Below, piece by piece: positions 1 to 64,000 of a stretch of 64,000 bases of DNA. The translations under genes were made by a program, and so were the position numbers. The notes beneath the pieces were generated by a model that worked only from the letters and a program-made list of their open reading frames with translations, made no database searches and was not told where the DNA came from. The first letter of the stretch is position 1. Each line of letters opens with the position of its first letter. Source of the stretch: Flavobacteriaceae bacterium GF1 (GTDB taxonomy: Bacteria; Bacteroidota; Bacteroidia; Flavobacteriales; Flavobacteriaceae); contig WNKP01000003.1 of the NCBI GenBank assembly GCA_009797885.1, forward strand, positions 186,001-250,000, written 5' to 3'.

Positions 1-205
1 TCTTGAGGCGATAATCCAAAATGCATAGATTGGGTTTTTCAATAGTGCCGATCATCTTCTTTACGGTCTCAATGGCCTTTTGGTATTCGTTACAGATATA
101 GGTTTTAAACGTATCAATTTTGTTTTTGTTAAAAAGTTCTTTTAAGATGAAAACATAGGCATCGCTCAATGTAGGTTCATCCTCAATGATAAGAATACGG
201 TTCAT
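1..205 (-). CDS. Response regulator, receiver domain (partial, runs off left edge)
   Basis: The gene starts at the ATG complementary to 203-205 and reads leftwards off the window, so only about 68 N-terminal residues are visible. They begin MNRILIIEDEP, the first strand and acidic pocket of a CheY-type receiver. Around residue 64 comes LDYRL, whose Asp is the expected phospho-acceptor. The output domain is outside the window, so DNA-binding and stand-alone types cannot be told apart. The upstream region (206-657) carries no same-strand gene, so this may be the first gene of its unit. The receiver fold call is firm; the function is open. Confidence 0.8.
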   Translation of the reverse strand, partial: MNRILIIEDEPTLSDAYVFILKELFNKNKIDTFKTYICNEYQKAIETVKKMIGTIEKPNLCILDYRLK

Positions 206-657
206 TCAATTTGGGTTTTTGAAATGTTATTGATTAAGTTAATTAGGTTTTCCTTGTTTAATTCTTCCATCAATTTTCCGCAAAGTTAAACCCGCAAAAT
301 TTTTGCGTTCTAGTTTTCTGTCTAAAAAATCGGAACCCAGCGCTGTGCAAAAGTCAAATACGAACTGTTTTATGGGAAAACGGACAGGAAAACGGGAGAA
401 CCAAGCCCACCAGACCTATATCCATATCGTTGGCAATAGAAGGGACATGACCAATTCATACAGTTGGTCCCATAGGGCAAAGTACAGGGCATTTGAAAAA
501 GCACGTTTCGGGTAACAACCCAAGGAAATTAAGTATTCGCCTATTGGGGTATTTTTTTCGTTTCATTTCCCATTTCAGGGAAATACCGCAACAGGATCAG
601 CGCAGAAAGCCAACTACAATCCTTCCAAAAAATCGAGGTGTACTTTTTTACGCCCTT
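206..657. other. Gene-free stretch with a short palindrome
   Basis: No convincing coding region is seen. Open frames at 303-515 and 493-750 (plus) have no recognisable domain and an odd composition. The stretch should hold the promoter of the leftward response regulator. A palindrome with 7-bp arms (CGCAAAA, centre T, TTTTGCG) lies at 293-307, about 90 bp upstream of that gene, and could be a regulatory site. Nothing else was recognised. Confidence 0.5.
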
Positions 658-858
658 TCAATCCTCTGGGGATATCATTTTACTTGTTTTATAACACTTC
701 ATTTTAAAGTCCGAGATTTCGCGGCTAAGCTTCTTGTTGGCGTTCTCTAAAAGTTCGTTTTGGGTCTTCATAATCCTCAGCAGATCATGCATAGCATTGA
801 GGTTTTCAAGTTGTACGGACACAATTTGCTCTAAATCGGCCTTGGTATATCTTCTCAT
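658..858 (-). CDS. Small coiled-coil protein, unknown function
   Basis: A 66-residue protein, charged and almost wholly helical. Leucine/asparagine-rich heptads (LEQIVSVQLENLNAMHDLL, then NELLENANKKL) predict a coiled coil across residues 8-50. There is no signal peptide, membrane segment or known catalytic motif. It is transcribed divergently from the XRE-regulator cassette starting at 1021 and shares a 162-bp intergenic region with it that carries inverted repeats. It could therefore be co-regulated with the cassette or be an accessory to it. I do not recognise the family. The heptad-rich composition makes it more likely real than a chance frame. Confidence 0.5.
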   Translation of the reverse strand: MRRYTKADLEQIVSVQLENLNAMHDLLRIMKTQNELLENANKKLSREISDFKMKCYKTSKMISPED

Positions 859-907
859 ATTTAAATTGTTTAAAGAGAAATTTATATATAGAAAATCTAT
901 GAGATAA

Positions 908-968
908 TCCAGAAATACTGGACAAATATAGATTGAATCTGGTGATTTACCAAATAGATATCCAGATT
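908..968. promoter_or_regulatory. Candidate operator: CCAG/CTGG inverted repeats
   Basis: Two inverted repeats lie in the divergent intergenic region: TCCAG-N5-CTGGA at 908-922, and AATCTGG (936-942) paired with CCAGATT (962-968). All four half-sites share a CCAG/CTGG core. The position, 50-110 bp upstream of a 72-residue XRE protein, matches how controller proteins of restriction-modification systems autoregulate. That binding is inferred. Confidence 0.45.
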
Positions 969-1020
969 TTCAAAATATTCTCATTGATTGGCTAAATTGC
1001 TATCCTGAAAAACCGCAATA

Positions 1021-1239
1021 ATGACGGAGTTAGGATTGTTTCTCGCTAAGAAAACTGTAAACAAAGCAGAAGTATCCAGGAGGACTGGAATTAGTACGTC
1101 ACGTCTAAGTGAACTGAGCTTAAAGGAATCTGCACATCTTCGAGCCAAAGAGCTCTACCTGATAGCTCTTGCAATAGACGTAGAACCTTGTGAGTTACTT
1201 ACTGAGGTTTTCAAGGATATCAAATTAGAAGGGGTATGA
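1021..1239 (+). CDS. XRE-family helix-turn-helix regulator
   Basis: A 72-residue protein that is almost only a Cro/C1-type helix-turn-helix. Residues 10-40 (KKTVNKAEVSRRTGISTSRLSEL) give the positioning and recognition helices, and KELYLIALAI (about residues 43-52) the fifth helix. This size and fold are typical of controller (C) proteins and small Cro-like repressors that set expression of restriction-modification genes. Its stop overlaps the methyltransferase start in an ATGA, so it is the first gene of a four-gene cassette. Inverted repeats 50-110 bp upstream are plausible autoregulatory sites. The fold is clear; the controller role is inferred from context. Confidence 0.85.
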   Translation: MTELGLFLAKKTVNKAEVSRRTGISTSRLSELSLKESAHLRAKELYLIALAIDVEPCELLTEVFKDIKLEGV

Positions 1240-2477
1240 ACTTAGACTTTAAGAACTCTCATACCACATATTCAACGCATGGATTTCATACCTATCCTGC
1301 CAAAATGATACCGCAGGTAGCCAAAGCACTTTTGGATGAATACGGAAAAGGGATAGAATCATTATATGACCCCTATTGCGGTTCGGGAACATCCTTAGTT
1401 GAGGCCAAGCTACATAATATCAATGCTATAGGTTCTGATTTGAACCCTCTGGCAAGACTTATTGCGAAGGTTAAAACGACTCCTATCGAATTACAGACAC
1501 TCGACTTACACCTTCAAGATTTTTACAATTATCTCTTTAACTATCGCTTTGGCTTTCGAACCAATGAGAACTCAATTATTGTCCCGACTTTTAAGAACAT
1601 AGATTTTTGGTTTTCCAGGACCGTCAAGAAAGACCTATCTATAATCTCGTGTTTTGTTGACAACATAGAAAACGTTGACATCAAAGAGTTTTTTCAGGTT
1701 GCGCTGAGCCAAACTATCCGCGAGTGCTCCTGGACAAGAAAGAATGAGTTTAAGCTCTACAAAATGAGTGCTAATCGAATTAGGATTTTCAAACCTGATA
1801 CCTTCTCGACTTTCGAAAAGATTTTAGGTAAAAATAGAAACGGCCTCAAAAGTCTTATGAAAGAGGCAGATAATGACGTAAATATTTCAATCAATAGTTT
1901 TAATAGTTCAAATTACATTTCAAGGAGAATTATTCCTGATGAAAGCATAGATATGGTCTTGACCTCTCCACCCTATGGCGATTCTTCAACTACAGTTGCC
2001 TATGGCCAGTTTTCAGCTTTGGCTAATCAGTGGTTAGGCTTTATGGAAAGAGGACGTGGTTTGGATAACGAACTTATGGGGGGTAAAAAGGCAGGCAGGA
2101 TACAAAATTTTAATTCTCTCCTATTAAATGATCAAATTAGGGAGATTGAAAGAGCCGATAGATCAAGAGCTCTTGATGTTGTCTCATTTTATCGGGATTA
2201 TTATTCGTCTATCCGGAATGTTTCCACAAAAGTGCGACCAGGTGGATATGCCTGTTATGTGGTTAGCAATCGTACAGTGCGTGGTGTTCAATTAGGAACG
2301 GGTGAGATCACTAAAGACTTTTTTGAGGCTCACGGTTTCGGTCATGTAGAAACACTCAGTAGAAATATTTCCAATAAAAGAATGCCTAAAAAGAATAGTG
2401 CCTCTGGGGTAAAGGGTAAAAAGACACCACTTATGAATAAAGAGCTAATTGTGGTAATGCAAAAGCAAGGTCGATGA
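1236..2477 (+). CDS. DNA methyltransferase (N4-cytosine/N6-adenine class)
   Basis: A 413-residue S-adenosylmethionine-dependent DNA methylase. The SAM-binding motif DPYCGSGT is at residues 45-52 and the catalytic motif TSPPY at 243-247. The SPPY form is most typical of N4-cytosine methylases, although N6-adenine enzymes with it exist. Between them lies a long variable segment, a likely target-recognition region. The N-terminal THGFHTYPAKMIP is a signature of stand-alone methylases of this group. No separate restriction endonuclease gene follows. The next gene is a helicase-nuclease overlapping by 4 nt, so modification may mark self DNA against that enzyme. The methylase call is strong; the base specificity and defence role are inferred. 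Confidence 0.92.
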   Translation: MNLDFKNSHTTYSTHGFHTYPAKMIPQVAKALLDEYGKGIESLYDPYCGSGTSLVEAKLHNINAIGSDLNPLARLIAKVKTTPIELQTLDLHLQDFYNYLFNYRFGFRTNENSIIVPTFKNIDFWFSRTVKKDLSIISCFVDNIENVDIKEFFQVALSQTIRECSWTRKNEFKLYKMSANRIRIFKPDTFSTFEKILGKNRNGLKSLMKEADNDVNISINSFNSSNYISRRIIPDESIDMVLTSPPYGDSSTTVAYGQFSALANQWLGFMERGRGLDNELMGGKKAGRIQNFNSLLLNDQIREIERADRSRALDVVSFYRDYYSSIRNVSTKVRPGGYACYVVSNRTVRGVQLGTGEITKDFFEAHGFGHVETLSRNISNKRMPKKNSASGVKGKKTPLMNKELIVVMQKQGR

Positions 2478-5302
2478 CAGAGGAAGAAAAATATGAGAAC
2501 ACGGTACAAACCGAAGATGAGAATCTGAGGATCATTGCCTGTGCCGGGTCAGGTAAAACGACTTTCGTTGCTAAGCGAGTTTCTTATCTGCTCGAATCAG
2601 GCTATGAACCAAAAAACATCATTGCCTTTACTTATACCGAGCGTGCGGCAGCGGAATTGAACAACAAGATTGTAGCCGAACTTAAGCAAAAAGGAATATT
2701 TGATGGCTTAAATGGTTTTGCAGAAATGTTTATCGGAACCATTCATGGCTGGTGTCTTAAAGCTTTGATGGATAATGAAATTGGCTATCAAAAATTCAGT
2801 GTATTAGATGATATTAAGCTTCGCTTGTTCGTAGATAAAAATTACAAAAAAATAGGAATGCCAGGCATTTCTAAACTGAATAACCCGAATGTGAATATGA
2901 AGATATTCACCGATACGGAAAGATTTATTCAGTTGATGAATATCATCCGTGAATCAGATTTGACCGAACCTCTGCCAGAACATATTGAGGAGGCAAAATC
3001 AAAATATGAAACTCTGCTTCGTGAGAACTCATATTTCGATTTCACCATGATTATGCAGGAGGCATTAGATAGATTAAAAGTTGAAGAGAGCGATCTTCAA
3101 ACTCAACTGCAAAGAGATCTCAAATTTCTGATCGTTGACGAATTCCAGGATATCAATCCAATTCAAAACGAGATTATTCGCCACCTGCATGAGATTACAG
3201 AGTGCAACGTTACCGTTGTGGGTGATGATGATCAAAATATATTCCATTGGAGAGGAAGCAATAACAAGTTCCTGAAAGATTTTCCTAATCGTTATGCTAA
3301 GATTAGACCTGTCAAGCTTTTTACTCTTGATAAAAACTACAGAAGTTCAAAGGGTATTACCGGGCTGGCTTCTGCTTTTATAGAGAAAAACCAGAAAAGG
3401 ATTGAGAAGCGAATGATCTCCGCTGAAAAGCAGCAGTTTATTCGAGATGAAGATATTCTTTATAATGAGTATTCATCACCTGAGCAGGAAAATCAGGAGA
3501 TAGTAAGAAAGATAAAAGCACTCAGAGGAGTAGCGTTTGAAAAGGATGGTGAAAAACGAGGTATTGATTATTCCGACTTCTGTATACTCCTGAGAACCTG
3601 GAAAAAATCCGCTGAGATTGTGAGTGTCTTAGAACAGCATGGCATACCGTACATTACTGCGGGAGTTAATGAACTCTTTGACAAAAGGGAAGTTCTGGCC
3701 TCTGTTGGAATCTTTCAATACTTAAATGATAAGAAAACCAAAGAGCAATTAATCCAACTATGGCTTGATATTCCTGATAATCATATTGATTCAAACCTGT
3801 TAGAAACGGCAGTTGACAACTTAGAAAAATGGAAACCGGAAAATTTTCAAAAACATAGAAAAAGTGTTGGGTGGGGGGATTTCAGAATTCAAGAAATATT
3901 CTGGGAATTTCTAAAAGATGCTGAAATTGTTGAAGAAACATTTATCACAGAAGGAGTAGAAGAAAGCATCACCCGATCTGAGATTATATTTTACAACTTA
4001 GGCAAATTCAGCCAGGTAATAAACGATTATGAAACCATTTATCTAGCCAGTGCTCCACCAAGCTTTTATCTCTTTAACTTTCTAAACTTTGTCAAGTATG
4101 CTGCCGTGGGTTACTATCCCGAGGGCTGGATGAATAACCCCTACAAAACACCGAATGCAGTTCAATTGATGACCATCCATCAATCGAAGGGTCTTGAATT
4201 CCCGGTTGTGTTTATCCCAGGGCTGAACAAAAACTACTTACCAATCCGCAAGGCAGGTGGGTTGAAGGTCTGGCATTTTCTTGATTCTTCATTAATCAAA
4301 GATCATGATAGGTATGAGCCAGAAGATGACGACAGATTAGAGGATGAACGTAGACTACTATATGTTGCAATTACACGTTCTCAAAAGTTCTTGTTTATAA
4401 GCAGAGCACCTGAGAATAACCGACTTTATAAGGACAAGTCCAGCTTCTCTAATGAGTTGGTTTCAGACTTTATTAGTCGTCCGCTCGCTCCGGTAAGTTT
4501 TGAAGACCGAGAAAAACTTGAACCAGAACAAAAAACTGAGGATGTTTCTATATCACTCAACTTTAGCGTTTTAAAGGATTTCTTTGATTGTAACTACAGG
4601 TTCAAGCTCATTACAATGTATGGGTTTTGTTTCCCTTTGAATCAAAGAATGGGATTGGGTAAATCCTTACATGATACTTTGATGGCCATTCACAAACGAC
4701 TGACAGAAGGCAAAGAGGTTGATGATGATTCTATTGAGGACTTGGCCAAAAATCAATCACACTTTCCTTATATCGGTGGCTCATCCGAATTAGAAAGGAT
4801 GAAGGAAAAGGTAGTCGAGAAATCAATTGACTACTTCAAGAAGAATGAAGAAGGCTTACAAAACATTGAATTTGTCGAACAAGACATAAAGCTCAATTTG
4901 GACGAGAATGTGTTTGTTAGTGGGCGTATTGATTTGATAAAAACCCGGCCATATGAGGGCGAGCCGGAGACTACGATCATGGAATTTAAATCCAATGACG
5001 CGGTGCAGTCTGAGACCATTACCATAGATCAATTGAATCTCTATGCGTTAGGTTACAGAGAATTAGTTGGTAAGAATGCTGATTACATACAAATCTATGA
5101 CGTAGAGAAAAATGCTGCTGAGCATAGATCACCTATTGATGAAAGGCTTCTTCAAGCCACTGAGGAGAAAATACAAGAGGCTGCCAAGAAAATCCGAAGC
5201 CAGAACCTTCCAAAGATTCAGAAGGCTGAAATATGCCGGACTTGTTTCCAGAACAGACTATGCAAAGCACGTATTGATCTTAACCTTCCTGCCAAGAAAT
5301 GA
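2474..5302 (+). CDS. UvrD-like SF1 helicase fused to Cas4/AddB-type PD-(D/E)XK nuclease
   Basis: A 942-residue fusion. The helicase part has Walker A AGSGKTT (24-30), Walker B VDEFQD (about 220-225), GDDDQNIFHWRG (about 250), MTIHQSKGLEF (about 566) and RLLYVAITRS (about 625), the standard UvrD/Rep/AddA motif series. From about 690 it continues into a PD-(D/E)XK nuclease: FSVLKDFFDC, SGRIDLI (about 815), MEFKSND (about 836) and a QLNLYALGY helix. A Cys near 706 plus C-x2-C-x5-C at about 919-928 match the [4Fe-4S] cluster pattern of AddB and Cas4 nucleases. One chain thus resembles an AddA helicase carrying an AddB-like nuclease. With the methylase it is the likely DNA-attacking part of a defence cassette; that role is inferred. 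Confidence 0.93.
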   Translation: MTEEEKYENTVQTEDENLRIIACAGSGKTTFVAKRVSYLLESGYEPKNIIAFTYTERAAAELNNKIVAELKQKGIFDGLNGFAEMFIGTIHGWCLKALMDNEIGYQKFSVLDDIKLRLFVDKNYKKIGMPGISKLNNPNVNMKIFTDTERFIQLMNIIRESDLTEPLPEHIEEAKSKYETLLRENSYFDFTMIMQEALDRLKVEESDLQTQLQRDLKFLIVDEFQDINPIQNEIIRHLHEITECNVTVVGDDDQNIFHWRGSNNKFLKDFPNRYAKIRPVKLFTLDKNYRSSKGITGLASAFIEKNQKRIEKRMISAEKQQFIRDEDILYNEYSSPEQENQEIVRKIKALRGVAFEKDGEKRGIDYSDFCILLRTWKKSAEIVSVLEQHGIPYITAGVNELFDKREVLASVGIFQYLNDKKTKEQLIQLWLDIPDNHIDSNLLETAVDNLEKWKPENFQKHRKSVGWGDFRIQEIFWEFLKDAEIVEETFITEGVEESITRSEIIFYNLGKFSQVINDYETIYLASAPPSFYLFNFLNFVKYAAVGYYPEGWMNNPYKTPNAVQLMTIHQSKGLEFPVVFIPGLNKNYLPIRKAGGLKVWHFLDSSLIKDHDRYEPEDDDRLEDERRLLYVAITRSQKFLFISRAPENNRLYKDKSSFSNELVSDFISRPLAPVSFEDREKLEPEQKTEDVSISLNFSVLKDFFDCNYRFKLITMYGFCFPLNQRMGLGKSLHDTLMAIHKRLTEGKEVDDDSIEDLAKNQSHFPYIGGSSELERMKEKVVEKSIDYFKKNEEGLQNIEFVEQDIKLNLDENVFVSGRIDLIKTRPYEGEPETTIMEFKSNDAVQSETITIDQLNLYALGYRELVGKNADYIQIYDVEKNAAEHRSPIDERLLQATEEKIQEAAKKIRSQNLPKIQKAEICRTCFQNRLCKARIDLNLPAKK

Positions 5303-6066
5303 ATTCTTCAGACAAACAATATAAACGGCTGAAAAAGCTTTTCAACAATCCAAAGAATGTTCTGGTGATTCATTGGGCACGTCAAAACCTGAAAGACAAC
5401 CAGGGAGGATATAGTACACCGCGTATAATCGCTATTATGATTCGTTCTCTGGACGAATCAATTACCAAAATCTTTGCAATTCACTTAGAGGCAGAAAAGT
5501 CAGGCTTTACCTCAGAGGATATTGAAACTTACTATGATCAGCTTGAAGAACAGGTTTTAAAAGACTTCAACGAATTTGTGAGAGAATACAATAACTGTGA
5601 TTGGGTTTATTGGGATTCTGATGACCCACATTCAGGCTTTGAAGCGACAAGTCATAGATACCACGTTTTAGTTAATAAGGAAGATCAGGATTTAGTTGAA
5701 ATACCATTTCATAAAAGGGTTAGCCTAAACTCTTGTTTAAAAGAAATATATGGAGCAAATTATGAGAATGACCCCCAATTGGATAACCTGATGAAGTCCA
5801 ATAATGATGGCCAATTAAAAGCCAATGTCCTCTCTATTCAGGATGAAGCCAGAGCATTCAAAAACTCTGAATTCCCAGGAATACTACAATCTATAAAAAG
5901 TAAAGCTGATTTTCTGATTGAGGTAATTCGGAAAGTGGTTAATAAGAACCTGTCCGTAAGCAATAAGAACTTCTTGTATCGAATGGGAAAATTCTTCAGC
6001 CACCCGATAATGATTGCGATTGCTTGGACATGCACGGTTATCAGTTTAATCATAGGCTTTTTTTAA
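5299..6066 (+). CDS. Membrane-anchored protein of unknown function, last gene of the cassette
   Basis: A 255-residue protein with a soluble N-terminal region of about 225 residues and a single hydrophobic helix at the extreme C-terminus (about 233-255, IMIAIAWTCTVISLIIGFF), so probably tail-anchored in the inner membrane. Visible landmarks are VIHWARQNL (about 23), IRSLDES (about 49) and a Trp/Asp-rich patch NNCDWVYWDSDDPHSGFEA (about 97-115). I do not recognise a named domain. The conserved-looking acidic/aromatic patch could be catalytic. Its start overlaps the helicase-nuclease stop (ATGA), so it is made with the cassette. A membrane-anchored last gene is reminiscent of membrane-acting effectors in abortive-infection systems, but that is only a hypothesis. 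Confidence 0.75.
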   Translation: MNSSDKQYKRLKKLFNNPKNVLVIHWARQNLKDNQGGYSTPRIIAIMIRSLDESITKIFAIHLEAEKSGFTSEDIETYYDQLEEQVLKDFNEFVREYNNCDWVYWDSDDPHSGFEATSHRYHVLVNKEDQDLVEIPFHKRVSLNSCLKEIYGANYENDPQLDNLMKSNNDGQLKANVLSIQDEARAFKNSEFPGILQSIKSKADFLIEVIRKVVNKNLSVSNKNFLYRMGKFFSHPIMIAIAWTCTVISLIIGFF

Positions 6067-6070
6067 TGGG

Positions 6071-6121
6071 TTTTGTTGGAATTGTTGGTAACTCGAAGAG
6101 TTACCAACAATTCCAACAAAA
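6071..6121 (+). terminator. Perfect 24-bp stem hairpin after the cassette
   Basis: Arms at 6071-6094 and 6098-6121 are perfect reverse complements separated by a 3-nt loop (GAA). The left arm begins TTTTGTTGG and the right arm ends CCAACAAAA. It starts 4 bp after the stop codon of the membrane protein. The A/T ends make it work as an intrinsic terminator in both directions. Confidence 0.8.
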
Positions 6122-6134
6122 TAGTAGTAGTAAT

Positions 6135-6169
6135 AGCTGCTTTAAAAAAACGTATTTTATAAAGCAGCT
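6135..6169. repeat. Second hairpin, 10-bp arms
   Basis: AGCTGCTTTA (6135-6144) pairs with TAAAGCAGCT (6160-6169) around a 15-nt A/T-rich loop. It follows directly on the cassette terminator and may be a back-up terminator or part of a mobile-element border. Confidence 0.4.
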
Positions 6170-6225
6170 GGTGAAACCACTCTTCCTTTACCCAGCTCTT
6201 CTTTGCCCATTTCTAAAATAAGTGC

Positions 6226-6660
6226 CCGATAGGGCGTGTTTTTAGAAAAGCGCAAGCTCTCTACTGGTAAAGCCCGCCCGCTTTGTTGCTTGTAGCGGCG
6301 TGGTATTTACCCCACTTTCCATTTCATTAGGCACGGGCGAAGCCCAAAAGAGAAGCACCAAACGGCCAGAGGCCGCAAAAACGCAGACAGGGCAAAACCC
6401 GGTTGATCCCGTTGAAGCGGGAAGCACCCCAAAAAAGAAAAACCAACACTCTCCAACCCACCCAGGATCGCCCCGAAGCTCGAAGAGCGGCAAAAACTTC
6501 TCTCAGCCTGTCGAAACGCCAGTCCAGGCCAATGCAGGAGTCTTGCCGAAGTGAAACACAGGCCCGATTCTGACGCGACCCTGAGCCTAACGGGCGAAGC
6601 CTCCGACGATTCTTAACGGTGGAATGCCCGTCGTACCGGACTGACTACTGACTGTGAATA
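6226..6660. other. GC-rich gene-free segment, possible mobile-element scar
   Basis: This stretch is visibly richer in G+C than both neighbours and holds no credible gene; a frame at 6300-6554 encodes only low-complexity Pro/Lys/Ser sequence. The 12-mer ACGGGCGAAGCC occurs twice, at 6333-6344 and 6590-6601. Short hairpins such as CGGCC-AGA-GGCCG are present. It resembles non-coding ends of transferred elements and adjoins the defence-like cassette. No integrase or transposase remains. Confidence 0.4.
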
Positions 6661-6715
6661 GACTGCTTATAAAAGGTTAGAACTGTGTATATGGACTCCC
6701 GATAAATAAATACTG

Positions 6716-6755
6716 AAAAGTCCCCTTGGAAAGTTTACCTTCCAAGGGGACTTTT
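6716..6755. terminator. Bidirectional intrinsic terminator
   Basis: The arm AAAAGTCCCCTTGGAA (6716-6731) and its reverse complement (6740-6755) form a 16-bp stem with an 8-nt loop. A run of T follows on the plus strand and A precedes it, so it can terminate on either strand. It separates the gene-free segment from the acetyltransferase. Confidence 0.8.
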
Positions 6756-6838
6756 TGTTTTTAGGAATAATTAAAGCAACGCTTTAATTTGTAATACCCT
6801 TAATTGAATCCCAATTTTTTAAGTTCTTTATCCCTTAA

Positions 6839-7354
6839 ATGCTTAAAATGAATGAATTGACATTGACCACTGAGCGTTTGTGGCTAAGGCCTACTGCCGT
6901 TTATGATGCCGAATTCATCTATGCATTAATGAATACGCCAAAATGGTTGCAATACATAGGTGACAGGAACATAAAGACCCTTAAGGACGCTGAAAAATAT
7001 ATCTTGGACAATATCATCCCGCAACGGGAAAGGCTGGGTTATTCAACCTATGCCGTCATTAAAAAAGCGGATAATAGCAAAATGGGGACCTGCGGTCTAT
7101 ACGATAGGGAAGGACTGGAGGGTATCGACATCGGCTTTGCCTTTCTTCCGGAGTATGAAAGAAGGGGATATGCGCTTGAAGCCACGAGGGCACTAATTGA
7201 GACTTCGGCCAAGAAATTCAAGCTGGATGCGCTGAGCGGAATAACGGCAAAGGATAATGTAGCATCCCAAAACCTATTAAAAAAACTGGGGTTTGCGTTT
7301 TCCAAGACCATTAGGTTAAAAGAAACGGAATTGCTCTTATTCAATATTGTGTAG
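6839..7354 (+). CDS. GNAT-family N-acetyltransferase (RimJ/RimL type)
   Basis: A 171-residue protein with the layout of the Acetyltransf_3/RimJ-RimL group. It opens with LTTERLWLRP (about 7-16), has the acetyl-CoA-binding strand and loop DIGFAFLPEYERRGYALEA (about 97-115), and ends with the SQNLLKKLGF motif (about 143-152). This group moves acetyl from acetyl-CoA to an alpha-amino group of a ribosomal protein, other protein or small molecule; the acceptor cannot be read here. A second in-frame ATG at 6848 is an equally good start. It stands alone between a strong terminator and the histidine-kinase promoter. Confidence 0.88.
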   Translation: MLKMNELTLTTERLWLRPTAVYDAEFIYALMNTPKWLQYIGDRNIKTLKDAEKYILDNIIPQRERLGYSTYAVIKKADNSKMGTCGLYDREGLEGIDIGFAFLPEYERRGYALEATRALIETSAKKFKLDALSGITAKDNVASQNLLKKLGFAFSKTIRLKETELLLFNIV

Positions 7355-7450
7355 AATGAAAGATTTTAAGAGGTATACTATCGATTTATGCAATCGATGT
7401 GATAAATTGATTTTAAAAACATTCCATTTTTTCGCCTAGCGCTTTTGTCC

Positions 7451-7499
7451 TTTGGTTATTATATCGAACTTTAAATTTTAGTTCGTGCCTACAACCAAA
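7451..7499. promoter_or_regulatory. Nested symmetric palindrome just upstream of the kinase start
   Basis: Two inverted-repeat pairs share the same centre (7475). The outer pair is TTTGGTT (7451-7457) with AACCAAA (7493-7499), and the inner pair CGAACT (7465-7470) with AGTTCG (7480-7485). The structure ends 2 bp before the kinase ATG at 7502. It could be a dimer-of-dimers operator or an mRNA stem with an internal loop that limits translation. Confidence 0.45.
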
Positions 7500-7501
7500 A
7501 T

Positions 7502-8590
7502 ATGATCTCAACAGAAACAAAGCTTAAAGAACGTGTAAAAGAGCTGACCTGTCTCTATGAGGTGACATCGATAATTGTCAACTCGGATTACGACCAGCTC
7601 GAAACCTCCCTTGAGGCCATTATCCATTGCATGAAAAGGGGATGGCAATTTGTTGATGATGCGGAAGTACATTTAATTGTGAATGGCTATGAAGTTCGGA
7701 CCGAGGGCTATGATTCTGAAAGGGTTGTTCTTACCTCGGACATTAGGATATTCAACAAGGTAAATGGACGGATCACTTTAGGGTATCCCGCAAAGAAATA
7801 TACAATTGAGGATTTTTTGGAGGAAGAACAGACCCTGCTGGACAACATCAGTCTGGCTGTTGGAAATCTTATGGAGCGGAAACAGATAAGGGACAGCGAA
7901 GCAACCACCAAAAGACAAATGGAACGTGTTGACCGACTCCATATCTTAGGGGAAATTACGGCCGGAATCGCCCATGAGCTGAATACACCTTTGGCCAACA
8001 TTCTCGGCTTTACCGAATTGTTGATGGAAAAGGTGAAGAACGAGGAGAACATTCGTGACCTCCAAAAAATTGTGGACAATGCGATATTCAGTCGTGAAAT
8101 TGTAAAGAAACTGATGTTCTTTGCTTGTGAGATGCCACAGGAAATGGATACTTTGGAATTGGTTCCCGTGGTCGAAAACGTGCTCAAACTGCTTGGTCCG
8201 TCCTTCCGTGCCAAGAACATCAACGTTACTAAATCTTTTGGCGGAAAAGCCATGAGGCTCAGGGCCGATGTGGTACAGCTAACACAAGTGCTGTTCAACC
8301 TGATCATGAACGCTGCATATTATTCTCCTGAGGGCGGCACCATCGATGTTGAAATTGCCGAAACGCTCAAGAATATCCGGATTCGTATCACCGATGAGGG
8401 CAAGGGCATTGAGCCTGAAAATGCGGAAAAGGTTTTTGAACCTTTTTACACCACTAAGCCCTTTGGCGAAGGTTCCGGTTTAGGACTCAGTGTCGTACAT
8501 GGTATCATGGGCAACCACAAGGGTACGATATCCCATGCGCAAAATACCCCTGAGGGGACCGTTTTTACCGTTGATTTCCCTAAATTGTGA
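7502..8590 (+). CDS. Sensor histidine kinase, soluble
   Basis: A 362-residue kinase without membrane segments. Residues 1-125 resemble a degenerate GAF-type sensory domain beginning with a KERVKELTCLYEVT helix. The H-box GIAHELNTPL puts the phospho-accepting His at residue 158. Then follow an N-box (NLIMNAAYYS), G1 (DEGKGIE), F-box (FEPFYTTK) and G2 (GEGSGLGLSVV), all intact. It should autophosphorylate in the cytoplasm and pass phosphate to the sigma-54 activator encoded next, whose GTG start overlaps this stop codon. The signal is unknown. A nested palindrome lies directly upstream. Confidence 0.94.
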   Translation: MISTETKLKERVKELTCLYEVTSIIVNSDYDQLETSLEAIIHCMKRGWQFVDDAEVHLIVNGYEVRTEGYDSERVVLTSDIRIFNKVNGRITLGYPAKKYTIEDFLEEEQTLLDNISLAVGNLMERKQIRDSEATTKRQMERVDRLHILGEITAGIAHELNTPLANILGFTELLMEKVKNEENIRDLQKIVDNAIFSREIVKKLMFFACEMPQEMDTLELVPVVENVLKLLGPSFRAKNINVTKSFGGKAMRLRADVVQLTQVLFNLIMNAAYYSPEGGTIDVEIAETLKNIRIRITDEGKGIEPENAEKVFEPFYTTKPFGEGSGLGLSVVHGIMGNHKGTISHAQNTPEGTVFTVDFPKL

Positions 8591-9918
8591 GGATGACGTT
8601 GCGCAAGGAAAACATTTTGATAGTAGACGACGACATCGATATCCTCGAGCTATTGCAGAGGCACCTCAAGTCCATGGATTACCATACATATAGGGCGGTT
8701 TCGGTAAAAGAGGCCCTCTACATCCTAAAGGACATTTTCATCGATTTGTTGATAACCGACATCCAAATGCCCGAAGTAGATGGATTGCAACTCCTAAAAT
8801 TTGCCAACGAACATTATCCTGAAATGCCCAAACTGGTGGTCACAGGCTATCCTTCGGTTGATGGAGCATTGGAGGTCATCAAGTCAGGTGCCATAGACTA
8901 TTTGACCAAGCCTTTTACGAAACAGGAATTGAAGCAGGCCGTTGAGAAGGCCTTTGCCCATAGAAGTAAAGGTTCGGATACCAAATACATAAAAAATAAT
9001 TCCAAGAATATCATTTATACGGATATGGTCGGCGAATCGGAAGCTTTTCAGAAAGTAACCAATATCATCGAACGGGTAAAGGACAATAAGGCTACCGTAC
9101 TCATTAAAGGCGAGAGCGGTACAGGAAAGGAACTCGTGGCACGAGGCATCCATTATTCCGGAAAATTTTCCCGTGCTCCCTTTATTGCGGTCAATTGTGG
9201 CGCCATACCGGAAAACTTACAGGAGGCCGAGCTATTTGGATACACGAAAGGTGCCTTCACCGGAGCCAATGAAAACAGGAATGGTTTCTTCCAAGCGGCC
9301 CAGGGCGGAACACTTTTTCTAGACGAGATTGGAACGGCTTCCCTGGCCGTACAAACAAAATTGTTACGCGCCCTTCAGGAAAAGGAGATTACCAAGGTGG
9401 GTTCGCAAAGGACTGAGAAAGTGGATATTCGGATTGTGGCCGCTACCAATACGGATTTGATGGAGGATATCAAAAGCAAGGATTTCCGTGAGGATCTTTA
9501 TTATCGCCTTACCGTTGTTGAAATTGATGTGCCTCCATTGCGTGAACGCAAATCGGATATCCCATTATTGGTGGAGGGATTTATGCGAAAGTACGGAGTA
9601 GAATACAAGGACAGGTTGCCCAAAATGTCCCCTGAGGCACTTGAAGTCCTACAACGTTATCACTGGCCGGGAAATATCAGGGAACTCGAAAACATCGTAC
9701 AACGAGCCATCATCATGTCAGATGGCATGATTGACGTAAAGGATCTTCCTGTTTTCCTTAAATATCAAATTGAGTTTCCAGAAAATGACTTTGTATCGCT
9801 CAAGGAAATGGAAAAGGAATATGTGAAACGCGTGTTGCTGCACACACATGGCAACAAGACCAAAGCGGCCAAAATTCTCCAAATAGACCGCAAGACCTTA
9901 CGTGATAAATTGAATTGA
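8587..9918 (+). CDS. Sigma-54-dependent NtrC-family response regulator
   Basis: A 443-residue activator with three domains. The receiver covers 1-125 (LIVDDD; phospho-acceptor Asp58 in ITDIQMPEVDG; later Lys in LTKPF). The AAA+ domain has Walker A GESGTGKE (about 176), the sigma-54-contacting loop GAFTGA (about 222) and Walker B LFLDEIG. A Fis-type helix-turn-helix forms the C-terminus (KTKAAKILQIDRKTLRDKL). Phosphorylated oligomers of this family hydrolyse ATP to open sigma-54 promoters. The start is taken as the GTG overlapping the kinase stop; an ATG at 8593 is the alternative. Its targets are not known; no good -24/-12 site was found nearby. Confidence 0.95.
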   Translation: MRMTLRKENILIVDDDIDILELLQRHLKSMDYHTYRAVSVKEALYILKDIFIDLLITDIQMPEVDGLQLLKFANEHYPEMPKLVVTGYPSVDGALEVIKSGAIDYLTKPFTKQELKQAVEKAFAHRSKGSDTKYIKNNSKNIIYTDMVGESEAFQKVTNIIERVKDNKATVLIKGESGTGKELVARGIHYSGKFSRAPFIAVNCGAIPENLQEAELFGYTKGAFTGANENRNGFFQAAQGGTLFLDEIGTASLAVQTKLLRALQEKEITKVGSQRTEKVDIRIVAATNTDLMEDIKSKDFREDLYYRLTVVEIDVPPLRERKSDIPLLVEGFMRKYGVEYKDRLPKMSPEALEVLQRYHWPGNIRELENIVQRAIIMSDGMIDVKDLPVFLKYQIEFPENDFVSLKEMEKEYVKRVLLHTHGNKTKAAKILQIDRKTLRDKLN

Positions 9919-10212
9919 TCTAGCGGTCAGTTTCTCCTCAACCGGTGAATTTCTACCCAATTTTAATTTTTCCCTTTTTCAAATCGAAAGTTTTTAACTT
10001 TTGATTATCAATTGATTACATTTTTTTGAAACCTCCATCAATTGTAAGGGCACACCTTTTGCTCTTCATTTACCGAACATAATGAAAAGCAATGTTAGTA
10101 TTTATGCCCTCCATTTATCGTCTTAGCCAAATGCGTAACAAACATGCTTTGGCCCGTGGCACAAAAGAAATCGGCGCAAGAAAACAAAAACGCAATTCAT
10201 TAAATATCAAGG
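9919..10212. other. Intergenic region before the Rnk-like cluster
   Basis: 294 bp without a credible gene. It probably holds the promoter of the gene at 10213. A TGGCAC at 10157-10162 recalls a -24 element, but no TTGC follows at the right spacing. A short basic frame from the ATG at 10104 runs into the next gene and is not supported. Confidence 0.4.
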
Positions 10213-10695
10213 ATGAAGTACGGTAGATTGGTTTTTGACATCAAGGAGTTCTTGATGATAAAGAAATATCTGACAATGGATTTGACCTATCAGGATTATT
10301 CCCACAAGAATATACTGGATATACTTAATCAGAATATGTCCGAAGCCATCATATTTAATACCGATGAAATGCCGGCCGATATTGTTCAAATCTACTCTTA
10401 TGTCATCGTGAGATGTACTTCGGGCTGGCAGGATAGGTTTCAGGTGGTGGAACCCTATAAAGAAAATGTCAAAAGGAACAAGGTATCTGTCATTAGCAGT
10501 TTAGGTGCTTCGGTGATAGGTCTATCCGAGGGCGATAGCCTTACCTTCGGCCTTCCGGGCAGTAGGATAACCTTTGAAATCGAAAAAGTACAAAGGGGTA
10601 GGGAAAAAGTGGTGCTCTCGATTTCTGATAAGGACATAAAAAAAATGTTGCCCCGACAATCAAGGAATTTGTTACCCCTGAATATATGGTTGTGA
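10213..10695 (+). CDS. GreA/GreB C-terminal-domain (Rnk-like) protein
   Basis: A 160-residue protein with a GreA/GreB C-terminal (FKBP-like) domain: MPADIVQIYSYVIV, FQVVEPYKENV, then the signature SSLGASVIGLSEGDSLTF (about 96-113). It lacks the N-terminal coiled coil of true Gre factors, as in Rnk. Rnk-like proteins bind RNA polymerase near the secondary channel; whether this one does is inferred. Residues 1-45 form a helical region (KYGRLVFDIKEFLMIKKYL) shared with the paralogue at 11909. The two copies flank a membrane sensor-like gene. The following gene overlaps its 3' end by 10 nt. Confidence 0.82.
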   Translation: MKYGRLVFDIKEFLMIKKYLTMDLTYQDYSHKNILDILNQNMSEAIIFNTDEMPADIVQIYSYVIVRCTSGWQDRFQVVEPYKENVKRNKVSVISSLGASVIGLSEGDSLTFGLPGSRITFEIEKVQRGREKVVLSISDKDIKKMLPRQSRNLLPLNIWL

Positions 10696-11183
10696 TAAAA
10701 TTTGTAATTGCCTTTATATTTTCTGTGGGCCTCTTGAATAACCAGGACAATGTTGACCAGGTAGACATAAATGTCAAAGTCGGCGATGTATTTGAAATAG
10801 GGAGGCCCGAAACCAACAAGTACAGGAACATCGATTTTCCCAAGGCGAACCTCACCATCAAGCACGGGGGTATGGCAAACTACAAACGTCAAGAAGGGGA
10901 AAAGGTAGTAGTCATATCCGTTAAAGAAAGAAATCACGGTTCTATAGAGGTTAAGATCATACGTACCGATGGCGGTACGTTTTTTAAAAGCCATGGTACA
11001 GTAGTGGCCGGTTGTGATAATGCGTTAAACCGGTCGGCTACGGACATTATGACAATTTTTAATGACTGGCTATTGCGATCCACCCGGAATCATGAAATTT
11101 TGGTTTGCTCAAACAAAGGTTGTGGCCGGGTGGATTTTCCCTTGAACACCAGACTAAGGAAACTATTTTTTGGTAACAGTTAA
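10686..11183 (+). CDS. Conserved-looking hypothetical protein with hydrophobic N-terminus
   Basis: A 165-residue protein that I cannot assign. Residues 3-17 (VIKFVIAFIFSVGLL) are hydrophobic but short for a clear signal peptide. The core contains VGDVFEIGRPETNKY (about 32-46), IDFPKANLTIKHGG (about 49-62) and a two-Cys patch CSNKGCG near the end. The VGDVFEIGRP stretch suggests a small beta-rich fold. The start overlaps the Rnk-like gene by 10 nt, which supports co-expression. A later start is possible, since the hydrophobic leader may not belong to the fold. Confidence 0.55.
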   Translation: MVVIKFVIAFIFSVGLLNNQDNVDQVDINVKVGDVFEIGRPETNKYRNIDFPKANLTIKHGGMANYKRQEGEKVVVISVKERNHGSIEVKIIRTDGGTFFKSHGTVVAGCDNALNRSATDIMTIFNDWLLRSTRNHEILVCSNKGCGRVDFPLNTRLRKLFFGNS

Positions 11184-11194
11184 AACTGATAATC

Positions 11195-11824
11195 ATGTTC
11201 ACAAGACTTACCGTATTACAGCGCATACAGATCGGCTTGGTCCTGGCCTTTGCTTTTCTATTGGTTCTTGGCTCCAATAGATTGGACCAAAAGCACTTTT
11301 CCACGATACAGACCACCGTGAATTCGGTCTACAAGGATAGGGTGGTTGTACAGGATTTTATCTATCAACTGAACAATATATTCCACCAAAAGGAACTTCA
11401 ACTCTTGGTGCAAAAAGGACTTACCAATGACCATTCGGCAAACAAAAAAGTAAACGAGCTTTTGGTCAATTTTGAAAGAACCAAGCTTACCTCAAAAGAA
11501 GCACAAATGTTGAATGAACTGAACCTGCAATTTGAAAAACTTAAAGGACTGGAAAGCGGGATTGAAGAACCCAAGGAGGAATTGTCAGGTGATGTTCGAA
11601 TCCAAATGGCAAATACCTTTGACCACATACAAATTACACTGGACGGACTTGCCCAGATCCAATTGGATGAAAGTGGGGAGTTGACCAAGCTTTCAAACAA
11701 ATCGTTGGGTATGGACATTCTTTTGTCAAAACTTGAGGTGGGATTTCTTATAATCATTGGCATTGTGCTGTTGGCCTTGATTTTTTCTCCGGCACGTTCC
11801 ATACAGACCGTAGATGAGAATTGA
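11195..11824 (+). CDS. Membrane protein with chemoreceptor-like four-helix-bundle domain, no output domain
   Basis: A 209-residue protein. One transmembrane helix lies at about 11-28 (IQIGLVLAFAFLLVLGS), then about 145 residues of charged helical sequence resembling the 4HB_MCP sensory bundle, then a second transmembrane helix at about 180-197 (VGFLIIIGIVLLALIF). Only about 12 residues follow, so no HAMP, kinase or methyl-accepting domain is present. It looks like a sensor half without its output. It sits between two Rnk-like genes and downstream of a soluble kinase that itself lacks a membrane sensor, which suggests, without proof, that it feeds that kinase. Confidence 0.72.
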   Translation: MFTRLTVLQRIQIGLVLAFAFLLVLGSNRLDQKHFSTIQTTVNSVYKDRVVVQDFIYQLNNIFHQKELQLLVQKGLTNDHSANKKVNELLVNFERTKLTSKEAQMLNELNLQFEKLKGLESGIEEPKEELSGDVRIQMANTFDHIQITLDGLAQIQLDESGELTKLSNKSLGMDILLSKLEVGFLIIIGIVLLALIFSPARSIQTVDEN

Positions 11825-11908
11825 AGTTTACATGGACCAACAAATTGGAATTGGAGAGGAAACAGGGAAATCCTTCAAGAATAAGTTCTTAACCTTCAAA
11901 ACAAAAGC

Positions 11909-12328
11909 ATGAAATACGGGAGTTTGGTCATTGAAAAAAAGGAATACGTACTCCTTAAAAGATTGATGAACCTTTCAACCTTTTATGAAGATGGGACCAT
12001 ACGAAAGTCTGTGGACAAATTGGCGGCCGAGCTTGAGACGGCAAATGTGCGTGACGAATTGGAAATGCCAAAGGATGTCGTTCGTCTGAATTCAGTGGTC
12101 ACTATATCGTCCGAACATGGATGGAAAAAAAGTTTCCAATTGGTGATTCCCAAGGAAAACAATGTAAAGCAGGATAAAATCTCGATATGGAAACCTATAG
12201 GGGCGGCAGTTATCGGTTTTGCCAAGGGAGATACGTTGACGCTGCATTTATCCGAGGGAGAGCAAAAACTGACCATTGAAAAAGTGACCCAACGAAAAAA
12301 TTATATCAATTTGGACATGGTACTATAA
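11909..12328 (+). CDS. Second Rnk-like GreA/GreB C-terminal-domain protein
   Basis: A 139-residue paralogue of the protein at 10213. Both open MKYG-LV with an aligned helical N-terminal region, followed by EMPKDVVRLNSVVTI, FQLVIPKENNVKQDKIS and PIGAAVIGFAKGDTLTL (about 93-109), the GreA/GreB C-terminal signature. It is shorter than its paralogue at the C-terminus. As in Rnk there is no catalytic coiled coil. Presence of two such proteins beside a sigma-54 activator fits a module acting at RNA polymerase; that link is inference. Confidence 0.8.
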   Translation: MKYGSLVIEKKEYVLLKRLMNLSTFYEDGTIRKSVDKLAAELETANVRDELEMPKDVVRLNSVVTISSEHGWKKSFQLVIPKENNVKQDKISIWKPIGAAVIGFAKGDTLTLHLSEGEQKLTIEKVTQRKNYINLDMVL

Positions 12329-12342
12329 TAGGACTAATTCCA

Positions 12343-12603
12343 ATGGATAAGATGAATCCCGCCGACCATAAGAAAAAAAGACCGCATAAATTGCTTGGGG
12401 ATTTTCAAGAATCAAAATATGACGCAATTTCTAAATCAAATTTTATAAACAAACCAAACAATTTCTTTCGATATGCTGCCTACAGAGCAAATTCGGCATT
12501 GGAAAAAGTGAGAATTTGGGGCTCATACCATGCCGTCCCAATTTTGGTGGGCCTGATCGTTTTGGTCGTTTTTGCCCTAGTATTTTTATTTGGCTGGATT
12601 TGA
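12343..12603 (+). CDS. Small membrane protein, unknown
   Basis: 86 residues: a hydrophilic, basic N-terminal two-thirds (HKKKRPHKLL near the start) and one strong transmembrane helix at about 66-86 (ILVGLIVLVVFALVFLFGW) reaching the end of the chain, so tail-anchored with the bulk in the cytoplasm. It starts 14 bp after the Rnk-like gene and is likely the last gene of that unit. No family recognised. Confidence 0.6.
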   Translation: MDKMNPADHKKKRPHKLLGDFQESKYDAISKSNFINKPNNFFRYAAYRANSALEKVRIWGSYHAVPILVGLIVLVVFALVFLFGWI

Positions 12604-12947
12604 CGATACCATCTAAGTGTCTGCAACCAAAACTTAATGAATCAAAAAGTCAATTTAATAAAGGGTAGGAACCTATGCTTTTCCCTCAAAATTGCCGTTT
12701 TATGGGAGCATATTGGACAATTGATTTCCATTGTATTGGGAAGCCCCATTCTTAATCCTTTTTAATAATTTCCGAAGCTAACTTTTTATGGGACTTATAC
12801 AGCTCTTTTTGACCGGCCACGTCTAAGTATAAATTACCAAGTTGAACAAATGAAACTTTGTTTGAACTTATAAGAATGGTTTACTTAGACCCTTTATGTT
12901 TTCAAAAAAGTGATGTGCCAATACCTACCCGATGGTTTGGAAGTGTG
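12604..12947. other. Convergent intergenic region
   Basis: 344 bp between two convergent genes, with no intact gene. On the minus strand, 12752-12880 stays open for 42 codons without a start and reads like a fragment of a helical (TPR-like) protein (FVQLGNLYLDVAGQKELY). No clear hairpin terminator was seen. Confidence 0.4.
12752..12880 (-). pseudogene. Possible C-terminal remnant of a TPR-like protein
   Basis: An open stretch without a start codon, bounded upstream by a stop, that translates to a protein-like helical sequence including QLGNLYLDVAGQKEL and ending SEIIKKD. The QLGNLYL pattern resembles the first helix of a TPR. It may be the decayed tail of a lost gene. The evidence is the look of the sequence only. 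Confidence 0.25.
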
Positions 12948-13655
12948 TTACTTTGCCATGGCTATGGTTCGTAAATCCTTTGGCATTTTTTCTATGGCAT
13001 ATCTTAAGGCTGTGCGGGGCATTACCGACTTGTTTTTGATTACAAAATCGAATACTTCCTTTTGGTGTGGTTGGCTGGCGACTTTTAACATCCAGCCATA
13101 TCCCTTTTGGACCAAATCGTCCTCATCCAAGATAAGAATGGTGGCAATTTCCAGAATATCCCCTAGAAACTTACCCCTTCTCGCCGGTACTATCAAACTC
13201 ACGGCAGCGGCGCGGCGCATCCATCTGTTCCCGGATTTCGGAAAGTCCCTGAGCTTTTTTACATAATCGGGGTACCTTTCCAGGAACCCGCCCATCGTAT
13301 GGTTGCAAAACGTATCACAAGAGGCCCAATTATTGACATATTCGTTGATCCAGTGTTGGAATATTGAAAAGTCTTCGGGTTCATATGCATCTCGGAGGTA
13401 ATAGGACCAATTGCAGGCAACAATCGATTCTTCAAGGTATCCGGACCTCCACAAATCCTCACATAGATCATATATTTCGGATTTTGATCTGGAATCGATC
13501 ATTTTGAAAAAAGTCTTGCCAATTTTCCTTACGACCGCCGTCCGAACCCCATAGTATTTTAGCTTTTCCTTTGAAAATTTCTGACCTGTGGCCAGCGCAT
13601 TTTCATCAATATTGCTTTTAAGCGCATCTCGAACTTTATCCAAAACATCTTCCAT
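12948..13655 (-). CDS. AlkD-like DNA alkylation repair protein
   Basis: A 235-residue all-helical protein of the AlkD/AlkC HEAT-repeat type. Recognisable parts are KYYGVRTAVVRKIGKTF (about 33-49), the WASCDTFCNHTMG segment (about 111-123) with the Trp-Asp typical of the DNA-lesion cleft, and NRWMRRAAAVSLI (about 142-154). AlkD enzymes remove 3-methyladenine and 7-methylguanine without base flipping. Transcribed alone, 47 bp before the next minus-strand gene. Family assignment is good; activity on a given lesion is inferred. Confidence 0.85.
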   Translation of the reverse strand: MEDVLDKVRDALKSNIDENALATGQKFSKEKLKYYGVRTAVVRKIGKTFFKMIDSRSKSEIYDLCEDLWRSGYLEESIVACNWSYYLRDAYEPEDFSIFQHWINEYVNNWASCDTFCNHTMGGFLERYPDYVKKLRDFPKSGNRWMRRAAAVSLIVPARRGKFLGDILEIATILILDEDDLVQKGYGWMLKVASQPHQKEVFDFVIKNKSVMPRTALRYAIEKMPKDLRTIAMAK

Positions 13656-13702
13656 ACTAATCCCATTTCCTTACCTAGTGTCAAATATAATAGGCTAATG
13701 CT

Positions 13703-14224
13703 TCAGTACGAATCGAAAGAGGCTGGGATTTTGTTTTCCTCGCTCTCCGCATCCCAACTCCAGGAAAGTATCCACCATCGGTCGTTCTTAAAATGAAGTT
13801 GCATGCTATTGATTCCACGACGGGTTATTGGGCCATTTTTAGTATGGCGTATTTGAAAGGTGCTCCATACATGTGCCATTGTTCCAAAAATCCTGACCTC
13901 ACGGTTAACTTCTTCTTCAAAGAATCCCGATTCCCGAAAATCACCTGTACCGCTATAAAATTCTTCCAGGGTCAAAACTTCCCTTGAGGGTTTTCCTTCA
14001 ATTCGGGTGTTTTTGGAAATAATGGCGTTGGGCGCATACAGCGATCTCATTTTTTCCAATTGTCGGGAGGTTCCCGCTTCACCTGAAATGCCGTCATATG
14101 CCGTAGCTATGATTCCAGAAAGGGTTCCAACATCATCAGGTGATGAATAAACTTTTTTTTGGGCTTCCTGGGCTATAATTACACTGGAAAACAACAAGAA
14201 TATCGATATCAAATCAATTTTCAT
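13703..14224 (-). CDS. Exported NTF2-like (SnoaL-like) protein
   Basis: 173 residues with an N-terminal signal peptide (IDLISIFLLFSSVIIA-QE, cleavage near 19). The mature part has the cone-shaped NTF2/SnoaL layout: an alpha-helical start, RSLYAPNAIIS (about 65-75), then beta strands with IFGTMAHVWSTFQIRH and a terminal NDRWWILSWSWDAE. Such domains serve as small-ligand binding or isomerase-like pockets, and no catalytic residue can be named. It lies 19 bp downstream of the esterase gene on the same strand and is probably co-transcribed with it. Confidence 0.72.
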   Translation of the reverse strand: MKIDLISIFLLFSSVIIAQEAQKKVYSSPDDVGTLSGIIATAYDGISGEAGTSRQLEKMRSLYAPNAIISKNTRIEGKPSREVLTLEEFYSGTGDFRESGFFEEEVNREVRIFGTMAHVWSTFQIRHTKNGPITRRGINSMQLHFKNDRWWILSWSWDAESEENKIPASFDSY

Positions 14225-14243
14225 TTTTATTGAATTATGATGG

Positions 14244-15188
14244 TTAGGGATTGGCTTGTAAAAATTGAAATATCGTTTTAAAGATCAATTGAAATTGCGC
14301 TTCGGTAAATCCGAGATGTGTTCCTCCCTTTAAGGTCAATAATTCATTTTTAGTACCTAGGCTTTCGAGTTTTTCATGTAGTAGTTTCGCCTGATTGTAA
14401 GGGGTTAACGAATCCTGATCTCCTTGAATGGTTAGAATTGGAGGGGCGTTTTCAGTGACATAATGAATAGGGGAGTACTTTCTTGAAATCCCAGGGATTT
14501 TTTCTTCCGCGCCTATCCAATTCAACACAAAATTTTCATTGGGACGATTGGCACTTAGGTATTCTTCTATTTTTTGGATGTCCGTTGTACCATACCAATT
14601 TATAATGGCTTGAATTCGGATATTGTCCCCTACATAAGAAGGATGGCTCTCCGGGACGCTATTGACCAAACCGGCCAGCAACGCCAAATGACCACCAGCC
14701 GATGCGCCCGAAACCACAATCTTATCGGTATCAAATTTGTACTCCTCTGCGTTGTCACGAATCCATTTCAAAACCGTTAGGACGTCTTCCGCTGCATCCG
14801 GTGCTGTTCCCAGGCCTTTACGGTATTCCACATTGACCACATTCCATCCCCTTTCCAAAAAATGCACAAAGAACCATGCGTCGGTTTCTTTGTTGCCATA
14901 GCGCCAACCACCACCATGGATCCACACCAAGGTCGGTTTTTTGTCCTTGCTTCGCTTAAACCAGTTTGGTTCCCCTATGTAGGTCCCACGGGTATAGATG
15001 TCAAGACGTTGGTCAGGGTCATTGCCATAGGCCACATCCATTTCCATGTTATGGTGATGGGCCCAAAAGGTGGTTGATTGCACCTCATTTTGCTTCATGG
15101 AGCTAATTTGCTCATTGTTCTTTGTTTGCTTACAGGCTATTTGAGTGTAACAAAAGCCGACCAATAGGATGACAATTCGGAATTTCAT
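14244..15188 (-). CDS. Lipoprotein alpha/beta-hydrolase (BD-FAE/carboxylesterase type)
   Basis: A 314-residue hydrolase. The N-terminus is a lipoprotein signal with Cys19 (TQIAC). The oxyanion motif WIHGGGW is at about 88-94 and the nucleophile elbow GASAGGH at about 159-165. The acid Asp lies in QGDQDSLTPYNQA and the His in GGTHLGF, a full Ser-Asp-His triad. This group removes feruloyl, acetyl or other ester groups from polysaccharides or acts on small esters. It is likely periplasmic or outer-membrane-anchored. It shares a minus-strand unit with the NTF2-like gene. Confidence 0.9.
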   Translation of the reverse strand: MKFRIVILLVGFCYTQIACKQTKNNEQISSMKQNEVQSTTFWAHHHNMEMDVAYGNDPDQRLDIYTRGTYIGEPNWFKRSKDKKPTLVWIHGGGWRYGNKETDAWFFVHFLERGWNVVNVEYRKGLGTAPDAAEDVLTVLKWIRDNAEEYKFDTDKIVVSGASAGGHLALLAGLVNSVPESHPSYVGDNIRIQAIINWYGTTDIQKIEEYLSANRPNENFVLNWIGAEEKIPGISRKYSPIHYVTENAPPILTIQGDQDSLTPYNQAKLLHEKLESLGTKNELLTLKGGTHLGFTEAQFQLIFKTIFQFLQANP

Positions 15189-15293
15189 AAGGACTTTTTT
15201 TGCTTGGAGCCTGTATAGAATCTTAAACAGGTTCTTGGTACAAAGAAAAAAGCAAAACCGATTGCGGTACTTGTCAATATGGATTATAAATGG

Positions 15294-16157
15294 TCATTTT
15301 GCATGACTTGCGCGGAAATCACTAGGGGTCTGTCCTGCATGCGTCTTGTAGAAACGGACAAAATTTGAGTTATCCGAAAATCCCAACTCGTAGGCTATTT
15401 CCGAGATGGTCTTTTCGGAGTACAGGAGGTCACGTTTGATTTCCGTCAGTAACCGTTCACGGATGATTACGGATGTTGACTTTCCAGATGTTTTGCGGAT
15501 GGCCTTGTTCAGTTGGCTACGACTGACTTTGAGCAGGTCTGCGTACTCGCCAACCCTTTGCTTATACCTAATGTTTTCTTCCAAAGACTTTCTAAACCGC
15601 AACGAGATATTGTCCTGGTAGAGTTTGGGCGATAGATTGTATTCTTTGATGTACGACCTATTGATTTGTATTAAAATGGTATACAAAAGCGAACGTATGT
15701 AGTGATGGCTGTCGTCCTGTAAGGAATCCAATTCTGCTCTAATGCGCTCACAGCTATTGGTGTTTTCAAGTAAAAAACGTTCATTACAATGTAATATGGC
15801 CGGTTGGTTGGTTTGAAAGAATTGAAATCGGTGAATGAATAGGGGATCTTTGAAAAATGTTTCGATGAATTCATTTTCAAAAATCAAGAGATACCCGGAA
15901 AAATCTTCGGTAACCGTGATCCACTCCCTCACTTGATTGGCCCGAAGAAAAATAAAGGAACCCTTGCTCAAAGGGGAAATCCTATTGTCTATTGAGATTT
16001 TTGCCCTTCCCTCATTTTGAATGAAAATTCCATGAAAAGTATAGCAAAAAGGCTGCCCGCGGACCACCTTACGGTCGGCTTCTGAAAAGAACACACAGTC
16101 CATCAAAAACTCCCTTTTGTATTTTCTTCTGACAAAATTGTGCTTTCTTACTTTCAA
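15294..16157 (-). CDS. AraC-family transcriptional regulator
   Basis: 287 residues. The N-terminal part is a cupin-like sensing domain (FIQNEGRAKISIDNR, SPLSKGSFIFLRANQV). Two helix-turn-helix units occupy the last 100 residues: VGEYADLLKVSRSQLNKAIRK, then ISEIAYELGFSDNSNFVRFYKTHAGQTPSDFR, the AraC signature. It lies directly upstream of the esterase gene on the same strand and so may control that unit. Effector unknown. Confidence 0.92.
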   Translation of the reverse strand: MKVRKHNFVRRKYKREFLMDCVFFSEADRKVVRGQPFCYTFHGIFIQNEGRAKISIDNRISPLSKGSFIFLRANQVREWITVTEDFSGYLLIFENEFIETFFKDPLFIHRFQFFQTNQPAILHCNERFLLENTNSCERIRAELDSLQDDSHHYIRSLLYTILIQINRSYIKEYNLSPKLYQDNISLRFRKSLEENIRYKQRVGEYADLLKVSRSQLNKAIRKTSGKSTSVIIRERLLTEIKRDLLYSEKTISEIAYELGFSDNSNFVRFYKTHAGQTPSDFRASHAK

Positions 16158-16391
16158 GCTGAGTTGTTCGGTTAAGTAATTTTAGAAATGAGTGTCAAAC
16201 GACCAAATATGGGGTGCATGTTTAAAATCCGTGGAATGCCGAATTGTGGTTAACACCTCAGTGACAGTCAATAATCACATTCAAATTGGCATTTACCTTA
16301 AAAGTAAACAATTAAAGTGTTGCTGAAGGAAAAAGAAAAGTTCCCAAAAATAGTATGGATAATACCTGTATCATGGCATTGGACGTATTCC

Positions 16392-17078
16392 TCAAAAAAG
16401 ATGATTTATAAAAACACCATAATTCTGTTCCGATTGCCTTTCGGGACCATAACTATCAATATTGAGCCCTACACCAAAACTTGTCCTTTTTAATGAAATT
16501 CCCGCCCTTAAATAAAGCAGGCTCCTTTCGTGGGCCCCATCATCCAAGTTTTGATTGTATATGCCCTGGAACCTGGAATACAGCCTTAAACCTTCTGATA
16601 GTTTGGGCTTGTATTCCACAATACCTACCGTCTCAAAATTGATGGAGGGTGCCAGTTGCATATTGGGACTGAATAAGAACAGCCATGTAGGGTTGGCAGA
16701 AAAGAATTGAAAACCGGTAAATGGGACTGCTCCTTTGGAATAATGGAATTGTAATCCCGCTGTGGCGTACCATTTTTGTGAAAGACTATAGGTGAGGGCG
16801 TTGGAAATTACGATCTCATTATTGGACCTTCCGTTTTCATAGGGGACCAGTGCCGAGGCAACACCGAAGTATCCTAATTTGGTTCCTTTTTCAAAGGGGA
16901 GGTTCAAAATGCCCAGGAAGTATATTTCTTCATTACCGAACATTACCTCAATGGGTATCGGGGGATTGTCCGTTTTGGGGGCTTCCTGTCCTTCGGCTTG
17001 TATCATAAAGAGAAAAAATAGGGGAAAAGTAAATCGTAACGTCCGTAAACATTGATTTCTTAAACGTATAATAACCAT
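16392..17078 (-). CDS. Outer-membrane beta-barrel protein, unknown
   Basis: About 228 residues from the ATG complementary to 17076-17078; a longer frame starting at 17120 adds 14 unlikely residues. A signal peptide ends around the Q-A-E-G-Q region. The mature part alternates polar and aromatic/hydrophobic residues (LTYSLSQKWYATAGLQFHY, LRAGISLKRTSFGVGLNID) and the chain ends in Phe, as outer-membrane barrels do. No transporter family is recognised. It may be a small porin or a structural barrel. Confidence 0.68.
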   Translation of the reverse strand: MVIIRLRNQCLRTLRFTFPLFFLFMIQAEGQEAPKTDNPPIPIEVMFGNEEIYFLGILNLPFEKGTKLGYFGVASALVPYENGRSNNEIVISNALTYSLSQKWYATAGLQFHYSKGAVPFTGFQFFSANPTWLFLFSPNMQLAPSINFETVGIVEYKPKLSEGLRLYSRFQGIYNQNLDDGAHERSLLYLRAGISLKRTSFGVGLNIDSYGPERQSEQNYGVFINHLF

Positions 17079-17329
17079 AATATCCTTGTTTCTTAAAGCA
17101 GTGATTCCAAATAAAACCAAAAGCGATCCTTCAAAATTTTATGGTGGGTTGATGTACTCAATTTAGCAATTTCAATACCCGATATACCACATGATATGTT
17201 GCTTTTGGCCATAATGGATAACGTAGTGTCAAAACAGGAAAATCCAGTATAAGGCCACTTTTGGTGACAAACGGAGAAAAGAACTTTTGGCCGGGAGCCA
17301 TGCATGGCAACTGTTCGTTTACCTCTATT

Positions 17330-18196
17330 TTAGCTATGGTATTCCAAGGAAAACTGTTTTGGAGTTTTACCGGTTATTTCCTTGAACTGCCTATTAAAAT
17401 GGGAGATATTGTTGTAGCCTACCGTTTTTGCGATTTCCACAACCGTCTGATTATTGGAAATGAGGAGCCTGCTTGCCTTACCTATTCGGATTTCATTTAG
17501 GAACCTACTGAAGGTCTTACTGGTCCTGGATTTGAAATATCTGCAAAAAGATGACTTGGTGAGATGTAGCATTTCGGCCATTGCTTGAACACTGACTTCT
17601 TTGTGATAGTTCAACATGACATAATCATGCACCTTGCGTATTCGTTCCTGGTCCACCTGACTTGTTACCATATGGAATCCCTCTGAGGATAAGGGCAAAA
17701 GCTCCTTGGATTCGGCCAATACATTTAAAATATCCAGTAATAATAGGATACGTTCAAATCCTTTGGTCTGATAAAGGGTCTTAATTTTTTCTGCTACAAC
17801 CAAACGCGTTTTGCCGGTTATGAGGAGGCCTTTATTGCTCCGCGCCAAAAGCTTATTTATTTTAACGGTTTCGGGCAAGGAAAAGAGTGTTGTGGCAATT
17901 TTTTCAATCAAAAAATGAATAACGTATATATCTGATATTTTAGAACGGTCATTTTTATAAAAGTCATCATCATTCTTCCATACATGCGGTAGATTTGAAC
18001 CGATAAGCGCGATGTCCCCATCATGGAAATTTCCAATATGGTTGCCCACCAATCGAGTACCATAGCCCTTCTTCACATAAATGAGTTGATGCTCGGGATG
18101 GTAATGCCACGGGATATCAATATGCGGTATGACCTCTCTTTTTATGGCGAAGGAAGCATCTATGGAATGGGGTACTTTTTCTAATATGGGTTTCAT
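17330..18196 (-). CDS. AraC-family regulator with cupin domain
   Basis: About 288 residues. The start is placed at the ATG complementary to 18194-18196 (MKPILEKVPHS), because a longer frame to 18340 adds 48 residues unlike the family. The N-terminal cupin has IDIPWHYHPEHQLIYV (metal/ligand-binding HxH...E). The C-terminal pair of helix-turn-helix units is VQAMAEMLHLTKSSFCRYFK and VVEIAKTVGYNNISHFNRQFKEITGKTPKQF. Such proteins sense sugars or related ligands. It is downstream of, and on the same strand as, the serine hydrolase, with no close partner. Confidence 0.92.
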   Translation of the reverse strand: MKPILEKVPHSIDASFAIKREVIPHIDIPWHYHPEHQLIYVKKGYGTRLVGNHIGNFHDGDIALIGSNLPHVWKNDDDFYKNDRSKISDIYVIHFLIEKIATTLFSLPETVKINKLLARSNKGLLITGKTRLVVAEKIKTLYQTKGFERILLLLDILNVLAESKELLPLSSEGFHMVTSQVDQERIRKVHDYVMLNYHKEVSVQAMAEMLHLTKSSFCRYFKSRTSKTFSRFLNEIRIGKASRLLISNNQTVVEIAKTVGYNNISHFNRQFKEITGKTPKQFSLEYHS

Positions 18197-18439
18197 GAAG
18201 GGAAATATCCGGACCGCTTTATTGCCAGGGAATACTAAATTAAAGTATAGACATCGTATCCATTGATAGAATTGACTTTTTAACAGGCAATTGGCGGCTA
18301 TCATGGGAAAGAACCCACAACAGGGACTAAATGAAAGCAAGGAAAAAAGGGTTCATGCCCTTGAAATAAGCTCATTGGAAGAATGGGAAATAGAGAAAAC
18401 CAAATTCCTAAAAAACCTTCTTTTTACGACATTCCCATA

Positions 18440-20071
18440 TCAGTTTATTTTTAGGGCTTTTTTGGGTTTGCCCTGAAAAATGGTAAGCCCAACGACCGAA
18501 CCGTCTGCGTCTAAATCGAAGATCAATTGTGCATCGATGCTTTTCGCATAGAACCGTTCCCTATCCAACGGTAGGATTTCCTCCTTGTTCGGACCCATCT
18601 GACCAAATAGCGTGCCTTCTTCGGCTATCACCTTGAATACCCTCTTTGGGGAAAGGCGATATTCACCAAGATACTTTTCCAGCACATCCATGGGCAATGC
18701 TACGCTTTCAAAGGCAGTGACCTTACCATCCATTCTTTGCCATTTAACGGTGTTGTCCAATCCTTTCAATATAAAATCGTTGGTATCCTTTTTAAACACA
18801 AGGATGTCAAGGCTTGTACCTATTTGAAATTTGTGCGCTTCAAAAGGGATCAGTTGCGACTTTTCACCACCCTTACGGAAAAACACCAAACCACCGTCCT
18901 CGTATCGGATAATTCGTTCTGTCCCACCGGGTGAACTGTAACGCCCTTGAAGGGCCTTCAGTGCCTTTTTGGAAACCTTCTGCTTTTCAAACGTATAGGG
19001 ACTGTCCATAACAACGGCAGCCATTTTTGAAGCAGTCGTTTCAATGTCCCAGGAGCAGTCGCAATTGGTCAACATCGCGATGAATATCTTTTCGCGGGGG
19101 AGGGATATCGCATATGAGCTAAATCCGTTTACCGTGCCTCCGTGTTTTAGGGTCGGACTATCCTGAATCTGGCCCAAACGAAGTCCATAACCATAGTTTG
19201 TGGCCTGCCCATTGTTCAAAAGGTAAGGAGAACGGACCTTGGTTTTACTTTCTTTGGTGAGGACTTTGTTTTCCATAATGGCCTGGTTCCAAATGAAAAG
19301 GTCATCCACTGTGGAAAGCAAGGAGCCTCCTGCGTAAGGCAAGGTCATACTCAGAAAAGCCGTATTGCGGTAAGCTCCATTTTCCCAGCTGTATCCAGGT
19401 ACCCGATTTTCAATAATTTTGGACGAACTATCATACCCTGTATGCTTCATCCCCAGCGGTTGGAAGAAAGTTTCCTCGAGGAATTGTCCATAGGTTTGGC
19501 CAGTGACGGATTCGATAATATGACCCAGAATAATATAGCCTGAATTGTTGTACTTGAATTCATCTCCGGGAGCAAAATCCATTGGTTCGTCCTTAAAAAA
19601 GTTAATCAGTTCCAGGGGCGTATGATCCTTTCTTCGTATGTCTCCCTTGAACTTGGGCATGGCGGTATAATTAGCTATGCCTGAAGTATGGGTAAGGAGG
19701 TGCTCAATGGTGATGGTATGGCCAAGGGTAGGGTAATCCCCAATGTATTTCGTGATATCTTCCTTTACTGAAAGTTTTCCCTCTTCCTGGAGTTTTAAAA
19801 TGGCAGCGGCCGTGAATTGTTTTGTAAGGGAACCTATTCGGTGTATATGTCCAGGTTCCATCTTCACAAGGAGTTCCCTATTGGCCATTCCAAAAGCTTT
19901 TCGGTACAGGACACTTCCGTTTTTGGCGATTAGCACCGTCCCTCCCGTGGTTGTTTCTGAAAATTCGGTCAATAATGCGTCCAAAGCTGCTTCATACTGC
20001 TGCGCAGCAATGGGTGGAAGCCAAAGGGTGAGAAAAATGAAGGACAAAACGATAGGGGAGTGGATTTTCAT
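18440..20071 (-). CDS. Class C beta-lactamase-like serine hydrolase
   Basis: 543 residues with a signal peptide (LWLPPIAA-QQ). The penicillin-recognising fold shows S81-LTK84 (SxxK), Y174-N-N176 (YxN) and KHGG (HxG-type third motif, about residue 310). After residue 360 a C-terminal beta-rich domain of about 180 residues follows, as in many Bacteroidota family members. These are usually periplasmic peptidases or esterases rather than drug-resistance enzymes. A perfect 22-bp palindrome 41 bp upstream of the start may regulate it. Confidence 0.9.
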   Translation of the reverse strand: MKIHSPIVLSFIFLTLWLPPIAAQQYEAALDALLTEFSETTTGGTVLIAKNGSVLYRKAFGMANRELLVKMEPGHIHRIGSLTKQFTAAAILKLQEEGKLSVKEDITKYIGDYPTLGHTITIEHLLTHTSGIANYTAMPKFKGDIRRKDHTPLELINFFKDEPMDFAPGDEFKYNNSGYIILGHIIESVTGQTYGQFLEETFFQPLGMKHTGYDSSSKIIENRVPGYSWENGAYRNTAFLSMTLPYAGGSLLSTVDDLFIWNQAIMENKVLTKESKTKVRSPYLLNNGQATNYGYGLRLGQIQDSPTLKHGGTVNGFSSYAISLPREKIFIAMLTNCDCSWDIETTASKMAAVVMDSPYTFEKQKVSKKALKALQGRYSSPGGTERIIRYEDGGLVFFRKGGEKSQLIPFEAHKFQIGTSLDILVFKKDTNDFILKGLDNTVKWQRMDGKVTAFESVALPMDVLEKYLGEYRLSPKRVFKVIAEEGTLFGQMGPNKEEILPLDRERFYAKSIDAQLIFDLDADGSVVGLTIFQGKPKKALKIN

Positions 20072-20111
20072 GGATGGGTTTTTTGATGATGATTGTTATG
20101 GGAGTAACAGA

Positions 20112-20133
20112 AAGTCGGTTTTAAAACCGACTT
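20112..20133. repeat. Perfect 22-bp palindrome
   Basis: The half-site AAGTCGGTTTT is followed at once by its reverse complement (no loop). It lies 41 bp upstream of the serine-hydrolase start and 41 bp downstream of the sulfatase relic. The perfect dyad without a loop fits a dimeric-protein operator better than a terminator. Confidence 0.5.
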
Positions 20134-20173
20134 GGCCTATACCTAAAGATAGGTCTAGGGAATCCCGTATTTG

Positions 20174-20296
20174 TTACAGGTGATTGCCGTGTAACCTCGC
20201 TTTTGGCATACCGGTAAAACAATTCAAATCACCATAGCCCAAATCGTTGGCAAAAGAAAAAGCGATATTGGGGGCGAATCCTTTTGTTATGCCCAT
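20174..20296 (-). pseudogene. Relic of a sulfatase N-terminus
   Basis: From the ATG complementary to 20294-20296, 40 codons read PNIAFSFANDLGYGDLNC in the middle, which matches the standard first strand of type I sulfatases (PNIIFILADDLGYGDL). The first metal-binding Asp is Asn here, and the frame stops after 40 codons. Just upstream, in another frame, sequence reads like a signal peptide (GILMVLLCGTTLWA), which suggests a frameshift. The rest of the gene is missing. It lies between the serine hydrolase and an intact sulfatase, so it is probably a dead member of the same locus. Confidence 0.6.
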
Positions 20297-20376
20297 AGGG
20301 TTGTCCCACAAAGCAATACCATTAAAATACCCGAGGCAATTTTGTGGATTCCGGGAAAGGTACTATGATTACAAGA

Positions 20377-22107
20377 TCAATTCGTCTCAAATTCTACCAG
20401 ATCGCTGGGTTTGTATCCAATGCGGTGGGCCCGGGCCACAAGTATCTTGTTATCCTCACTTTTAAGGGGCGAAGTGTATACGTTCCAGGAATCCTTTGGT
20501 TCCTCATTGGGGGAGAGCCATTGATAACCAATGGCCGCGCCGGGTGTTGGGGATTCAAGTTGGAACAAGTTGCTTTTTTTAATAAAATCCGGAGCAGCAG
20601 TTTGGGGTTGGCTCCAGTAATCTCCTATTTTTTCAAGATATTCGGTTTCAGGTACAAGACCTTGATCTTTGGTGTGCTGTATCCACCCGTCAAGCGCGGC
20701 CCGAAGTTCTTGGAGTTTATCGGTATAGGAAACATCATTGATTAAATTTTGAAGTTCATCGGGATCGTTCCACGTATCAAACAACTCCTCGCGGTCTTTT
20801 TCCGGTCTGAACCACTGCAGTTGCTGCACATTCAGACTATCCTTTTGGTGCAATCGCAACAGTTCCTGCATGATATCCATGTTTTCCCTGAATTTTATGG
20901 GAAGGTAATAGGGCCGATCGGGCAGCAGGTTTCTAACGTATTTGTATCGCGTGTCCCTAACCGCCCTTATCCTATCATGTTGGCGATCAAAACGGTCCGC
21001 CGCAGCATAAATGTATGTTCTGGGTCGGGTATCCTGATGTGATCCCATCCAAGCCAGGCCATCGGTATATTCTGGATTGGGGAGGCCGGCCAATGACAGC
21101 AATGTGGGCTTAAAATCCACAAAACTAATGAGTTGATGGTCACTCCGCCCTGCAAATTGCCCGTTTGGAAATCGAATTAACATGGGGACCTTTATTCCAG
21201 AATCGTAAATGGTACGTTTTGACCTCGGAAGGGGTCCGCCGTGATCGGTATACCAGAAAACAATGGTTTTTTCCAAAAGACCTTCATCCTCCAGTTCTTT
21301 TAAGAGCACACCTACTTGATGGTCCATTTCCTTGATATTGGAATACATTCGGCGAACGTCTTTTTTGGCAAGGGGCGTTTTTGGCCAATACGGTTCCATA
21401 GGAACATCCAAGCTATTGTCCACCCAAAGGGAATCTTTGGCTTTGGTCCAGATTTTGGACTCATGGGTTACCATTAGGTTGAAGATAGCGAAGAAGGGTT
21501 GGTCTTTGGGACGATTTTTCCAATGCGCTTTATCACTGCTTTCATCCCATGCCGTCAACTCACACCTAAATTGATAATCCTCTTTACGATTATTGGTGCA
21601 ATAATAACCTGCACGCCTAAGGTAATCGCTATGCATGTGCACGCCTGCCGGTGGTTTGGCCTCATATACCGGACTGTACTTTTGTTGGTGATTTCGCAAT
21701 GCCTCATCTTTGATCTTAAAACTGAACCATGGTCCTGTACGCATATGCATGGCCCCTATGCGTGTAGGGTACATGCCCGTGGCAATGGCGGCACGGCTGG
21801 GAGCACAGACCCCCGCCGGGCTATATACATTGGTATATTTGACTCCTTCTTTTGCCAATCTGCTAAGATTTGGAGTGGCTACGGTGGAGTCCCCGTACAT
21901 GGGCAGATAGGGACTTAAATCTTCTGCAACGATCCAAACAATGTTGGGCCGTTCTGGAAGCGTTAAACTTGAATAATCGATCGGTGAGGAGGAATTTTGT
22001 TGTGCTGCTACGTGAAAGCACAACAAAAAGCAGAACAGGGACACCCCTAATTTGGAGGTGTTATTCGGCAGAACGGATTTTACTGCGCTTTGATATGCCA
22101 TTTTCAT
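20377..22107 (-). CDS. Type I (S1 family) sulfatase
   Basis: About 576 residues from the ATG complementary to 22105-22107; a longer frame to 22179 overlaps the upstream gene more deeply. A signal peptide ends near CFHVAA-QQ. The formylglycine motif C-x-P-S-R is present as VCAPSRAA (about residue 101), with metal ligands in AEDLSPY and WYTDHGGPLPR. It hydrolyses sulfate esters on a carbohydrate after conversion of the Cys to formylglycine by a maturase not seen in this window. It overlaps the GH43 gene by 47 nt, so the two are co-transcribed. The exact sulfatase subfamily cannot be set by eye. Confidence 0.93.
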   Translation of the reverse strand: MKMAYQSAVKSVLPNNTSKLGVSLFCFLLCFHVAAQQNSSSPIDYSSLTLPERPNIVWIVAEDLSPYLPMYGDSTVATPNLSRLAKEGVKYTNVYSPAGVCAPSRAAIATGMYPTRIGAMHMRTGPWFSFKIKDEALRNHQQKYSPVYEAKPPAGVHMHSDYLRRAGYYCTNNRKEDYQFRCELTAWDESSDKAHWKNRPKDQPFFAIFNLMVTHESKIWTKAKDSLWVDNSLDVPMEPYWPKTPLAKKDVRRMYSNIKEMDHQVGVLLKELEDEGLLEKTIVFWYTDHGGPLPRSKRTIYDSGIKVPMLIRFPNGQFAGRSDHQLISFVDFKPTLLSLAGLPNPEYTDGLAWMGSHQDTRPRTYIYAAADRFDRQHDRIRAVRDTRYKYVRNLLPDRPYYLPIKFRENMDIMQELLRLHQKDSLNVQQLQWFRPEKDREELFDTWNDPDELQNLINDVSYTDKLQELRAALDGWIQHTKDQGLVPETEYLEKIGDYWSQPQTAAPDFIKKSNLFQLESPTPGAAIGYQWLSPNEEPKDSWNVYTSPLKSEDNKILVARAHRIGYKPSDLVEFETN

Positions 22108-23884
22108 TAAAAGCTTCGATTTGAAAGTAATATCGCTGTTCGGTAGTAAGTGCGCGTAATTCATAATTGGGCTGCTCATATATTTGGGCCGAAAGATTTA
22201 ATTTTTCAGGGTGGATTCCCCAGTAGATGACATAGCCGGTAGCGTTCTTCACGGCGTCCCAAGTGAGATTTGCGTTTCTTCGATCTTTTTGCCGCATAAC
22301 CTCAAAATTTTTAGGACTTCGCGGTACTTTCCCACCTCCCTTGCCAAAAACCCTTAATTCCGATATAGCAAGATACGCATTCGTACAATATATATGTTCA
22401 TATCGAATGTACCTTGCGGTTTCCGGACGTTTCAATTCAATGTAGGCGTGGGGCATATCCCGTTCATTTTTGGAATGGTCCGCGATGACCTTCCAATTTT
22501 TCCCATCCAAGGAAGCTTTGATTCGGAACTGCTGCCTTAAGGTATCGGGCCGACCAAAAACAGTACTCTTATAATCCTGGAAATTGATTTGGATGGCCCT
22601 GACTTCACTTGTTTTTTCCAAATCGATTTCCACGTAAATGGAATCGTTGTTTGCTTGGGAAACCCAGTATGAACGGATTTCCTCATCGTTGATTCGGTTG
22701 ATTCCAAAGTCCGTAATCTGTTCCTGCATATAGCCTTGGTTACTTTCGTCCACCACATTTGGGGAACCCTCCACCAAGGGGGAATTGGTCCTTACGGGTT
22801 TTTCATAGGAAAGTAACATCCAACCCGTAAAGCGGTTTTTATGGTTCTCCACCGTTGTTCCAGGTAAGTAATGCGGATAATCACCGTAGGCCGTGTTTAC
22901 ATACATTTGACCGTTATCGGGTTCAAAACCTGCCGGGTACATTCCCAGCCTCCGTTCAAACTTATAATTTACCGAAATGGCCATGGTGGCAAAATGCCAA
23001 TAATTTCCATTATTATCCTTTACTGTACTCCCATGGCCAGAGCCTTTCAGGAAACCACCGGGTTTATATGAAATAGGATTGTAGGGAGCGTATTCAAAGG
23101 GCCCCAGTGGATTTTTACTGGTGTAAACACCATCTGCATATACGTTCCACTGGGTGCCCGGGGCCCCATATTCCAAATAATAAGTATCGTTGTGCTTCAT
23201 CATCCATGGACCTTCTATAAAAGGTTTTAAATCCGAACGATGGTCCTGCCCAAAACGCTCCCATCCATGCTTTTCAGGTTGAAGGTTAAAAAGGTCGGTT
23301 TGCCCACCTTTGGGAATGTAAAAGTTATCCGAATCCAATTCCACACCTCGTATGGGCCATTTATTGGAAGATTCTTCGTACAGGTAAACCTTACCATCAT
23401 CATCAACAAAAAGATTGGGGTCCTGCACGCCACCAGGTACATTGATTACCGCAAAATTGGTTCTCCAATCCCCCAATTCGGGGTTGTTGGTTTCAATTAC
23501 TGCACCACGCCCCGAAGGATCTCCCAGAAGTATAATTTTATCATCCTTTACCGCAGCAGCCGGGGCATTGCAGCCATTGAAGTACCAGCTCTGTGGTCTT
23601 ATAAAAGTCCAGTTGCCCATATCCTCCGAGCTCCAATACCCATGTGAACGTGTAACGAACATATAGAATTTGCCCTTAAAATTTACTACTGCCGGATCGG
23701 CACCGGAGCGATAGGATACATTGTTCCTAGCACGATAATGTGACATGTATGAGTAATCAATATCCAAGGGATTGCAATACGTACCATACTTTTTTGTGGA
23801 ATCCCCGTTTTGGGGGAACACGCTAAAAGCTGTTACGAATACCATGAAAAGCACTTGGAAAACTGTGGAAGGATTTTTTATCAA
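22061..23884 (-). CDS. GH43-family glycosidase with C-terminal carbohydrate-binding and FN3-like regions
   Basis: 607 residues with a signal peptide (VTAFSVFP-Q). The five-bladed GH43 domain covers about 35-370, with base Asp63 (SGADPAVV), pKa-modulating Asp155 (GGVQDPNLF) and acid Glu223 (FIEGPWMMKH), the classic triad. Residues about 400-510 look like an F5/8-type galactose-binding module (IYVEIDLEKTSEVRAIQINF, ARYIRYEHIYC). Residues 520-600 look like an FN3 module (ANLTWDAVKNATGYVIYW). GH43 enzymes cleave arabinosides, xylosides or galactosides; the substrate is not set. It is divergent from the propeller regulator and leads a unit with the sulfatase. Confidence 0.9.
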   Translation of the reverse strand: MIKNPSTVFQVLFMVFVTAFSVFPQNGDSTKKYGTYCNPLDIDYSYMSHYRARNNVSYRSGADPAVVNFKGKFYMFVTRSHGYWSSEDMGNWTFIRPQSWYFNGCNAPAAAVKDDKIILLGDPSGRGAVIETNNPELGDWRTNFAVINVPGGVQDPNLFVDDDGKVYLYEESSNKWPIRGVELDSDNFYIPKGGQTDLFNLQPEKHGWERFGQDHRSDLKPFIEGPWMMKHNDTYYLEYGAPGTQWNVYADGVYTSKNPLGPFEYAPYNPISYKPGGFLKGSGHGSTVKDNNGNYWHFATMAISVNYKFERRLGMYPAGFEPDNGQMYVNTAYGDYPHYLPGTTVENHKNRFTGWMLLSYEKPVRTNSPLVEGSPNVVDESNQGYMQEQITDFGINRINDEEIRSYWVSQANNDSIYVEIDLEKTSEVRAIQINFQDYKSTVFGRPDTLRQQFRIKASLDGKNWKVIADHSKNERDMPHAYIELKRPETARYIRYEHIYCTNAYLAISELRVFGKGGGKVPRSPKNFEVMRQKDRRNANLTWDAVKNATGYVIYWGIHPEKLNLSAQIYEQPNYELRALTTEQRYYFQIEAFNENGISKRSKIRSAE

Positions 23885-23946
23885 AGCAAGGATATTTAGG
23901 TTAAGGCCAACATCAAGATAGAAAATATGAATTATTTAAAATGCAG

Positions 23947-24059
23947 TTCAACTACATTTCAACTACTTCATGCCAAAAGGGTTGAAAAGAAAAGGGCAGA
24001 ATCCAGCTCTTATGCGAAAAGTTTGTCACTATAGACAAACCTGATGTAGTAATGATGTA
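23947..24059. promoter_or_regulatory. Candidate regulator-binding repeats in the GH43/regulator divergent region
   Basis: Three signals are packed here. TTCAACTAC occurs twice 11 bp apart (23947-23955, 23958-23966). An inverted repeat GTTTGTC-N6-GACAAAC spans 24021-24040. TGATGTA occurs twice 11 bp apart (24042-24048, 24053-24059). The last motif recurs in inverted orientation upstream of susC, and TTCAACTAC recurs there too, so these are likely sites of the locus regulator. Confidence 0.55.
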
Positions 24060-24112
24060 TAAATTGCATTGGTCTAGATGGATATGGGTTATCTTTTCAG
24101 TTTTTCAATCCC

Positions 24113-24120
24113 TAGCTTTG
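24113..24120 (+). promoter_or_regulatory. Bacteroidota -7 promoter element
   Basis: TAGCTTTG fits the TAnnTTTG consensus of the Bacteroidota primary sigma factor and lies 56 bp upstream of the regulator ATG at 24176. No clear -33 TTG is seen, so it is only a probable promoter. Confidence 0.45.
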
Positions 24121-24175
24121 TATATTGAATTAAGGTTAACGTAAGGTGTTTAAAACTTAAACACACTTAGTGGAG

Positions 24176-26932
24176 ATGACCCTATCCAAAAAAATAACGT
24201 TCCTATTTGTTCTGTTCCAAGCAATGGTTTCGGCACAAAACCTTTTGCCTCCAGTCTACAACTATTCATTGTTGGATTACAAAGGGGCAGGGGAGAATTG
24301 GGATTTGACTACAAATGAACAAGGAGAATTGTTTGTGGCCAACAATAAAGGGATGCTTCACTTTGATGGGGAGGAATGGAATTTGTACAAGTTGCCCAAC
24401 AATACCATCATTCGTTCCATTCTTTCACACGGTGACCGTATATATACCGGTTCCTATGAAGAGTTTGGATATTGGAAAAAAAATAGGGATGGTCTTTTTG
24501 AGTATCATTCCCTCACTCATTTAATACAAGATCACACATTTACCAGTGAAGAGTTTTGGGAGATACTCCCTATAAAGGGAATGATTGTTTTTCGTTCTTT
24601 TTCTTCCATATATATCTATGAAAAGAACGAGATAAGGGTTATTGACCCTCCCCAGGTCATCTCAGATTTTATTGAATATGAAGGAAGACTTCTTGTGGCA
24701 GCGGGAAGGGATGGTCTTTATGAATTAATGGATGAAGTTTTGAAACCCCTTGATCATCAAAAACCATTAAAAGGTAAAACGTTAACGGATATGGTGGTGG
24801 TTAACGGGGAACTATTGATAGGATCCAAATTGGATGGCTGTTTTGTTTTTGATGGCAGTAACATTGAACCTTGGCAAAATACCCTAAATACTGAACTAAA
24901 ATCCCATCAATTAAACAAAATACTAAGCTTGACAAATGGAAAGCTCGCTTTTGGAACCATAAAGAATGGTGTTTACTTAAATGATTCCCATGCCGGAACT
25001 TCACAGATTGTAAATAGAAAAACGGGATTGCAAAACAATACCGTCCTCTCCATGCTGCAATATGAAGATCAGCTTTGGTTAGGTCTTGATAACGGTGTTG
25101 CACGACTAAGGCTTGATAATTCAATCACCTACTACACGGATTACTCGGGTGCATTGGGCATGGTGTATGATATGGCCCTATACGAGGGGAAAGTCTATTT
25201 GGGAAGTAACACCGGGGTCTTCTATTTTGAAGCAGATTGTCTAAAATTTGTAAATGGTTCACAAGGTCACGTTTGGGACTTGGAAATTATTGATGATGAT
25301 TTGGTATGCGGTCATAATACAGGGACGTTCAAGGTTAAGGAAAACACTTTTAAGCGTATGTCCAATTTTGCGGGTGGCTATGAAATTATAAGAATCCCTG
25401 AGCAAAAGGATAGGTATATGCAAGGAATTTATACTGGACTTTTAACCTATCACAAAGGATTTGATGGACAATGGGAGGTAACCGAGGTTACTGGAATTGG
25501 TTTTCCCGTAAAACAATTGTGTTTTGAAAGCCCTCACGTACTTTGGGTGGCCCATCCCTACAAAGGCTTTTATCGGATCCATCTGACTGAGGATTATTCC
25601 AGCGTCTCCAAAATCGATGAGTTTAACGGCAATAGCGTTCCAAACAATTACAATGTAAAGATTTACAAAATCAAAAACCAAATTGTGTTTTGTAGTCAAG
25701 GAAGTTGGTACAAATACGATACAATTCTTGAGGAAATTGTTCCTTTTGTGGAGTTTGGGCGATTTAACGATCAGGAGTTATTGAGTTTTGAAGGGGATTA
25801 TTTTTGGTTTGTGGATGGGGAAGGGAACAAGGATTTGGTCAGAACGGATTTAAAGACGGATAGTTTGGTCATTGGTGACCTGGCCTTACGCAGAAGATTG
25901 GTGCCCGAAGCCCAAAGGATGGTAAAAATAAATGATAGCATTTCCTATATAACACTTAGTGATGGTTTTGCAAAGGTCAATGTGGCACAATTAAAACAGC
26001 GATTGAACAACTATCAATTGCCCGTCCCAGAATTGACTTTTATTAAGGATAAAGAGCGTTCGTATGTTCCAGATTCGGAACCCTTACCTTTTTCATTTAA
26101 AAAATCGAGAATTTTAACCGTTGGGTTTGCAACACCAAAGTCCATTCAACCCCGATACCACTACACATTATCGGGCCCTGAGAATCATAACGGATATGTT
26201 GAGGAAGGTGTGGTGTCATTTCAAAACCTTGCCTATGGCGATTACTCATTTGAAGTTTCAACAGTTGGCATTGACAACAGGGCATCCGAGGCAAATTCTT
26301 TTGAGTTTAAGATTGCCCCTCCATGGTTTTTGTCCAACTTGAGCGTTACCCTTTATTTAGTATTGGTGTTGATTTCCGTCATTTTGGTTAGAAGATACAA
26401 CCAAGCAAAGCTCAAAAGGAAGCAAAAGGAACTTGAAGAACAAATGCAGAAAGAGCAGGACAGAAGAATCGCTCAATTGGAAAGGGAAGAGTTGGCGAAG
26501 AAAGTGAAACTCAAACAAAATGAACTGGCCAGCACGGCATTGAACATTGCCAGGAAGAATGAAATGATTTTGGAATTGAAGAACATGTTGGTGCTCAACA
26601 AGGACAATTTTCCCAATTCCCAACGTTTCCGTTCTTTTATCAGAAAACTGAACAACTCGGTAAAGGACACTGAGGATTGGAAAAGGTTCGAAGTCAGTTT
26701 TAAGGAATTGCACGAGGATTTTTTTGAACGTCTTTTGATGGAATATCCGGAGCTTACCCCTAAGGATCTTAAACTCTGTGCGTATCTTAAAATGAATCTG
26801 TCCACCAAAGAAATTGCCCCTTTAATGGGAATAACCATAAGGGGGGTTGAAATCCATAGGTACAGATTGCGAAAAAAACTGGAATTGGAAAGCACCAAAA
26901 ACCTATCAAATTTCCTGATCACCTTCTCGTAG
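24176..26932 (+). CDS. Beta-propeller/Y_Y_Y sensor-regulator with LuxR-type DNA-binding domain
   Basis: About 918 residues from the ATG at 24176; a GTG at 24170 is possible. After a signal peptide, periplasmic two-component-propeller repeats fill about 30-620 (NNKGMLHFDGEEWNLYKLP, LQNNTVLSMLQYEDQLWLGLDNG). A Y_Y_Y domain lies at about 640-715 and a transmembrane helix at about 728-748, followed by a coiled coil and a LuxR-type helix-turn-helix (LTPKDLKLCAYLKMNLSTKEIAPLMGI, about 855-890). It has no kinase domain, so it should couple periplasmic glycan binding directly to DNA binding. It stands directly before susC and is the likely regulator of this polysaccharide locus. Confidence 0.9.
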   Translation: MTLSKKITFLFVLFQAMVSAQNLLPPVYNYSLLDYKGAGENWDLTTNEQGELFVANNKGMLHFDGEEWNLYKLPNNTIIRSILSHGDRIYTGSYEEFGYWKKNRDGLFEYHSLTHLIQDHTFTSEEFWEILPIKGMIVFRSFSSIYIYEKNEIRVIDPPQVISDFIEYEGRLLVAAGRDGLYELMDEVLKPLDHQKPLKGKTLTDMVVVNGELLIGSKLDGCFVFDGSNIEPWQNTLNTELKSHQLNKILSLTNGKLAFGTIKNGVYLNDSHAGTSQIVNRKTGLQNNTVLSMLQYEDQLWLGLDNGVARLRLDNSITYYTDYSGALGMVYDMALYEGKVYLGSNTGVFYFEADCLKFVNGSQGHVWDLEIIDDDLVCGHNTGTFKVKENTFKRMSNFAGGYEIIRIPEQKDRYMQGIYTGLLTYHKGFDGQWEVTEVTGIGFPVKQLCFESPHVLWVAHPYKGFYRIHLTEDYSSVSKIDEFNGNSVPNNYNVKIYKIKNQIVFCSQGSWYKYDTILEEIVPFVEFGRFNDQELLSFEGDYFWFVDGEGNKDLVRTDLKTDSLVIGDLALRRRLVPEAQRMVKINDSISYITLSDGFAKVNVAQLKQRLNNYQLPVPELTFIKDKERSYVPDSEPLPFSFKKSRILTVGFATPKSIQPRYHYTLSGPENHNGYVEEGVVSFQNLAYGDYSFEVSTVGIDNRASEANSFEFKIAPPWFLSNLSVTLYLVLVLISVILVRRYNQAKLKRKQKELEEQMQKEQDRRIAQLEREELAKKVKLKQNELASTALNIARKNEMILELKNMLVLNKDNFPNSQRFRSFIRKLNNSVKDTEDWKRFEVSFKELHEDFFERLLMEYPELTPKDLKLCAYLKMNLSTKEIAPLMGITIRGVEIHRYRLRKKLELESTKNLSNFLITFS

Positions 26933-26973
26933 CGGAAATCCAAAACATTCAACTTCAATAATTGCCATTTCAA

Positions 26974-27121
26974 AGTACATCAACAGTACATCATTAAGTT
27001 AATTTTTTATAAATCCATTTTCCGTTCAACTACTGCAAAGCCCTTACTAACTAGGATTGAGGATTGGAAAAAAGGATGATGTATTTTTTATGTAGGTCAC
27101 TACAACGATTTCGGAGTAGTG
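26974..27121. promoter_or_regulatory. susC upstream control region with tandem heptamers
   Basis: TACATCA occurs twice 11 bp apart (26976-26982, 26987-26993, each preceded by AG). TTCAACTAC is at 27025-27033 and TGATGTA at 27077-27083. An inverted repeat CACTAC-N12-GTAGTG spans 27098-27121. The heptamer pair is the reverse complement of the pair at 24042-24059. The region lies between the regulator and susC and should hold the susC promoter. Confidence 0.55.
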
Positions 27122-27158
27122 CCTTATTAAATTAGCAATCAACTAACTACTTTGTTAA

Positions 27159-30100
27159 ATGATTATGAAAAAAAAGAATGTATTTTTAGTAATCTTCCTT
27201 TTAGTGACCCATGTGGTCGTTTTGGCCCAGAATGCAATTACAGTTTCTGGAGTGGTGTCGGAAGCTAATGGACAGCCTTTGCCTGGGGCAACAGTGCTGG
27301 TGAAAGGTACTTCAATCGGTACACAAACGGATATTGATGGTAACTATGTACTGGACAACGTTCCCACTGACGGTACATTGGTGTTTAGCTACATTGGTTT
27401 TACTACCCAAGAGAGTGAGGTCAACAATCAAAATACCATCAATGTATCCCTTCAAGAAGACACGCAACGATTGGATGAGGTGGTGATTGTAGGTTATGGT
27501 GAACAAAAACGGTCGGACATAACCGGAGCCGTTGTTTCGGTCAAATCTGAGGAAATTGTCAAACTTCCTACGTTAACCGCTGTGCAGTCCATACAAGGTA
27601 AGGTGGCAGGGGTGAATATCGTAGCCAACGACGCTCCTGGGGCCACACCAACCGTGATTGTAAGGGGGGTTGGTACCGCACTTGCCGGTAGAGAACCTTT
27701 TTATGTTGTAGATGGACAACCCTTACAGGATATCAGAAGTATTAATCCTGCGGACATTGAATCGATTGAATTTTTAAAGGGTGCTTCCTATGCCAATATC
27801 TACGGAATACGTGCAGCCAATGGGGTAATTTTGGTCACTACCAAAAAAGGTAGGGAAGGTAAGATACAATTCACTTTTGATTCCTTCTTTGGGATGCGAT
27901 CGGTTCTAAACCGGGTAGAAATGGCCAATGGAGAACAATATAGGCAGTTTTTTAATGAAGAAAATGCGGCTATTAATGGCCCGCAGTTGGCACCCAATCA
28001 ACAATATGATACGGACTGGTATGATGAATTGTTACAAACTGGAACCGTTCAGAGCTACAATTTTTCGGTCTCAGGCGCTTCGGAGAAGGTCAATTATTTT
28101 TTAAGCTATAATTTCTACGATGAAGAAGGTATCCTTGAAGATAGTAAGTACAGTAGAGGGAATATCAGAAGTAACAATACCTTCAGGCTGTTTGACGACA
28201 AGGTTAGGATTATCCAAAACCTGAATATTACCTATACCAATGAGAATCCTAAGGACTTCCGTGTTTTTAACGATGCCTATCGACAGTCTCCATTGGTGCC
28301 AGTTCGCTATGAAGACGGACGATTTGGACAATCTTTTTACAATCAAACCACGGGGATCGTAGGTTTTGAAGCAGCTGATGGAGAATCTATTGGCCGGTTG
28401 AACAGTGCGGGAAATCCAGTGGGACAGTTGTTTTTTGATGACTTGAACCTCAGTACCACCACTTTACAGGGTCAGATTACCGCAGAGGCGGATATCACAG
28501 ATTATTTAAAGGCAACAGGAAGATTTGGTGCTACTCAAGGGTTTGTTAAAAGGAATGAGTTTGACCCTATACGACAACGTTGGCTGAATGCGGACCCGGT
28601 TAGGACAGTAGCACAATTTGAAGAAGGCAGGTCAGATGCAGATGGTGATGGGGTTATCTCCACAGAATTTGCCAACAATCGGTTTCAGACTCGGGATGAG
28701 GAATTTTTCCGATGGAACCTGGAAGGTTTCTTAACCTTTGACAAATCTTTTGACCAACATAATGTCTCCGCCACATTGGGGTTAAGCCGTGAAAATTTTG
28801 GAGGAAGGGAAATCTTGGTTGCTGAAGGTTTTGACGTATTTGACGAGCCCAGACTTAGAAGTCTGGGAAGACGTACTTCCTCGTTTTTTGACAATACGTT
28901 GGATCAAATCTTTAACCAATCCACTAACCTGCAATCCTATTTTGCAAGAGCGGAATATGATTTTGCAGAAAAGTATTTTGTTAGGGCCGTTATCCGAAGG
29001 GATGGTACAAGTGATTTTATTACGGGGGAAAACTTCTTTGATAACTTCCCTGCCTTTAGTGTAGGTTGGACCTTAACCGAAGAAAACTTTTTAAAAGAGA
29101 ACAAGGTACTCAATTTTCTAAAAGTCTTTGGAGGATGGGGGCAATTGGGAAATGCGAACGTTCCTATAAACGTGCAACAGGTACTTACCAATGGAACCAG
29201 TACTGGGCCCAATCAAAATACCAATTATGTTTTTGGCCCTACCCAAGAATTGATTTTTGGGGCGGCCTTTGGAAGCCCGGTCTTTCCCCTGCAATGGGAA
29301 GTCACCGAAGAGTTTGAAGCCGGTTTTGATTTTGCCATGTTGGATCGTAAGCTTTCTGGAACCTTTACCTATTATGACCGGAATAATACCAATGCCATTA
29401 TTAACGTTCAGAATACCTTAAACTCTGCAGCTGAAGGCGATTTCCTTGCCCAGGCCGCGGAAGTGTCTAATTCCGGAGTGGAAGTATTGGTGAATTGGAG
29501 GGACCGTGTTAGTGAGGATTTTAGTTATAATGTGGGTGTCAATTTCTCCACGAACAGGAACCGGGTGGAAAATGTAGTGCCTGGATTTGATGGAGAAGTA
29601 GGGGGTAGCTTGGCCAATGGACAGATTACCAAAAGGCTGCAGGAAGGTCAGCCCCTATTTGCCTGGTGGTTATTGGAGGCCGATGGGGTTTGGCAAAATC
29701 AGGAAGAAATTGATAACAATCCTTCTGTGGGCAACGCCCGGCCTGGACACCTACGTTATGTGGACCAAAATGATGATGGAGTTATAGATGATAGGGACAA
29801 GAGGTTTTTTGACAGCTATTTGCCTACTTTCAATTACGGGATAACTATTGGTGCCCAATACAAGAATTTCGACTTTAGTCTTGACGGTTTTGGTGTTGGT
29901 GGGAATAAGGTCTATAACGGCTTGGCCAATACCCGCTTACAAAGTGTAAATATCTCCGAAGAAGTCTTTAACAACCGTTGGACGGGTGAGGGGTCCACCA
30001 ACTCGGCTCCTGGAGCGGACAGGGATGCTTTGGCCTCTTCTTTTTGGTTAGAGGATGGGGATTTCTTTAGGATCAATAATATCACCATTGGCTATACTTT

Positions 30101-30320
30101 TAATCAAATGGGTTTCCTGGATAGGGCAAGACTGTATTTTACGGCACAAAACCCCTTTATGTTTACCAACTACTCCGGTTTTACCCCGGAATTGAATAGA
30201 AGTGGAACCGATGCCGCCGGAAATCCGGAATTTGGAAACCCGCGTTTTGGTACGGGGATAGAATTGGATGCCTATCCTACCACAAGAACCTTTATTGTTG
30301 GACTAAATGTACAGATCTGA
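27159..30320 (+). CDS. SusC/RagA-type TonB-dependent glycan transporter
   Basis: 1053 residues. A signal peptide ends at VVLA-QN. A carboxypeptidase-regulatory-like domain follows (VSGVVSEANGQPLPGATVLVKGT, residues about 28-110), then the SusC signature VVIVGYGEQKRSDITGAV, the plug (about 115-230) and a 22-strand barrel ending in a hydrophobic strand (IVGLNVQI). It imports oligosaccharides across the outer membrane with TonB energy, in complex with the SusD lipoprotein encoded next, whose start overlaps this stop (TGATG). Full length for the family. Confidence 0.97.
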   Translation: MIMKKKNVFLVIFLLVTHVVVLAQNAITVSGVVSEANGQPLPGATVLVKGTSIGTQTDIDGNYVLDNVPTDGTLVFSYIGFTTQESEVNNQNTINVSLQEDTQRLDEVVIVGYGEQKRSDITGAVVSVKSEEIVKLPTLTAVQSIQGKVAGVNIVANDAPGATPTVIVRGVGTALAGREPFYVVDGQPLQDIRSINPADIESIEFLKGASYANIYGIRAANGVILVTTKKGREGKIQFTFDSFFGMRSVLNRVEMANGEQYRQFFNEENAAINGPQLAPNQQYDTDWYDELLQTGTVQSYNFSVSGASEKVNYFLSYNFYDEEGILEDSKYSRGNIRSNNTFRLFDDKVRIIQNLNITYTNENPKDFRVFNDAYRQSPLVPVRYEDGRFGQSFYNQTTGIVGFEAADGESIGRLNSAGNPVGQLFFDDLNLSTTTLQGQITAEADITDYLKATGRFGATQGFVKRNEFDPIRQRWLNADPVRTVAQFEEGRSDADGDGVISTEFANNRFQTRDEEFFRWNLEGFLTFDKSFDQHNVSATLGLSRENFGGREILVAEGFDVFDEPRLRSLGRRTSSFFDNTLDQIFNQSTNLQSYFARAEYDFAEKYFVRAVIRRDGTSDFITGENFFDNFPAFSVGWTLTEENFLKENKVLNFLKVFGGWGQLGNANVPINVQQVLTNGTSTGPNQNTNYVFGPTQELIFGAAFGSPVFPLQWEVTEEFEAGFDFAMLDRKLSGTFTYYDRNNTNAIINVQNTLNSAAEGDFLAQAAEVSNSGVEVLVNWRDRVSEDFSYNVGVNFSTNRNRVENVVPGFDGEVGGSLANGQITKRLQEGQPLFAWWLLEADGVWQNQEEIDNNPSVGNARPGHLRYVDQNDDGVIDDRDKRFFDSYLPTFNYGITIGAQYKNFDFSLDGFGVGGNKVYNGLANTRLQSVNISEEVFNNRWTGEGSTNSAPGADRDALASSFWLEDGDFFRINNITIGYTFNQMGFLDRARLYFTAQNPFMFTNYSGFTPELNRSGTDAAGNPEFGNPRFGTGIELDAYPTTRTFIVGLNVQI

Positions 30321-31774
30321 TGAAAGCACTACTAAAAAATAGATACATTATGAGTACAGAAATAAGAGCTTTTTTATCCTTCTTTCTAGTTGTTACTTTT
30401 CTTTCTAGCTGTGATGATTATGTGGAGGAAGTAGATGTGGTTACTCCAACTGCAGAAGAAAGCGGAGAGGATTTTCAACCTGCACAATTTGTCACCGGGG
30501 TCTATGGAAGGCATACGGATTTTGCTTATGCCTTCTCTTTTTTGGGTATTACCGAAATCATTTCGGACAATGCGGACAAGGGCAGTGCCCCTACAGATAC
30601 CGGAGCGGACAAGGACCAACTGGATGGTCTTACACACACATCGTCAATTCCTTCTATCAGGGCGATGTGGCAACAGTGGTATAAAACAATTGGTAGGGCC
30701 TCGCAGGCCATCGAGTTTACAGAGACTTTTGAACCTATTGATGAAGGTTTACGAGTCCGTTTGATTGGGGAGTGTAAGTTCCTTAGGGCACTCAACTATT
30801 TTTGGTTGGTTCGAAGTTTTGGAGATGTTCCATTGCAAGACGTAGACCTTGTTGAGCGTGCCCCAGTGGCTGAAGTCTATGCTTTTATAGAGCAAGATTT
30901 AACAGAGGCAATTGCCGCTTTACCGGCAAAAAGTGAATACGCTCCGCAGGATTTAGGTCGGGCTACACAAGGAGCGGCACAGGCACTTTTGGCAAAAGTA
31001 TATTTGTACCAGGAAAGATGGCAAGATGCTGCGGATATGGCAAATACCGTAATGAATTCAGGGGAATACGATCTGGAACCGGATTATGCCACCGTGTGGA
31101 GGGCAACTACGGAAAACGGTATCGAATCCATTTTTGAATTGCAGGGACGTGGAGAAATCATAGCCCATGGAATACAACAATATTCCTCTACGCAAGGTGC
31201 TCGAGGACCGGATGGATTCGGCTGGGGCTTCAACACACCATCAGAGGATTTGCTGAATGCCTTTGAGTCTGAAAATGATGAAATTCGAAGGGATGCTACC
31301 ATTATTTTTAGGGGAGAGACCTTATTTGATGGTAGGGTTATCAACCCGGGAGTGGAAAATCCACGGTATAACGAGAAGGCCTACTCCAGTTTAAATGCCG
31401 GGCAAGGGGATGGGGACAAAAATATCCGAATACTTCGATTTGCCGAGATTCTGTTGATACGGGCCGAAGCATTAAATGAGCTCGGACAATCCAGCGAAGC
31501 CCTAATTCCATTGAATCGAGTACGTAGTAGGGTTAGCCTGCCGGATGTAACTGCAACCAACCAGAGTGAACTTAGATTGGCCATTTGGAAAGAACGCAGA
31601 TTGGAATTGGCCATGGAGCATGATAGGTGGTATGATCTGTTGCGCCAAGGTAGGGCGGCAGAGGTAATGACCGCCCTTGGTCTCCCTTTTGAAGTGGGCA
31701 AACATGAATTATATCCCATCCCAAATGATCAGTTGATACAAACACCGGAAATGCGACAAAACCCCGGATGGTAG
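30320..31774 (+). CDS. SusD/RagB-type surface glycan-binding lipoprotein
   Basis: 484 residues with a lipobox ending at Cys31 (FLSSC), so anchored on the cell surface. TPR-like helical features typical of SusD follow: RLIGECKFLRALNYFWLVRSFGDVPL (about 145-170) and, near the end, RLAIWKERRLELAMEHDRWYDLLRQG, with a terminal YPIPNDQLIQTPEMRQNPGW hallmark. It closes the SusC barrel and captures oligosaccharides. The start overlaps the susC stop by 1 nt, so the two are translationally coupled. Confidence 0.96.
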   Translation: MKALLKNRYIMSTEIRAFLSFFLVVTFLSSCDDYVEEVDVVTPTAEESGEDFQPAQFVTGVYGRHTDFAYAFSFLGITEIISDNADKGSAPTDTGADKDQLDGLTHTSSIPSIRAMWQQWYKTIGRASQAIEFTETFEPIDEGLRVRLIGECKFLRALNYFWLVRSFGDVPLQDVDLVERAPVAEVYAFIEQDLTEAIAALPAKSEYAPQDLGRATQGAAQALLAKVYLYQERWQDAADMANTVMNSGEYDLEPDYATVWRATTENGIESIFELQGRGEIIAHGIQQYSSTQGARGPDGFGWGFNTPSEDLLNAFESENDEIRRDATIIFRGETLFDGRVINPGVENPRYNEKAYSSLNAGQGDGDKNIRILRFAEILLIRAEALNELGQSSEALIPLNRVRSRVSLPDVTATNQSELRLAIWKERRLELAMEHDRWYDLLRQGRAAEVMTALGLPFEVGKHELYPIPNDQLIQTPEMRQNPGW

Positions 31775-31788
31775 CAACTGAATGAAAC

Positions 31789-33177
31789 ATGAAAGTAGTA
31801 TTTGAGTTTAGTTTAAGTTTAGTTTTTGTAGTGGTCATTGCATCTTTGGTAGCGGGGTGCAATGGCCCTAAAACTTTGGAAAAAGAAGAGGTAATTTCAT
31901 TGGATGAAACGACAGCGACTTCCCTATCCGATGAAGAACTCATGAATTTGGTCCAAAAAGAGACCTTTAATTATTTCTGGGAAGGGGCAGAACCCATTTC
32001 CGGTATGGCAAGGGAAAGGATTCATATGGATGGTATATATCCTTCCAATGACCGGGATGTGGTAACTACTGGAGGCTCAGGTTTTGGTCTAATGGCCATT
32101 CTGGTGGGTATTGAACGTGGGTTTATTTCCCGTGAAGAGGCCCTTGAACGTTATGAAAAAGTAGTGGATTATCTAGCTAAAGCGGATCGTTTTCATGGCG
32201 CCTGGCCCCATTGGCTTCATGGCCCAACTGGTAAAACAAAACCCTTTAGCCACAAAGATGACGGGGGCGATTTGGTGGAGACTGCTTTCCTTATACAAGG
32301 GTTGTTGACCGTAAAGGAATATTTTGAGGAGGGTTCTGAGCGTGAAAAACTACTTGCACGCAATATCCAACAACTATGGGAAGAAGTGGAATGGGATTGG
32401 TATACACAAAATGGACAGGATGGTCTCTATTGGCATTGGTCCCCAAACTTTGGGTGGGATATGAACTTCTTTGTAAGGGGTTACAATGAAACCCTGATTA
32501 TGTATGTATTGGCCGCTTCTTCGCCTACACATCCAATTTCAAAAAAGGCGTATGATGTAGGCTGGGCAAGGAATGGGGACATTTCCAATGGCGTGATATA
32601 TTATGATTTGGATACGGAACTGGACCATTATCCAGGCAACACATCACCGGTTGGACCGCTTTTTTGGGCGCATTATTCCCATATGGGACTACCCCCCAAA
32701 GGACTTAGGGATGAATACGGGGACTATTGGAAGCTCAATACCCATCATGCACAGATCCATTATAGACATTGTATTGAGAATCCAAATAATTACGAAGGCT
32801 ATTCGGGAAAGTGCTGGGGTTTGACCTCAAGCTATTCCATGGGAGGTTATGCTGGACACCGTCCTGATAGGGATTTAGGGGTAATTTCACCTACCGCTGC
32901 ACTGGCATCAATGCCGTATACCCCAAAAGAGAGTCTGGCCTTTTTACGATTTATGTATGAAGAACAAGATAGTCTTATTGGAAAATATGGTCCCTATGAT
33001 GCCTTTAGTTTTGAGCACGATTGGTATTTGCCCAGGTATTTGGCAATTGATCAAGGCCCTATTCCTGTTATGGTTGAAAATTATAGGACAGGGCTGCTTT
33101 GGAAATGGTTTATGAAAAATGGGGATGTCCAACGCGGACTGACCAAATTAGGATTTTCCTATGAACCACAGGATTAA
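31789..33177 (+). CDS. GH144-type glycosidase (beta-1,2-glucanase family)
   Basis: 462 residues with a lipobox at Cys24 (LVAGC). The whole mature chain is an (alpha/alpha)6 'glycoamylase' domain: KETFNYFWEGAEP (about 57-69), VTTGGSGFGLMAI, HKDDGGDLVETAF (about 155-167), NFGWDMNFFVRGYNE and SYSMGGYAGHRP. The D-x3-D-x2-E pattern D157/D161/E164 matches acidic residues reported to matter in the Chitinophaga GH144 endo-beta-1,2-glucanase (family knowledge from memory). Products would be sophoro-oligosaccharides. It lies 14 bp after susD and before a GH3 beta-glucosidase, a pairing known for beta-1,2-glucan loci. The family call is good; the linkage is inferred. Confidence 0.85.
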   Translation: MKVVFEFSLSLVFVVVIASLVAGCNGPKTLEKEEVISLDETTATSLSDEELMNLVQKETFNYFWEGAEPISGMARERIHMDGIYPSNDRDVVTTGGSGFGLMAILVGIERGFISREEALERYEKVVDYLAKADRFHGAWPHWLHGPTGKTKPFSHKDDGGDLVETAFLIQGLLTVKEYFEEGSEREKLLARNIQQLWEEVEWDWYTQNGQDGLYWHWSPNFGWDMNFFVRGYNETLIMYVLAASSPTHPISKKAYDVGWARNGDISNGVIYYDLDTELDHYPGNTSPVGPLFWAHYSHMGLPPKGLRDEYGDYWKLNTHHAQIHYRHCIENPNNYEGYSGKCWGLTSSYSMGGYAGHRPDRDLGVISPTAALASMPYTPKESLAFLRFMYEEQDSLIGKYGPYDAFSFEHDWYLPRYLAIDQGPIPVMVENYRTGLLWKWFMKNGDVQRGLTKLGFSYEPQD

Positions 33178-33279
33178 CGGGATCAAGTAGTACGAATTTC
33201 TTTTCTTATGCATGGGAAAACAATGCTCCAACCAAAAGCGGAATACCCCGAAAAGGATCTTATCAAAAAATATTCGAAA

Positions 33280-35553
33280 ATGACTTTACGTAAACAATGT
33301 CTAATTGTTTTTTTGTTTTACACCTTCATTCAACTTTGTGCACAGGAAAGAAGTTCCATTCCTGAAGTCCATGAGCTTTTGGACAAAATGACCTTGGATG
33401 AAAAAATAGGGCAATTGAACTTGCTCACCCCTGGTGGCGGGGTTGCAACAGGTGCTGTTGTTAGCAAAGACGTGGAGAACAAGATAAAGTCAGGTCAGGT
33501 TGGAGGTCTTTTTGGGGTATCTGGACCGGACAAAGTGAGAATTGCCCAAAAAATTGCCGTCAAAGATACCCGCTTAAAAATCCCGTTGTTAATCGGTTCC
33601 GATGTCATTCATGGATATAAAACTACATTTCCAATTCCCTTGGGACTTTCCTGTAGTTGGGATATGGAGTTAATAGAAAAGACGGCCCGACTTGCAGCGA
33701 TTGAAGCAACGGCTGACGGTATCAACTGGAATTTCTCTCCCATGGTGGATATTGCCAGGGACCCGAGATGGGGCCGTATTGCCGAAGGGGCAGGGGAAGA
33801 CCCCTATTTAGGCGTTGCCATCGCAAAGGCCATGGTCAAGGGTTATCAAGGGGCGGACCTCTCCGCACCCAATACCTTGATGTCCTGTGTGAAGCATTTT
33901 GCCCTGTATGGGGCATCACAGGCAGGTAGGGACTATCATAGCGTTGATATGGGCAAAATCAAAATGTTCAACCAATACTTACCTCCCTATAAAGCCGCGG
34001 TGGAGGCTGGCGTTGGATCTATAATGACTTCCTTTAATGATGTTGATGGAATACCGGCGACCGGGAACAGATGGCTATTGACCGATTTGTTGCGGGACCG
34101 ATGGGGGTTCAACGGATTTGTGGTTTCCGATTATACTTCTTTGAATGAAATGATGTTCCACGGCCTTGGAAATCTTCAGGAAGTATCGGCCCTTTCCTTA
34201 AAGGCCGGTCTGGATATGGATATGGTGGGCGAGGGTTTTTTGACCACACTCAAAAAATCCGTAGCGGAAGGTAAGGTGACGGAAGAAGAAATCAACCAGG
34301 CCTGTATAAGGATTTTGGAGGCAAAACATAAACTGGGACTTTTTGATGACCCTTACCGTTATTTAGATAGCAGTAGACCAAAAAAAGATATTCTCACTCC
34401 AAAAAATCGACAATTTGCCAGGGAAGTCGCAGCACGCTCCTTCGTATTGCTTAAAAATCACAAAGCCATTCTTCCCCTAAGAAAAAATGCCAAAATTGCG
34501 TTGGTGGGACCTTTGGCGGACAGCCGTAATAATATGTTGGGAACCTGGGCACCCACTGGAAATCCAGATTTGGCAGTAACGGTTATTGAAGGATTTAAAA
34601 AGGTGGCCCCAACGGCCACCATTGCCTATGCAAAGGGTGCCAATATCACCGATGATAAAGCATTGGCAAAAAAAGTTAACGTCTTTGGGCCTAGGGTAAT
34701 TATTGATAAACGCTCTCCTGAGGCCATGATCAAGGAAGCAGTGGATGTGGCAAATTCCGCAGATGTAGTTGTGGCCGTTGTGGGCGAAGCTACCGAGATG
34801 AGTGGTGAATCGGCCAGTCGTACGGATATTTCCATTCCAAAAAGTCAAAAGAAGTTGATTCGAGCCTTGGTGGCCACGGGTAAGCCCGTTGCTTTGGTGT
34901 TGATGGGCGGTCGGCCACTTACCATTCCCGAGGAGTACAACATGCCTGTTGCCATATTGCAGGTTTGGCATCCCGGAGTTGAAGCTGGAAATGCCATTGG
35001 GGATGTGGTTTTCGGCAACTACAACCCGTCTGGAAAATTGTCCGCTACTTGGCCAAGAAATGTAGGTCAAATACCTATTTATCACAGCGTTAAAAATACA
35101 GGACGACCAAACCCGGAAGGAAAGTACGAGAAATTTAAAACAAATTATCTTGATGTTCCCAATACTCCCTTACTGCCCTTTGGATATGGATTGAGCTATA
35201 CCACTTTTGCCTACTCCAATTTAAGATTGGACAAAAAGGAAATTAGTGGCGATCAAAGTATCAGGGCAACCGTTACGGTTGAGAATACGGGTGATTACGA
35301 TGGTGAGGAAGTGGTACAACTCTATTTGAGCGATGTAGTAAGAAGCATAACCCCACCGAAACGCCAACTCAAAGGATTCAAGAAAGTGATGTTAAAAAAG
35401 GGGGAACGCAAAGAGGTAACTTTAACCTTATCCCCGGACGATTTAAAGTTTTACAATGGTAACTTGGAATTCATATCGGAACCAGGGGAATTTACTATCT
35501 ATGTAGGTACGGATTCGAACGCAGAACTCTCCAGTTCCTTTATACTAAAATAA
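33280..35553 (+). CDS. GH3 beta-glucosidase (BglX-like), periplasmic
   Basis: About 757 residues from the ATG at 33280, which gives a proper signal peptide (LIVFLFYTFIQLCA-QE); a frame from 33208 adds 24 unlikely residues. The GH3 N-terminal barrel shows MTLDEKIGQLNLL, DPRWGRIAEGAGEDPYL and KHFALYGA, with the nucleophile Asp at about 284 (FVVSDYTS). The GH3 C-terminal sandwich and a fibronectin-like end (GYGLSYTTF, VENTGDYDGEEVVQLYL) follow. It should release glucose from beta-gluco-oligosaccharides such as sophorose. It is in the same unit as the GH144 gene. Confidence 0.93.
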   Translation: MTLRKQCLIVFLFYTFIQLCAQERSSIPEVHELLDKMTLDEKIGQLNLLTPGGGVATGAVVSKDVENKIKSGQVGGLFGVSGPDKVRIAQKIAVKDTRLKIPLLIGSDVIHGYKTTFPIPLGLSCSWDMELIEKTARLAAIEATADGINWNFSPMVDIARDPRWGRIAEGAGEDPYLGVAIAKAMVKGYQGADLSAPNTLMSCVKHFALYGASQAGRDYHSVDMGKIKMFNQYLPPYKAAVEAGVGSIMTSFNDVDGIPATGNRWLLTDLLRDRWGFNGFVVSDYTSLNEMMFHGLGNLQEVSALSLKAGLDMDMVGEGFLTTLKKSVAEGKVTEEEINQACIRILEAKHKLGLFDDPYRYLDSSRPKKDILTPKNRQFAREVAARSFVLLKNHKAILPLRKNAKIALVGPLADSRNNMLGTWAPTGNPDLAVTVIEGFKKVAPTATIAYAKGANITDDKALAKKVNVFGPRVIIDKRSPEAMIKEAVDVANSADVVVAVVGEATEMSGESASRTDISIPKSQKKLIRALVATGKPVALVLMGGRPLTIPEEYNMPVAILQVWHPGVEAGNAIGDVVFGNYNPSGKLSATWPRNVGQIPIYHSVKNTGRPNPEGKYEKFKTNYLDVPNTPLLPFGYGLSYTTFAYSNLRLDKKEISGDQSIRATVTVENTGDYDGEEVVQLYLSDVVRSITPPKRQLKGFKKVMLKKGERKEVTLTLSPDDLKFYNGNLEFISEPGEFTIYVGTDSNAELSSSFILK

Positions 35554-35559
35554 GCGGGT

Positions 35560-36465
35560 ATGGTGGAAAAGTATTTTGCTAAGGCAGTTTTTTTGGTGAT
35601 TTTGTTATTCCATACGCTGTTGCACGGTCAAGAGCGTTACAAAGATTCGTTGTTTTCCACCATTGGGATAAAAACATTGACCTATGCCGATACCTTGCAA
35701 TTGGATTTCTATTCCCCAAAGAACGATACCGTTCAAAAAAGGCCACTGTTGTTGCTGGTCCACGGAGGTGGTTTTGCTTCTGGCAAAAGGGACAATCCCT
35801 TGGAGCGTAAATTTTGCCAGGAAATGGCGCATAAAGGATATGCGGTGGCCTCAATAAGTTATCGATTGGTTCGAAAGGGAAAGGGCTTCGGCTGTGATTG
35901 CCCTTCCGTTGAAAAGGTGGAGACCTTTAAACAGGCCTCCCAGGATGTGGCCCGGGCGGTCAATTTTTTGGACGAAAGGGGGGATGAATTGGGCATCGAT
36001 CCAAAAAAGATGGTCCTTGTAGGAAGTAGTGCCGGCGCTGAGGCGGTTTTAAACACTGTTTTTATGCGATATCATCACGATTTTAAGGGGATATCCTTCC
36101 CCAAAGAAAGATTTGCCGGGGTAGTTTCTTTTGCAGGAGCGGTGTTACATATCGATTACATTACCCAAGAGACCGCAGTCCCTACCTTGTTGTATCACGG
36201 GAAAATGGATGGATTGGTACCCTATGGGGCAGCACCCCACCATTATTGCGATTCAAGATCGGAGGGGTATTTAATTTTGGGGGGATCGCAGGCCATAGCT
36301 GAAAGATTGAGGCAACTGGACATGTCCTATACTTTGATGTATGACCCAAAAGGAAATCATGATTGGGCCAATCTGGCTTATGCACGAACAGATGAGGTAT
36401 CGGAATTTATTAAGGAAGTAATCCTTGACGGGGTTTTTACGCAATCAAAAATTCGTTTGGAATGA
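35560..36465 (+). CDS. Exported alpha/beta-hydrolase (esterase-like)
   Basis: 301 residues with a signal peptide (VILLFHTLLHG-QE). Motifs: oxyanion HGGGFASG (about 68-75), nucleophile GSSAGAEA (about 152-159), acid Asp in YHGKMDGLVPY and His in GNHDWANLAY. An unusual Cys pair (GFGCDC) sits in the lid region. It probably removes ester groups from the glycan or acts as a peptidase-type hydrolase. It starts 6 bp after the GH3 stop and overlaps the sulfatase start by 4 nt, so it belongs to the locus operon. Confidence 0.87.
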   Translation: MVEKYFAKAVFLVILLFHTLLHGQERYKDSLFSTIGIKTLTYADTLQLDFYSPKNDTVQKRPLLLLVHGGGFASGKRDNPLERKFCQEMAHKGYAVASISYRLVRKGKGFGCDCPSVEKVETFKQASQDVARAVNFLDERGDELGIDPKKMVLVGSSAGAEAVLNTVFMRYHHDFKGISFPKERFAGVVSFAGAVLHIDYITQETAVPTLLYHGKMDGLVPYGAAPHHYCDSRSEGYLILGGSQAIAERLRQLDMSYTLMYDPKGNHDWANLAYARTDEVSEFIKEVILDGVFTQSKIRLE

Positions 36466-38108
36466 AAGGGCCTGGAATAAAAATCAAACTGATGACATTT
36501 TTGGTTTTGTTGGGTTTTTTGGCCTGCAAAGAGAAAGAAACTGTGAAGGGCTCAAAGGGGAAAAGCCCAAACATTGTTTTTATAATGTCCGATGACCATG
36601 CCTATCAAGCCATTAGTGCCTATGGTCACGAAATTGGGAAAATTGCACCTACACCGAATATTGACCGTATTGCCCAGAACGGCGCAAAGTTCAATAGGGC
36701 CTACGTTACAAATTCCATTTGTGGCCCTAGCAGGGCGGTAATACTTACCGGTAAGCACAGTCATATTAACGGGTTTCGGCAAAATGGCGAACGGTTTGAT
36801 GGTTCCCAGCCAACTTTGCCAAAGTACCTTAAAAGGATGGGGTACCAAACCGCCATTGTGGGTAAGTGGCACCTGCATGACTGGCCACAAGGGTTTGACT
36901 ATTGGAACATTTTACAAGATCAGGGGAATTACTATAATCCTGATTTTATTGACAATGGCGATTCCATTAGAGTAGCGGGTTATACGAACGATATTATTAC
37001 GGATAAGGCGCTTTCCTGGTTGAAGGAAAAAAAGGACAGTACTCCCTTTCTTTTGATGGTACAACATAAAGCCCCCCATAGAAATTGGATGCCGGCACTC
37101 CGCCATGCCAATAAATATGACAGCATTGACATTCCCATTCCGGACACCTACTTTGCAGAGCACGGCCATCAGCAAGCAGCCAAGGAGCAACAGCAAACCA
37201 TATATAAGGACATGTACGAAGGGCATGATTTAAAATTGACCAGAGCTGCCGGTAGTTTGGAACTGGCCAATGATCCCTGGCCGTCCGATTTTGGGCGAAT
37301 GACCGAACAACAGCGTGCACAATGGAATGCGGCCTATCAGCCTAAAAATGAGGCCTTTCATAAAGCAAAACTTAGCGGAAAGGAATTGGCGCTCTGGAAA
37401 GGGCAACGCTATCTTCAGGATTATTTGGCTACGGTAGCCTCAGTGGATGAAGGTGTCGGAAAGATTTTGGATTATTTGGAAGCATCCGGTTTGGATGAAA
37501 ATACCATTGTGGTCTACACTTCCGATCAGGGTTTTTATTTGGGGGAAAAAGGTTGGTTCGACAAGCGTTTTATGTATGAAGAATCGTTCAGGACACCCCT
37601 TTTAATACAATATCCCGGTGTCATTGAAAAAGGGAGACACGTGGGTGCCATGGTTCAAAATCTGGATTTTGCCCAGACCCTATTGGATTTCGCAGGGGGC
37701 ACGGAATACAGCTCTGGGATGCAGGGCGCGTCTTTGGTACCTTTGTTGACCAATACCATGGAAGAGGAAGATTTTAGGGACATCATTTATTATCACTATT
37801 ACGATTATCCTGCATTCCATATGGTAAAGAAGCATTACGGGGTGCGGACAAAACAATACAAGCTGATGCATTTCTATGATGATATCGATAGTTGGGAGTT
37901 CTATGACCTTAGGGAAGACCCTCGGGAATTGGACAACAAAGTGGACGAAGCAGCATATCAGGATATCATTAAGAACATGAAGGCCAGGCTGGATTCCGTA
38001 CAAAGGCTTTATCAGGTCACCGAAAAGGAATTTGAACAAGCGCCAAAGGAGAAGGTGGAGAAAGCCTTCGAAACATTTAAAAAATTGAGGGGGGTACCAA
38101 TGCAATGA
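36462..38108 (+). CDS. Type I (S1 family) sulfatase, lipoprotein
   Basis: 548 residues; lipobox at Cys22 (GFLAC). Metal ligands appear in IMSDDHAYQA (about 41-50). The formylglycine motif is ICGPSRAVILTGKHSH with Cys87 (C-x-P-S-R). C-terminal ligands are in YTSDQGFYLGEKGWFDKRFMYEE. The GKHSHINGF and GEKGWFDKR forms are common in iduronate-sulfatase-like S1 members of Bacteroidota. It desulfates a carbohydrate, probably in the periplasm. The start overlaps the hydrolase by 4 nt and its stop overlaps the next start by 4 nt (tight operon). Confidence 0.94.
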   Translation: MKGPGIKIKLMTFLVLLGFLACKEKETVKGSKGKSPNIVFIMSDDHAYQAISAYGHEIGKIAPTPNIDRIAQNGAKFNRAYVTNSICGPSRAVILTGKHSHINGFRQNGERFDGSQPTLPKYLKRMGYQTAIVGKWHLHDWPQGFDYWNILQDQGNYYNPDFIDNGDSIRVAGYTNDIITDKALSWLKEKKDSTPFLLMVQHKAPHRNWMPALRHANKYDSIDIPIPDTYFAEHGHQQAAKEQQQTIYKDMYEGHDLKLTRAAGSLELANDPWPSDFGRMTEQQRAQWNAAYQPKNEAFHKAKLSGKELALWKGQRYLQDYLATVASVDEGVGKILDYLEASGLDENTIVVYTSDQGFYLGEKGWFDKRFMYEESFRTPLLIQYPGVIEKGRHVGAMVQNLDFAQTLLDFAGGTEYSSGMQGASLVPLLTNTMEEEDFRDIIYYHYYDYPAFHMVKKHYGVRTKQYKLMHFYDDIDSWEFYDLREDPRELDNKVDEAAYQDIIKNMKARLDSVQRLYQVTEKEFEQAPKEKVEKAFETFKKLRGVPMQ

Positions 38109-38944
38109 AAAAAATAGGAATCATAGTTGTACTGACCATGGCCTTGACATCCCTTTCTTTTGGCCAACAACTTAACATCCTGACCTATAACATTAGATAT
38201 GATAACCCCTCGGATGGGGTAAATGGTTGGGATAAGAGAAAGGATTTTATGGTATCGCAGTTGAATACCTATCGTCCGGATGTTTTCGGCATTCAAGAGG
38301 GGTTAAAACATCAAGTGGATTATTTGAAAAATAATCTGGACGGGTACACCTTTTTTGGTGTAGGTCGGGATGACGGTAAGGAAGCTGGAGAATACACCGC
38401 TATATTTTTTAATGGGGGAAAACTAAAGTTATTGGATAACGGTACTTTTTGGTTATCGGAAACCCCGAACAAGCCTTCCAAAGGATGGGACGCTGCTATT
38501 AAAAGGATCTGTACGTATGGCCTTTTTGAAAATAGGGATGGTGGGAATCAATTTTTTGTGTTCAATACCCATTTTGACCATGTTGGCGAAGTGGCCCGAT
38601 TGGAAAGTTCCAGATTGATACTGTCCAAAATAAAGGACCTAAACCGTTCCCAATTGCCAGTCATCCTAATGGGTGATTTTAATCTGGAACCGAATAGCCC
38701 TGGGATTCAATTAATTTCAGGAAAACTGGAAGATTCGCACCAGGCAGCTGGTACAAATTCCTATGGACCAAGAGGTACGTTCAATGGTTTTGAAATGCAA
38801 AGGGACGTTACCAGAAGAATTGATTACATCTTTTTTGATTCCTCAGGATTTAAAATCCTCAAAAGTAGCATTGTGAACGAATCAAAGGAGGGACGTTATC
38901 CTTCGGACCATTTTCCGGTTTATGTTGAATTAACCTTCAAATAG
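38105..38944 (+). CDS. Endonuclease/exonuclease/phosphatase-family protein, exported
   Basis: 279 residues with a signal peptide (MALTSLSFG-QQ). Family motifs: LNILTYNIRYDN (about 23-34, metal Asn), FGIQEGLKHQ (Glu), FNTHFDHVGEVAR (catalytic His), MGDFNLEPNS (Asp/Asn) and YPSDHFPVYVEL (terminal His). Exported members in glycan loci are thought to be phosphodiesterases or phosphatases acting on substituents or lipids; the substrate here is unknown. It is the last gene of the SusCD operon, with a 4-nt overlap. Confidence 0.9.
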   Translation: MKKIGIIVVLTMALTSLSFGQQLNILTYNIRYDNPSDGVNGWDKRKDFMVSQLNTYRPDVFGIQEGLKHQVDYLKNNLDGYTFFGVGRDDGKEAGEYTAIFFNGGKLKLLDNGTFWLSETPNKPSKGWDAAIKRICTYGLFENRDGGNQFFVFNTHFDHVGEVARLESSRLILSKIKDLNRSQLPVILMGDFNLEPNSPGIQLISGKLEDSHQAAGTNSYGPRGTFNGFEMQRDVTRRIDYIFFDSSGFKILKSSIVNESKEGRYPSDHFPVYVELTFK

Positions 38945-39056
38945 GTGATATGGACCAATGCAATTGTACGCAAAACCTTTGAATGAAAGATCATGGAATG
39001 AAACTTCGATATCCATATATTCCCAGCAATCTTTATTGGATTACGACTAAATTGAC

Positions 39057-40952
39057 ATGAATAGGAACAAAAATAGGACCACAGTAATGGATAAGCGGAA
39101 AACCCGCATGTTTAAAGCTGCCACTTTGTTGTTGGTCTTCGTCTTTTTTGTTTTGATGGAAATGATACTTCGAATATCGGGTTATGGAAGCGATTATCCT
39201 CTTTTCATTCCCGTGGAAAATGATACCTCATTGGTACAAATGAACCGCAAAATTGCAAAGAAGTATTTTGGGGATAGTGAAAATGCGACAGTAGGATTTC
39301 AGGAGTTGTTACAAAAAAACAAGGACTCGGATAGGTTTCGTGTTTTTGTATTGGGAGCTTCTACGGCAGTTGGGTATCCCTATAAAAAGAACGGTTCTTT
39401 TCACAGATGGCTGCAATATGCCCTGAACACTACTTTCCCGGATAAAAAAATTGAAATAATCAATCTCTCATTAACAGCGGTCAATTCCTATACCCTTCTG
39501 GACTTTACCAAACAGTTGGTGGATTACCAGCCCGATGCCATCTTAATTTATGCAGGCCACAACGAATATTATGGCGCACTGGGTGTAGGGGCTTCCAATT
39601 CAATGATAAGAAATCCACGATGGGTCAATGTGGCATTGCAGATGAAAAGTTTGCGTCTGGTTCAATTGGTTGAGTCAGGTATAGCAGCAATGGTGGGCAT
39701 TTCGAGTGGGGATAGGGAAAAAAGAACTACCCTGATGGAAAAAATGGTGGCAGACCGTAAAATCCCCTATGGTTCCAGAAAATACCAACAGGGAATACAG
39801 CAATTTAATTTCAACTTTGGAAAAATCGCCGAACATACCCAAAATTGGGGTATTCCAGTTTTTGTGTCCACATTGGTAAGCAATGAAAAAGGGCTAAAAC
39901 CCTTTGTGGGCACTGGCGAAAATCCTAAAACTTCAGCGGATCATTATTTTAATCTGGCGAATCAAGCACTTGGAAAGGGAGATCTAGTAGGGGCAAAGAA
40001 CAATTTTGCCTTGGCCAAAGAATACGATCAACTCCGTTTTAGGGCTCCAAAAGCAATAAATGATGGAATAAAAGAACTTTCCAGGACATATTCCCATATT
40101 TTTTTGGTGGACACCAAGTCCAGATTTGAATCTTTATCGGATGATGGTATCATTGGAAACTCTTTTTTATGGGAGCATGTCCATCCCAATCTGGAAGGGT
40201 ATTCACTTTTGGCCCATTCCTTTTACGAGGTTATTTTGGGTTCGGGCCTGTTGGGTAAAGCACACGGACCTGTGCTGTCATGGTCAGCTTTGAAACAACA
40301 AATGCCCATTACCAAGGTTGATGAAGCTGCTGGGATGTACGAGATTTTGCAGTTGAAGGAAGGATGGCCTTTTTACGAACCTATACCTAAAATACGCAAG
40401 GATTCCTTAGGTATTGCCGAACGATTGGGAGGTAAATTGGCCGTTAACTTGATCAGTTGGGATGACGCCATGCAAACACTTTACGGACATTATCAAAGAG
40501 AAGGAAAAGTTGAAATGGGCCTAAAGGTTGCTGAAGGACTTACATTGGAATATCCCCGTGAAGCGCGATTTCGGATTGAAAGCGCCCTTTTGGCCCTTAG
40601 GCTTAGGAAAATGGAAAAGGCAGCCCACCATTTTAAGAAGGCCTTTGAACTGGACCCATCAAGCGAAAATAGTAAGAAAATTGCTGTAACTTTAGTTGAA
40701 GCAGAAGCTTATAAAGCTTCTTTGCCCTATTTGGAATATGCCATCGAAAAATCCAATGGAGATAACCAATTGCGGGGAATTTATGGAGCTGTCAAACGTA
40801 TTGTTAAGAATGGGGCCATGGATAGTGTTGCCTTGGCAGAAAGCTATATTTTGCTTCGGAAGCGAACAAAGGCGGTTGAGGTACTAAAGCACCTATTGGA
40901 CAAAGATCCGGACAACAGCAAAGCCTTGTTGTTGCTGGAAAACATTAATTGA
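39057..40952 (+). CDS. Membrane-anchored SGNH-hydrolase-like protein with C-terminal TPRs
   Basis: 631 residues. One N-terminal transmembrane helix (about 21-40, AATLLLVFVFFVLMEMIL) is followed by an SGNH/GDSL-type domain. Block I is VLGASTAVGYPY with candidate Ser102, block III YAGHNEYYG (Gly-x-Asn169), and a late HPNLEGYSLLA gives the catalytic His (about 377). From about 450 onward helical TPR-like repeats run to the end. SGNH domains carry out O-acetyl/acyl esterase or transfer reactions on glycans. One bp separates it from the DUF5989-like gene, tying it to the carbamoyltransferase cassette. Role inferred. Confidence 0.82.
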   Translation: MNRNKNRTTVMDKRKTRMFKAATLLLVFVFFVLMEMILRISGYGSDYPLFIPVENDTSLVQMNRKIAKKYFGDSENATVGFQELLQKNKDSDRFRVFVLGASTAVGYPYKKNGSFHRWLQYALNTTFPDKKIEIINLSLTAVNSYTLLDFTKQLVDYQPDAILIYAGHNEYYGALGVGASNSMIRNPRWVNVALQMKSLRLVQLVESGIAAMVGISSGDREKRTTLMEKMVADRKIPYGSRKYQQGIQQFNFNFGKIAEHTQNWGIPVFVSTLVSNEKGLKPFVGTGENPKTSADHYFNLANQALGKGDLVGAKNNFALAKEYDQLRFRAPKAINDGIKELSRTYSHIFLVDTKSRFESLSDDGIIGNSFLWEHVHPNLEGYSLLAHSFYEVILGSGLLGKAHGPVLSWSALKQQMPITKVDEAAGMYEILQLKEGWPFYEPIPKIRKDSLGIAERLGGKLAVNLISWDDAMQTLYGHYQREGKVEMGLKVAEGLTLEYPREARFRIESALLALRLRKMEKAAHHFKKAFELDPSSENSKKIAVTLVEAEAYKASLPYLEYAIEKSNGDNQLRGIYGAVKRIVKNGAMDSVALAESYILLRKRTKAVEVLKHLLDKDPDNSKALLLLENIN

Positions 40953-40953
40953 T

Positions 40954-41103
40954 ATGGAAACCTTAAAAGAGTTTGGATTGTTCCTAAGAACCAGAAAAAG
41001 GTATTGGTTGATTCCAGTACTATTGGTGTTACTTTTCATAAGTATTATTGTGGTCGTAACCGCCAGTTCTGCTCTAGCGCCCTTTATATACTCTTTGTTC
41101 TAA
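40954..41103 (+). CDS. 49-residue DUF5989-like (SxtK-like) membrane peptide
   Basis: A very short gene: METLKEFGLFLRTRKRYWL, then a single transmembrane helix (about 19-37), ending in FIYSLF. The F-x-R-x-R-K-(R/K)-YWL-P start is the hallmark of the small DUF5989 proteins that accompany carbamoyltransferases, including SxtK next to SxtI/SxtJ in saxitoxin clusters (family knowledge). It lies 1 bp after the SGNH gene and 33 bp before the SxtJ-like gene. Function unknown; probably a membrane scaffold for the enzymes of the cassette. Confidence 0.8.
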   Translation: METLKEFGLFLRTRKRYWLIPVLLVLLFISIIVVVTASSALAPFIYSLF

Positions 41104-41136
41104 AACCCATTGGGTCTCTTTGGAATGAAGTAAAAA

Positions 41137-41622
41137 TTGAAAGCGTTTTTGAATTGGATAGCTGAGGTACGCCCACAAAAAACAAGAAATGGGAGTAAAA
41201 AGACGATTTTTCAGCTATTTCGGAAAGAATTAAAAGTGTTATTGGTGAAGATTTCTGTAAAGCAATGCTTAGAGGTGGGTATGTTGACAACATTGGCCTG
41301 TTTGGTGGTCTTCCTTTTCCTTCCCGAAAGATGGTATTGGGTATGGATTGCAATATCAGTTCTGGTGTTGGCCCTTATTCTCCCCAAGGCCTTTCAACCT
41401 GTGGCTTTTTTATGGTTTGGCCTAGCTAAAGTGTTGGGTTTGGTTTCAACCAGGATATTGCTTACGGTCACCTTTTTTTTGTTGATCGTTCCTGTGGGTT
41501 TTCTTCGTAAGCTATTGGGTAGGGATGAACTAAAACTCAAGCAGTTCAAAAAGTCCAATGAATCCGTTCTTTCCATCCGAGAACACTGCTATGAACCCAA
41601 TGATTTGAAAAACACATTTTAA
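41137..41622 (+). CDS. SxtJ-like membrane protein
   Basis: 161 residues from a TTG start at 41137 (no ATG fits the family start). Two hydrophobic hairpins lie at about 50-85 (TTLACLVVFLFLPERWYWVWIAISVLVLAL region) and about 92-120, with the FLWFGLAKVLGLVSTRILLTV stretch and a charged tail GRDELKLKQFK. This matches the small membrane proteins (SxtJ family) encoded beside O-carbamoyltransferases. Its stop codon overlaps the start of the carbamoyltransferase by 1 nt. Biochemical role unknown. Confidence 0.8.
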   Translation: MKAFLNWIAEVRPQKTRNGSKKTIFQLFRKELKVLLVKISVKQCLEVGMLTTLACLVVFLFLPERWYWVWIAISVLVLALILPKAFQPVAFLWFGLAKVLGLVSTRILLTVTFFLLIVPVGFLRKLLGRDELKLKQFKKSNESVLSIREHCYEPNDLKNTF

Positions 41623-43433
41623 TGGCAAGGGTAATACTGGGGTTCTCTGCTTTTTTTCATGACAGCGCAGCGGCTTTGTTGGTCGATGGAAAAATTGTGG
41701 CCGCTGTTCAAGAAGAGCGTTTCACACGAGTAAAAGGAGATGCTTCCTTTCCCGAAAATGCCATAAAATATGTACTTCAAGAAGCGAATATTTTACCCGG
41801 GGAGTTGAATGCCATTGCCTTTTATGAAAAACCCTTATTGAAATTTGAACGGTTGTTGGAGACCTATCATGCCTTTCCGCCGAAAGGTCTAAGGAGTTTT
41901 TTAAGGGCCATGCCCTTATGGTTAAAGGATAAGCTGTTTGTTCGAAAAAAAATCAAGGAGTATTTCAAAGAAATGGGGTTTCAAAACATTCCCGTCCATT
42001 TTCCGGAACATCATCTTTCGCACGCTGCCAGTGCCTTTTACCCCAGCCCCTTCGAAAAAGCGACCATAATGACCGTAGATGGTGTAGGGGAGTGGAATAC
42101 AATGACCATTGGTCTGGGGGAAGGGAATGGCATTAAAATATTGCGGGAACAACACTTTCCACATTCTTTGGGATTACTATATTCAGCCTTTACTTATTTT
42201 TTGGGCTTTAGGGTCAATAGCGGGGAATACAAAATGATGGGACTCGCTGCTTATGGCAATCCTGAAGCAAATGAAACCATGGAATATGTTCAAAAGACAG
42301 TGGATCATGTTGTGGATATTCGGCCGGATGGTTCGGTACTGCTCAATATGGACTATTTTGATTTTGCAGTTAATCTGACCATGACAAACGATAAAAAATG
42401 GGAAGGCCTTTTTAATCTTCCTCGCCGGAAGGCTGAGGAGGCACTTACGCAAAAACATGCAAATCTGGCTTTGGCTGCGCAACAGGTATTGGAGGATTGT
42501 GTGTGTAAATTGGCCAATACGGCCATTGGTTTGACGGGCTGCCCTAATTTGGTCATGGCTGGGGGGGTTGCACTGAATTCTGTGAACAACGGGAAACTGC
42601 TGCAAAACGCTACTATTGAAAACTTGTGGATTCAACCCGCGGCAGGAGATGCCGGAGGTGCCCTTGGAGCTGCCTTGGCCGTTTGGCACATTGCTATGGA
42701 TAAGGAACGAAAGATTTTATATCCGGATATGATGGGTGGTGCATATCTTGGTCCATTGTACTCGGAACAACATATCTTACATATTGCCAGGAAGAACATT
42801 GACTTACATCCACAACAAATTGACAACGAAGATGAGCTCTTGGCGTTGACTGCTGAGGCTATTTCTGCGGGTAAAATTGTAGGCTGGTTTCAAGGAAGAA
42901 TGGAATTTGGTCCAAGGGCATTGGGAAATCGAAGTATCTTGGCCAATCCACGAAATCCTGAAATGCAGGAAAAAATCAATAGAAAGATCAAGTTTCGAGA
43001 GAGTTTTAGGCCTTTTGCCCCTAGTGTTCTGGAAGAGAATGCCCAGGAGTACTTCGAGCTTAGTGAAAGTTCACCATATATGCTTTTTGTCCAAAAAGTG
43101 AAATCACACCGATTGACATCAATTGAAAAAATAGGGACTGGCTTAAAAGAACGGCTTTCCCAGATACGCTCGGATATTCCATCGGTCACCCATGTTGATT
43201 TTTCAGCAAGAATACAAACGGTAAATAAGAACTCCAACCCCAAGTACTGGAAGCTGTTGAAAGCCTTTAAGGATAAAACGGGATATGGATTATTGATCAA
43301 TACCAGTTTCAATGTAAAGGATGAACCTATTGTATGCAGCCCAACGGATGCCATACAATGCTTTAGACAAACAGATATGGATATACTGGTATTAGGGAAT
43401 GTGGTTTTTAGAAAAAGCCAACAAGGGTTTTGA
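41622..43433 (+). CDS. O-carbamoyltransferase (NodU/CmcH/SxtI type)
   Basis: 603 residues. The N-terminal ASKHA-like half shows GFSAFFHDSAAALL (about 7-20), VAAVQEERFTRVKGD, the conserved His-rich EHHLSHAASAFYPS (about 129-142) and TVDGVGEWNT. The C-terminal Sua5/YrdC-like half includes QGRMEFGPRALGNRSILANPR (about 425-445) and NTSFNVKDEPIVCSP. The family makes carbamoyl-adenylate from carbamoyl phosphate and ATP and places the carbamoyl group on a hydroxyl of a sugar or natural product. The acceptor is unknown; with the SGNH and membrane partners a cell-surface or exported glycan is plausible. It converges on TauE with a 26-nt tail overlap. Confidence 0.94.
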   Translation: MARVILGFSAFFHDSAAALLVDGKIVAAVQEERFTRVKGDASFPENAIKYVLQEANILPGELNAIAFYEKPLLKFERLLETYHAFPPKGLRSFLRAMPLWLKDKLFVRKKIKEYFKEMGFQNIPVHFPEHHLSHAASAFYPSPFEKATIMTVDGVGEWNTMTIGLGEGNGIKILREQHFPHSLGLLYSAFTYFLGFRVNSGEYKMMGLAAYGNPEANETMEYVQKTVDHVVDIRPDGSVLLNMDYFDFAVNLTMTNDKKWEGLFNLPRRKAEEALTQKHANLALAAQQVLEDCVCKLANTAIGLTGCPNLVMAGGVALNSVNNGKLLQNATIENLWIQPAAGDAGGALGAALAVWHIAMDKERKILYPDMMGGAYLGPLYSEQHILHIARKNIDLHPQQIDNEDELLALTAEAISAGKIVGWFQGRMEFGPRALGNRSILANPRNPEMQEKINRKIKFRESFRPFAPSVLEENAQEYFELSESSPYMLFVQKVKSHRLTSIEKIGTGLKERLSQIRSDIPSVTHVDFSARIQTVNKNSNPKYWKLLKAFKDKTGYGLLINTSFNVKDEPIVCSPTDAIQCFRQTDMDILVLGNVVFRKSQQGF

Positions 43434-44241
43434 TCAATAGTATGACCATAACCAGACCAAAAATCAATCGCAGCCATTTTGAAGACATGCGCTGTCCCAG
43501 TTTAACACCCCAAGGGGCGGAAATAAATATGCCCAAAAGAATAGGGCCCACTAGGCCTAGGGAAATATATCCAAATTGCATGGGGAGTCGCTTGGGTACG
43601 ATTTGTTCCGAAGTAATATTGAGGTAGCTTAAACTCACGGACAAAGCCAGTAGCATGACTACCCCAATTGAAATGGAAACGGTTTTTTTAAAGGGTATTC
43701 CAAAAATGTCGATTAATGCTGGAATCAAAACAATGCCACCTCCAAAACCTGAAAGTGCAGAGATTGTCCCGGTAAAACCCCCAAGGATGGGGTAGGACCA
43801 TTTACTATCCTGTATTTTCTGTTGGAGGATTGTAGTTTCGGTTTTTGGCCTAAAAAAAAGAAATTGAACACAGACCGTTAGCACCAAGATAAGAAAGAGG
43901 ATATCAAAATAGGTTTTTGCATACCAGCTGGAGGTCTTGATCCATTCCGAAACAAAAAATGCCGTTACGGCAGCAGGAATCCCCACATAAAGAATCCTTT
44001 TTGGATATAGGTTCCGTATCCTATAATGTTTCAATACAACGGCAAAGCCGTTGAAAACCGTGATGAACAGGGAATGGGCAATAATGTATTTTACCAATTC
44101 CTGTCCCTCAAAACCAAAGGGAACAAGAACCAAATCCAAGGCCGGAATTAAAATGATGTTTCCACCCGTCCCCATGAGTCCTGAGTAAAAACCATTAAGT
44201 AGGCCCACTGCGCACAATAGGATAATTAGGGTAAGGGTCAT
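43408..44241 (-). CDS. TauE/SafE-family membrane transporter
   Basis: About 277 residues from the ATG complementary to 44239-44241 (a frame from 44283 adds 14 residues). Eight or so transmembrane helices are visible, with the two family repeats: NGFYSGLMGTGGNIILIPAL near the start and GGFTGTISALSGFGGGIVLIPAL in the middle. TauE/SafE proteins export sulfite, sulfoacetate or similar organic anions. Its place at the end of a sugar-degradation operon and near sulfatases suggests anion export during growth on a sulfated substrate, but that is inference. Confidence 0.88.
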   Translation of the reverse strand: MTLTLIILLCAVGLLNGFYSGLMGTGGNIILIPALDLVLVPFGFEGQELVKYIIAHSLFITVFNGFAVVLKHYRIRNLYPKRILYVGIPAAVTAFFVSEWIKTSSWYAKTYFDILFLILVLTVCVQFLFFRPKTETTILQQKIQDSKWSYPILGGFTGTISALSGFGGGIVLIPALIDIFGIPFKKTVSISIGVVMLLALSVSLSYLNITSEQIVPKRLPMQFGYISLGLVGPILLGIFISAPWGVKLGQRMSSKWLRLIFGLVMVILLIKTLVGFF

Positions 44242-44339
44242 GCTTCTCTGCGTTAGCTTAAAGATATTCCAAAAGTGCCGCAAATCCCATAGCTATGGGC
44301 ATTAAGTTGACCAAGGTCCAAAAACAGGGAATGGTCCGT

Positions 44340-45254
44340 TTACAATTGATAGGCATTCAGTTGATTCCAGAAAGAAGTATCAAACAATTGGGCACTTCCC
44401 AATACTGCGGCTTCCTCGCCAATTTCCGAAACCTTAATGTCCACTTCCATACCGAGCTGTTCAATTAGTTTTGAACATTTGGGGAGAAAAAAGTCGCCCG
44501 CTTTGGAGATGTTTCCCCCCATAACAATAACCTGAGGTCGAAATTTGGTGATATAGGGTTTTAAAAAATCGATTAGGTTTTGTGAAAACTCCGTAAAGAT
44601 CAACTCCATGGCATCGCCATTTTTCTGAACTATCTCCTTTACGCCATTTACTTTTTCATTGGTCAGTTCCTCGTACCTGTTTACAAACCATCGCGTGGAA
44701 AAATACGCATCCCCAATACCGGACCTAAAAGACTTGTCCCAAAGACATCCATCTTTGGGAATGGTATCCCCTTTTAAACAGGGAACGCCCTTTTTTAAAA
44801 AACTTGCCCCCAAACCAGTTCCAAATGTCAATATCAATGAGCGATTAAATGAGTCAATTCCTGCAAGCGTGGCCAAACCTGCCCCAAATGCAGCAGCGTC
44901 ATTTAGAAAACGGAACCCACATTTTTTGGTGGTGATATAAAAAGGCAATTCGTTGGTTATGGATACCCCATAGAGGTTTTGGAATTTTTCGTTGTTCCCC
45001 GTGAATTTTGCGGTTCCCGTTTGGTAATCAAAGGGTCCCGGCATTGCAAATCCTATGGAAACCCCGTCAACCGGATTCTTGTGGGTGGCAATGGTTGCAT
45101 TCAAGGCCTCCGCCCATTTGCCAAGGATAATCTCCTTAGGGGCTTTACTGTCCACTTTTATGGTAATAAGGGATTCAGAAACAATTTTTTTGGATTCCAA
45201 ATCAACCAGGGCACAGGTAATGTGGCTTCCACCAATATCAGCTCCAATGATCAT
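44340..45254 (-). CDS. ROK-family sugar kinase
   Basis: 304 residues. ATP-binding phosphate-1 motif IGADIGGSHITCALV (about 2-16), the sugar-binding segment FLNDAAAFGAG (about 115-125) with the catalytic Asp, and the adenosine segment LTFGTGLGASFLKKG. The zinc-binding Cys cluster of many ROK kinases and the DNA-binding domain of NagC/Mlc are absent, so this is a kinase, probably for glucose, mannose or fructose. It would phosphorylate hexoses freed by the mannosidases and GH3 enzymes upstream in the operon. Confidence 0.9.
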   Translation of the reverse strand: MIIGADIGGSHITCALVDLESKKIVSESLITIKVDSKAPKEIILGKWAEALNATIATHKNPVDGVSIGFAMPGPFDYQTGTAKFTGNNEKFQNLYGVSITNELPFYITTKKCGFRFLNDAAAFGAGLATLAGIDSFNRSLILTFGTGLGASFLKKGVPCLKGDTIPKDGCLWDKSFRSGIGDAYFSTRWFVNRYEELTNEKVNGVKEIVQKNGDAMELIFTEFSQNLIDFLKPYITKFRPQVIVMGGNISKAGDFFLPKCSKLIEQLGMEVDIKVSEIGEEAAVLGSAQLFDTSFWNQLNAYQL

Positions 45255-45531
45255 AGCTTTTCCTTTAAGGTTGCGGTGTTAAGAATGAAAAAATGGCGGG
45301 CGAATAAAGATACCACCTTCCGTTAAATTATCCCTTTTGTATGCCCTTTGATTCCATTTTTCCATAGTTCCATAACATCATAAAATTGTTCTTTTTGGAC
45401 TTTCCCTTCCCTGTCGCCGGTTTGCCACCACATCCTTTTTTGACCGTTTCAATTGTTGCCATGGGCCAACATAAGGAGGAATGAAGCACTACTCTTTTCC
45501 GGCAAATGAGAAGGCGTAACTTTACCGATAC

Positions 45532-46200
45532 CTAGTTTCGTATCTTGGCAATGGTTTCAAGTGTGGTCCGTACCAGGTTTTCCAAACCTTTAAAGTCCTC
45601 TTTTTCCAATAGGGTGTTGGAAATCAGTTTAGACCCCATGCCCACACAGGTTACCCCAGCATCAAACCAGGCCTTTAAATTGTGTTCTTCCGTACTTACG
45701 CCGCCAGTGGGCATAACGCTTGTCCAGGGTTGTGGGCCTTTAATTGCCTTTACAAAACCGGGACCGTAGGTGGAGCCCGGAAAAAGCTTAACGATTTCAC
45801 ACCCCAGTTCTTCAGCTTTGTTGATTTCGGTCAATGACCCGCATCCGGGAGACCACAATACCTTTCTTCTATTGCAAACACGGGCAATGTCTTCCCTAAA
45901 TGATGGGGTCACCACAAAATTGGCCCCCATTTGTATAAATAGGGATGTTGCAGCAGCATCGGTAATGGATCCCACACCCATAATCATTCCGGGCAGGTGG
46001 GCCATGGCATACTTGTTCAGTCCCGAAAATACCTCAAAGGAAAAGTCACCGCGTGCGGTGAATTCCATTAGTCTAGCCCCCCCATCATAACAGGCCTTGA
46101 CTACTTTCTTTCCGAGCTCAAGGTCTGGGTGGTAAAATAGGGGCACCATTCCAGTTGCTTGCATGGTGTTTATGACCTGTAATCTTGAATAGTTTGCCAT
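45532..46200 (-). CDS. eda: KDPG/KHG aldolase
   Basis: 222 residues, a single class I aldolase barrel. The Schiff-base Lys138 is in CEIVKLFPG, catalytic Glu46 in RLMEFTARG, and phosphate-binding loops are MPTGGV and GSKLIS. It splits 2-keto-3-deoxy-6-phosphogluconate into pyruvate and glyceraldehyde-3-phosphate. It lies 48 bp downstream of the KDG kinase, completing the lower uronate/Entner-Doudoroff branch in this operon. Confidence 0.93.
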   Translation of the reverse strand: MANYSRLQVINTMQATGMVPLFYHPDLELGKKVVKACYDGGARLMEFTARGDFSFEVFSGLNKYAMAHLPGMIMGVGSITDAAATSLFIQMGANFVVTPSFREDIARVCNRRKVLWSPGCGSLTEINKAEELGCEIVKLFPGSTYGPGFVKAIKGPQPWTSVMPTGGVSTEEHNLKAWFDAGVTCVGMGSKLISNTLLEKEDFKGLENLVRTTLETIAKIRN

Positions 46201-46248
46201 TTGTATGTTTTTTGGATAGCTTATTGTTTTTAGTTGTAGGTAAGGGAT

Positions 46249-47289
46249 TTATCGGACTACCCTGCCCGAGGCATCCCCTCCCAGCAGTTTTTCCACTTCG
46301 TCCACGCTAACGAGATTGGCATCCCCCTTTATGGTATGTTTAAGGCAAGATGCCGCTACGGCAAACTCCAATGCTTTTTGGTCGTTCCCAGGATATTGTA
46401 GCAGCCCATAGATCAGTCCGCCCATAAAGGAATCGCCCCCGCCAACACGATCAACGATATGGGTAATTTGGTATTGGGGCGATTGGTACAGTTGTCCATC
46501 GGCATAAAGAACACCCGCCCAAGTATTGCGTGATGCCGAAATGGATCCCCTTAAGGTAGTAATCACTTTTTTGGCCTTTGGAAACTTTTTCGTTAGCTGC
46601 TGGCAGACCGATAAAAAGGCTTCTGCCTTTACCTGCTCTCCCTGGGTAGTGATATCCAATCCTTCCGGTTTGATACCGAAATGTTTTTCAGCATCTTCCT
46701 CGTTTCCCAAGATGATATCGCAATACGAGGTCAACTCGGTCATTATGGCTTCGCGATCCCCTCCATACTTCCATAATTTGGCCCGATAGTTCAGATCCGT
46801 TGAAATCGTTATCCCTTTTTTACTGGCCACTTTTACCGCTTCCAAACAGGCGTCTGCAGCACCCTGTGAAATGGCTGGGGTAATGCCCGTCCAATGAAAC
46901 CACCCAGCCCCGTTAAAAACACGGTCCCAATCGATCATGCCCGGTCGTATTTCCGCCATGGCGGAGTGCGCCCTATCGTACACCACTTTACTGCCCCGTG
47001 AAACGGCTCCGGTTTCCAGAAAATAGATCCCAAGGCGGTCGCCGCCAAAGATGATATTGTCGATGCCAACCCCTCTTTTGCGCATTTCCATTAGGGCACA
47101 TTGACCAATATCGTTATTGGGCAAACGGGTCACAAAATCCACGGGGACACCATAATTGGCCAGGGAAACGGCCACATTGGATTCCCCACCGCCATAAACG
47201 ACATCAAAACTTGTGGTTTGGGAAAACCGCATAAATCCGGGAGGTGCCAATCGTAACATGATTTCCCCGAAGGTCACTACTTTTTTCAT
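46249..47289 (-). CDS. kdgK: 2-keto-3-deoxygluconate kinase (PfkB family)
   Basis: 346 residues from the ATG complementary to 47287-47289 (MKKVVTFGEIMLRL); a frame from 47313 adds eight residues. PfkB motifs: GGGESNVAVSLANYG (sugar site, about 34-48), DLNYRAKLWKYGG and the terminal DRVGGGDSFMGGLIYG with the catalytic base Asp. The LNYR-KLW variant is typical of KDG kinases. It makes KDPG for the aldolase encoded next. Confidence 0.92.
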   Translation of the reverse strand: MKKVVTFGEIMLRLAPPGFMRFSQTTSFDVVYGGGESNVAVSLANYGVPVDFVTRLPNNDIGQCALMEMRKRGVGIDNIIFGGDRLGIYFLETGAVSRGSKVVYDRAHSAMAEIRPGMIDWDRVFNGAGWFHWTGITPAISQGAADACLEAVKVASKKGITISTDLNYRAKLWKYGGDREAIMTELTSYCDIILGNEEDAEKHFGIKPEGLDITTQGEQVKAEAFLSVCQQLTKKFPKAKKVITTLRGSISASRNTWAGVLYADGQLYQSPQYQITHIVDRVGGGDSFMGGLIYGLLQYPGNDQKALEFAVAASCLKHTIKGDANLVSVDEVEKLLGGDASGRVVR

Positions 47290-47359
47290 TCTTATGTGTT
47301 CTTTATTTTGCATCCCAAATAGGGAGCTTGTTTTGTGTTCTGAATTAAAAGAGGTTCGG

Positions 47360-50029
47360 TCAACGTTTCAACCCCCAATTTTTATTGGGTTCCGGTCCCA
47401 TTTCCAGTATCAATTTACCTCCTTCAGTAATCGCATCGTGATGCAATTGACTTGAATGGTAAGGTTCCCCGTTTAAGGTTGCCGATTGAATGTATGCATT
47501 CCCTTTTGAGTTGTTGTTTGCGATAATGGTAAACACTTTACCCTGACCTACATTAATTTGAACCGTATCAAATATGGGACTACAGATTTCATAGGTAGGA
47601 GTGCCCGGTAGAGCAGGATAAAATCCCATGGCCCCAAAGACATACCATGAGGACACTTGTCCACAATCGTCGTTACCAGGCAGCCCACCAACATCATTGA
47701 AGAAATACTTGGCCAACATATCACGCACTACTTTTTGGGTTTTCCACGGGGCACCGACATTATTGTACATATAGGGGGCATGCATGGAGAACTCATCCCC
47801 CACATAGTACATATCCTTATCGAAAAAATCGTCCAGATAGGCTATCAGTTTATCATTGCCACCCATAAAATCGGACAAACCTGGAATATCATGAGGAACC
47901 AGCAAGGTGTGGTTCCTGTAATATACTTCCGTATCATGGTCTGTTCCCTGTGCCCAAACACTTATGCTCTTATCAAAGGGGGGCAACCACTCCCCATTTA
48001 ATTTTTTACCACGTACCAAGCCCGTTTCCTTATCCAAAACATTGATGTATCGCTTGGAACGTTCCATAAAGTCGTCATAATGTGCATCCTTGCCCAAAGC
48101 TTTGGCCATTTGGGCAATACAGAAATCATCGTACGAAAACTCCAGGGTTCTTGCTACAGGCTCGCCATAAAATCCAAAAATATCGGTGGGGACATACCCA
48201 ATTTCATTAAAATACTCAATACCCACCCGACCTGAAAATCCCCGATTTCCCTTTTCGGTGGCATTTTTTAACATGGCCTCAAAAGCCAATTCCGTATCAA
48301 AACCCCGAATCCCTTTAACGTAGGCATCGGCAATAACCGCATCGCCATGGGTGCCCATCATAATACTTCGGTACCAGGGGTTGGGCCATTTGGGAATCCA
48401 GCCTCCTTCTTTATAGGCATTCAACATGCCGTTGATGACGTCCGTGGTTTCCTGTGGTTTTATGATGACCCACAAAGGGTGTAAGGACCGGAACGTATCC
48501 CAAAGGGATAGATCGGTATACATTTGCCCTCCTTCATGAACCTGATAATCAAATGGGCTGAAATACCTGCCATCCTCATTTAAATTTCGCGGATTTACAA
48601 AACATTTCGTCAAAGCCGTGTAGAAGATGGATTTGTCTTCTTCACTGCCTTCTACCTGTATCCTATTGAGCTCTTCTTCCCAGATATCGGTACCCTCGGC
48701 TATGGCCCTGTCAAAATCGAAATGGGGATATTCCTTTTCCATATTGGCCCTGGCCTGTGCCAAATCAATCAACGAAGTGCCCACCTTCATCCTTACTTTT
48801 TCTCGATCTGTGGTGGCAAAAGTCACATAGACCCCATTTGCGTCCGCTCCCTTTAGGGCCATTTGAGGCCCGAGTTCAGGGTCCATTGGAACAGGTTCTG
48901 CACATCTTAGGTGCATCTCCGTTGTACTTGAACCGTCATAATATTCAATACGTATTTGGTATTCCTGGTCTTTGGTGAGGTATATCCTGTGTACGTTCGT
49001 ACCCGTTGCCCTGTACATCCATTTGTCAATGACCATTTCATCATTCATATACATTCGGGTACCATCCTTGGTGGTCAATTCAAAGGTATGCTCCCCCGTA
49101 TGTCTGGGAATAAGTGTACCAGTATAGACCACGGAAAAGAAATCGTCCTTTACACCTTCTGCCGGAGCTTTTAACCAATTGTAGTTCAATTTGGGGTAGC
49201 TCACGAATACGTCAGGTTCCCCCTCCAACTTATCATTATTGTAATAGGCCGCTTTAAATCCATCTGGAACCAAATTTTCATCCACTACGCTGGGCAATAG
49301 ATTTACATTATAGGCTTCGAATTTTTTATCGAATTTGGCGACGAAGTGGTTTTTGAAATGACCAGCAATAACGGTATATCCTTCAATTTCATTGCGTTCT
49401 GGAATCACTTTGTAATGGCCGGGAACATACACCCCATCAAATACCACGGATGACGATTTGGATTCTGGAAAGGTAAACTGAAAAAATGCTGTTTTGGATG
49501 CTGCGGTCAGTTCCGCTTTGATATCATAATCGTCCAAATTTACTTTGTAATAGTGCGGTTTGGCTACTTCACTGTCATGATCGAATTTTGACGCCCGGGC
49601 CTCGGCATCAATGATCACTTCACCTGTCATAGGCATTATGGACATGGGGCCCCAATCACCTACGACGGCTCCATTGGGATAACGGGTACCTCGAAAACCC
49701 TGGATTTTTTCCTGGTCATACCAATAGGGAACGGGTACGGTTATCACTCGTTCTGTCCAAGTTGCCGTTTGTGGTGTCCAATGTGTTAAAGCGGAAGGGT
49801 TTCCGACAATTGGGGAAACATAGCCCATAGGTTCTTCTACCTCGGTTACGGTAATATCGGCAATACTGGCAGCCGTACCAACACGGGTATCCACATAACC
49901 CAAGTACTCTTTTTGTGATAATAGCCCTTTAGGCTCTTTGGTATTGCGACATCCAATCATTATGATCAACATTGCAATAATTCCTATTTTTTTGTTTAGC
50001 AAAGAATTTATAGTGTTCTTCATTACCAT
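47360..50029 (-). CDS. GH92 alpha-mannosidase-like enzyme with inserted PA14 domain
   Basis: 889 residues; lipobox at Cys27 (IMIGC), so a lipoprotein. The GH92 N-terminal sandwich (about 40-260) is interrupted before the (alpha/alpha)6 part by a PA14 domain at about 268-385 (YNNDKLEGEPDVF, TGTLIPRHTGEHTFELTTKDGTRMY). The catalytic part has SLWDTFRSLHPLW, the candidate acid Glu701 ten residues before VPHD, and GNDDCGQVSSWYVFGAMGFYP (base Asp near 786). GH92 enzymes are calcium-dependent exo-alpha-mannosidases. The motif around the acid (EVYYRNH) differs from the common EGNxWQY, so linkage or leaving-group preference may differ. It lies in one operon with GH38 and KDG enzymes. Confidence 0.88.
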   Translation of the reverse strand: MVMKNTINSLLNKKIGIIAMLIIMIGCRNTKEPKGLLSQKEYLGYVDTRVGTAASIADITVTEVEEPMGYVSPIVGNPSALTHWTPQTATWTERVITVPVPYWYDQEKIQGFRGTRYPNGAVVGDWGPMSIMPMTGEVIIDAEARASKFDHDSEVAKPHYYKVNLDDYDIKAELTAASKTAFFQFTFPESKSSSVVFDGVYVPGHYKVIPERNEIEGYTVIAGHFKNHFVAKFDKKFEAYNVNLLPSVVDENLVPDGFKAAYYNNDKLEGEPDVFVSYPKLNYNWLKAPAEGVKDDFFSVVYTGTLIPRHTGEHTFELTTKDGTRMYMNDEMVIDKWMYRATGTNVHRIYLTKDQEYQIRIEYYDGSSTTEMHLRCAEPVPMDPELGPQMALKGADANGVYVTFATTDREKVRMKVGTSLIDLAQARANMEKEYPHFDFDRAIAEGTDIWEEELNRIQVEGSEEDKSIFYTALTKCFVNPRNLNEDGRYFSPFDYQVHEGGQMYTDLSLWDTFRSLHPLWVIIKPQETTDVINGMLNAYKEGGWIPKWPNPWYRSIMMGTHGDAVIADAYVKGIRGFDTELAFEAMLKNATEKGNRGFSGRVGIEYFNEIGYVPTDIFGFYGEPVARTLEFSYDDFCIAQMAKALGKDAHYDDFMERSKRYINVLDKETGLVRGKKLNGEWLPPFDKSISVWAQGTDHDTEVYYRNHTLLVPHDIPGLSDFMGGNDKLIAYLDDFFDKDMYYVGDEFSMHAPYMYNNVGAPWKTQKVVRDMLAKYFFNDVGGLPGNDDCGQVSSWYVFGAMGFYPALPGTPTYEICSPIFDTVQINVGQGKVFTIIANNNSKGNAYIQSATLNGEPYHSSQLHHDAITEGGKLILEMGPEPNKNWGLKR

Positions 50030-50039
50030 TACTTTTAAT

Positions 50040-52694
50040 CTAGTTTTTCACCTCAAAATCCGCTTTTGACCGGATATCATTGGATGCAGCTCCTACTTTC
50101 ACCACAAACTGACCAGGTTCGACCACCCGTTCCATATCCCTGTTCCACAGGCTCAGATCTTCTGGAAGTAAGGTGAAGTCAACTTCTTTGGCCTCCCCGG
50201 GCTCAAGTTCCACAGGGGTAAATCCCTTAAGCTGCAGCCTGGGTGTGCTTACCGAACTGTAACTATCCGTGATATACAGCTGGACAATCTCGGTCCCTTT
50301 TCGTTCCGAGGTATTTTTGATGGTTAGGGTCACTTTTTGATTTTCATTGGCTGTGATAAGCGGTTTTTCAATATGCAAATCCGAATATTCAAAACGGCTA
50401 TAGCTCAGTCCATGTCCGAAAGCGAACAATGGGGTATTGTTTTCGTCCACATACGTGGCGCTTGCCGATTTCTTTTGATTGTAATATATGGGCAGTTGTC
50501 CATTCGCTCTGGGAAAGGAGATCGGCAATTTGCCCGAAGGGTTTACCTTACCAGTTAGGATGTCCACGGTCCCTTGGGCACCTTTCTCGCCTGCGTACCA
50601 GGTTTCCAATATGGCGTCCACCGATCCCACTTCCTCTTTTAGTACCAAAGGCCTTCCATTTTGAAGGACCAGTACTATGGGCGTTCCCGTGGTGGCCACT
50701 TCCTTCAGTAACCTTTTGCTATAGGGATTGAGTTCGAGGTTGACCTTATCCCTGCCTTCACCATTATCATCTTTTTCGCCCAGCACCAATACGGCCACAT
50801 CGGCATTTCTAGCCGAATGGACCGCTTTTTCGAATAAGGTTTCCCTCTTGGCATCTGGATTGATTTTCCAGCGAATCTTAATGTCTGCAAATTCATCATA
50901 TTCAACCAATTCCAATTGGATGCGGTATTTTTTCCCCTTTTTTAACCGTAGGCTCTTTTTGGACCAGGAGTTCTTATGTTTTTGGTCCCAGCTATCGATC
51001 AACACCTGATCGTCGATGGTGAGCCTACCCAAGTCATCGGCCCATAGCAGGAAGTCGTAAATGCCATCCAGTTTGGGAATAAGGTGGCCACTCCAACGAA
51101 TGGAGAAATTATCACTTGGGATTCCCGGTGCCGGACTTAGGTTATGCCAGTACTGTTCCAATCTGGTCTCCACTTGAGTCAATGCTGGTTTTCCGGAAAA
51201 GTCCGTGTTGGTGAAATACTCCGCTAGAAGGCCCTTTTCCCCGTCTTCGGTCATAAGAAACCGTTCATCAATTTCTTCCATAATACCTCCCGGGACCCCT
51301 ACATCCACAAAATCAATGGTATAGTCCGTTTTTTCAAATTCCTGAGCGATGGTCCTTTCATTTTCGCCCCTTCGCGAATAACCACCAAGCAAGGCTTTAC
51401 CAGCCAATTCTCCAATCAGTGCCATTTTTTTTACCCCGTCGCCAAAGGGTAGGATATCGTTTTTGTTCTGAAGTAAAACAATTGATTTATGGGCAGCCTC
51501 CAATGCCAATTGTTGATGTGCTTCACTACCGTACCGAGCGGCTTTCAATGTGGTGTCGACATAGGGGTTTTCAAACAGTCCCAATTTAAATTTTACATAT
51601 AATACGCTGGACACTGCCCTGTCCACATCTTTAATAGTCAAAAGCCCTTCATCAAGTGCATCCTTGATACTCTGCTCAAAGACTTTATGTTTGTAGTCGT
51701 AGAACTGCATATCCAATCCTGCCCGGATGGAATTGGCAATGGCCTCTTTTGGATTTTTTGCCGTTTTATGTACAGCTTCTTGTTTTGCGATTGCACCAAG
51801 ATCGGAAATGACCATGCCCTTAAAACCCCATTCGTCCCGCAATACTTTTTTTAGAAGCCATGGATCACCTGCGGCAGGGACGCCGTCCCACTCGTGGTAA
51901 GCTGCCATGGCCCCCAACGCTCCGGCCTCTTTAAAGGCTTTTTCAAAAACGTATAGGAAATGGGTTCGTGCTTCGCGCTCACCGATGTAAACCGGTGCAG
52001 TATTTTTGCCCGCTTCGGGAATACTATGAATACCAAAATGCTTTGGTTCAGCAACAATGGCGTCATCATCACTTAAGTCATCCCCCTGCATCCCTTTAAT
52101 TATGGCCACTCCATTCCTGGCGGCCAAATAGGCATCCTCCCCATACGTTTCCTGCACCCTTCCCCAACGGGGTTCCCGGCCCAGACCAAGTGTAGGTGCC
52201 AGTACCAGGTGAACGCCTACGGCCCGTGTCTCGGATCCAATGACCTTCCCAATGCTTTCCATGGCCCCTACATCCCACATACTGGCCAGACCTATGGGTA
52301 CGGGAAAGGAGGTGCTTCCTTTTCCCAGATATCCATGCAAGGCCTCTTCAATAATCAATGCAGGAATACCCAGTCGGTTGTTTTCAATGATGTATCGCTG
52401 TAATTCGTTGGAGGCTTCGGCAGATTCGGGATAAAAATCGCGAACCGAACCAACATTCAAGCCTTTTAGGGCCTGTTTGGCCTTTTCAGGTGAGAGTCTT
52501 CCATTTTCGATGAGGTCATGGGCGGAGTACATATCCAGTTCCCTTATTTTTTCGTCCAGGGTCATTCGCGACATAAGGTCGGCCACACGGGTTTCCGTGT
52601 CCAATTCCATATTTTTATAGGGAGGAACAGGTGAATCGGTGTTACAGGCCACAACGGATAGAAACATCACTAAAAGCAAACAATTCCATTTCAT
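50040..52694 (-). CDS. GH3 glycosidase with inserted PA14 domain, copy 1
   Basis: 884 residues, lipobox at Cys17 (SVVAC). GH3 N-terminal domain: MTLDEKIRELDMYS, EPRWGRVQETYGEDAYL, AEPKHFG, and the nucleophile Asp298 (GMVISDLGA). The C-terminal sandwich is split by a PA14 domain at about 488-630 (GLLAEYFTNTDFSGKP, GIYDFLLWADDLGRL). A fibronectin-like domain ends the chain. GH3 enzymes with PA14 are mostly beta-glucosidases in which PA14 shapes the acceptor site. It is a close paralogue of the next upstream gene (52769-55471), so a tandem duplication. Confidence 0.93.
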   Translation of the reverse strand: MKWNCLLLVMFLSVVACNTDSPVPPYKNMELDTETRVADLMSRMTLDEKIRELDMYSAHDLIENGRLSPEKAKQALKGLNVGSVRDFYPESAEASNELQRYIIENNRLGIPALIIEEALHGYLGKGSTSFPVPIGLASMWDVGAMESIGKVIGSETRAVGVHLVLAPTLGLGREPRWGRVQETYGEDAYLAARNGVAIIKGMQGDDLSDDDAIVAEPKHFGIHSIPEAGKNTAPVYIGEREARTHFLYVFEKAFKEAGALGAMAAYHEWDGVPAAGDPWLLKKVLRDEWGFKGMVISDLGAIAKQEAVHKTAKNPKEAIANSIRAGLDMQFYDYKHKVFEQSIKDALDEGLLTIKDVDRAVSSVLYVKFKLGLFENPYVDTTLKAARYGSEAHQQLALEAAHKSIVLLQNKNDILPFGDGVKKMALIGELAGKALLGGYSRRGENERTIAQEFEKTDYTIDFVDVGVPGGIMEEIDERFLMTEDGEKGLLAEYFTNTDFSGKPALTQVETRLEQYWHNLSPAPGIPSDNFSIRWSGHLIPKLDGIYDFLLWADDLGRLTIDDQVLIDSWDQKHKNSWSKKSLRLKKGKKYRIQLELVEYDEFADIKIRWKINPDAKRETLFEKAVHSARNADVAVLVLGEKDDNGEGRDKVNLELNPYSKRLLKEVATTGTPIVLVLQNGRPLVLKEEVGSVDAILETWYAGEKGAQGTVDILTGKVNPSGKLPISFPRANGQLPIYYNQKKSASATYVDENNTPLFAFGHGLSYSRFEYSDLHIEKPLITANENQKVTLTIKNTSERKGTEIVQLYITDSYSSVSTPRLQLKGFTPVELEPGEAKEVDFTLLPEDLSLWNRDMERVVEPGQFVVKVGAASNDIRSKADFEVKN

Positions 52695-52768
52695 ATTTCG
52701 ATTATTTATGCTATTTCTTTTTTAATCAAATGGTCAGTTTCTGGTTTACTTTTCTGATTTAGTACTGA

Positions 52769-55471
52769 TTATTTAACTCGAAAGGTAGATTCTAACTTAA
52801 TATTGTCCGACGCAGCACCTACTTTCACCTGGAACTCTCCGGGCTCTACTATTCGTTTCATTTCGGCATTCCAAAGTGCCAGATCGTCGGGCAACAGTGT
52901 AAATTCAACTTCTTTTTCTTCTCCAGCATCCAGTTCCACTCTTTTGAATCCTCTTAGTTGCATAATCGGTGTGGTAACAGAGCTAAAACTGTCGGTGATG
53001 TATAATTGAACCACTTCCGCTCCTTTGCGATCGGAAACATTTTTAACCATACAACTCACCTTTTGGTTTTGATCCGCCCCTATTTCTGCTTGCGCGATTT
53101 TTAAATCAGCATACTCGAATTTGCTGTAACTCAGTCCATGGCCAAATGCAAAAAGCGGCTTACTGCTCCCATCGACATAGGTACGACCAGAGGTTGATCT
53201 TTTGTGGTTGTAGTAGATTGGAATTTGCCCGCTATTACGGGGAAATGAAACAGGTAATTTTCCTGAAGGGTTTATTTTTCCTGTAAGCACATCGACCGTT
53301 GCGGGGCCACAGAATTCTCCTGCGTACCATGTTTCAAGAATAGCATCCACTTTTTCACTTTCTTTGGTCAGCACAAGGGGTCTTCCATTTTGAAGGACTA
53401 AGACTATTGGTGTACCCGATTTTGCCACTTCACTCAATAATTGTTTGCTGTAGGAGTTGAGTTCAAGGCTGACTTTATCCAGACCTTCGCCTACTTCATC
53501 CATTTTTTCCCCTAATACCAATATGGCTACATCTGCTCTTTTAGCTGCCTTGGCGGCTTTCTCAAACATGTTTTCCCCTTTGTTCGAAGCAAATTTCCAA
53601 CGTAGGAATACGCCTGCGAATTCGTCCAGTTCTGCCATTTCCAATTTGAAAAAATGCTTTTTGCCTTTTTCTAAATAGACTTCATTTTTCGATCTTGTGG
53701 AGGACCATGTTCTTTTGAAATCCTTGTTCCAACTATCAATCACTACTTGGTTCTCTATTGTGAGTTTTCCAAGGTCATCGGCCCAAAGGTCAAACGAATA
53801 AATCCCGGTATATTCAGGAACCAGGTAACCGCTGTAACGAATTGAGAAGTTATCTGCTGAAACACCGGGGCCAGGTGTTAAATTGTGCCAATCGTTCTCC
53901 AGGTCATATTCAACTTGGGTAAGTGCTGGGTCTCCCGACAATTCGGGATTGTTAAAATATTCAACATCAACGCCCTTTTCTCCTTTTTTAGTCAATAGAA
54001 ACTCGGTATCTATTTTTTCAAAGTAATTTCCTGGAACACCAACATCAATAAATTCAACATTGTATTTGGTGTCTTTAAATGCATCGGTCATAGGAATGCC
54101 AGTCGCACCTTGCGGAGAGTAACCACCCAACAGTGCTTCACCTGCCAATTCTCCGATAAGCGCAATATTCTTCACCCCATCACCCAAAGGCAAAACGTTG
54201 TTCTTATTCTGCAATAAGGTAATTGATTTATGACCTGCCTCTAAAGCAATATCCTGATGTGCTTTACTGTGGTATCTTTCTGCTTTTAAGGCTGGGTCCG
54301 TATAAGGATTATCAAAAAGTCCTAATTTAAATTTTACATAAAGTACACTAGCGACTGCGCGATCTAGGTCCTGCTCTTTCAGTGTTCCATCATTGACCGC
54401 ATCAACAATGGCCTCTTGGAAAACATCGTGGTGGTAATCATAGAATTGCATGTCCATACCTGCGGCTATTGACATTGCAATGGCTTCCTTTTGGGTTTCT
54501 GCCACGAAATGTGCGCCTTGTAATCTATTGATTGCTCCCAAATCGGAAACAACCATTCCTTTGAATCCCCACTCATCCCGCAACAATTCTTTCAATAGCC
54601 ATGGGTCTCCAGAGGCAGGAACACCGTCCCAATCGTGATAAGCAGCCATTGCGCCCAAAGCACCTGCTTCTTTAAACGCTTTTTCAAAAACATAAAGAAA
54701 GTTGCTTCGCGCCTCTCTTTCCCCTATGTAAACAGGAGAAGTGTTTTTTCCTCCTTCGGGTATACTGTGCACTCCAAAATGTTTGGGTTCAGCCACAATG
54801 GCATCATCATTTGATAGGTTATCACCCTGCATTCCCTTTATCATTGCCACACCACTTCTAGCGGCCAAGTAAGGATCTTCACCAAATGTTTCCTGAATTC
54901 TTCCCCAACGCGGTTCTCTTCCTATACCTAGTACCGGAGATAGGCCCATATGAACTCCGGCCGAACGGGCTTCAGTACCAATTACCTTTCCTATTTTTTC
55001 AATGAGCGCTACATCCCATGTGCTGCCCATGCCTATCGAAACAGGAAATGTCGTAGAACCACGACCACAATACCCATGTAATGATTCCTCAATGAATAAT
55101 GCGGGTATGCCTAAACGTGTATTCTCAATGATATATTTCTGAACTTCATTCGCTGCTTCTGGTGTTTCCGGATAATAATCATGAATACTACCTATGGTTG
55201 TTTTTTCAAGTACCTTTTCCGCTTTCTCGGTTGATAACTTTCCCTTGACCGTTAAATCACTTCCAGAGTACATATCCAATTGACCTGCTTTTTCTTCCAG
55301 CGTCATTCTTGACAATAGATCGGCAACTCTTTCTTCAATATCCAAACTTGCATCTTTGTAGGCAGGCAAATTATTTTTTTGCTGACAGCAGACAAATAAC
55401 AAAATGATCAATAGGGTTAAAACTCCGACTATGTTGGTTGATTTAAAGTTTGTGTAGGCCACTTGAATCAT
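52769..55471 (-). CDS. GH3 glycosidase with inserted PA14 domain, copy 2
   Basis: 900 residues with a hydrophobic leader ending in a double-Cys lipobox-like CCQQ. Same plan as its downstream neighbour: MTLEEKAGQLDMYS, EPRWGRIQETFGEDPYL, nucleophile Asp in GMVVSDLGAIN, PA14 insertion (VDVEYFNNPELSGDP, GIYSFDLWADDLGKL), then a fibronectin-like end. The two copies match along their whole length but differ at many positions, so the duplication is not recent, and the second may have a shifted preference. It lies 19 bp downstream of the CoA-transferase. Confidence 0.93.
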   Translation of the reverse strand: MIQVAYTNFKSTNIVGVLTLLIILLFVCCQQKNNLPAYKDASLDIEERVADLLSRMTLEEKAGQLDMYSGSDLTVKGKLSTEKAEKVLEKTTIGSIHDYYPETPEAANEVQKYIIENTRLGIPALFIEESLHGYCGRGSTTFPVSIGMGSTWDVALIEKIGKVIGTEARSAGVHMGLSPVLGIGREPRWGRIQETFGEDPYLAARSGVAMIKGMQGDNLSNDDAIVAEPKHFGVHSIPEGGKNTSPVYIGEREARSNFLYVFEKAFKEAGALGAMAAYHDWDGVPASGDPWLLKELLRDEWGFKGMVVSDLGAINRLQGAHFVAETQKEAIAMSIAAGMDMQFYDYHHDVFQEAIVDAVNDGTLKEQDLDRAVASVLYVKFKLGLFDNPYTDPALKAERYHSKAHQDIALEAGHKSITLLQNKNNVLPLGDGVKNIALIGELAGEALLGGYSPQGATGIPMTDAFKDTKYNVEFIDVGVPGNYFEKIDTEFLLTKKGEKGVDVEYFNNPELSGDPALTQVEYDLENDWHNLTPGPGVSADNFSIRYSGYLVPEYTGIYSFDLWADDLGKLTIENQVVIDSWNKDFKRTWSSTRSKNEVYLEKGKKHFFKLEMAELDEFAGVFLRWKFASNKGENMFEKAAKAAKRADVAILVLGEKMDEVGEGLDKVSLELNSYSKQLLSEVAKSGTPIVLVLQNGRPLVLTKESEKVDAILETWYAGEFCGPATVDVLTGKINPSGKLPVSFPRNSGQIPIYYNHKRSTSGRTYVDGSSKPLFAFGHGLSYSKFEYADLKIAQAEIGADQNQKVSCMVKNVSDRKGAEVVQLYITDSFSSVTTPIMQLRGFKRVELDAGEEKEVEFTLLPDDLALWNAEMKRIVEPGEFQVKVGAASDNIKLESTFRVK

Positions 55472-55490
55472 ATTTTGTAGTGTTATTTTT

Positions 55491-56699
55491 TTATTTATCT
55501 AGACTTTCAACTGATAGAATTTTCCGCTCAACCAGATTTTCGATTTGCTGGTCGCTATAGCCCAGTTCTTTTAAAATCTCTTCGCCATGTTCCCCGATCA
55601 GCGGGGAAGGCCGATTAATTTTTCCAGGTGTCTCGCTCATGGTAAAAGGAATATTGGTCACCTTGACCTTTCCTGCCTTGGGATGTTCCACCTCAACAAA
55701 CGTCTGGTTATGAATGACCTGGGGGTCGTGCTCCACAGCGGTCTGGTCGTTTATCTTGGCGACCCATAAATCCAGGCCTAGCATAATCTCCAACCATTCA
55801 TCCGTGGTTTTGGTCACCGTAATGGCTTCAATACAACCATGGACTGTATCCCTTTCATCAAAAAGTACCTGGGGATCATTGTACTGCATCAATGAGGCAT
55901 CACCCAAGGCTTCCACAAGTTTGGGCCAGGGACTCATGGCTATGGTCAAATACCCATCACTGGTTTGGTACATCCCAAAGGGGGCTGGATTACCCGGATG
56001 GCCAATTTTGGATTCTGGTCGTTCAAAGGGTTTCCCCAAATTTTGGATGGTAAAATAGTCCTGCATTTGAAATGCAATGGCAGATGACAATAAGTTGGTC
56101 TTGATTTCCTGACCTTTTCCCGTTTTTTCACGATAATACAATGCCGCCAAAATGGCGTAAACCGAATTCAGACCGTTTACCTGGTCGCATAAGGCGGTAC
56201 CAATGGCCACAGGGCCATCGCTCTTTTTGCCACTGGTCATAATGGCCCCACTTACACTCTGTACCAGCAGATCTTGTCCCGGTCGTGTGATGTACGGTCC
56301 ATCGTCACCCCAGCCACTGGCAGAGCAGTAAATGAGCTGTGGGTTTATTTTTTTGAAATCTTCATAACCATACCCAAGTCTGGCCATTACCCCTGGGCGA
56401 AAGTTCTCAACGACAACATCGGTCTCCTTGGCCAGTTTGTAAATGATTTCCTTGCCTTGATTTGATTTGATGTCAATGGCCAAAGACCGTTTGTTACGGT
56501 TCCAGGCCATGAAACAAGGGGATTCATCACCCGCAATCCATTGATTGAAAAAGGTGAGTCCACGGTAAATGTCCCCACTGCCGTTGCGCTCAATTTTGAT
56601 GACATCGGCCCCCAAATCGCCCAACATCTGCGTGGCGAACGGGCCTTGCAATAATTGTGAAAAGTCCAGTACTTTAATACCTTCCAATGCTTGATCCAT
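55491..56699 (-). CDS. Family III CoA-transferase (CaiB/BaiF type)
   Basis: About 402 residues from the ATG complementary to 56697-56699 (MDQALEGIKVLDFSQLLQGP); a frame from 56747 would overlap the SDR gene. Family III signs: GPFATQMLGDLGADVIKIE (about 19-37), NKRSLAIDIKS, VVENFRPGVMARLGYGYE, and the expected catalytic-site region PGQDLLVQSVSGAIM, where the Asp of GQD is the usual covalent residue. These enzymes move CoA between organic acids (formyl-, succinyl-, carnitine-CoA). A second copy starts beyond 64000, so the operon holds two. Its substrate in a sugar operon is unknown. Confidence 0.92.
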   Translation of the reverse strand: MDQALEGIKVLDFSQLLQGPFATQMLGDLGADVIKIERNGSGDIYRGLTFFNQWIAGDESPCFMAWNRNKRSLAIDIKSNQGKEIIYKLAKETDVVVENFRPGVMARLGYGYEDFKKINPQLIYCSASGWGDDGPYITRPGQDLLVQSVSGAIMTSGKKSDGPVAIGTALCDQVNGLNSVYAILAALYYREKTGKGQEIKTNLLSSAIAFQMQDYFTIQNLGKPFERPESKIGHPGNPAPFGMYQTSDGYLTIAMSPWPKLVEALGDASLMQYNDPQVLFDERDTVHGCIEAITVTKTTDEWLEIMLGLDLWVAKINDQTAVEHDPQVIHNQTFVEVEHPKAGKVKVTNIPFTMSETPGKINRPSPLIGEHGEEILKELGYSDQQIENLVERKILSVESLDK

Positions 56700-56712
56700 A
56701 GTATTCCTTGAA

Positions 56713-57483
56713 TTATAAATATCTTGGGAGGACACCCAGTCCTCCATCCACTTTAATATCCGCGCCCGTAATGAATGGAGCTTCGTCCGAAGCCAAAAAC
56801 ACCGCCGTCATGGCCACTTCTTGAGGTTTTCCCAACCGTTTCATAGCGGCCTGGTCAATGCTCTTTTGTAAAAATGCCTTTCCTTCTTCCTGTATCCGTT
56901 TTTCATTCATAGGAGTTAAAATAGCTCCTGGGGATATGGTATTGAACCGTATGTTTTCCACCCCAAACTGACCTGCCAGTTGCTTGGTCATGGAGCACAT
57001 GGCCCCTTTGGCACCAGCATAGGCCGTCCAATTATCCCAACTTCTAAAGGCCTGTATCGAAGAAATGTTAATGATGCTTCCCGATTGTTTTCCCAACATA
57101 TGGGGAAGCACTATTTGAATACTCCTGTACGCACTCTTTAGATTGATGTTCATGAGCCTATCCCAATCTTCTTCGGGCATTTCAACAATGTTTCCACTCA
57201 AGGCAATTCCGGCATTGTTTACCAAAATGTCGATCTTGCCAAACTCGGCCAGTGTTCGGTCCACAACGTTTTTCACATCTTTGGTTATGCCCACATCACA
57301 AGCATAGCTCCTTGCCGTTCCCACATTGTCATTGAGTCTTTTGGCCTCTTCATCACATTTGTCCACATTGATATCACACATGACCACCAGTGCCCCTTCA
57401 TTGGCAAAGGCTTGGCTAATGGCCAGGCCAATACCATCCGCAGCACCCGTAACGATAGCTACTTTTCCTTTTAACCTATTCAT
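56713..57483 (-). CDS. Short-chain dehydrogenase/reductase
   Basis: 256 residues, a classical SDR. NAD(P) motif VTGAADGIGLAIS (about 11-23; TGxxxGIG type), MCDINVDKC (Asp favouring NAD), NNAGIALSGN (about 90), Ser in INISSIQA (about 144) and the Y-x3-K motif YAGAK (about 155-159). By context it could be a mannonate (fructuronate) oxidoreductase feeding mannonate dehydratase, or a hexose 1-dehydrogenase making mannonolactone. It overlaps the MFS gene by 8 nt. Confidence 0.92.
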   Translation of the reverse strand: MNRLKGKVAIVTGAADGIGLAISQAFANEGALVVMCDINVDKCDEEAKRLNDNVGTARSYACDVGITKDVKNVVDRTLAEFGKIDILVNNAGIALSGNIVEMPEEDWDRLMNINLKSAYRSIQIVLPHMLGKQSGSIINISSIQAFRSWDNWTAYAGAKGAMCSMTKQLAGQFGVENIRFNTISPGAILTPMNEKRIQEEGKAFLQKSIDQAAMKRLGKPQEVAMTAVFLASDEAPFITGADIKVDGGLGVLPRYL

Positions 57484-58864
57484 TCTTACTATTCTTTGAT
57501 AACCAATATTTTTCTATTTCTTCCAATGTTTTTCCCTTGGTTTCCGGCATCACCTTTAAGGCGAGATAAATTGCCGGTATCATACAAATGGCAAAGAACC
57601 AGAACGTACCGTGGGGTTTGAGATGCTCTAAAAACCAAGGGGTCATTTGCCCAACAAAGGCGGTTCCTATCCATACGGCCATAGTGGCTATGGACATGGC
57701 GGCCCCCCGAATTTTTAAGGGATATATTTCTGAAAGCAACACCCATAGTACGGGACCGAACGAAAAGGCAAAACAGGCAATAAAAGTGAGTATAAAAGTC
57801 ATGAGCAGATACGTGTTACCTACCTCAAAATAGAACAATAGTCCTACGATGATGAGTGAAACCATGATTCCGATAACCCCATAAGTCAATAAAGGTTTCC
57901 TACCCAATTGGTCTATTTTCCATAGGGCGATAAACGTAAATAGTACATTGACAATACCAATGACCACTTGACCACCGAGTGCTTCACCCAATTGCAGCCC
58001 CCCTTCCTCCAAAATCTTGGGGCCGTAATAGATGATGGCATTGATGCCACTGACCTGACTCAGGATTGCCAGGCAAACCCCTATGATGATGGCCAGTTTG
58101 AATGGGCCTTTAAATACCATTTCAATACCACCGGATTCCCTGGCCAGTATTTCTTCAACATGCTTGATTTCTTTGTCGGCCTCCTGATGGTCCACAAAAC
58201 GGAGCAGGATGTTTTTAGCCTGTTCCCTTTTTCCCTTCATCGTTAGCCAACGGGGGCTTTTGGGGATAATCAAAAGCAAGAACAAGAATAGTAAAGCTGG
58301 TACCATCTCGCTTCCCAACATGGCCCGCCAGACTTCGGAAACCAATATTTTGTGGGTCATGCCCGAATGGTTTGCCAAGCCTTCCGATGTTGAAAGGTCC
58401 AATAAAAAAGCATTGACAAAATAGGCCACTAAAATCCCCAGGGTAATGGCCAACTGGTACAGGGCTACCAACCTGCCCCTGTTTTTAGCCGGGGCAATTT
58501 CGGAAATGTATAAGGGTGACAGCATGGAAGCAATACCTACACCAATGCCACCGATCAACCGATAGGCCACCAATCCATTAAAGGATTCCGAAACCATACA
58601 CCCCAAGGCGGAGAGTGCAAATAAAATTCCCGACATGATCAATATCTTCTTCCGCCCATATGCATCACTGAGGAATCCAGCCACGGAAACCCCCAAAATG
58701 GTACCGACCAGCGCGGAGCTCACATACCATCCTTCCATTACCGTATTGAGGTTGAACTGCGTTTTTACAAAGCCTATGGTACCCGAAATAATGGCAGTAT
58801 CATACCCAAAGAGAAACCCGCCCAATGCAGCGATCATTGCTAAAATGGTAATGTTGTTTTTCAT
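57476..58864 (-). CDS. MFS sugar transporter (sugar porter family)
   Basis: 462 residues with twelve transmembrane helices. Sugar-porter signatures: GGFLFGYDTAIISGTIGFVK (about 16-35), DAYGRKKILI, RLIGGIGVGIASMLSPLYISEIAPAKNRGRLV (about 103-134), RWLTMKGKREQAK and the late PETKGKTLEEIE. The family imports hexoses, pentoses or related sugars across the inner membrane by proton symport. It overlaps the SDR gene by 8 nt, which suggests that the imported sugar or acid is the SDR substrate. Confidence 0.94.
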   Translation of the reverse strand: MKNNITILAMIAALGGFLFGYDTAIISGTIGFVKTQFNLNTVMEGWYVSSALVGTILGVSVAGFLSDAYGRKKILIMSGILFALSALGCMVSESFNGLVAYRLIGGIGVGIASMLSPLYISEIAPAKNRGRLVALYQLAITLGILVAYFVNAFLLDLSTSEGLANHSGMTHKILVSEVWRAMLGSEMVPALLFLFLLLIIPKSPRWLTMKGKREQAKNILLRFVDHQEADKEIKHVEEILARESGGIEMVFKGPFKLAIIIGVCLAILSQVSGINAIIYYGPKILEEGGLQLGEALGGQVVIGIVNVLFTFIALWKIDQLGRKPLLTYGVIGIMVSLIIVGLLFYFEVGNTYLLMTFILTFIACFAFSFGPVLWVLLSEIYPLKIRGAAMSIATMAVWIGTAFVGQMTPWFLEHLKPHGTFWFFAICMIPAIYLALKVMPETKGKTLEEIEKYWLSKNSKNE

Positions 58865-58908
58865 GAGATCATGCTTTTGTTCTTTTGGTTTTGAAGTTTT
58901 GATCGTTA

Positions 58909-59035
58909 GGCCGTCTAAAAACCATGAAAAATGGTATTTGTCAGGTCGAGGGCAGTCGAAACCTATTTGAATTTCAATGCTTTAAATGTTTCCGACTGTG
59001 ATTAAATTGACATTTGAGTTAATTTTTAGACGGCC
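58909..59035. mobile_element. 127-bp MITE-like element with 13-bp terminal inverted repeats
   Basis: GGCCGTCTAAAAA (58909-58921) and its perfect reverse complement (59023-59035) bound a 127-bp stretch with no gene. TTA lies directly outside both ends (58906-58908 and 59036-59038), as a 3-bp target duplication would. The GGC-GTCT-AAAA end resembles ends of common IS elements, so it may be a non-autonomous derivative. It sits between GH38 and the MFS gene within the operon. Confidence 0.6.
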
Positions 59036-59060
59036 TTACAATGAAAAATCATTCGCAACC

Positions 59061-62000
59061 TTACTTCTTCCTAGCCTGAAAGCTAAAGGTTTCTATACCA
59101 AATTTGGACACGTTCATGGTGGTGGTCGGTTTCGGGTCCTCTTCAATGATGTTCATATGTTGTAGGTTGTCCATCCTAAAGAAGGAATCCATTTTCACCT
59201 TGGTATCCTTACCCTCAACGTCATACATTCTTACGACCAAATCATCGGAATCCTCGGCTTTTTTGATGGTGGATACATTGATGTTCCCTTGATCAACACT
59301 AAAGAAACCCAAACGTTCCGGCAAAGACGCCTTAGCAGAGGCGTCAGGATAGACCACTACGTGTAAAGGATCGTTCTGCTGTTCTGCAATGCGCATGCCT
59401 TCAAGACTTCCCGTTTTGTGGGAGGTCAAAATGTTATGATAGCTGTGGTCACCGGCCTGGGAATACTCGTTTCCTTCCCAATGGCAAGACGTTCTACTGG
59501 CCAACAACAGATGTTGGAGAAGAGTATCTTCCGAATCGGTTGTGGGATCCATCCAATCAAATGCAGCGACCGATGAGCTCAAGGTTACCGTAAGGTCATC
59601 ATCCGAAGCGGAGAACCAGTCCATAATCGCCCTTGGATGCACATCCTTGGCCAGTGCAGTATAGCGATCACCGGCAGTATCAATCTCGTCCTGACCAACC
59701 TTTACTGCTCCAAAGGGAACTTCATGGGTTACCAGGGCATTGTCCATGGCAATGGGAAAGGCTGTTCTGAATTCCCTATATAACTCCCCGGACCAGTTTA
59801 GCAAACGGGTTTCAAAAAGAACTCTTTTTAGCTCATGATAAATGGTCACATCCTGTTCCACTATGGCATGAAGGACGGGCTGCTTGATCCTATACGTGGT
59901 GAACACATCACCTGTGCTCAAAATTTCCCAGTTTGCCTGATGATTGCTGACCTTGTCAAAATCCTTCATAAAGGGTTGTTGGATATCCCCAAACTCGCCG
60001 GCACCATTTCCTTCTGAATACAAGGTGAATACTTCTCCCGCTTTGAGGTTACTACTCCTGAACAGGTCACGTTTCAGTTCCTTGTCATATATCTGTCCAA
60101 TGCCCCCGGTTTCAAAACTGATTTTGTAGAAATCGTTCTCATAGGTGGTCCTGGAAGTCCCAGGATTTGATTTGCTGGACGTTTTGGCTGTGGGTTTCAC
60201 ATAATAGGTCGCATAACCGATGGCAGGGATGTTTTTTGCGATAAACACCAAATCGGCACTTTTGATGCTCCCATCTTCATAACGGACCTCGTTGGAAACT
60301 TGGGTGGCAATGGGGTCTTTGTCAGCGGATTGAACCTCCAGGGATTTTGCTTTCCCCTTTTCGAGATTGATGGATACGGTTACCGGGTCCGTTCGCTCCC
60401 ATGAAAGGCTATTGAAAAGTACCACGGGAATTCCCTTTTTATCATCGGTCTTTATTCTATTGGCGATGAATTTGGTTCCTTTTTTTAAGAGATCGGTACC
60501 CATTGTCCTTGACTCCACCAGCTTTTCCTTGAACAGGTTATCCGTGATATCACCATCATGCCCGCCCCACCCATGATCGGGATAGATTTTGGACTGCCAT
60601 GCCTTATCAAAATCCCCATAGGGATAAGGCATCCTTTTTGAATCCAAGGTATGGGCAATGGCCATAAATTTTTCGGCTGCCGGCAAGAGTTTGGAGGCCT
60701 CACGGCTCGCCGTGAGGGCTTCATGGTGTGCGGGACCATGAATGTATACCCAGACATTGGGGCGTTCCCCCCTAATGGTCTCTATATTAGTAGCATTTTT
60801 GCGTGCCAGGGGCATAAACTCATCGGCGGTCATCAGTTCCATATCGGGGAAATACACCTTATTTTCCTTGCCATCGTCGTCTTTTACACTCTCAAAGTTG
60901 TTCCATGCTTCAATAAAATCGGAATAGTCCATGGCTGGAATCATATCCTGGCTGGACAATAGTGGGGTAATGGTATGGCCTTCTTTAAAGGAAGGTTCCC
61001 AATAGACCACCTGCTCGGCGGCATATTTCATTTTACTGCTCAACTCCTTGGAAAGCTCAAGGATGTCATTGCCGTAATGCCCAGGGGAGTAGGTGAACAC
61101 AGCACTGCCATCTGGGCTTTCCCAATTGAACATTCCCTTGGCATGTCTGCTGATGACCATATATTCCACCCCGGCTTTTTTCATTATCTGGGGAAATTGC
61201 AATGTCTTGCCAGGTACGTCCACATTCCAGTAGACTTTGGAATCATAACCTCCAAAGGTCTTTTTTACCCATTTTTTACCTAGATAAAATTGACGTACCA
61301 GGCCTTCTCCATCGTACATGTCTTCATACGGGCAGTTGTACGATGCTCCTACGGAAACCAGTTTTTTGTCCAATAGGGTCGTTATTTTTTCTTGGGCATC
61401 GGGATGCCTGTTCAGGTATTCCCGTAACATAAGGCCGTCCTCAATGTCAAAACCATAGTCCGATCGGGTAAAGGCATCGTTAATGACCGGGGTCAATACC
61501 AAAGTATCCCTAAGGATAATACAGACTTCCGGACGATCTACCCAGGCAATGTCCTGATGACTCGAATTCATCACCGATACCTTGCCCCCCTCGTTTCGTC
61601 GATCAAAAAAGTCGTCATAGGCATTGAACAGGGAAGGTTTGTACAATTTGGTGATGCTGGCCTGCCAGCCGTTTTGGACTTGCGCGTTGTAGGCGTAAAA
61701 ATAGGCTCCAAGAATATCAGATGTATTTGGGGCGGTACCGTTTTTCAGGGGGATGGCGATATCATCTTCGCCATAAATAATTCTGAACTCCTTTTTTGGG
61801 GCCTTTAGGGTTATGGAGGCCTTTGCCAACTCTCCCTGGGCTTTGAAAACCCCCTTTTTGCTTTTCTTGCCATCGCTTACAATTTGAACGGTCCTGCCTG
61901 CAAAATGGGTGGGGGCATCAATGTACATAACTCCATCTTTAGCCTTTATACTAAAGGAAGCCTCTTCCTCAGCGGACATTTTTAGGTTTTCGAGCAGGTT

Positions 62001-62675
62001 GTTGGCCTTGGCCAACATGAACCAGGAATTGCTCCCCTTTTTGTGCCCTTGTACCTTTATTCTTGCCTGTTTCCCTTTTCCGGTCATTGCCGTGGGCAAT
62101 GTCAATCGAAATAGGCCCACTCCATCTTTGTTCAAATCCCTTTTGACCAAAATATATTCCGCCATAGTGCCGTCTTCCTTGTTCAGGATTTTTAGGGTAC
62201 CGTCTTCGTTTGCTATAAAGGTCAATGCCAATTGCTTATTGACAAAAACATCATAAGGCTGTCTAAGGTTTAAATCGATATTGGAATAGAAGGCAAAGGT
62301 CACTGTTGGTCCGGCATGGGTTTCCGGTACGGCATTGGTCAGGAACTCAAAGTACATGACCCCGGTACTGGCCCGTGAAATCATATGTTGGTTCACTTCG
62401 TCCCGAATGGAGGGATATTGGTAATCACCCCCGCCAATCTTGCTGTGGAATCCTTCGATATCATTCTTGCACATCTGATAGAGCTTGTATGCCGTATTGA
62501 TCTCGTGAATGTGGTTATGGCCCCCACCTCCATGAAAGAGTACGGCCATTGCGGTTCTTTTTTCATTTTCCAATGTTGTGGGAAACCCGGCCGAATATGC
62601 CCAAGGCACCGTGGCAAGAATTACCAGGCCCAACATTACATTTCTTACGCTACTGTTCATCCAATCTGTTTTCAT
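59061..62675 (-). CDS. GH38-type alpha-mannosidase, exported
   Basis: 1204 residues. A signal peptide ends near WAYSA-GF. About 330 residues of beta-rich N-terminal extension precede the GH38 core. In the core the zinc-binding H-x-D motif is SSHQDIAW (His373, Asp375), the nucleophile is Asp486 (YWNVDVPGKTLQFPQIM) and a late HGWGGHDGDITDNLF holds the further zinc His. The C-terminal beta domains run to the end. It cleaves terminal alpha-mannosides with retention. It is downstream of the mannonate dehydratase and upstream of a MITE and the transporter. The WNVDVPG form differs from the usual DxFG. Confidence 0.88.
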   Translation of the reverse strand: MKTDWMNSSVRNVMLGLVILATVPWAYSAGFPTTLENEKRTAMAVLFHGGGGHNHIHEINTAYKLYQMCKNDIEGFHSKIGGGDYQYPSIRDEVNQHMISRASTGVMYFEFLTNAVPETHAGPTVTFAFYSNIDLNLRQPYDVFVNKQLALTFIANEDGTLKILNKEDGTMAEYILVKRDLNKDGVGLFRLTLPTAMTGKGKQARIKVQGHKKGSNSWFMLAKANNLLENLKMSAEEEASFSIKAKDGVMYIDAPTHFAGRTVQIVSDGKKSKKGVFKAQGELAKASITLKAPKKEFRIIYGEDDIAIPLKNGTAPNTSDILGAYFYAYNAQVQNGWQASITKLYKPSLFNAYDDFFDRRNEGGKVSVMNSSHQDIAWVDRPEVCIILRDTLVLTPVINDAFTRSDYGFDIEDGLMLREYLNRHPDAQEKITTLLDKKLVSVGASYNCPYEDMYDGEGLVRQFYLGKKWVKKTFGGYDSKVYWNVDVPGKTLQFPQIMKKAGVEYMVISRHAKGMFNWESPDGSAVFTYSPGHYGNDILELSKELSSKMKYAAEQVVYWEPSFKEGHTITPLLSSQDMIPAMDYSDFIEAWNNFESVKDDDGKENKVYFPDMELMTADEFMPLARKNATNIETIRGERPNVWVYIHGPAHHEALTASREASKLLPAAEKFMAIAHTLDSKRMPYPYGDFDKAWQSKIYPDHGWGGHDGDITDNLFKEKLVESRTMGTDLLKKGTKFIANRIKTDDKKGIPVVLFNSLSWERTDPVTVSINLEKGKAKSLEVQSADKDPIATQVSNEVRYEDGSIKSADLVFIAKNIPAIGYATYYVKPTAKTSSKSNPGTSRTTYENDFYKISFETGGIGQIYDKELKRDLFRSSNLKAGEVFTLYSEGNGAGEFGDIQQPFMKDFDKVSNHQANWEILSTGDVFTTYRIKQPVLHAIVEQDVTIYHELKRVLFETRLLNWSGELYREFRTAFPIAMDNALVTHEVPFGAVKVGQDEIDTAGDRYTALAKDVHPRAIMDWFSASDDDLTVTLSSSVAAFDWMDPTTDSEDTLLQHLLLASRTSCHWEGNEYSQAGDHSYHNILTSHKTGSLEGMRIAEQQNDPLHVVVYPDASAKASLPERLGFFSVDQGNINVSTIKKAEDSDDLVVRMYDVEGKDTKVKMDSFFRMDNLQHMNIIEEDPKPTTTMNVSKFGIETFSFQARKK

Positions 62676-62724
62676 TGCTTCTCAATCTGTTTTTTATCGG
62701 TATCTATCTATTAAAATCTTTCGG

Positions 62725-63789
62725 TCAATCGTCATTTAAATGTGAAATGGCCGCTTTCATATAACCCATGGCATAGGCCATACCGGCATGCCAGGGGGCA
62801 TTACAGGTCATTTGTGGGGTATGATCGGGAATCAAGACCCCTTTAAAATTGTTCTTCTTTAAAATCCTTAGGATTCTGAACATGTCCATATCGCCCTCAT
62901 CCACAAAAACCTCCCTGTAGCTAGGGACCTTACCCACGATATTCCTAAAGTGGACGTAACTAATTTTTCCTTGCCGGCTATAGGTGTCGGTAGCCTCGTA
63001 CACATCCCCTTCGGTCATTTCGGCTATGGAACCCAAACAGAATTCCAAATTGTTTGACGGGCTAGGGTTCATATCAAGCAATCTTTGATACATATGGGGT
63101 TGGTATACCAATCTTGGGGTTTCCCTCACAAAGGGCATGGGGGGATCATCCGGGTGGGCAGCCATCTGGACACCCGCTTCTTCGGCCACCGGTAGGATTT
63201 CGTTCAAAAAGTACCCTAGCCTTTCCCAGAGTTCGTTGTGGTCAATTTTGGGCAAGATACCTTCCGGAGCACTTTCATCATATACCATATTCCAGACCAT
63301 GCCGTTGGGTATTGGTGTGGTATCCACCCCTTCCATGCCCACGGAAACCGCACCACCCCTGGCATATGGACCCTGCATACGTGAAGACACCCCCGCCAAG
63401 GAAAAGTTGTACCCAAACACGGGGATGCCTGCCTTACCCGCATTGCGGATAAGCTGTTTGAGATTTTCCATTTGGCTTTGTTTTTTGGGACCATCCAAAA
63501 GAATATCGTACCAATGGGCAGGGTCAAAATTCTCGATGCCCTCCAGTTCAAGCCCATGGGAATTGATTTCCTTTTTTAGGGCCTTCAACTCCCCATAGGT
63601 CCATATTTCATTTGGATTTCCCGCTTTGCCCCAACCTTTTTTATCTCCTATGGGCTGATTCGCGTTGTCTTTGTTATGGCCAAAATAATCCACCAAATGA
63701 ATGACCAAATGTGTGGCTCCACATTGCTTGGCAAACTTGTAATGTGCTTCATTGAGCATATGTCTGTATAATCCGAATCCTAATTTCAT
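62725..63789 (-). CDS. uxuA: Mannonate dehydratase
   Basis: 354 residues, a TIM barrel of the xylose-isomerase-like class. Metal ligand motifs: AAHPDDPPMPF (about 208-218), LEFCLGSIAEM (Cys/Glu region), SYVHFRNIVGKVP (about 276-288) and DEGDMDMFRIL, ending with IPDHTPQMTC. The set matches D-mannonate dehydratases, which turn D-mannonate into 2-keto-3-deoxygluconate for the KDG kinase encoded later in the operon. The start is 2 bp after the stop of the preceding CoA-transferase. Confidence 0.92.
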   Translation of the reverse strand: MKLGFGLYRHMLNEAHYKFAKQCGATHLVIHLVDYFGHNKDNANQPIGDKKGWGKAGNPNEIWTYGELKALKKEINSHGLELEGIENFDPAHWYDILLDGPKKQSQMENLKQLIRNAGKAGIPVFGYNFSLAGVSSRMQGPYARGGAVSVGMEGVDTTPIPNGMVWNMVYDESAPEGILPKIDHNELWERLGYFLNEILPVAEEAGVQMAAHPDDPPMPFVRETPRLVYQPHMYQRLLDMNPSPSNNLEFCLGSIAEMTEGDVYEATDTYSRQGKISYVHFRNIVGKVPSYREVFVDEGDMDMFRILRILKKNNFKGVLIPDHTPQMTCNAPWHAGMAYAMGYMKAAISHLNDD

Positions 63790-63791
63790 TT

Positions 63792-64000
63792 CTATTCCAT
63801 TTCTGTAATGAATTGATTGATTTTATCTTCTGAATAGCCACAAAACTCTTTCAGGATGTCTTTTGCATTTTCGTTCAACAAGGGAGCAGGCTTATAAATC
63901 TTTTGGGGGGTGTCGCTAAACCATACAGGGAAGCCCGTTGTCCTTACCTTTCCTGCTTTTGGGTGGTCTATTTCTATAATCATATTGTTGTGTTTTATTT
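63792..64000 (-). CDS. Family III CoA-transferase, C-terminal part (cut by right edge)
   Basis: Only about the last 68 residues are in the window. They read HNNMIIEIDHPKAGKVR, then PAPLLNENAKDILKEFCGYS, aligning with the end of the CoA-transferase at 55491 (HNQTFVEVEHPKAGKVK). The frame stays open to the edge, so the ATG at 63981-63983 is internal and the gene continues beyond 64000. It precedes uxuA by 2 bp, so both CoA-transferases belong to this operon. Confidence 0.85.
   Translation of the reverse strand, partial: IKHNNMIIEIDHPKAGKVRTTGFPVWFSDTPQKIYKPAPLLNENAKDILKEFCGYSEDKINQFITEME

Follow-up and report, generated by a model that had tools for sequence, protein, structure and literature searches.

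What does a DNA methyltransferase do directly in front of a fused helicase-nuclease, and could the latter have taken over the part of a restriction enzyme? This question is raised by a locus of Flavobacteriaceae bacterium GF1 (contig WNKP01000003.1), which lies within a stretch of 64,000 nucleotides that was analysed as a whole and is referred to as the window. Four open reading frames, all on the plus strand, occupy window positions 1021-6066, and each of the three junctions between them is an ATGA stop/start overlap, which is what the initial annotation had described; likewise its domain calls (HTH, methylase, UvrD plus PD-(D/E)XK) were found to agree with Pfam. The features of the locus are as follows.

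1021-1239, plus strand: P0001, XRE/Cro-type HTH regulator, 72 aa (Pfam HTH_26, 5.8e-7)
1236-2477, plus strand: P0002, DNA methyltransferase (MTase), 413 aa, kin of the MTases that have MvaI/BcnI partners (PADLOC, Pfam, motifs, tree)
2474-5302, plus strand: P0003, UvrD-Cas4 helicase-nuclease, 942 aa (Pfam, orthologues, tree)
4556-5263, plus strand: PD-(D/E)XK nuclease domain of P0003, residues 695-930 (D820, E837, K839, Q853, Y857; Cys 706, 921, 924 and 930)
5299-6066, plus strand: P0004, 255 aa, phrog_8766 family, with a C-terminal hydrophobic helix at 237-255 (profile and hydrophobicity)
6070-6122, no strand assigned: long hairpin immediately 3' of the operon (fold -36.2 kcal/mol; without a T run after it)

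As documented in the following, the cassette is a real, patchily distributed restriction-modification (R-M)-like module, for which the company of its genes suggests a role in defence.

Flanks of the locus

The genes had been described as neighboured by terminators and a GC-rich scar, suggestive of horizontal gain. Strong hairpins and a GC-rich block are indeed present, but the hairpin at 6070-6122 was not among the terminator-like sites of a terminator-type scan. A second strong hairpin is located downstream of the operon at 6714-6757, and between the two resides the block at 6241-6640 (55.5% GC as compared to 42.9% for the whole window), which has open frames on both strands and of which a genome search revealed no full second copy. 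Rfam models gave nothing above gathering scores for window positions 1-7000. Horizontal gain found support in the same-genus genome G007, which shares the downstream flank, the GNAT gene therein being kept at 88% DNA identity, and within the stretch examined lacks the cassette at the matching place, the upstream region being different there; P0004 was found in none of 10 same-genus genomes searched. Divergent from the XRE gene, a 66-aa open reading frame is located at 658-858 (minus strand), possibly encoding a small regulator. Further away, at 20377-40952, inspection by eye revealed a polysaccharide-utilisation-like region with a SusC/SusD-like pair, sulfatases and glycosidases.

The helicase-nuclease belongs to a methylase-associated family

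P0003 matches the Pfam families UvrD-helicase (2.2e-47), UvrD_C (7.3e-43) and PDDEXK_1 (5.8e-17) and shows a weak similarity to Cas_Cas4 (3.6e-5). In a scan of genome contigs, 13 orthologues with 40-55% identity were identified, along with a single weak match from an archaeon. Throughout 14 sequences, D820, K839, Q853 and Y857 as well as the main helicase motifs are invariant and position 837 is E or D, and both the helicase and the nuclease motifs of P0003 are intact. Cys706 and Cys921 are invariant too, while Cys924 and Cys930 are at least 90% conserved, which fits the [4Fe-4S]-type Cys pattern proposed initially; orthologue L050 lacks part of this pattern.

Nine of the 13 orthologues (L046-L054) directly precede a Mod/Res-type pair, L055 is followed by a larger methylase and a ResIII/SNF2-like helicase, and L044 and L045 are cassettes as described below. 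More distant relatives adjoin genes for Dcm, Vsr, MspI or MvaI/BcnI, or for Mod together with a Res- or TnsA-like gene, and relatives also occur on plasmids and viral contigs. When the 49 full-length members were considered, a set which includes several near-copies and excludes UvrD relatives below 850 aa or 140 bits, R-M genes were found within 4 kb of UvrD-Cas4 in 44, the context labels being based on 20 R-M query proteins taken from 11 of the same loci. A UvrD-Cas4 tree, calculated by a quick method, placed P0003 inside this methylase-associated family and revealed the five cassette members together with L043 as one group of six (98) beside members linked to type III R-M systems. L043, whose UvrD-Cas4 is 55% identical to P0003 and nested in the cassette group, has neither an MTase nor P0004 adjacent to it; upstream of it are genes for an HNH_2/Mrr_N protein and, at a distance of 6.5 kb, for a P0002-like MTase (30%).

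The UvrD-Cas4 family was described in 2017 as comprising predicted defence components that are linked to type III R-M and Dcm (PMC5704561), and among the open-access literature searched the name was found in this report only; UvrD-like helicases fused to Cas4-like nucleases are also mentioned for Nocardia neighbourhoods (PMC7641849). As P0003 belongs to the family of 2017, in which fusions with methylase company had thus been in print (PMC5704561), the helicase-nuclease itself is not undescribed, contrary to what had been assumed, and the new part is the combination.

The methyltransferase has changed its partner

P0002 matches the Type II methyltransferase model MTase_II of PADLOC (PDLC03322, 1.3e-119) and, in Pfam, N6_N4_Mtase (5.9e-7) plus UPF0020. 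Its motifs YPAKMIP (20), DPYCGSGTS (45) and TSPPYGDS (243) follow an order (YPA..P, DPYCGSGT, TSPPY) that resembles the alpha arrangement of amino-methyltransferases.

The relatives of P0002 (METHYLTRANSFERASE) were found to come in kinds, which are distinguished by identity and partner gene. At 41-52% identity, an MvaI/BcnI endonuclease gene adjoins in seven of seven genomes (five from one scan and two from another), and on plasmids, at 32-44% identity, such a gene, recognised by Pfam or annotation, adjoins in all five loci examined out of 12 plasmid matches. The 58-60% class comprises the window, L044, L045, G663 and G664; here UvrD-Cas4 directly follows the MTase in 5/5, and the MvaI/BcnI gene was found in none of the five cassette loci. 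Relatives at 24-32%, which stand outside the count of seven, have neither partner in 11 genomes (12 places, with short flanks or stretches), and G379, at 32%, possesses a BsaWI-type enzyme. The methylase had initially been portrayed as one without a restriction partner, which holds for the window, where none was found, but not for its kin, which do have one of the MvaI/BcnI type.

A tree built from 19 MTase rows unites the five cassette MTases in one clade (98/99), which was recovered in 100% of 200 bootstrap trees, and none of 500 shuffles gave a value as low; the tree does not contain the split P0002 relative L039/L040, whose MvaI/BcnI neighbour is counted, and L043 carried the label 'other' therein even though it has a UvrD-Cas4 gene at a distance of 6.5 kb from the MTase. 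When viral_contigs was scanned with the MTase clade, no further cassette came up. The possibility of an MvaI/BcnI enzyme hidden elsewhere in the genome was considered and dropped, as a genome-wide search with PF15515 was negative for all three cassette genomes (that of the window, G663 and G664) and positive for three of three control genomes; since the same kind of search with PF12705 missed the window's own P0003, this absence is regarded as likely, not as final.

Trees and gene content together document that the MTase lineage changed its partner, the simplest history being a single change by which the MvaI/BcnI enzyme would have given way to a UvrD-Cas4 from a type III-linked lineage. While the methylase company of the helicase-nuclease was known already, what is added here is the partner that was left behind, MvaI/BcnI.

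Comparison of the five cassette loci

The order of MTase followed by UvrD-Cas4 is the same in five separate genomes, on which number of loci the comparison rests, and both the window and L175 show an ATGA overlap between the two genes. Next after UvrD-Cas4, a member of the P0004 family is encoded in four of these loci, namely the window, L044 (50%), L045 (36%) and L174 (29%), and is missing in L175. The XRE gene, in turn, resides upstream of the MTase in the window alone (1/5), as no such gene was seen at this position in L044, L045, L174 and L175 when read by eye; XRE-like genes are nearby in two of these loci, downstream in L044 and near L174. P0001 is controller-like by appearance and the XRE gene is not part of the conserved set. 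Of the co-occurrence that was proposed as a check on the cassette, the MTase/helicase-nuclease pair in five genomes and the P0004 family in four hold up while the XRE gene is confined to the window, and because of this 1/5 occurrence the idea of the four genes as a unit is not supported.

L175 (G664), which is the sole cassette without P0004, carries a divergent HNH_2 endonuclease gene (360 aa, 6.2e-12; L175:6567-7649, minus strand) that adjoins the MTase gene. This enzyme may be an alternative restriction partner, hence the restriction half of this locus is not necessarily UvrD-Cas4. In L174, an XRE gene and a gene for a 391-aa protein are located about 0.3-1.7 kb from the P0004-like gene, the protein having a sub-threshold nuclease match only (YhcG_C, 0.0061). 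Within the inspected stretches of the window, L044 and L045, no further endonuclease gene was recognised. In two loci the cassette is preceded, at L044:4399-6217 and L045:5634-6698, by a gene for an AbiEii-type nucleotidyltransferase (PF08843), the upstream region of L044 also having a DUF6577 gene; no AbiEii-type gene was seen in the window.

The fourth protein

P0004 matches phrog_8766 over most of its length (2.8e-30, residues 9-226), and Pfam gave no family above cut-off. It had been depicted as a tail-anchored protein of unknown fold, and its C-terminus is indeed hydrophobic (mean KD 2.37 at 237-255). When 18 family members were aligned, a stretch of 19 residues close to the C-terminus reached a mean hydrophobicity of 1.7 or more in 16, the exceptions being L038, which lacks the helix, and L136, in which it is weak; in the P0004-like protein of L174 a weaker stretch (1.58) is found at residue 236 of 326 and hence not at the end.

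Outside the cassettes, relatives were found in five plasmid records, eight phage records (seven of these streptococcal) and nine viral-contig loci. Within the stretches of 16 such loci (14 plasmid or viral ones plus L037 and L038), our own queries detected neither the MTase nor UvrD-Cas4. L037 has a shorter UvrD helicase, and in L038 the P0004 relative is followed, at a distance of about 1.8 kb, by a type III-like Res/Mod pair (L038:10877-15724). In Agrobacterium (L064:4848-8783) a relative starts about 20 bases after a gene for a TrlF family AAA-like ATPase.

With regard to a possible DEDD/PolB-type exonuclease fold, a profile comparison by hhalign revealed a weak similarity of P0004 to the PolB-like exonuclease family PF10108 (probability 27.7; score 33.3, while 60 column-shuffled controls reached 25.8 or less), and its profile found no match among PDB sequences. 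P0004 matches neither a toxin nor an ATPase family, and the relatives scanned gave no toxin match either. The open-access literature searched contains no paper on 'phrog 8766'. P0004 is suggested to be a membrane-anchored accessory, possibly one that binds nucleic acids, and by its place in the cassette a family of prophages and plasmids so far without an assigned function gains a functional setting.

Relation to known systems

The closest relatives by MTase are the MvaI/BcnI-type Type II R-M systems (PF15515), with which the cassette shares the MTase family at 32-52% identity and whose plasmid loci have a small HTH gene in four of five examined (annotation or Pfam); unlike in these systems, UvrD-Cas4 follows the MTase here and the PF15515 endonuclease was not found (five loci; 0/3 genomes). 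With the loci that combine UvrD-Cas4 and type III R-M (Mod/Res) or Dcm/Vsr, the helicase-nuclease family and its methylase company are common (PMC5704561), but the cassette has another MTase class, no Mod, Res, Dcm or Vsr gene and in addition the phrog_8766 gene. Section 8 of PMC5704561 does not name the context of a P0002-type MTase with UvrD-Cas4. The claim that no named system has this exact set stands as far as the best 25 PADLOC models per protein are concerned, but the UvrD-Cas4/methylase company as such was described in 2017 (PMC5704561).

Several known systems were considered and dropped. A type III R-M system was dropped, as no Mod and Res genes are adjacent. With Gabija, the UvrD-like helicase is shared, and GajB helicases, together with RTasHel of DRT, make up the best 25 of 54 PADLOC models for P0003; however, P0003 has its own nuclease and exceeds the listed GajB models (382-725 positions) in length, and no GajA-type match was among those listed for the four proteins. 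Hma (helicase, m5C methyltransferase and ATPase) as outlined in PMC8565338 likewise combines a helicase and a methylase in one operon, but P0002 is of the N6/N4 class with no m5C family listed, the helicase is nuclease-fused and an ATPase gene is missing. Finally, AddAB/RecBCD also consists of a UvrD-type helicase with a RecB-like nuclease; a housekeeping role of this kind was dropped as the cell encodes a separate AddAB-like pair at G000:C11, with proteins of 1030 and 922 aa whose assignment was made from domains and not from a named model. P0003 is hence not the cell's sole recombination enzyme, in line with the initial proposal of a defence cassette, and another UvrD/PcrA-like helicase is encoded in the same cell.

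Proposed function and alternatives

With moderate confidence we read the operon as an R-M-like defence system in which UvrD-Cas4 took the place of the restriction enzyme, the MTase marks self and recruits, P0004 is an accessory and the XRE protein a controller. P0002, by its family and motifs, would methylate the host's own recognition sites. UvrD-Cas4 would act as the restriction half, having replaced, on a single occasion among the ancestors of the MTase clade, an endonuclease of the MvaI/BcnI type. By analogy with type III R-M, the MTase most likely also serves as the recognition subunit which, at an unmodified site, would recruit or license UvrD-Cas4, an idea put forward because the cassette UvrD-Cas4 groups with type III-linked members; the recruited enzyme would then, by the same reasoning, unwind DNA at the expense of ATP and cut it. 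P0004 may support this process as a membrane-anchored accessory, and the XRE protein may control expression locally. A more far-reaching version, namely a distinct class of ATP-driven R-M systems with the MTase as recognition subunit, UvrD-Cas4 replacing the endonuclease and a membrane-anchored, exonuclease-fold P0004 siting the complex where phage DNA enters, is considered unlikely in this full form.

The main doubt about the preferred reading arises from the family itself. In loci of the type III, MspI and MvaI/Dcm kinds, UvrD-Cas4 occurs together with a restriction enzyme, hence its usual role may be an ancillary one, and such a role is a live rival, which we judge possible though doubtful for the cassette. 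It assumes that the MTase is self-protective or regulatory, or the partner of an unlinked or unrecognised nuclease, and that UvrD-Cas4 degrades broken or foreign DNA after other cutters, so that the pair alone would not restrict. The authors of the 2017 report argued for an ancillary UvrD-Cas4 because of its several contexts and a stand-alone form (PMC5704561). The contexts described above, with type III, MspI and MvaI/BcnI genes and, in L175 and L043, an HNH_2 gene beside UvrD-Cas4, point in the same direction, and L043 in particular, with its related UvrD-Cas4 beside an HNH_2 protein and without adjacent MTase or P0004, weighs against the restriction reading. For their activity, UvrD-like helicases in most cases depend on a single-strand tail or an end, and no other cutter that might provide one was seen in the window. 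The ancillary role is opposed by the coupling, in five cassettes, of UvrD-Cas4 to one MTase clade devoid of the MvaI/BcnI gene, by the MTase/helicase ATGA overlap in the window and L175, and by the inspected stretches of the window, L044 and L045, in which no endonuclease gene was recognised. The cassette can be regarded as a natural experiment on UvrD-Cas4, as kin MTases keep a known endonuclease while the cassette clade pairs with the helicase-nuclease. Since the window combines MTase and UvrD-Cas4 with no other recognised cutter, the question of 2017, helper or effector, becomes testable with two genes.

Rather improbable is abortive infection, by which UvrD-Cas4 would sense or process phage DNA, the membrane-anchored P0004 would kill the cell and the methylase would silence the system. 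The C-terminal hydrophobic helix computed for most P0004-family members, the occurrence of this family in prophages and on plasmids and the AbiEii-type genes just upstream in L044 and L045 would fit such a mechanism, but L175 possesses MTase and UvrD-Cas4 without P0004, and neither P0004 nor its scanned relatives match a toxin family. A main role as cargo of a mobile element, serving element stability or anti-restriction and not phage defence, is very improbable: relatives of P0003 and P0004 do reside on plasmids and viral contigs and G007 has no cassette at the corresponding place, but when the open reading frames of 18 kb upstream and of the first 14 kb of the window were read by eye, no gene for an integrase, a relaxase or a phage protein stood out.

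A further two-gene arrangement was observed in L035 and L036 (near-copies, L036 being near a contig end), which consists of Dcm and UvrD-Cas4; the queries used brought up no further R-M gene there, and the arrangement is a candidate for another minimal system.
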